Part shown: piece by piece, positions 1 to 21,681 of the stretch
How positions within the stretch are numbered: the first letter of the stretch is position 1
How the letters are laid out: every line of letters begins with the position of its first letter
Source of the DNA: a virus
DNA length: 21,681 bases
Virus record (IMG/VR): IMGVR_UViG_3300010354_000792
Span: 1 to 21,681 of that record
Reading direction: 5' to 3' (one strand)
The notes under the pieces: generated by a model
Seen by the model: the letters and a program-made list of their open reading frames with translations, nothing else
Database searches by the model: none
What the model was told of the DNA's origin: nothing
Position numbers and translations under genes: made by a program

Positions 1-1
1 A

Positions 2-2786
<2,785 letters not shown>

Positions 2787-2787
<1 letters not shown>

Positions 2788-2990
2788 TGGAAACACTACT
2801 TGCTTGGATAAAAGGTCTACCAAGTTATTTAAGTAACTTCTTAGATATATTGTTAGTTGCTATGGTGTTTGTAACAGCATTTACGTTAATTATTGGCGTA
2901 TGGTTAGGATTTTTAATCACACGCAAACGTATGAACCATATTGTAGAATTACAGTTCTTTCCACCAAAAATTACCTTTAAGGAGAAATAA
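2787..2990 (+). CDS. Small single-helix membrane protein
   Basis: 67 aa, starting on the last base of the fibre gene's stop codon (TAATG), so probably translated by reinitiation. One long hydrophobic segment lies at about residues 18-44 (LDILLVAMVFVTAFTLIIGV and on), followed by a basic patch TRKR that would sit in the cytoplasm, and a 20-residue polar tail. The size and single helix fit a small holin, a spanin-like or another inner-membrane phage protein. No lysozyme gene is visible nearby, so a lysis role is only a guess. It is the last gene of the rightward run, before a structured intergenic region and a terminator. Confidence 0.75.
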
Positions 2991-2991
2991 A

Positions 2992-2999
2992 ATAAATAT
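2992..2999 (+). promoter_or_regulatory. Late-promoter-like ATAAATAT box
   Basis: ATAAATAT lies two bases after the stop of the membrane protein gene and immediately before the folded element at 3001-3098. It is a variant of the TAAATAC motif seen upstream of many genes here and of the T4 late box TATAAATA. It could start a short transcript ending at the terminator at 3110-3134. Confidence 0.35.
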
Positions 3000-3000
3000 T

Positions 3001-3098
3001 AGTGTGGGATATAGAGTCTAAATGTAATATGCTCATATCATAAAAATCTAATTAAACTAAGCCATAGTTTAAATTTCCGTTATACTATATCCCACACT
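3001..3098 (+). ncRNA. Candidate structured small RNA closed by a 14-bp inverted repeat
   Basis: AGTGTGGGATATAG (3001-3014) is exactly complementary to CTATATCCCACACT (3085-3098). The closing helix encloses an 8-bp hairpin, TTAAACTA/TAGTTTAA (3052-3059/3065-3072, loop AGCCA), and a weaker hairpin at 3027-3038. This predicts a three-way-junction fold of about 98 nt. It is not a tRNA: no T-arm GTTC motif and wrong arm lengths. A late-type box precedes it and a terminator follows 12 nt downstream, the layout of an independent small RNA. It could instead be a 3' UTR structure protecting the fibre mRNA. Confidence 0.5.
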
Positions 3099-3109
3099 GA
3101 ATAAAGATT

Positions 3110-3134
3110 AGCCCACATTTATGTGGGCTTTTTT
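3110..3134 (+). terminator. Rho-independent terminator
   Basis: AGCCCACAT (3110-3118), a TT loop extended by the helix end, and ATGTGGGCT (3121-3129) form a perfect GC-rich hairpin followed by T6. It ends the rightward transcription of the fibre operon and any small RNA from 3001. It faces the converging leftward genes, and the hairpin without a T run could also act weakly on the other strand. Confidence 0.85.
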
Positions 3135-3154
3135 ACAAATATGCCGCTCAACCT

Positions 3155-3230
3155 TCTGGTGTAGAGTTTGTCGCACAGCGATGGCGTAAGTAGGATCAAG
3201 ACATACTGCAGGTGTCAGAGATAAACCAGA
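3155..3230. other. Weakly structured gene-free stretch
   Basis: No reading frame is supported. TCTGGT (3155-3160) and ACCAGA (3225-3230) could close a domain containing a small TCGC/GCGA hairpin (3171-3181). On the minus strand it lies directly after the stop of the leftward gene ending at 3231 and carries a CTCTGA string like the one flanking the pseudoknots. It may be a decayed member of that family. Confidence 0.25.
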
Positions 3231-3440
3231 TTAACGTTTTAGTTCGTATACAACTAACATCTTATTAAGTGTGTTAGCAAATTCTGGATCACTCATGCAA
3301 GCATTCATAATTTTTAAATGCATACCATAATGCTTGATAAAATCATCATACTCACTATCGGGAAATATAATTGCAGTTTGATTTTGCAATTTACGTTTTT
3401 CGCATTTGTATACCAAATGCAACATATCTTCTGTAAACAT
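3231..3440 (-). CDS. Small protein of unknown function
   Basis: 69 aa, not recognised. The sequence is mixed charged and hydrophobic, with predicted helix near the C terminus (SDPEFANTLNKMLVVYELKR) and no signal peptide or membrane segment. It is the last gene of the leftward cluster, convergent with the fibre operon. There is no Shine-Dalgarno sequence. Instead, TATAAATAC lies 3 nt upstream of the ATG, so the message may be leaderless. Two pseudoknots lie between it and the gene before it. Function is unknown; position in the cluster of small leftward genes suggests a host-takeover accessory gene, which is inference only. Confidence 0.6.
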   Translation of the reverse strand: MFTEDMLHLVYKCEKRKLQNQTAIIFPDSEYDDFIKHYGMHLKIMNACMSDPEFANTLNKMLVVYELKR

Positions 3441-3443
3441 AAT

Positions 3444-3452
3444 GTATTTATA
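3444..3452 (-). promoter_or_regulatory. TATAAATAC late-type promoter
   Basis: On the minus strand this reads TATAAATAC, an exact match to the T4 late promoter core plus C, ending 3 nt before the ATG at 3440. In T4 the start site lies about 6 nt after the box, which here would fall at or next to the start codon. It sits 3 nt downstream of the pseudoknot at 3456-3487. Confidence 0.55.
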
Positions 3453-3455
3453 GAT

Positions 3456-3487
3456 GTCCCGATTTACGGCACTTCGGGACCAGAGTG
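3456..3487 (-). ncRNA. H-type pseudoknot, copy A
   Basis: Minus-strand order: CACT (3487-3484), short loop CTG, GTCCCGA (3480-3474), AGTG (3473-3470), loop CCGTAAA, TCGGGAC (3462-3456). CACT pairs with AGTG and GTCCCGA with TCGGGAC; the two helices cross, giving a classic H-type pseudoknot with a short first loop and an A-rich third loop. Five other copies in this window keep the pairings with different bases. It lies between two leftward genes, just before a TATAAATAC box. Confidence 0.6.
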
Positions 3488-3525
3488 TTGATGCTTACCA
3501 TATAATTTATATGTAACCCGTGTTT

Positions 3526-3558
3526 CCGTTTCGCACTCATACTACGGTTAAGAGTATG
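3526..3558 (-). ncRNA. H-type pseudoknot, copy 2
   Basis: Minus-strand order: CATACT and AGTATG (6-bp helix, 3558-3553 with 3543-3538) crossing CCGT and ACGG (4-bp helix, 3547-3544 with 3529-3526), with third loop AGTGCGAA. The first helix differs in sequence from the other copies but still pairs fully. It lies upstream of copy A in the same intergenic space, after the stop of the gene at 3595-4035. Confidence 0.5.
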
Positions 3559-3594
3559 TAACAGGACAGATTATTATGATTTATGCCCTTAGTG

Positions 3595-4035
3595 CTATTC
3601 GCCAAGATTATGCAATCGCATAACCTCAGCAATTTGCTGTTCCTTACCTTTTAGACCACGCGCTGTATACCAAATACCACCATTCTTTTTTGGGTCAATA
3701 TATGCACCACCAATTTCTAATTTCCAATCTATTTCACGATCTCCATCCTCATGCAATTCTTTAGGAAGAAAGACTGTAAAATATGCACGGGTACCATCGT
3801 GTTTACCAATTTCAGGCAATTCATTTACAATGATTTGATTGCTACGCTGACGAGTAGTTAGATTATATTTGGCACACTGATCATAGAACCAATCAGTTTT
3901 TTGCTGTGCAGTCATATTGTTCCAAACTTGCTCATCAAGTAGTTCATTACGAACCTCAACAGCAGTTTCTACAATACTATCAATATTGAATTGATCGGAC
4001 AATTTACGAATTTTACTTTTCAAACTTTGAGCCAT
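3595..4035 (-). CDS. Protein of unknown function, 146 aa
   Basis: Not recognised. The N-terminal 60 residues look helical (KSKIRKLSDQFNIDSIVETA, then a DEQVWNNMTAQQKTDWFYDQ stretch). The second half appears beta-rich (RAYFTVFLPKEL, WKLEIGGAYIDP, IWYTARGLKG) and ends in a helix. There are no cysteine clusters, membrane segments or signal peptide. The start is well supported: AGGAGGG at 4043-4049 is 7 nt upstream of ATG, the strongest ribosome binding site in the leftward cluster. A TAAATAC box lies 58 nt upstream of the start codon and a 6-bp inverted repeat sits in the leader. Soluble phage accessory protein; function unknown. Confidence 0.75.
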   Translation of the reverse strand: MAQSLKSKIRKLSDQFNIDSIVETAVEVRNELLDEQVWNNMTAQQKTDWFYDQCAKYNLTTRQRSNQIIVNELPEIGKHDGTRAYFTVFLPKELHEDGDREIDWKLEIGGAYIDPKKNGGIWYTARGLKGKEQQIAEVMRLHNLGE

Positions 4036-4057
4036 TTTGTGACCCTCCTTTATGTTG

Positions 4058-4073
4058 CAGTCATTATTGACTG
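4058..4073 (-). promoter_or_regulatory. Inverted repeat in the leader of the 146-aa gene
   Basis: CAGTCA-TTAT-TGACTG is a perfect 6-bp inverted repeat with a 4-nt loop. It lies between the TAAATAC box (4093-4100) and the strong ribosome binding site (4043-4049). It could be an RNA hairpin in the leader or a small operator. Confidence 0.4.
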
Positions 4074-4092
4074 TATAGATATAATAACAAAT

Positions 4093-4100
4093 GTATTTAG
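4093..4100 (-). promoter_or_regulatory. CTAAATAC late-type promoter
   Basis: On the minus strand the sequence is CTAAATAC, 58 nt before the start codon of the gene ending at 3595 and 24 nt downstream of pseudoknot B. It is the same box found upstream of other genes on both strands. Unlike the 3440 gene, this one has a strong Shine-Dalgarno sequence. Confidence 0.5.
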
Positions 4101-4124
4101 TAGTATCAAGTAATTTGGGTAAGT

Positions 4125-4158
4125 ATCCCGATTCGCACCTTGCTCGGGATCACACAAG
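4125..4158 (-). ncRNA. H-type pseudoknot, copy B
   Basis: Minus-strand order: CTTG (4158-4155), loop TGTG, ATCCCGA (4150-4144), one unpaired G, CAAG (4142-4139), loop GTGCGAA, TCGGGAT (4131-4125). The first helix is CTTG/CAAG rather than the CACT/AGTG of other copies: a full compensatory change. The terminal pair of the second helix is A-T where copy A has G-C. A T6 run precedes it on the minus strand, about 40 nt after the stop of the gene at 4204. Confidence 0.6.
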
Positions 4159-4203
4159 AAAAAAGCCATTTAGACCAGTGCTACCCTGCTAGAAAGCATC
4201 GTA

Positions 4204-4662
4204 TTATTTACTTTCAAAATTATAACTATTTTCTATACCTACAACCTCAAAGTAGCGAATATATTGATTAACTATTTCTTCCCTAAAATCTATTCTATTT
4301 GGTTTTTTAAAATCTTCATAGCCTTTCATTCTAAAAAACGCTCTATAAAGAGAACGACATTCAGTACTAACATAATACATAAAACCTGTGTATTCTGGTT
4401 TTTTAGTTAGATATGAACAATTATCATAATCAGTTTGTAATAATTCCATAGCATGTAATTCTTTTACAAGATATACATTATTAGCAAACTCCCAAATATC
4501 ATTTTTCATTTTATTTTTAAAAGTTGACTTATTAGAATATGCATTACGATATTTTGGAGAAAGTTCACCATATTGGTAATGTAAAAGATTTATAGAGGCA
4601 ATCTCTGCCCAATGTTCGCTAATATATTTTAGTTCTCTTTTAGATAATTTAGGTAGTTTCAT
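4204..4662 (-). CDS. Protein of unknown function, about 152 aa
   Basis: Not recognised. Mostly helical, rich in Tyr, Lys and Glu, with a basic N terminus (MKLPKLSKRELKYISEHWAE); no membrane segment. The frame stays open upstream to a GTG at 4707, but those 15 extra codons would come from the conserved pseudoknot at 4691-4725, whose bases are explained by RNA pairing. The ATG at 4662 is therefore preferred, though it has no clear Shine-Dalgarno sequence. Transcription probably starts from the promoter at 4877-4904, putting two pseudoknots in its leader. Codon use is strongly AT-rich like its neighbours. Function unknown. Confidence 0.65.
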   Translation of the reverse strand: MKLPKLSKRELKYISEHWAEIASINLLHYQYGELSPKYRNAYSNKSTFKNKMKNDIWEFANNVYLVKELHAMELLQTDYDNCSYLTKKPEYTGFMYYVSTECRSLYRAFFRMKGYEDFKKPNRIDFREEIVNQYIRYFEVVGIENSYNFESK

Positions 4663-4690
4663 AAATTGTTCTATGTAATTAATTAAAGAT

Positions 4691-4725
4691 GTCCCGTTTG
4701 AGCGCACACTACGGGATCAGAGTGT
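4691..4725 (-). ncRNA. H-type pseudoknot, copy D2
   Basis: Minus-strand order: ACACT (4725-4721), loop CTGA, TCCCGT (4716-4711), AGTGT (4710-4706), loop GCGCTCAA, ACGGGA (4697-4692). Five- and six-base-pair helices cross to form the pseudoknot. The loop sequence nearly matches the + strand copy at 6322-6358. It lies 29 nt upstream of the preferred start of the gene at 4204-4662. Confidence 0.6.
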
Positions 4726-4784
4726 TTATGAGGGGATGTTAGGTGCAATGCTGAGGTACCCTGCGCTATTTTTTAAAAATGAGT

Positions 4785-4815
4785 ATCACGTTACGTGCGC
4801 CTACGTGATCAGAGG
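4785..4815 (-). ncRNA. H-type pseudoknot, copy D1 (weaker first helix)
   Basis: Minus-strand order: CCT, loop CTG, ATCACGT (4809-4803), AGG (4802-4800), loop CGCACGTA, ACGTGAT (4791-4785). The second helix carries an A-T pair (plus-strand A4788 with T4806) where other copies have C-G, a compensatory change. The first helix is only 3 bp, so this copy may be degenerate. An AT-rich run TTTTTAAAAAA follows on the minus strand. Confidence 0.45.
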
Positions 4816-4876
4816 TTCCGAAGTGCTTACGAGGGAGTAATCTGAAAGATGTTGTAAGCAACGATACACATTATTA

Positions 4877-4904
4877 ATTATACACAAACTATTTGTAGAT
4901 ACAA
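4877..4904 (-). promoter_or_regulatory. Possible sigma70-like leftward promoter
   Basis: On the minus strand, TTGTAT (4904-4899), a 16-bp spacer and TATAAT (4882-4877). It lies just after the stop of the gene at 4919 and upstream of pseudoknots D1 and D2 and the gene at 4204-4662. The -10 is consensus; the -35 is moderate. Confidence 0.4.
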
Positions 4905-4918
4905 ATTATTTGGGTAAT

Positions 4919-5197
4919 TTATTTTACCTCAACAATTACACCAAGATCAAGCAATGTTCTAAAACGACAACCTGCTTCTAGCCTGCTATGATCCTTACCT
5001 GTAGATGATAAGTATTGTGGTCTTAATTTAATTACTTTGATAATAAGGTCGCGACATTCTTTATATGTAAATGATTTGAATGCAAAATAAGTGCGACACA
5101 TATCGTGTTCATGTTGAAAGTAATCATTAACATTACGTTCAGCAAGCCACACAAAACGACGACCATTATAATTGTTACGAATTTTTTGCTTTTTCAT
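4919..5197 (-). CDS. Small basic protein of unknown function, 92 aa
   Basis: Not recognised. Basic N terminus (MKKQKIRNNYNGRRFVWLAE) followed by a helical centre with scattered aromatic and Cys residues (HEHDMCRTYFAFKSFTYKEC) and a short hydrophobic end. Charge suggests nucleic-acid contact, but no zinc or helix-turn-helix motif is clear. It begins 3 nt after the stop of the gene at 5201-5437 without an obvious Shine-Dalgarno sequence, so it is probably expressed by coupled translation from the leftward promoter at 5481-5509. Confidence 0.7.
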   Translation of the reverse strand: MKKQKIRNNYNGRRFVWLAERNVNDYFQHEHDMCRTYFAFKSFTYKECRDLIIKVIKLRPQYLSSTGKDHSRLEAGCRFRTLLDLGVIVEVK

Positions 5198-5200
5198 AAA

Positions 5201-5437
5201 TTACTCTAAAATTGTAAAGACCTGATCAGAAAGTTCTACAAGTTCAATAGAAACCTTTTTACCTTTTGGAAGAGCAGATTGAATCTCTGTAAAAGTTTGA
5301 CGAAAATATACAGCAATATCATCATTATCATCAAATGCGTGTTCCTTTTCCAAAAGGGTTTCATTAGTATCAGCATTGACTAACGATTGATACATCGTGT
5401 TATCAATAGTTTTATAATAAAGAACATAGTTACTCAT
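5201..5437 (-). CDS. Small acidic protein of unknown function, 78 aa
   Basis: First gene of the leftward early-type operon. Acidic and soluble: beta-like start (MSNYVLYYKTIDNTMYQSLV), an acidic middle (EKEHAFDDNDDIAVYFRQTF) and a beta-like end. No family recognised. Ribosome binding site AAGGTGA (5447-5441) has good spacing to the ATG. The promoter at 5481-5509 is the best sigma70 match in the window, so this is expected to be an early and strongly expressed gene. Small acidic early proteins often bind and inhibit host enzymes, but nothing here identifies a target. Confidence 0.75.
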   Translation of the reverse strand: MSNYVLYYKTIDNTMYQSLVNADTNETLLEKEHAFDDNDDIAVYFRQTFTEIQSALPKGKKVSIELVELSDQVFTILE

Positions 5438-5480
5438 AAATCACCTTTTTCAACATTCGTAGCAAGTCGCTACATTGTTA

Positions 5481-5509
5481 ATATTACGCTCAAGCAAGGC
5501 CAGAGTCAA
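5481..5509 (-). promoter_or_regulatory. Strong sigma70-like leftward promoter
   Basis: On the minus strand, TTGACT (5509-5504), 17-bp spacer, TAATAT (5486-5481). Spacing is optimal and both boxes are near consensus. Transcription would start about 5474 and give a leader of about 37 nt carrying AAGGTGA before the ATG at 5437. It drives the leftward genes and implies use of host RNA polymerase early in infection. Confidence 0.7.
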
Positions 5510-5516
5510 CAACTAA

Positions 5517-5690
5517 AAATCCAACAAAATCAATGACTTACGTAACCTATTGATTTTATTAGGTTTTTTTCCGTGTTTTTTGCGTATATATAATGAGTAA
5601 TTTTATGCGCATAAACTGGTGTAAAATGCATAAAATACTTTCCGTTATAAATCAATGACTTACGACGCCGGCACTGTAAGTCATTGATTT
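5517..5690. repeat. Three-copy 16-bp repeat with overlapping inverted repeats
   Basis: AAATCAATGACTTACG occurs at 5527-5542 and 5649-5664, and its inverse GTAAGTCATTGATTT at 5676-5690. The second and third copies form a perfect 15-bp hairpin with a 12-nt loop (5664-5675). The flanks extend the match between 5517-5542 and 5675-5700 to 24 of 26 complementary positions. Part of the first copy can also pair locally (AAAATCAAT 5526-5534 with ATTGATTTT 5549-5557) ahead of a T7 run at 5564-5570. In a gene-free divergent region this suggests operators for a dimeric regulator, origin iterons, or alternative RNA pairing. Confidence 0.75.
5602..5615. promoter_or_regulatory. Perfect 14-bp palindrome, operator-like
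   Basis: TTTATGCGCATAAA is a perfect palindrome, 7 bp after a consensus TATAAT (5589-5594) that has no good -35. A related half-site ATGCATAAAA follows at 5626-5635. The spacing from the -10-like box is that expected of a repressor site near a transcription start. Otherwise 5438-5779 holds no gene. Confidence 0.45.
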
Positions 5691-5707
5691 TGCTGGATTT
5701 ATATTTG

Positions 5708-5735
5708 TTGCATTAGGCCTAGATATCTGTAGAAT
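5708..5735 (+). promoter_or_regulatory. Possible sigma70-like rightward promoter
   Basis: TTGCAT (5708-5713), 16-bp spacer, TAGAAT (5730-5735). The expected start near 5742 coincides with a 6-bp hairpin, GTAGTC/GACTAC (5743-5748/5755-5760), at the very 5' end of the message, 8 nt before the AGGAG at 5769-5773. Such 5' hairpins can stabilise mRNA. Confidence 0.45.
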
Positions 5736-5779
5736 AGATTATGTAGTCAATAACGACTACGCATTGACAGGAGTAATTT

Positions 5780-6034
5780 ATGAGTTATACAAGTGATTAC
5801 AACAAGCGTAAGCAAATTGCTAGCGAATATAGCAATGTTCTTGATCGTTTAATTATGCCTAAGGACATTCGTATTACAAAGTCTGGCGATATTGTTACTA
5901 ACAATTTGTCTCTCGACGAGGCAAAAATTCTTGAACAATATATTTGTAACAAATATGAAAGTGAGGGTCTTAAGCGCGAATTTAGCGATGAATTCGATGC
6001 TGAAGTAGATTCGCTTTTTGCTGTAAAGCATTAA
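5780..6034 (+). CDS. Small charged protein of unknown function, 84 aa
   Basis: First rightward gene of the divergent region, with AGGAG 6 nt before the ATG. It is highly charged and predicted helical: a basic, polar N terminus (MSYTSDYNKRKQIASEYSNV), a centre like LSLDEAKILEQYICNKYESE and an acidic end. No membrane segment or metal site. Synonymous usage (GAC, CGT, GCT) looks closer to that of highly expressed genes than the structural genes' usage, as does the gene at 6126. Function unknown; position next to strong promoters suggests early expression. Confidence 0.7.
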   Translation: MSYTSDYNKRKQIASEYSNVLDRLIMPKDIRITKSGDIVTNNLSLDEAKILEQYICNKYESEGLKREFSDEFDAEVDSLFAVKH

Positions 6035-6044
6035 TGTAGCAAAA

Positions 6045-6082
6045 ATACAACACATACAGGCTTGACTCTGTATGTGTTGTAT
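6045..6082 (+). promoter_or_regulatory. Perfect 15-bp inverted repeat around the -35 box
   Basis: ATACAACACATACAG (6045-6059) is exactly repeated in inverse at 6068-6082, with an 8-nt centre that contains the -35 hexamer TTGACT (6062-6067). Shorter TGTAG/CTACA arms (6035-6039, 6084-6088) extend it. As DNA it would let a dimeric repressor cover the -35 and spacer; as RNA it would form a strong hairpin after the gene ending at 6034. The lack of a following T run argues against a simple terminator. Confidence 0.65.
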
Positions 6083-6090
6083 ACTACAAT
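6062..6090 (+). promoter_or_regulatory. Strong sigma70-like rightward promoter
   Basis: TTGACT (6062-6067), 17-bp spacer, TACAAT (6085-6090). Both boxes are near consensus with ideal spacing. The start would be near 6097, giving a leader of about 29 nt that carries GAGGTG before the ATG at 6126. The -35 sits inside the 15-bp inverted repeat. Confidence 0.65.
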
Positions 6091-6125
6091 GTATATGTTG
6101 TTTAATTTTACTTATGAGGTGATTT

Positions 6126-6299
6126 ATGTCTGATACTACTCTTGACGATTTGCTTGAACGTATTATTACTCACGCTAACGAGGCGCAAGGTCGTGATGTT
6201 GACGACAACTGGATCGATTACGATTTAACTCAAATTGTTGCTACGTGCGACGAGATTCAAGAATTGTTACACAAATTACGCGACAAATCTGATCAATGA
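6126..6299 (+). CDS. Small acidic protein of unknown function, 57 aa
   Basis: ATG at 6126 with GAGGTG 6 nt upstream; TGA at 6297-6299. Very acidic and predicted to form two helices (MSDTTLDDLLERIITHANEA; TQIVATCDEIQELLHKLRDK). It has its own strong promoter and is followed 22 nt later by a pseudoknot/terminator, so it is a single-gene transcription unit. Codon use favours GAC, CGT, GCT and ACT and resembles its neighbour at 5780 more than the AT-rich accessory genes. No family recognised; small early host-interaction protein is an inference. Confidence 0.7.
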   Translation: MSDTTLDDLLERIITHANEAQGRDVDDNWIDYDLTQIVATCDEIQELLHKLRDKSDQ

Positions 6300-6321
6300 C
6301 TCCTGGCGCAATCGCATAACG

Positions 6322-6358
6322 CACTCTTAGCCCGTAGTGTGCGCAAAACGGGCTTTTT
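6322..6358 (+). terminator. Terminator with the pseudoknot fold (copy 1)
   Basis: AGCCCGT (6329-6335) pairs with ACGGGCT (6348-6354), followed by a run of T ending at 6358: a good terminator for the 57-aa gene. The 12-nt loop AGTGTGCGCAAA starts with AGTG, which can pair with CACT (6322-6325) just upstream, giving the same crossing-helix fold as the five minus-strand copies; the loop is nearly identical to copy D2. It is the only copy with an immediate T run, and it lies 10 nt before a TAAATAC box. Confidence 0.75.
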
Positions 6359-6368
6359 ACTATTTTGG

Positions 6369-6375
6369 TAAATAC
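6369..6375 (+). promoter_or_regulatory. TAAATAC late-type promoter
   Basis: TAAATAC ends 4 nt before the ATG of the glycosyltransferase gene (6380). No Shine-Dalgarno sequence lies in that space or just upstream. It follows the pseudoknot terminator at 6322-6358. Confidence 0.55.
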
Positions 6376-6379
6376 ACAT

Positions 6380-7570
6380 ATGAACAACTTTAATAATTTA
6401 TTTGAAACAAATGATTACTGGTCCACATATGAGAATGGACCATATAAGGAAATAGGTTTTTTTGTAAGTGATCAACATTTTATAACTACAGGTGGTATTG
6501 GTCAGTTTGCTAAAGCATTCTATGATATGTGTAGTACATTTCATTGCAGAGTGCATTTTATTTTAGATAAACCTCCTAGCAAAGATTTTTACAAATACTT
6601 TACAAAAGCAGTACTTCATTATCCTGATAATGTAATACCGTATACAATACATCAAGACAATTATTTTCGCACTGACACATACAATATGTATAAGCAGGCA
6701 AACTTTCATAGTGCGTTTATGAAAGCAAAACAATCTTTAGGTCTAAAAAGTTTTGATATTATTATTTGTAATACTCATGAATCGCTAATGCCTGCATATA
6801 GTGATGGGTGTAAAAATATTATTTTTTATACACATTTGCAAAAGCACATACATTTAAACGCTAATAATTTTAAATTTTCACAAGAGTTTCATAACTTGAC
6901 TCATGTATTGACTATGTTGCCAGACATTACAATTGGAACGCAAAGTGAATATAACGCAAAATTTTTACGACAACATTACAAGAATGTAGAAGTGTTGCCA
7001 ATACCTATGCCTGATCAAAACTTTTTAAAAGAATATACAGGTGATAAGCATGGTGTGTTATATGTAGGAAGGTATGAACAACCAAGTAGGTCAGAAAGGT
7101 TTTTAGATATTTGTAAACAAGCAAATGTACCTGTCAAAATTATGACAAGTAGAAAAAGTGCGGAAAAGTTTAAAGAGAAATGCATTGCATTAGATTTGGA
7201 ACATGAAATACGTCATAGTTTATTTGGTCAAGAAAAACTTGATTTTATGCTATCAAGTAGATTAATGCTTAACGTAAGCAAAAAAGATAGTTTTTGTATT
7301 GCTGCATACGAATGTATTGGGCATATGCCAATTATTGTGCAAGACGATCAAACTGAATGGACACCATATTTTGACAATAGGTTTATGATTACTTGTAATA
7401 AAAAAGATATTGTTAATCAAGTAAAGATATATTATGAATCAACATATACAAAAGAATTCTTTCCAAAGACATGGTATGGTAATGGTAGTTTAGACTACGT
7501 AAATCGTTTACATAACGAAGCATATGATATTTGGAACGATTATATTAACAGAGATAGGGTGAATTTATAA
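6380..7570 (+). CDS. GT-B fold glycosyltransferase (GT4-like)
   Basis: 396 aa from the ATG at 6380; an in-frame TTG at 6365 is possible but would place the TAAATAC box inside the coding region. The N-terminal domain shows the glycine loop of GT-B enzymes (FITTGGIGQFAKAFYDMC). The second half has the typical domain start VLYVGRYEQPSRSERFLDIC, then LSSRLMLNVSKKDSFCIAAY and ECIGHMPIIVQDD, which match the donor-nucleotide region of GT4-type enzymes with a conserved acidic/ECI segment. It should transfer a sugar from a nucleotide donor. The acceptor is not visible: phage DNA bases, a virion protein or host surface glycan are all possible. The following 75-aa gene overlaps by one base and a methyltransferase lies 1.8 kb downstream. 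Probably an accessory gene. Confidence 0.75.
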   Translation: MNNFNNLFETNDYWSTYENGPYKEIGFFVSDQHFITTGGIGQFAKAFYDMCSTFHCRVHFILDKPPSKDFYKYFTKAVLHYPDNVIPYTIHQDNYFRTDTYNMYKQANFHSAFMKAKQSLGLKSFDIIICNTHESLMPAYSDGCKNIIFYTHLQKHIHLNANNFKFSQEFHNLTHVLTMLPDITIGTQSEYNAKFLRQHYKNVEVLPIPMPDQNFLKEYTGDKHGVLYVGRYEQPSRSERFLDICKQANVPVKIMTSRKSAEKFKEKCIALDLEHEIRHSLFGQEKLDFMLSSRLMLNVSKKDSFCIAAYECIGHMPIIVQDDQTEWTPYFDNRFMITCNKKDIVNQVKIYYESTYTKEFFPKTWYGNGSLDYVNRLHNEAYDIWNDYINRDRVNL

Positions 7571-7797
7571 TGGGTCAGTATACATTAACCAAATACGAAA
7601 AGCGTTTAATCGATAAGGCTATAATTGATGGTGTAGATAAAGGTGTGTATAAGAAATTTGACATACCAACATTCAATCACGCATTATGCACAACTATGCC
7701 ACAATGGCGTGCAGAAGAATTAACTAAAGGTCAGAATACACGCAATATCGCATATATTGACTATGTAAAAGATTTTTATAGAATTAAGTATAAATGA
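7570..7797 (+). CDS. Small basic protein of unknown function, 75 aa
   Basis: ATG overlaps the stop of the glycosyltransferase (TAATG), so it is translated by coupling. Basic, aromatic-rich and helical (MGQYTLTKYEKRLIDKAIID, then WRAEELTKGQNTRNIAYIDY). No motif recognised. Tight coupling suggests it is made in a fixed ratio with the glycosyltransferase, possibly as a partner, but nothing in the residues shows this. Confidence 0.65.
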   Translation: MGQYTLTKYEKRLIDKAIIDGVDKGVYKKFDIPTFNHALCTTMPQWRAEELTKGQNTRNIAYIDYVKDFYRIKYK

Positions 7798-7798
7798 C

Positions 7799-7805
7799 TA
7801 AATAC
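7799..7805 (+). promoter_or_regulatory. TAAATAC late-type promoter
   Basis: TAAATAC begins 2 bases after the 7797 stop. The start would be near 7811, giving a leader of about 108 nt in front of the DUF5710-like gene, which is long compared with other TAAATAC genes and contains the folded element at 7831-7913. Confidence 0.5.
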
Positions 7806-7809
7806 TTTT

Positions 7810-7831
7810 GTACTTTCTATAGTACTTTTTT
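7810..7831 (+). terminator. Weak terminator-like hairpin
   Basis: GTACT (7810-7814), loop TTCTAT, AGTAC (7821-7825), then T6. The stem is only 5 bp with two G-C pairs, so it is a weak terminator for the glycosyltransferase operon. It overlaps the predicted transcript start of the next unit and its last T begins the switch-like element. Confidence 0.4.
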
Positions 7832-7913
7832 ATCCTATTATGTCAAAGGGCATATTGTTAGCGCAATATGCCCAATCTCGCTAAAGATTGACTGTAGGAT
7901 ATTATATAATAGG
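7831..7913 (+). promoter_or_regulatory. Switch-like leader RNA with two exclusive folds
   Basis: TATCCTA (7831-7837) pairs with TAGGATA (7895-7901) to close a three-way junction containing a perfect 10-bp hairpin, GGGCATATTG/CAATATGCCC (7848-7857/7864-7873), and a second hairpin CAATCT/AGATTG (7873-7878/7885-7890). Overlapping the first strand, CCTATTAT (7834-7841) is exactly complementary to ATAATAGG (7906-7913), which includes the AGG that serves as the ribosome binding site of the gene at 7920. The two pairings exclude each other: one leaves the site free, the other buries it. This is the geometry of a translational riboswitch or thermosensor. Confidence 0.55.
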
Positions 7914-7919
7914 TAAATT

Positions 7920-8177
7920 ATGCGTATATACTTAAATGTTCCATATGAAGAAAAGGATCTTGCCAAACAAAAAGGTTGTTGGTGGGATGATAATAAACGT
8001 CAATGGTTTATAGAAAATCCTATACACATGGATCAATATATACGTTGGATGCCAGAACACTTATTGAGACCAACTCAAAGCAAACCAATTAAACACACTC
8101 CATTTATTAATACTAAAATCAGCAAAGACCAACTTAAAAGAAAATTAGAAAAAAGAAGAAAGAAAACTAGACGTTAA
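7920..8177 (+). CDS. DUF5710-like small protein
   Basis: 85 aa. The first 45 residues match the DUF5710 pattern of a short beta-alpha module found alone or fused to phage and plasmid proteins (RIYLNVPYEEKDLAKQKGCW, followed by WDDNKRQWFI). The C-terminal third is strongly basic (SKDQLKRKLEKRRKKTRR), suggesting nucleic-acid binding. The ribosome binding site is only AGG at 7911-7913, within the base-paired ATAATAGG element, so translation may depend on leader folding. Its message probably starts at the TAAATAC box at 7799. The stop lies in ACGTTAAACGTTTTT, a short terminator-like sequence. Biological role unknown. Confidence 0.7.
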   Translation: MRIYLNVPYEEKDLAKQKGCWWDDNKRQWFIENPIHMDQYIRWMPEHLLRPTQSKPIKHTPFINTKISKDQLKRKLEKRRKKTRR

Positions 8178-8189
8178 ACGTTTTTACCA

Positions 8190-8640
8190 CGTAGAAGTGT
8201 AATCTAATCCATAGCGAGTATGGTACGACAATAGCGTTGTCTAGCGCAATAATGTAGGCTTAGCCATAAATGAAATCACGCCACTTGGCACGATATTCAT
8301 TCCCTACATTGTAATGGTTAAATGCGATGCGTCATGGTAATTTAGGGTAGAGGACGCATACTAGACATACAGGTTCACTAACTATTCTGTATGTTAATAG
8401 TGAATACGCTGACAGCCCAATTAATTGGGTGCGCGAGATATAGTCAATCCGCTGCGTTAAATGTCAAGAGTTAGGACCTTTATACCTCGGCATGGTATGG
8501 GTAAGCGGTAGTATATCTACCCCTTTACCTTTGCATGATTGATTACTAAAACAAATTAATTAAGAAAAAAACACATGAGCGGTCTTGACCGCGAAATGTG
8601 TGTCTTGAACGAAGTGAAAGACACTTAAACTATCCAACAT
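8190..8640 (+). ncRNA. Candidate large structured RNA in a 528-nt gene-free region
   Basis: No supported reading frame lies between 8178 and 8705, yet complementary segments are dense. TGTCTAG/CTAGACA (8238-8244/8361-8367) encloses AATGTAGG/CCTACATT (8251-8258/8303-8310) and ATGCGTC/GACGCAT (8327-8333/8353-8359), a three-way junction. Next, ACATACAG/CTGTATGT (8365-8372/8387-8394) interleaves with TTCACTA/TAGTGAA (8374-8380/8398-8404), a possible pseudoknot. Then come CCCAA/TTGGG with a TTAA loop (8416-8429), ATACC/GGTAT (8482-8498), a nested GGTAA-GGTAG hairpin (8500-8529), and two hairpins at 8571-8601 and 8600-8624. AGATATAGTC at 8436-8445 resembles the 3' strand of group I intron helix P7, but a full intron core could not be assembled. 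The neighbouring genes run rightward, so the + strand is assumed. Confidence 0.5.
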
Positions 8641-8642
8641 TA

Positions 8643-8672
8643 TTGCTAATTGGCAGTTTTTTAACATATAAT
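8643..8672 (+). promoter_or_regulatory. Possible sigma70-like promoter
   Basis: TTGCTA (8643-8648), 18-bp spacer, TATAAT (8667-8672). The -10 is consensus and the -35 is fair. It immediately precedes the TAAATAC box at 8674, so the gene at 8706 may have tandem early- and late-type promoters. Confidence 0.4.
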
Positions 8673-8673
8673 G

Positions 8674-8680
8674 TAAATAC
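8674..8680 (+). promoter_or_regulatory. TAAATAC late-type promoter
   Basis: TAAATAC lies 25 nt before the ATG at 8706, with AGGAG in between. It follows the structured region and the TATAAT box. Confidence 0.5.
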
Positions 8681-8705
8681 TCATGACTAATAGGAGAACA
8701 AATTA

Positions 8706-9182
8706 ATGAGTGAAATAATTGAAGTAGTAAACAAAACCAAAATTACTAATAGCAATAACACATATATGGATTTACCAGATAGTGTTAAAAAGCAAATACT
8801 AACTGCATTGGATAGTGTACACTACAACTTTAGCGAACTAAAATTAAGTAAAAATTTATTTGTTAAGGAATGTATAAAATGGTATCATGAACCAAATAAT
8901 GAATTGCCATATAGTACAATGCACAAATCAAAAAATAGTCCAAATACATTTATTAGTGGTATTATTAATAATATTCGTTATGGTACTCAATATGATTTTG
9001 CAGAAACGCAATTTCATACAATTGTTAATCTATTAGAACAAACTAATACCATACTCAATGCTATACGCTATGATGAAAAAATATTATTACAGCCAAAAGC
9101 CAAATATGGCATTATAAAATTAGTTGACAAATATGACAATAACGCTAACACTGTTGTCAGCCAATTATTTGACAATCTATAA
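8706..9182 (+). CDS. Protein of unknown function, 158 aa
   Basis: Preceded by AGGAGAACAAATTA, a leader almost identical to that of the HNH gene at 13583. Not recognised. N-terminal polar segment (MSEIIEVVNKTKITNSNNTY), then mostly helix (LPDSVKKQILTALDSVHYNF) with an Asn-rich, AT-driven composition and a Leu/Ile-rich C-terminal part. No membrane segment or zinc site. It has the best-supported promoters of the accessory block. Possibly DNA- or protein-binding from its helical character, but no function can be claimed. Confidence 0.7.
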   Translation: MSEIIEVVNKTKITNSNNTYMDLPDSVKKQILTALDSVHYNFSELKLSKNLFVKECIKWYHEPNNELPYSTMHKSKNSPNTFISGIINNIRYGTQYDFAETQFHTIVNLLEQTNTILNAIRYDEKILLQPKAKYGIIKLVDKYDNNANTVVSQLFDNL

Positions 9183-9199
9183 AGTACATTAAATAAAAT

Positions 9200-9358
9200 G
9201 TGCTTAAAAATGTCATTACATATTATCAAAGACACACTAAACTAGGTTGGAAAACTGTGGGATATGTATGTCAGATATGTAACAAATACTTTGTAAAAGC
9301 CAAAAGTATGGAAGAACATATATGTAAAGTAAAAAAACCTATTACTAAAACTGAGTAA
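9200..9358 (+). CDS. Small zinc-finger protein, 52 aa
   Basis: Starts at GTG (9200), the only common start after an in-frame stop at 9194-9196, and ends at TAA overlapping the next TAAATAC box. Residues 24-42 (CQICNKYFVKAKSMEEHIC) follow the C2H2 finger pattern exactly as far as the histidine: C-X2-C-X3-F-X5-M-X2-H. The fourth ligand would be Cys42, one residue after His40, closer than the usual 3-5 spacing, so zinc binding may be atypical. Basic residues surround it, fitting nucleic-acid binding. There is no Shine-Dalgarno sequence; TAAATAAA lies 2 nt upstream. Likely a small regulator, by inference. Confidence 0.6.
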   Translation: MLKNVITYYQRHTKLGWKTVGYVCQICNKYFVKAKSMEEHICKVKKPITKTE

Positions 9359-9362
9359 ATAC
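9356..9362 (+). promoter_or_regulatory. TAAATAC late-type promoter
   Basis: TAAATAC overlaps the stop codon of the zinc-finger gene and ends 4 nt before the methyltransferase ATG at 9367. No Shine-Dalgarno sequence is present, as at 6369. Confidence 0.55.
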
Positions 9363-9366
9363 TATC

Positions 9367-10065
9367 ATGAATAAGTTAATCGATATCAACAAAACACTGG
9401 ATTTAATCAAACTAAAATTTTACAATGAATACTTGTATACCAATCATATCTATGATGAAGGTGAAAGTGGTTATCACAAAAATCTCACTGAGCAAGTAGT
9501 TAAAGATTACATACTACCACTAAACTTACCTAAAGATAGTCATATACTAGATTTAGGATGTGGTCCAGGATATTTCTTAGATAACATGGTACAACATGGT
9601 TATACAAATTGTATAGGTGTAACATTAAGTCATGGTGACATAGAAACATGTCGTAGCAAAGGTCATACTGTAAAAGAATATGATCTAAGTTTCTTACCAC
9701 AAACTGATGGTTACTATGATGAAAGTGTAGACTTCATATTCTTACGTCATGCACTAGAACATAGTCCCTATCCAATCTTTAGTTTAATGGAATACAATCG
9801 TGTATTGAAACAGAATAGTAAGATTTATATAGAAGTACCACAACCAAACTGTGATCGATATCACGAATACAATATCAATCATTATAGTATATTGGGACAT
9901 CATCAATTATTTGCATTACTTCAACGATGTGGATTTAAAGTTGATAGTTGTAGTAATATAGAATTTCAACTAAATCTACCCTCAGAAAATAATGAATATA
10001 AAACTGTTACAGAAAAGTTCTATGCAATACTTGCAACGAAAGTACAGCCATTAGATGTCAAATAA
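9367..10065 (+). CDS. Class I SAM-dependent methyltransferase
   Basis: 232 aa. Motif I for S-adenosylmethionine binding is clear at residues 60-68 (ILDLGCGPG). An acidic/loop region follows (NCIGVTLSHGDIETC), then VDFIFLRHALEHSPYPIF (about 121-138), the HxxEH-type post-motif II of Methyltransf_11/23 enzymes, and a KIYIEVPQPN strand. This family methylates small molecules, sugars or lipids more often than DNA; no DNA target-recognition domain or NPPY/DPPY motif is present. With a glycosyltransferase 1.8 kb upstream it may modify a glycan or nucleotide, which is inference. No Shine-Dalgarno sequence; a TAAATAC box sits 4 nt before ATG. Confidence 0.8.
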   Translation: MNKLIDINKTLDLIKLKFYNEYLYTNHIYDEGESGYHKNLTEQVVKDYILPLNLPKDSHILDLGCGPGYFLDNMVQHGYTNCIGVTLSHGDIETCRSKGHTVKEYDLSFLPQTDGYYDESVDFIFLRHALEHSPYPIFSLMEYNRVLKQNSKIYIEVPQPNCDRYHEYNINHYSILGHHQLFALLQRCGFKVDSCSNIEFQLNLPSENNEYKTVTEKFYAILATKVQPLDVK

Positions 10066-10069
10066 ATAC
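10062..10069 (+). promoter_or_regulatory. ATAAATAC late-type promoter
   Basis: ATAAATAC overlaps the methyltransferase stop codon and lies 16 nt before the ATG at 10086. AGAGGATA lies between it and that ATG. It probably starts the run of small overlapping genes to 11760. Confidence 0.5.
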
Positions 10070-10085
10070 AATAGAGGATATACAA

Positions 10086-10244
10086 ATGCCAGTACATGAA
10101 GTTCGTAATAAAAGTGGTAAGATCATAGGCTATAAGTGGGGACGTAGTGGTAAAACATATCGCAAACGCGAAGATGCAGAAAAACAAGCCCGTGCAATCT
10201 ATGCTAGTGGCTATGGTGAAAAAAGAAATGAATACAACTTATAA
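10086..10244 (+). CDS. Small phage protein of the GYKWGRSGK family, 52 aa
   Basis: ATG with AGAGGA 7 nt upstream. The sequence has the pattern of a small protein common near phage packaging and head genes: an N-terminal beta segment with GYKWGRSGKTYRKREDAEKQ followed by ARAIYASGY. The family is conserved but of unknown function, so conservation supports a real gene rather than a role. It ends 17 nt inside the next gene. Confidence 0.65.
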   Translation: MPVHEVRNKSGKIIGYKWGRSGKTYRKREDAEKQARAIYASGYGEKRNEYNL

Positions 10245-10551
10245 ATTAAACAAAGATGATAATGGTGTATTATGGGTTACTGTAAAAGAACTCATGACTG
10301 ACATTAAAGATGCACTAGATAAAATTAGTAATCTAGATGATCCACGCTTAATGGAAGTAGATAAAAAAGAGTTGGATGCAAAGATCGTAGGATTACATGC
10401 TATCTATACATTTTTAGGTGCATTAGTTACAGAACAAACATTAATTGACAAAAAATTAGAATTAGAAAGACAACCACTTATGGGCAATGTCTATATCAAT
10501 AATGTTCCAGTTGATACACCTGTAGAAGTACAAAAGGATACACTACACTAA
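10228..10551 (+). CDS. Protein of unknown function, 107 aa
   Basis: The preferred start is ATG 10228, overlapping the preceding gene by 17 nt; the frame also opens upstream from GTG 10147, but that would lie almost wholly within the 10086-10244 gene. Helical and charged: YKLNKDDNGVLWVTVKELMT, then a long amphipathic helix (DLDKKELDAKIVGLHAIYTF-like) and a C-terminal tail with NVYINNVPVD. Possibly a small structural or chaperone-like protein. Family not recognised. Confidence 0.6.
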   Translation: MNTTYKLNKDDNGVLWVTVKELMTDIKDALDKISNLDDPRLMEVDKKELDAKIVGLHAIYTFLGALVTEQTLIDKKLELERQPLMGNVYINNVPVDTPVEVQKDTLH

Positions 10552-10552
10552 T

Positions 10553-10918
10553 ATGTCTATCATTACAAATTATAATCGTGTTATACACACATTAGGTTTT
10601 GTACAGTTTGAAAAGATGTACAATGAACTTAGTGTATATCTAAACGAAACAGAACAAAACAAATGTTTGGATTTCATGATAACTATTGAAAATAGCAAAT
10701 ACGATATCAATCCAACTATAGATGATTGCAAAACACAAATGCGATTAATACTTGGTAGTGATCGTTATGAAGAAGTTGTAAGTAAATGGAAAAGTGAAAA
10801 TCAAAAGATATTAAGCATGTATGGCAGACTCAAATACAAGTTTAAGAAAGATGGATCATTATGGGATGGATTAGACCCAGAAGATAATCCAGACGATTAC
10901 GAAAAAATCTATGTTTAA
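10553..10918 (+). CDS. Protein of unknown function, 121 aa
   Basis: Starts one base after the stop of the preceding gene (TAATATG). Helical and charged, with YNELSVYLNETEQNKCLDFM and later KSENQKILSMYGRLKYKFKK; acidic C terminus ending DPEDNPDDYEKIYV. No recognised domain. It overlaps the next gene by 8 nt, so it is part of a coupled cluster. Confidence 0.65.
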   Translation: MSIITNYNRVIHTLGFVQFEKMYNELSVYLNETEQNKCLDFMITIENSKYDINPTIDDCKTQMRLILGSDRYEEVVSKWKSENQKILSMYGRLKYKFKKDGSLWDGLDPEDNPDDYEKIYV

Positions 10919-11084
10919 ACATTTACACCAACATAATCTAACATACACACAACATTTATTACGTTGTGTTAAAACTAGTTTTGTGTTGTTAGTGCATGGT
11001 ATATATCCAGATATATGGACTGATAAAGCCAGCAAACTATTAGGGCTAACATATGAGTTACAAACCAACAGAAACAATGGCTAA
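10911..11084 (+). CDS. DUF6356-like small protein, 57 aa
   Basis: ATG overlaps the previous stop by 8 nt; TAA at 11082-11084 overlaps the next gene by 32 nt. It matches the pattern of the DUF6356 family seen in phages and bacteria: HLHQHNLTYTQHL, a hydrophobic helix with SFVLLVHGIYPDIW, then a conserved short tail. The His residues and the hydrophobic helix ending in HG-x-x-P are the recognisable features. Function unknown; a membrane-associated helix is possible. Confidence 0.6.
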   Translation: MFKHLHQHNLTYTQHLLRCVKTSFVLLVHGIYPDIWTDKASKLLGLTYELQTNRNNG

Positions 11085-11355
11085 TAACGCAAAGCGTGGA
11101 TTGAAAATGCGTGAAGAAAGCACACCAAGCAATCGTGGTGGCACAGAAGTTGGATTAGCACGTGCAAGACAGTTTAGCAATCGTGAAAGTGTTAGTTTGG
11201 AAACAGTTATGCGTACATATCAGTTTTTAAGCAGACATCGCAAAAACTACAAGCCTGGACAAAATACACCTGGTACACAAGCATATCTAATGTGGGGTGG
11301 ACCTGCTGCATTAACTTGGGCTAATAAAATACTACGTGAGGAAGGCGTAATATGA
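11053..11355 (+). CDS. Conserved phage protein (RARQFSNR/GGPAALTWA type), 100 aa
   Basis: Resembles a family of about 100-aa phage proteins encoded near head genes, with an N-terminal YKPTETMANNAKRGLKMREE segment, a basic VGLARARQFSNRESVSLETV middle and a C-terminal WGGPAALTWANKIL. The same module appears fused in some phage proteases and structural proteins. Function unknown. Its first 32 nt overlap the DUF6356-like gene and its TGA overlaps the next ATG (ATGA). Confidence 0.65.
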   Translation: MSYKPTETMANNAKRGLKMREESTPSNRGGTEVGLARARQFSNRESVSLETVMRTYQFLSRHRKNYKPGQNTPGTQAYLMWGGPAALTWANKILREEGVI

Positions 11356-11501
11356 AACATACAAAACAACCAGTAAAAATGCTAGAAACTAAAAATGCAC
11401 AGGGTAAAAAAGTAGGTGCAGATAATAAAGCATGTTGGCCAGGATATCGTTATAGTGGCACTGTTAACGGTAAAGATATATGCACAAAGGTAAAGAAATA
11501 A
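11352..11501 (+). CDS. Small basic protein of unknown function, 49 aa
   Basis: Starts in an ATGA overlap with the preceding gene and ends in a TAATG overlap with the next peptide. Lys-rich (MKHTKQPVKMLETKNAQGKK) with a GYRYSGTVNGKDI beta-like end and two Cys. The tight chaining on both sides supports expression. No family recognised. Confidence 0.55.
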   Translation: MKHTKQPVKMLETKNAQGKKVGADNKACWPGYRYSGTVNGKDICTKVKK

Positions 11502-11551
11502 TGTATAACAAGAAACCAAAACCAAAAACTAAGCCAAGACCAAAGATGTGA
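11501..11551 (+). CDS. Lys-Pro micropeptide, 16 aa
   Basis: TAATG overlap upstream and ATGTGA overlap downstream: MYNKKPKPKTKPRPKM. Almost entirely Lys-Pro repeats, a composition of polyproline nucleic-acid or membrane-contacting peptides. It could instead be only a coupling device that delivers ribosomes to the next gene. Reality as a stable product is uncertain. Confidence 0.35.
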   Translation: MYNKKPKPKTKPRPKM

Positions 11552-11760
11552 TTACTGAACATATACAACGTTTTATGTCTATGACTGATGAAGAATTCAT
11601 CAATCATGCACAATATTACAGAAGATTTCGTGGCGTAAGCACATATGAACATACATACAATATAGATTATATAACTAAACGCGCACACACATTAGGATAT
11701 AATTTTACAGCAGGCTGTTGTAACAAATACTATCTAACAAAAAATGATAATCAAATCTAA
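11548..11760 (+). CDS. Small protein of unknown function, 70 aa
   Basis: GTG start overlaps the micropeptide stop (ATGTGA); an internal ATG at 11575 is the alternative. Polar, Tyr-rich and helical (QRFMSMTDEEFINHAQYYRR), with CC near the end. It resembles short phage proteins preceding the terminase but no family is clear. Confidence 0.5.
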   Translation: MITEHIQRFMSMTDEEFINHAQYYRRFRGVSTYEHTYNIDYITKRAHTLGYNFTAGCCNKYYLTKNDNQI

Positions 11761-11776
11761 TGGTCACATACTTAAG

Positions 11777-11784
11777 ATAAATAA
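11777..11784 (+). promoter_or_regulatory. ATAAATAA late-type box (variant)
   Basis: ATAAATAA ends 6 nt before the ATG at 11791. No Shine-Dalgarno sequence precedes that ATG. It is a one-base variant of the TAAATAC motif and would start the packaging operon. Confidence 0.35.
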
Positions 11785-11790
11785 AAGTGT

Positions 11791-12153
11791 ATGTCTGAAA
11801 AACAATCAAAAAATTCAAAACATGGACGTGGTGGTCCAAGACATGGTAGCGGCAGACCAAAAGGCAGCACTAACAAGATCAGTCCAGGAACACTTCTTCA
11901 CGACTTTCGTAAAGAACAGGGCATGTCATTTAGCCAGTTCATAAACAAAAAGATACGTGATGCTGAAGTTAATAATGATCATGAACTTGTTAGCAAGTAC
12001 ATATTAGGTTTAGCAAAGTATATTATACAAGATGTACAACAAATTGATCATACAACACAGGGTCAAAGTCTAAGACCTATATACAACTTTCCTAAAAATG
12101 AGTTACCAGATTGGTCACCAATTTACACATTAGAAGATGCAAAGAAAGATTGA
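11791..12153 (+). CDS. terS: Terminase small subunit (probable)
   Basis: 120 aa directly before and overlapping the large subunit gene by 17 nt. N terminus GRGGPRHGSGRPKGSTNK is the Gly/Arg/Pro leader of many phage small terminases (recalling the GGARPGAGRPKG type). The middle is helical (TLLHDFRKEQGMSFSQFINK) and could carry the DNA-binding helices; the C terminus (PDWSPIYTLEDAKKD) may contact TerL. Small terminases diverge strongly, so the call rests mostly on the N-terminal motif and position. The ATG lacks a Shine-Dalgarno sequence. Confidence 0.7.
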   Translation: MSEKQSKNSKHGRGGPRHGSGRPKGSTNKISPGTLLHDFRKEQGMSFSQFINKKIRDAEVNNDHELVSKYILGLAKYIIQDVQQIDHTTQGQSLRPIYNFPKNELPDWSPIYTLEDAKKD

Positions 12154-13570
12154 TATCGCACTTTTCGGCGAACAGCAAACTCTATTACGAGATTGGCTTG
12201 AATCTGATAAGCACTGTATTAATATTGTACCTGTGGGAAGTGGCAAAACATTTTTGGCTAGCATAGCATTACCTATATTTGCAAACGATGAACGTTACCA
12301 TAAAGGTAAAGATATTATCTACTCAGCCCCTACAGGGCAAATGATAAAATCATTAATTTGGGAACCACTTAAACGTAGTTGCATTGAATACTATAATTTA
12401 ACTGATGGTGTTGATATTAATAATACAGACATGACAATAAAATTTCCAAATGGTGTTTTTATAAGATGTAAAAGTGCAGAAATGCGTGAGAACTTACGTG
12501 GTTTAAATGTCGGCGTTTGGGTTGCTGACGAAGCAGCATTGTATACCCAAGATACATTGCAAGAAATAACCAATCGTCTTAGACCAAAAGTAGGACAACC
12601 TGATACTGGTGGACGTTTAATTATTATAAGCACACCAAATGGTACAGGTCCACTATATGATTTGTTTAAGTTAGCATTAGAAAATAAAGAGCGTTATATA
12701 GTACGACATTTTAACTATGAGCAAATGCGCAGTGGCAATCGTAAGTTTATAGAAGAACAAAAGAAACTATTGAGTCCACTAAAGTTTGCACAAGACTATT
12801 TGTGTAGTTGGGAAAGCAGTGCTGACCAGTTCTTTTATTCATTTAATAGGCATAGTCATACAGTAGATCAAATAGTTGATTGGCATGGTGATTTATATAC
12901 TTTCCATGACTTTAATAAACGTGTGATGTGCGCCATTGTAGCACAAGTAAGTAATCCTGGCGAAGTAAATGGACGTATGGAAATACTTAAAACATATGCT
13001 ATCAATGACTGTAGCACAGAAGGTATAGCACAAGCAATACGTAATGATTTTCCTAAACGTAGAATCAATAGTATTATTGACATGAGTGGTACACAGGTTA
13101 ATCGTGATACAACAAGTCCTTTTGGTATCACAGACAAAATCATATTAGAAAAATATGGTTTTACAATTGTAAACAGTCGCAAGAGTAATCCACTAATTAG
13201 TGATACAGATAATACAGTCAATGCTTTTATTACACGTAATGGATTAACAGTACAAAGTGATGATACAAAATTATTAGAAGCATTAACAACATACCACTTT
13301 GAAGATGGTAGTCGCAAAAAGTTAGTAAAGTATACTGAGCAAAAGTATGCACACATAGACGGTCTAGGTGACGCATTACGCTATGGCATACATCATCTAT
13401 TTCCAATATTACATGATATGGGAATGCCAGAATATGTTGGCATGGATAAACGCTTTATACGCACACCCGGACAAGAATATATGCCAGAAAGTCCACTTTA
13501 TCCTGGCGGACCTACATGGGAAGAAATCATGAAAGGTGAATCAACAAGTGAAGATTACATGACTTATTAA
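12137..13570 (+). CDS. terL: Terminase large subunit
   Basis: 477 aa packaging ATPase and nuclease that pumps DNA into the procapsid through the portal and cuts it. Walker A at residues 31-38 (VPVGSGKT), Walker B at about 125-132 (VGVWVADE, Asp131 and catalytic Glu132), motif III IIISTPNG (163-169). The RNase H-like nuclease domain shows its acidic residues in order: Asp258 (TFHDFN), Asp315 (SIIDMSG) and Asp408 (HIDGLGDALRYG). Full family length with all catalytic residues present. The start overlaps the small terminase gene by 17 nt. Not close to T4 gp17 in the visible motifs. Confidence 0.93.
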   Translation: MQRKIDIALFGEQQTLLRDWLESDKHCINIVPVGSGKTFLASIALPIFANDERYHKGKDIIYSAPTGQMIKSLIWEPLKRSCIEYYNLTDGVDINNTDMTIKFPNGVFIRCKSAEMRENLRGLNVGVWVADEAALYTQDTLQEITNRLRPKVGQPDTGGRLIIISTPNGTGPLYDLFKLALENKERYIVRHFNYEQMRSGNRKFIEEQKKLLSPLKFAQDYLCSWESSADQFFYSFNRHSHTVDQIVDWHGDLYTFHDFNKRVMCAIVAQVSNPGEVNGRMEILKTYAINDCSTEGIAQAIRNDFPKRRINSIIDMSGTQVNRDTTSPFGITDKIILEKYGFTIVNSRKSNPLISDTDNTVNAFITRNGLTVQSDDTKLLEALTTYHFEDGSRKKLVKYTEQKYAHIDGLGDALRYGIHHLFPILHDMGMPEYVGMDKRFIRTPGQEYMPESPLYPGGPTWEEIMKGESTSEDYMTY

Positions 13571-13582
13571 GGAGAACAAATT

Positions 13583-13996
13583 ATGCCAAGATATAAAGGA
13601 CCAAAACTATCACCCTATGAAAGATTAATGATGCGTACTAAAAAACATGAAAATGGTTGTTGGTTATGGTTAGGCGCAACTAATAACGCAGGCTTTGGTT
13701 TGATTAAAAGCGAAGATCCAGGTAAAATGGTTACTGTACATAGAGTTATGGCAGAACATTTAGGTTGGAATATTGATAACGTAGAAGTACAACATACATG
13801 TACAAATTATACTTGTGTTAATCCTGATCATTTAGTATTAGGTAACAAAGTTGATCGTTATATTACATTATATAAAAGACATGAAAGTCCATTTAAAAGA
13901 TTATGGAAAGATCCTGTCAGAACATGTCCACACTGTGGTGGCACAAGTACTTTCAATAAAATACATATTAAACATAGTAATTGTGGCAGTAATTAA
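13583..13996 (+). CDS. HNH endonuclease with C-terminal zinc finger
   Basis: 137 aa. HNH motif: His71 (VQHTC), Asn80 and His83 (CVNPDHL), with structural Cys73 and Cys78. The end carries C115-X2-C118-X12-H131-X2-C134 (TCPHCGG, then HSNC), a zinc finger known from phage HNH homing enzymes. Located between terL and the portal. Either a packaging-associated HNH nuclease, which several phages require next to TerL, or a free-standing homing endonuclease; the extra finger favours homing. Strong AAGGAG ribosome binding site; the gene starts 12 nt after terL. Confidence 0.85.
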   Translation: MPRYKGPKLSPYERLMMRTKKHENGCWLWLGATNNAGFGLIKSEDPGKMVTVHRVMAEHLGWNIDNVEVQHTCTNYTCVNPDHLVLGNKVDRYITLYKRHESPFKRLWKDPVRTCPHCGGTSTFNKIHIKHSNCGSN

Positions 13997-14001
13997 CACG
14001 C

Positions 14002-14009
14002 ATAAATAC
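14002..14009 (+). promoter_or_regulatory. ATAAATAC late-type promoter
   Basis: ATAAATAC lies 22 nt before the ATG at 14032, with AGGG in between. It separates the HNH gene from the portal/capsid genes and could boost structural gene expression. Confidence 0.5.
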
Positions 14010-14031
14010 AATATCACACAGGGTATAAATT

Positions 14032-14340
14032 ATGGATTTTGAAATGATGGTTGAGATGTATGTCATCTCTAAATTCTACATTCCACAAGATGATCATTAT
14101 GACCTTGCCAAAGATGTTGTACGTTACTTAACTGATATGGGTCACGACGATGTTGAAATAGAACGTGCATTTGGTGAGTTTCCTGAAATGATGAAAGCAC
14201 TTGATGAATATTCAGTATATACACAAGAAACTGAAGATGTTATGGATATGGATCCAGAAGAATACGCTGCTATGGAAAAAGAAGAATACCTTGATGAAAA
14301 ATTCGGTGGCGATTACTACGAATATCTTGACGAAGAATAA
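14032..14340 (+). CDS. Highly acidic protein of unknown function, 102 aa
   Basis: Strongly acidic, especially in the last 50 residues (TEDVMDMDPEEYAAMEKEEY and a DYYEYLDEE end), with an N-terminal helical part containing AKDVVRYLTDMGHDDVEIER. Immediately upstream of the portal gene (18 nt). Not recognised. Acidity and position might suggest a DNA mimic or a small assembly factor, but there is no motif to prove this. Confidence 0.7.
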   Translation: MDFEMMVEMYVISKFYIPQDDHYDLAKDVVRYLTDMGHDDVEIERAFGEFPEMMKALDEYSVYTQETEDVMDMDPEEYAAMEKEEYLDEKFGGDYYEYLDEE

Positions 14341-14358
14341 TCGTCTACGGAAACAAAT

Positions 14359-15960
14359 ATGCACGCACAAGAATTAATACACAAAAATCACATTTACAAT
14401 GCCCTTTATGAACAAATGCTTGCCTATCAATATGCCTATCTTGGCGGATATGTTTTTAAAACATATGTGCGTAAAAAGCGTCCCAGTGAAGATAGCAATC
14501 TATGGCAAGATTTAGTTAATAATACAGTAGCACAACCTGTTTGTAGATATATCGTTGATACAATCAATGATGTTTTGTTTGAGCCAGGCATTAAACGCGA
14601 TTTAAAGTTCTGTACACCAGATGGAAGATATATTGATCCAACAAACACTGATTGGAGTCAATTATTTTTATTAGATTGTGATTTACAAAATCGTAGTCTA
14701 AACAGTTTCATGGAAGGTGTAGGACAACTATCTAGTATCTTTGGACATTGTTGGGTATTTGTTGATATGCCACAACAAATGGAAGGTAATTTAGGTAGAC
14801 CCTATGTTGTAAGCATGAGTCCATTGAATATATGGGATTGGAAGTGGGAATGGTTCGGTGGCAAACCATTAGTCAAATATGTCAAAGTATTAGAAAGTGA
14901 AGATAAGCATGATTGGTATATTAAATGCTATCATCTTGGCACAAGTACAACACCAAGTTACTGGGTAAGTTATAGAGTAGGTAAAGCAATTAGTCAAAAC
15001 GATGTTGAAGAATTAGGTCGTGGCGAATATCCTGCAGGTATGGCATTGCCTGCATTTATCGTATATGGTCGTCGTGATCCACGCAGCATGGACTTTGGTG
15101 TTAGTGATATTGATAGCGCAAGTGACGCACAACGCGAACATTACAAACTAGAATGCGAAGCCTATACTGCAATACAATTTGCACACACATTGATTCGTGC
15201 AGATAAAGGTGTTGCTATTCCTGTACATGCTGGTGCAATCGTTCGTGCTAGCGAAGGTCAAGTAGAAACAATACCAGTAAACACAGGCGATGTTGACGCA
15301 GTATTAAAGAAACAAAATGATATATTGGAACACATTGAAGCATTAACAGGATTAGGTGGCTTACGCAATAGTAAGAACCAATTAGCCAGTGGTGTTGCAA
15401 TTATTGAAGAACGCAAACAATTACATCGTCTTGCAAAAAGTAAAGCAAGACAAATGGAAGTTGCAGAAGAAATGATTTTTACATTTGCCAGTCGCTTTAT
15501 GAATATGCGTTGGGCAGGTGAAGTAATCTATAACACAGATTATGAAGCACATGACACAAATTATAGAATGGCATTGATCAAAGAAGCAAAACTTCTTGTA
15601 CAAAATAATCCTATAATTGATAGTTTGATTAGCAAAGAAATTATTGGTATGCTTGCTCCTGATGAGGATGTACCACAGTATGAACAAGCATATATTAATA
15701 CAATTGCTGATCCACAAGTTAAAGATTTAATGACCCGTGAAAATGAGCAAGTATTGAGTCGTGATTTAGGTAGTCAGATACCAACAGCAGAAGATTTTGG
15801 TATGAGTGAACCTACATATGGCGATGATACTGCTATGGATAGTGGTGAAGGTGATGGACTTGATGGTGGCGTAGGAACTCCTATATCAAGTACAGGACCA
15901 AGTTTCTATACACAACAAGCAGTAGCAGTACAATTACAAGGCATTAACACAGGTCGATGA
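14359..15960 (+). CDS. Portal protein
   Basis: 533 aa, the size of tailed-phage portals. Helical wing and stem pattern: an N-terminal YGGYVFK-like clamp region, AQPVCRYIVDTINDVLFEPG, the core SMSPLNIWDWKWEWFGGK, the TGLGGLRNSKNQLASGVAII segment followed by a long basic helix, and a flexible acidic C terminus. It forms the dodecameric ring at one capsid vertex, docking TerL during packaging and the adaptor afterwards. Position between the terminase and scaffold fits. No clear Shine-Dalgarno sequence: CTACGGAAACAAAT precedes ATG. Confidence 0.88.
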   Translation: MHAQELIHKNHIYNALYEQMLAYQYAYLGGYVFKTYVRKKRPSEDSNLWQDLVNNTVAQPVCRYIVDTINDVLFEPGIKRDLKFCTPDGRYIDPTNTDWSQLFLLDCDLQNRSLNSFMEGVGQLSSIFGHCWVFVDMPQQMEGNLGRPYVVSMSPLNIWDWKWEWFGGKPLVKYVKVLESEDKHDWYIKCYHLGTSTTPSYWVSYRVGKAISQNDVEELGRGEYPAGMALPAFIVYGRRDPRSMDFGVSDIDSASDAQREHYKLECEAYTAIQFAHTLIRADKGVAIPVHAGAIVRASEGQVETIPVNTGDVDAVLKKQNDILEHIEALTGLGGLRNSKNQLASGVAIIEERKQLHRLAKSKARQMEVAEEMIFTFASRFMNMRWAGEVIYNTDYEAHDTNYRMALIKEAKLLVQNNPIIDSLISKEIIGMLAPDEDVPQYEQAYINTIADPQVKDLMTRENEQVLSRDLGSQIPTAEDFGMSEPTYGDDTAMDSGEGDGLDGGVGTPISSTGPSFYTQQAVAVQLQGINTGR

Positions 15961-15994
15961 TTTTCGTTTGTTACGTTATAACTAAAGAGGAAAT

Positions 15995-16768
15995 ATGACA
16001 GAAAATAACATCGTTGGCTCCGATACAGCCGCCCCTGAAGTAGCACAGGACAATAACGCTACAGATGGTAAAGTGAACCCAGGTGCTATACGCAAAAGCA
16101 CTACACAAACATTATTGAACGCATTGTCACAAGCAAGCGGTCAACAATTTGAAAGTGTAGAGGCAGCATTAGCATATGTGGCACGCACATCATCTCACGT
16201 TGGCAACGTAAAGCCAGTGGAAGCAGAGACTACAGAACCACGCATGGGGCGTGAGGAGTCATCTGACAATACCGATTTGCGTGAACAGTTCAGTAAGTTA
16301 CAACGCGATTTACAAAGTAAAGAAAGAGCATTGAGACAGAAAGAACTTGACGCAGAAATTATTCGTACTATGGGCGAAAAATTTGACCCTGACTTGCTTG
16401 ATTATGCATTACAGAAAGTGAAATCAAACATACAGTTTAAGCGCGATGGATCATTTGCTATCGTCAATCAAAAGGGACAAGAACGTTATGGTATGGACGG
16501 TAATCCACTTACATTAGCCGGTTTGATTAATGAAGTAGCCCAAGGCAATCCAAAGTTACTTAAGGGTGGAAATGGTCAAAGCGGTTCTGGATTAAAGCCG
16601 GGACAGGGTAATTTTGCTGGTGCGCCAACAGATGCTATACCTGATTATAGTCAAGATCCTGCAGCCTTCAACGCTTGGGCTGCAAAACAAGGTCTTGGTA
16701 AGGGTACAGGTCTAAAGGCAACTAAAGTAAGTGCTACAGTCTCGTCAATGTCTAGAAAATTATTTTAA
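15995..16768 (+). CDS. Capsid scaffold protein
   Basis: 257 aa between portal and capsid genes. A polar N terminus (APEVAQDNNATDGK) is followed by a charged coiled coil at about residues 93-125 (DLREQFSKLQRDLQSKERAL, RQKELDAEIIRT), then a conserved scaffold-type segment (FDPDLLDYALQKVKSNIQF; PLTLAGLINEVAQGNPKLLK) and a Gly-rich tail ending in a basic SSMSRKLF. It should template procapsid assembly and leave or be retained before packaging. No protease motif was seen. Ribosome binding site AGAGGAAA. Confidence 0.82.
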   Translation: MTENNIVGSDTAAPEVAQDNNATDGKVNPGAIRKSTTQTLLNALSQASGQQFESVEAALAYVARTSSHVGNVKPVEAETTEPRMGREESSDNTDLREQFSKLQRDLQSKERALRQKELDAEIIRTMGEKFDPDLLDYALQKVKSNIQFKRDGSFAIVNQKGQERYGMDGNPLTLAGLINEVAQGNPKLLKGGNGQSGSGLKPGQGNFAGAPTDAIPDYSQDPAAFNAWAAKQGLGKGTGLKATKVSATVSSMSRKLF

Positions 16769-16790
16769 GCCAAATTAAAGGAGAATTAAA

Positions 16791-17864
16791 ATGGCATATG
16801 TACTAGGCGGTGGCAATAATGAAGCCGATGGTTTTACAACTGCAATCGCAAATTTCGCTTTACGTGCAATGCACGAAAGCACAGGTCTAGTGGACTACAC
16901 AACTGTAGTTGCTCCTAATCAGGGTAACCAGTACTTAGTTCCACAGTTCGCACCAATCACTTACCAGGATTACTTACCAAATGCTAACGCTGCAAACGGC
17001 GGATTTGGTAGCAACACTGGTGGTGCAGTTGAACAGAATCCTTCATTGGGTCAAGGTTCAATCACAGCAAGCCCAGCAGTAGCAGCCACAGCATTCGATA
17101 TATTCTATGCTTGGACTACTAGTTTTGAACTTGCTGCAACATTGGGTGCAGAACTTGGTGAATCATATGGTGAAAAGGTTGATCAGCGCGTATGCGATGC
17201 ATTCCTTTCATTCAAAGCAACACCAAGCAACACTAACTATTCACCAACTCCACTTGACGGCTTTGCTCGTCCAACACAGTTAGGTGCAATGGAATTGTTA
17301 CAGGCTGGACTACCAAGCAACACTGCTGGTTGGACAGTAGGTTTCAGTTCAAGCAGCGTACTAGAATGCATACGTAACATCAAGCAGAACTACAAGGTTG
17401 CACGCCTACCAGGCGCACCAATCATTGTTCTTGATAGCAATGGCGAATCATATCCAGGTAACGTAGCAGGACAAGATGGATCTTCAATGACTCGTCTACT
17501 TGCTGAATTAACTGGCGGCGCTGTAAACAATCCAACATATGGTGGTGGTTCAGCATTGTCAGCACTAGGAAACGAATTGTTAGCAACTGGTAAATTAGAT
17601 AATGTTTACGGCTGTAAAGTCGCATTCACTACATTCTTACCTGCTGCAACACGCCCTGTTCTTGGTCAAGGTTCAAACTCAAACGTCATTGTAGGTGCTT
17701 ACTTCCACGAGTCAGCAATCTTCACAGTATTGAAAGAAGGTCTACAAATCAAGATGGGTGAGAAGCCAGGCGGATTACAGATGTGGTTAACTGGTGTTGC
17801 TTACATGGGTGCAGGCGTAGCCGATCCAAGACGCGGTGGAGCAATTAATATTATTCAAGTCTAA
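16791..17864 (+). CDS. Major capsid protein
   Basis: 357 aa, directly after the scaffold gene with a strong AAGGAG site. Gly/Ala/Asn-rich with a beta-rich body; a long N-terminal arm with VVAPNQGNQYLVPQFAPITY, helix ELGESYGEKVDQRVCDAFLS (spine-helix-like), and C-terminal VGAYFHESAIFTVLKEGLQI and a GGAINIIQV end. This pattern fits HK97-fold capsid proteins without an obvious cleaved delta domain. Codon use is relatively C-rich at third positions compared with neighbours, as expected for the most abundant virion protein. No protease gene is visible, so no maturation cleavage is expected. Confidence 0.9.
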   Translation: MAYVLGGGNNEADGFTTAIANFALRAMHESTGLVDYTTVVAPNQGNQYLVPQFAPITYQDYLPNANAANGGFGSNTGGAVEQNPSLGQGSITASPAVAATAFDIFYAWTTSFELAATLGAELGESYGEKVDQRVCDAFLSFKATPSNTNYSPTPLDGFARPTQLGAMELLQAGLPSNTAGWTVGFSSSSVLECIRNIKQNYKVARLPGAPIIVLDSNGESYPGNVAGQDGSSMTRLLAELTGGAVNNPTYGGGSALSALGNELLATGKLDNVYGCKVAFTTFLPAATRPVLGQGSNSNVIVGAYFHESAIFTVLKEGLQIKMGEKPGGLQMWLTGVAYMGAGVADPRRGGAINIIQV

Positions 17865-17894
17865 TTGAATTAATTTGCATAGGAAACAAATAAA

Positions 17895-18422
17895 ATGTCA
17901 GTACCATATCAAAGAGTAAGCAATGCAACAGTACAGGATATCATATTTTATGATCCTGCTGCTGAACGCCGCGCAGCACAAATGCAAGTAAATTGGGACG
18001 AGTACTTCAAAGTAGGTAGTCAAGAAATCCTTTATCAACTTGAATTTGGTTGGTGGCCAAAGTATTGCGATACTGTGTTAGGTGCGACATATTACACTAA
18101 CTTACCTAATGGTAGTTTAATTTCTGCATTCAATCCTAGTTTGCTCATTAAAAGTGATCAAACATTGATACGCCTTGATACTTTCATGGCTGTTAAGATA
18201 TTCTATGAAAGCATAGTATCAGATGTTAGCAACGTCAACGATGTTGATAGAACTAACTTTGACCATGCATTACGTAGATATCAGTTTGAATGGGAAAAAG
18301 CACTACAGTTAATGAATTTCTATGATCTGAACCAAGACGCTCCTAATGGACCCACAACGAAGTTAGAAGAAAATTGGACAGCAGACGTAGATTACTTTAA
18401 CAATGATCGTAGGTATTTCTAA
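17895..18422 (+). CDS. Head-tail adaptor protein (probable)
   Basis: 175 aa after the capsid gene, with AGGAAAC. Helical, aromatic-rich: YQRVSNATVQDIIFYDPAAE, FKVGSQEILYQLEFGWWPKY, then an FDHALRRYQFEWEKALQLMN helix. Length and position match connector proteins that close the portal and attach the tail. Its stop overlaps the next ATG (TAATG). The specific connector type is not certain. Confidence 0.7.
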   Translation: MSVPYQRVSNATVQDIIFYDPAAERRAAQMQVNWDEYFKVGSQEILYQLEFGWWPKYCDTVLGATYYTNLPNGSLISAFNPSLLIKSDQTLIRLDTFMAVKIFYESIVSDVSNVNDVDRTNFDHALRRYQFEWEKALQLMNFYDLNQDAPNGPTTKLEENWTADVDYFNNDRRYF

Positions 18423-18838
18423 TGAGTAATGTTCCACTAATTGTCAAGCAAAATGTAATTGATTACATTAAGGTTGTTGCCGACACTTTGATTCCAATAG
18501 TCGAAGTGTCTGGCATCTATCCTAGTGCTGATGATATAGTGCCATATGGTATCTATGTTGATGACGTTTCTACAATTAATAGAGAGGTTTATCAATTAGG
18601 AACACAACCTTGTGGAAGTATCTACACCATGACAGATCAGTTTCAAATTTTATTTGTTAGTATTCAAGACGATCCTAAATGGATTTATATTGAAGAACGT
18701 ATACAAAATATGAGTGCTGACACTACATTTTTTAGTGGTTACTTTCAAGTAACTTTTACACAAAATGTAGTCATTGGTAATCGTAGTGAAAAACGTACCT
18801 ATGTATTTGATTTAAAACGCTTGAATTTTAATGATTGA
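18422..18838 (+). CDS. Tail completion/terminator protein (probable)
   Basis: 138 aa with TAATG coupling to the adaptor. Alpha-beta pattern: a helix at the N terminus (VKQNVIDYIKVVADTLIPIV), beta strands (YGIYVDDVSTI, FQILFVSIQDDP) and a helix-strand pair near the end (YFQVTFTQNVVIGN). This matches small tail terminator or gpU-like proteins that cap the tube. Supported mainly by gene order. Confidence 0.65.
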   Translation: MSNVPLIVKQNVIDYIKVVADTLIPIVEVSGIYPSADDIVPYGIYVDDVSTINREVYQLGTQPCGSIYTMTDQFQILFVSIQDDPKWIYIEERIQNMSADTTFFSGYFQVTFTQNVVIGNRSEKRTYVFDLKRLNFND

Positions 18839-18862
18839 GCCAACAGTTAAAGGAGAATTACA

Positions 18863-19390
18863 ATGGCAACAATAACAGTTACAGAGCCAACTACATTTCC
18901 GGCTTTGATATTGTCAACTGATATTGCTGGATTTAATTCAGCAAATGGTTATTTTGGTGCCAACGCGAATGCCAATACATTACTAAACGTAACATGCCTA
19001 CAAGATGTTACTGTAACTAATGGTACTGGTATTTTTAGTTGGACTGATTTTTGCAGTGCATCAATCAACAAAGTAACTACACCTAGTGATAATGAAATTA
19101 GCACTAATATCGTCATAGATCCTAACGTGTTCTTTGGCGTATCAGGTGCTGTAGCAAGTTCAGCAAAACAATTAGGTGTCAGTGGAATATCAAATGATCG
19201 CGTTGAAGTAGCATTTAGATTTCAATTAAATGATCCTACAGCAAACGCAACACCGGATGCTAATGTATATTGCTATACCGGAGTCGGATATATCAGTAGC
19301 GTAGCACCAACAGTATCACCAGATGCCCCAGTTTGGGTATCACCGCTAACTATTGCGGTCAATGGTGACCTAACTGCATTCAAATCTTGA
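18863..19390 (+). CDS. Major tail tube protein (probable)
   Basis: 175 aa, beta-rich, Thr/Asn/Ala/Ser-heavy: MATITVTEPTTFPALILSTD, LNVTCLQDVTVTNGTGIF, and a C terminus with VWVSPLTIAVNGDLTAFKS. Strong AAGGAGAATT ribosome binding site and a terminator immediately after, as for an abundant structural protein made in excess over downstream tail genes. The position before the tail chaperones fits the tube protein. Only one such gene and no sheath gene are present. Confidence 0.75.
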   Translation: MATITVTEPTTFPALILSTDIAGFNSANGYFGANANANTLLNVTCLQDVTVTNGTGIFSWTDFCSASINKVTTPSDNEISTNIVIDPNVFFGVSGAVASSAKQLGVSGISNDRVEVAFRFQLNDPTANATPDANVYCYTGVGYISSVAPTVSPDAPVWVSPLTIAVNGDLTAFKS

Positions 19391-19404
19391 TATGCATAAC
19401 AAAG

Positions 19405-19431
19405 GAGAGCAGAGAAATCTGCTCTCTTTTT
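19405..19431 (+). terminator. Strong terminator after the tail tube gene
   Basis: GAGAGCAGA (19405-19413), GAAA tetraloop, TCTGCTCTC (19418-19426), then T5. A 9-bp GC-rich stem with a GNRA loop. It would stop most transcripts, reducing expression of the chaperone and tape measure genes relative to the capsid and tube proteins. Confidence 0.9.
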
Positions 19432-19445
19432 ATATAGGTGAACAA

Positions 19446-19634
19446 ATGACAAATCAAATACTAACAACAACTGAAGAAAAATTACGTAGCCTCATAGCAG
19501 ACGAGGCAAAATTAGTTCCAATGTTAAGTAACATGGAAGCAACAATAAGGCAAATGAAAGCCAAACAAGCATTTCGTATCGCATTGCTCAATCAACTTTT
19601 GGAAGAGCATTACGATAAATACAGTGGTAATTAA
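19446..19634 (+). CDS. Small helical protein, 62 aa
   Basis: Start at ATG 19446 with AGGTGA 4 nt upstream. An in-frame ATG at 19392 is rejected because its coding sequence would pass through the terminator. Nearly all helix (TEEKLRSLIADEAKLVPMLS, then MKAKQAFRIALLNQLLEEHY), possibly a small coiled coil. No family recognised; a minor tail-assembly factor is plausible from position. Confidence 0.65.
   Translation: MTNQILTTTEEKLRSLIADEAKLVPMLSNMEATIRQMKAKQAFRIALLNQLLEEHYDKYSGN
19615..19622 (+). promoter_or_regulatory. ATAAATAC late-type box
   Basis: ATAAATAC lies in the last codons of the 62-aa gene and 31 nt before the chaperone ATG at 19654. Since it is in coding sequence it could be chance, but it would bypass the terminator at 19405. 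Confidence 0.3.
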
Positions 19635-19653
19635 TAAATTAAGGAGATAACAA

Positions 19654-19950
19654 ATGAAACTATCACAAATCTGTTCAGAACCAAAACTTGTCGAAATAAA
19701 ATTAGATGACAAGGATGTAGTTAAAGAATATGGTGAAGCATTAACATTTTATACATGGGATCGTCAGCCTATGGATGTGTTTATGCGTCTTGCTAATATA
19801 GATCAAAAAAATACTGGCGATCTTATTAATATTGTTAAAACATTGATACTTGACGAAGAAGGTAAACAAGTTCTCAATGATAAAAATATGTTGCCAACCA
19901 GCGTATTGATGAAAGCAATTGCTAAGGTGACCGAACAGTTGGGAAAATAA
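19654..19950 (+). CDS. Tail assembly chaperone, short form (lambda gpG-like)
   Basis: 98 aa with strong AAGGAG. Content: KLVEIKLDDKDVVKEYGEAL, TWDRQPMDVFMRLANIDQKN and a C-terminal helix KAIAKVTEQLGK. It lies just before the tape measure cluster, as expected for the gpG-like chaperone. It ends TTG GGA AAA TAA, where a -1 slip at GGGAAAA joins it to the next frame, giving a long form of 184 aa (19654-20207). The short form is the main product; the long form recruits the tail tube protein in lambda-type systems. Confidence 0.85.
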   Translation: MKLSQICSEPKLVEIKLDDKDVVKEYGEALTFYTWDRQPMDVFMRLANIDQKNTGDLINIVKTLILDEEGKQVLNDKNMLPTSVLMKAIAKVTEQLGK

Positions 19951-19990
19951 CAAATGACTCCATCGACATTAAAAGTCCTAAGATGGTGTC
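19924..19990 (+). promoter_or_regulatory. -1 programmed ribosomal frameshift signal
   Basis: Slippery heptamer GGGAAAA (19941-19947) in frame G GGA AAA, immediately followed by the zero-frame stop TAA. A Shine-Dalgarno-like AAGGTGA (19924-19930) lies 10 nt upstream, as in the E. coli dnaX site. An 8-of-9-bp hairpin, GACTCCATC with GATGGTGTC (19956-19964/19982-19990), starts 8 nt downstream. All three elements of an efficient bacterial -1 site are present. Lambda uses the related GGGAAAG in the same gene pair. Confidence 0.85.
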
Positions 19991-20207
19991 AATTTTACAG
20001 GTTGATGGACTTGGAAAACGATATGGATTGTTACCAAGTGAGGTTATAAGTAGGGGAAATACATTTGATTTGTATATTATGGATTGTGCATTGACTTTTG
20101 AACATCACCAACATAAAAAAGCAATGAATAATGGAAAAGATCCAATGCCAGAATATACACAAGAACAGTTAGTAAATATTTTTAACAAGGGTCAAGGTAA
20201 AGTATGA
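19947..20207 (+). CDS. Tail assembly chaperone, frameshifted C-terminal part (gpT-like)
   Basis: Read in the -1 frame after the slip at 19941-19947, adding 86 residues to the 98-aa chaperone. The sequence begins ITNDSIDIKSPKMVSILQVD and continues KRYGLLPSEVISRGNTFDLY, the typical second-half helix of siphovirus GT chaperones, then a HHQHKK segment. The internal ATG at 19983 is within the stimulatory hairpin and has no ribosome binding site, so an independent product from there is unlikely. The stop overlaps the next ATG. Confidence 0.82.
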   Translation: MTNDSIDIKSPKMVSILQVDGLGKRYGLLPSEVISRGNTFDLYIMDCALTFEHHQHKKAMNNGKDPMPEYTQEQLVNIFNKGQGKV

Positions 20208-20497
20208 TAAGTGGTAAAATTACAATAAAAAATAATATTAGTCCTTTGTTAAAGAAACAAGTAAAGGAAATACAACAATTGCCACAAGAAGCGTATAAAG
20301 TTTTTGTACAAGAAACACCTATACAACGTGGTAATGCTAGACGTAATACAAAATTAAAAAATAAAACTATAGAAGCAAATTATCCATATGCAAAACGTTT
20401 AAATGAAGGGTATAGTAAACAAAGTCCTGCAGGTATGGTAAAACCTACGGAAGAATTTATTGCTAAACAATTTGTTAAAATTATAACAGGAAAATAA
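20204..20497 (+). CDS. Small tail or neck protein, 97 aa
   Basis: ATG overlaps the chaperone stop (ATGA). Basic, with QETPIQRGNARRNTKLKNKT and ANYPYAKRLNEGYSKQSPAG, then MVKPTEEFI. This pattern (TPI-x-x-GNA, YAKRLNEGYS) is a recurring phage family resembling HK97 gp10-type head-tail joining or tail-completion proteins. Gene order puts it between the chaperones and the tape measure gene, so it is probably a minor tail or joining protein. Confidence 0.65.
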   Translation: MISGKITIKNNISPLLKKQVKEIQQLPQEAYKVFVQETPIQRGNARRNTKLKNKTIEANYPYAKRLNEGYSKQSPAGMVKPTEEFIAKQFVKIITGK

Positions 20498-20498
20498 A

Positions 20499-21681
20499 AT
20501 GGCTGCTGCAAGTGAAACAATTAGTTTAAACATTACAGGCAATGCTGTACAACAGTTAAAAGCCATTAACACACAAGTTCAAAATGTTAATAAGTCTTTT
20601 GAAGGACTACGAACTTTATTAGGTAGAATTGCAATCACTGCATTTATTGGGAATACTTTAAGATTTGCTGATGCTATGTCAGATGCTAGCAAAGCCACAG
20701 GATTAAGCACAACATCTGTCTTAGCATTTAGTGAAGCAGTACGTGACAATGGTGGTACAACTGAAGATGGTGTAGCAGCCCTTAATAATTTTACATTAAG
20801 TTTAGAAGCAGCAAGAACAACTAGTAAAGAGGCAAGAGATGCCTTTTTACAATTAGGAATATCACAAGAAGAATTACAACGTTTAAGTAACCAAGATATT
20901 TTAGATAAAACACTTAAAGGCTTTGGTAAAGTAACAAGTGAAAGTAAGGCAGGTGCATTATCGTTAGAAATATTTAAAAAGGCATTAAAAGGCACAGAAA
21001 TTGCTGCTATTGATGCAAGTTATGAAGTTAATAAGGTAATGGATGCCAAATATGCTAATGCTGTACAAGCAGGTGGAGAAGCATACGACAGTTTAGGTAG
21101 AAATTTAGGTGAATTACGTAAGGCATTACTAGCAGTTTTAGAACCACTTAACAAATTAGTAGGTTCTATTAAAATTAGTGCAGATGCATTCCAATTTTTA
21201 ATTAAATCAGTTATAGCATTCGCAGCAGCATTTGGTATATTGCGTGGTATATTAAAAGCAGGTGCGTTGGCAGCAGGCGTAACTGAAGTTGCATCAATAG
21301 GCAAAGCATTATCTAATATTGGTGATAAAATTGTAGATGTTGCAAGAAGTTTAGGTAGTGGAGCAATTTTAACTGCTATACAAAACCTAGGTAAATTTTT
21401 ATATAGTGCAACATTACAACCATTAGTGCAAATTGTAAAAATGTGGTATCGTGTTATTACTGGTGCAGAAAATGCTGCTACTGTAATGGGAGCGTTTGGT
21501 GGTACTATTGCACTTATTGTTAAAGGTATATTAAGACTATCATTAGTAATTACAGTGCTAACTGGATTGTATCAAGGATTAAAATTTTTAAATGAAAGTG
21601 TTTTTAAATCTGAATACATTAGTAATTTTACAAATTATGTAGACAATTTAATTGATAGTATGGCAGAACTTGTAGGACTTA
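20499..21681 (+). CDS. Tail tape measure protein, N-terminal part (truncated by window end)
   Basis: ATG at 20499, one base after the preceding stop. The frame is open to the end of the window, giving 394 visible residues. N terminus SLNITGNAVQQLKAINTQVQ is typical of tape measure proteins, then long helices with ATGLSTTSVLAFSEAVRDNG and VTSESKAGALSLEIFKKALK, followed by hydrophobic stretches (IKSVIAFAAAFGILRGILKA; about 270-360) that in this family form membrane-inserting or tube-lining helices. Sets tail length and assists DNA passage. The full gene is probably much longer. Confidence 0.88.
   Translation, partial: MAAASETISLNITGNAVQQLKAINTQVQNVNKSFEGLRTLLGRIAITAFIGNTLRFADAMSDASKATGLSTTSVLAFSEAVRDNGGTTEDGVAALNNFTLSLEAARTTSKEARDAFLQLGISQEELQRLSNQDILDKTLKGFGKVTSESKAGALSLEIFKKALKGTEIAAIDASYEVNKVMDAKYANAVQAGGEAYDSLGRNLGELRKALLAVLEPLNKLVGSIKISADAFQFLIKSVIAFAAAFGILRGILKAGALAAGVTEVASIGKALSNIGDKIVDVARSLGSGAILTAIQNLGKFLYSATLQPLVQIVKMWYRVITGAENAATVMGAFGGTIALIVKGILRLSLVITVLTGLYQGLKFLNESVFKSEYISNFTNYVDNLIDSMAELVGL

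Follow-up and report, generated by a model that had tools for sequence, protein, structure and literature searches.

The sequence analyzed here, referred to as the window, is a 21,681-nt stretch of viral DNA (IMG/VR record IMGVR_UViG_3300010354_000792, positions 1-21,681). On one of its strands, a series of short modules is strung in tandem with small ORFs between them (Table 1). The minus-strand order is a predicted promoter, module I (D1), module II (D2), a 152-aa ORF, module III (B), a 146-aa ORF, copy 2, module A, a 69-aa ORF and a 3' domain. An additional module, on the plus strand, is flanked by two small ORFs on one side and a 396-aa ORF on the other. The 69-aa ORF had no significant family match, and the ORFs downstream of modules had no significant match in Pfam or PHROG.

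Table 1. Promoter, modules, ORFs and 3' domain in the module-containing part of the window (window coordinates)
Feature	Position	Strand	Description
Predicted promoter of the RNA locus	4870..4914	-	-10 TATAAT at 4877-4882; -35-like TTTGTA 17 nt upstream; CCCA near -45; start G4869
Module I (D1)	4785..4869	-	a GTGT, a' GCAC; hairpin b GCTTAC/GTAAGC; ACTTCGGAA; c CCT/AGG; d ATCACGT/ACGTGAT; 71.6 bits
Module II (D2)	4692..4767	-	a AGCGCA, a' TGCGCT; b GGG/CCC; c ACACT/AGTGT; d TCCCGT/ACGGGA
152-aa ORF	4204..4662	-	between modules II and III; ATG 29 nt after D2; no SD
Module III (B)	4125..4181	-	a GCAC, a' GTGC; c CTTG/CAAG; d ATCCCGA/TCGGGAT; hairpin b indistinct; homologs in L117, L113, L098 and L104
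Module "2" (copy 2)	3526..3595	-	a GCACT, a' AGTGC; c CATACT/AGTATG; d CCGT/ACGG; no clear b
Module A	3456..3521	-	a ACGG, a' CCGT; b TTAC/GTAA; c CACT/AGTG; d GTCCCGA/TCGGGAC
69-aa ORF	3231..3440	-	3' of module A; TAAATAC at 3446-3452 just ahead of ATG; no SD
3' domain	3001..3098	-	closing stem AGTGTGGGATATAG/CTATATCCCACACT around ACTATGGCT hairpin; 3' of modules in relatives too; fold z-score -3.85
Plus-strand class II module	6306..6354	+	a GCGCA, a' TGCGC; c GCACT/AGTGT; d AGCCCGT/ACGGGCT; then T run; no b

A sequence-only reading of this DNA had proposed six sites with crossing helices, at 3456-3487 (A), 3526-3558 (copy 2), 4125-4158 (B), 4691-4725 (D2) and 4785-4815 (D1) on the minus strand and at 6322-6358 on the plus strand. 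All six refolded in this way. The sites had been placed correctly, with ends off by 1-4 nt (the D2 helix ends at 4692 and that of the plus-strand copy at 6354, before the T run). In a scan scored on stems plus shared bases (first-loop CU, third-loop GCG and AA), the six sites ranked at the top of the window with scores of 31-41.5, and one more match (31.5) was the plus-strand copy read as its reverse complement. None of 100 dinucleotide-shuffled windows had a site scoring at least 31, and the same scan of related phage contigs gave 46 matches at a score of at least 30 (overlapping loci counted) versus none in reversed sequence. The scan motif was derived from the six copies themselves; therefore, its weight depends on the relatives discovered later. 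When H-type pseudoknots were searched for with no motif (together with a helix-a search), reversed sequence yielded as many matches as real sequence. Thus, the geometry of a single copy proves nothing, the claim rests on the family, and only motif-guided members were retained.

We placed 46 modules, with 36 distinct cores, side by side and found a common order: a, hairpin b, a linker, c, a CU loop, d, c', a', RAA and d'. What had been called the third loop is partly base-paired: its first 4-6 nt (a') form a helix with a segment (a) farther upstream. Each module very probably forms a three-way junction (a, b and c) closed by a c/d pseudoknot, of which the stand-alone H-type pseudoknot proposed earlier had captured the core only. 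There is likewise little doubt that the loop of hairpin c (d) pairs with d', just 3' of helix a. The third loop, previously taken to be A-rich and suited to minor-groove contacts, turned out to be mainly the third helix strand (a'), followed by a linker of 3 nt, in most cases RAA or NAA. Helix a occurs as GUGU/GCAC, UUGCGC/GCGCAA, AGCGCA/UGCGCU, GCACA/UGUGC, GCACU/AGUGC, ACGG/CCGU, GGGUG/CGCCC, CAGGGC/GCCCUG or CGUGC/GCACG. Some modules of classes II and III lack hairpin b or have an indistinct one. Few of the unpaired bases are conserved. When D2 was folded with nested pairs only, excluding pseudoknots, the best structure was exactly the a-b-c junction.

The matched changes in both crossing helices noted by the sequence-only reading held up in two alignments. 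In that of the 36 distinct cores, which was cut by structure and is biased toward a positive result, 99.3% of pair cells were standard, all 12 core pairs had two-sided changes and the covariation score was 0.83 (0.19 when shuffled); the signal was destroyed when partners were slid. A fairer test was a sequence-only alignment of 15 type-I modules. Here 96% of pairs were standard and 49 double changes were counted, compared with 14.8 in shuffles and 1-10 with partners slid, supporting helices b, c and d. Helix a hardly varies within type I and is uninformative there. Four standard pairs joined a to a' in 45 of the 46 modules; with a' reassigned among modules, this number averaged 18.5 and never exceeded 26. 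Segment a was located no more than 15 nt upstream of hairpin b in 34 of 36 modules, whereas 5.7 would be expected. The RNA architecture is well supported by matched changes in three helices of a compact module and, in type I, in a fourth (hairpin b).

Relatives were identified via terminase-related contigs and pattern scans of IMG/VR. Confinement to this one contig had been named beforehand as a reason to abandon the family; a further 19 IMG/VR contigs, the majority from relatives of the window phage, also have modules. The type-I search pattern covered the core only, with GTGTATC and the upstream hairpin left out. It newly detected L126, L127, L129, L132 and L134 as well as a type-I module in L123, all of which have GTGTATC and a complementary hairpin. 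Matches in L128, L133 and L135 have neither and were set aside as chance, which was also our judgment of early pattern matches in L081, L085, L086, L087, L088 and L090. A strict class II pattern gave no match. A covariance model (R1), which by construction included every matched contig except L033 and the newly searched contigs, detected one full-length type I per contig at 70-88 bits and a variant in L033 at 36 bits; its weaker matches in L104 and L132 were the class II modules of those contigs.

In bacterial genomes, the type-I pattern had 23 matches (~30 expected by chance) and the covariance model scored at most 18 bits. As this is about chance level, no bacterial copy is claimed. A comparison of the DNA of the locus with the phage collection detected no relative, only chance-level pieces. 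The terminase was <30% identical to those of cultured phages among the best matches listed, the capsid protein had no match, and no cultured member of the phage group was found in these searches. An Rfam 15 search at gathering scores, covering the window and nine loci, detected only COG2908 RNA, outside the modules, and the module regions of L098 and L113 had no Rfam match even at permissive E-values; the earlier statement that no named family fits thus agrees with the covariance models of Rfam 15. A literature search found nothing on tandem pseudoknots, phage noncoding RNA, phage RNase J resistance or COG2908. By these searches, the modules are a new family of structured RNA, of a broadly known kind (viral pseudoknot RNAs) and previously uncatalogued. 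The COG2908 RNA (RF02939, 67.7 bits) is located at 3142-3186 (+), on the strand opposite the modules and past the end of the 69-aa ORF. It also occurs in L104, L113 and L117, in the latter two likewise beside this ORF.

A promoter-driven transcript, with a predicted start, appears to begin with D1 (TATAAT-7-GTGTATC). In seven phages, a TATAAT-like box precedes the start of type I by 6-7 nt and is itself accompanied by a weak -35 and, near -45, by CCCA. The window promoter, whose -35 is weak, was absent from a strict consensus promoter scan. In L091, L094, L127 and L129, the locus consists of I, IV and the 3' domain with no ORF listed between, and spans 311-330 nt, a short 3' flank included. 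With an extra module, the L134 locus reaches 388 nt, and in L126, L132 and L123 an 81-aa ORF follows the first one or two modules. The existence of ORF-free loci indicates that the RNA itself is conserved. A deviant order was observed in L098 (12923-13300): II, a GCCCAC module, III, then promoter and I.

With regard to function, we favor the possibility that the modules act in cis as compact shields or boundaries against RNA decay, to which we assign a probability of about 35%. A mechanical block is our first choice because the helix order equals that of flaviviral xrRNA (P1, P2, P3 with loop L3, P1', S4). At the predicted promoter start, the first transcript bases of type I (GUGU) would form helix a, and a module in this position would deprive 5'-end-dependent decay of a free 5' end to act on. 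Placed between ORFs or at the end of a transcript, a module would keep exonucleases from advancing or trimming. In this way, the small phage RNA of four relatives (311-330 nt, no long ORFs) and the messages of intervening ORFs may persist. The site of the plus-strand module also fits an end-stabilizing element: the nearest relative, whose 396-aa protein is 92% identical, has a strong plain hairpin with a T run in its place. This module site is also found in L082 and L091, and L118 has a plain hairpin there. The small number of conserved unpaired bases speaks against a shield, as do the start codons discussed below.

Both flaviviral xrRNAs (PMC5760640) and the phage modules combine a three-way junction with base pairing between the third-helix loop and sequence 3' of the closing helix (a, b, c(d), c', a', d' in the modules), and both are compact units, often tandem, in viral RNA. 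One flaviviral xrRNA stops bacterial RNase J1 as well (PMC5760640). In contrast to xrRNAs, which are located in the 3' UTR, the phage modules come from a bacterial virus, occur before or between ORFs, have no extra P1-type helix between c' and a' and share no sequence similarity with them. We do not claim membership, as xrRNAs are defined by a ring that encircles the 5' end, built from additional junction pairs and a base triple, and by the stopping of a 5'-3' exoribonuclease, whereas the phage modules are known from sequence comparison.

The strongest rival is control of translation, because four unrelated ORFs with no SD start 7-9 nt after a module. These ATGs, preceded by neither SD nor TAAATAC, were observed 3' of d' in ORFs of 81 aa (L136, L126, L132 and L123), 78 aa (L094), 58 aa (L096) and 52 aa (L098). 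In L132, the spacing ahead of the 81-aa ORF is unchanged even though a class II module replaces module I, and about three quarters of the ORFs in these phages have an SD-like match. A module in the position of the Shine-Dalgarno helix might repress initiation until a protein or ligand binds, or help recruit the ribosome; T4 gp32, for example, represses initiation at its pseudoknot. However, modules are kept in ORF-free loci, tandem and mid-transcript modules have no start codon, and 25% of the ORFs have no SD anyway. On balance, we regard this reading as tentative. The T4 gene 32 operator (PMC535899, PMC3014915) is similarly a pseudoknot of a phage message upstream of a start codon; the phage modules differ in adding a three-way junction, in their many copies and in starts with no SD. 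The hallmark of that operator, a gene for a single-strand binding protein with an SD, was not found here: the downstream ORFs have no SD and no significant Pfam or PHROG match, as noted above.

Other starts directly 3' of TAAATAC, which are probably leaderless, also argue against a general role in translation. This motif precedes genes at 3446-3452 (-) and at 6369-6375, 7799-7805, 8674-8680, 9356-9362 and 14002-14008 (+). It occurs either 3-6 nt from the ATG, nearly always with no SD, or at least 17 nt upstream, with an SD present in the cases listed. The T4 late promoter is TATAAATA; the resemblance of TAAATAC to it suggests leaderless messages. Given the two spacings, we rejected the idea that the transcript carrying a module is also the one from which every ATG downstream of it is translated. 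TAAATAC immediately follows modules A, P, III of L117 and X of L112, which may therefore mark the end of the preceding transcript instead of the beginning of the following one.

It is also conceivable, if somewhat doubtful, that the locus produces a trans-acting noncoding RNA, such as a sponge that presents a repeated shape to a host or phage protein. The modules are repeated, their shape is constant while sequence turnover is near-total, and the locus has its own predicted promoter and the ORF-free forms described above. On the other hand, lone modules ahead of unrelated genes (the plus-strand copy, L112, L108 and L032) suit a cis role, and few conserved unpaired bases are available for recognition. 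GOLLD and ROOL RNAs (PMC12286853) are likewise phage-encoded structured RNAs with pseudoknots and no assigned function; neither Rfam model matches here, and the phage RNA differs in consisting of short modules that recur along its length, often with ORFs between them.

The sequence-only reading had listed terminators as an option, and a d/d' hairpin acting as a transcription terminator or attenuator does fit part of the family. A T run directly follows d' in about 5 of the 46 modules (the plus-strand copy and four other class II modules), resembling intrinsic terminators, and the hairpin at the plus-strand site of the nearest relative is terminator-like. The remaining 41 are not directly followed by a T run, type I begins a transcript rather than ending it, and the further conserved helices a, b and c, unneeded for termination, are maintained by matched changes. 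We therefore rejected a pure terminator reading for the whole family, and consider a terminator or attenuator role improbable. Least probable is an antitermination element read by RNA polymerase just after the promoter, like HK022 put RNA: type I is at +1 of the predicted promoter and modules with T runs lie downstream, but most modules are not adjacent to a promoter and neither sequence nor Rfam gave a match.

A broader version of the shield reading is that phages begin and punctuate transcripts with tandem three-way-junction pseudoknots that either stop RNA-degrading enzymes mechanically, as a counterpart of xrRNA, or replace the Shine-Dalgarno sequence at SD-less starts. We see this as an unlikely idea. 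If the modules do block nucleases or replace Shine-Dalgarno sequences, bacterial viruses would share a strategy that is familiar to us only from eukaryotic RNA viruses. The natural modules, with their widely differing sequences, constitute a testable set.

Several other features of the window were observed. Repeated AATCAATGACTTACG inverted repeats are located between divergent operons at 5526-5565 and 5640-5700. One of them has crossing-helix geometry without the family motif, and similar copies occur in L082 (505-543) and L033. A promoter-like TTGACT-17-TACAAT is present at 6045-6092, with its -35 enclosed by the two arms of an inverted repeat of 15 bp; in L033, a similar repeat of other sequence surrounds TTGACA. 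Might the repeat at 6045-6092 be an operator or a cruciform? Finally, an 898-aa tail fibre with long collagen-like GATG repeats is encoded at 91-2787 (+).
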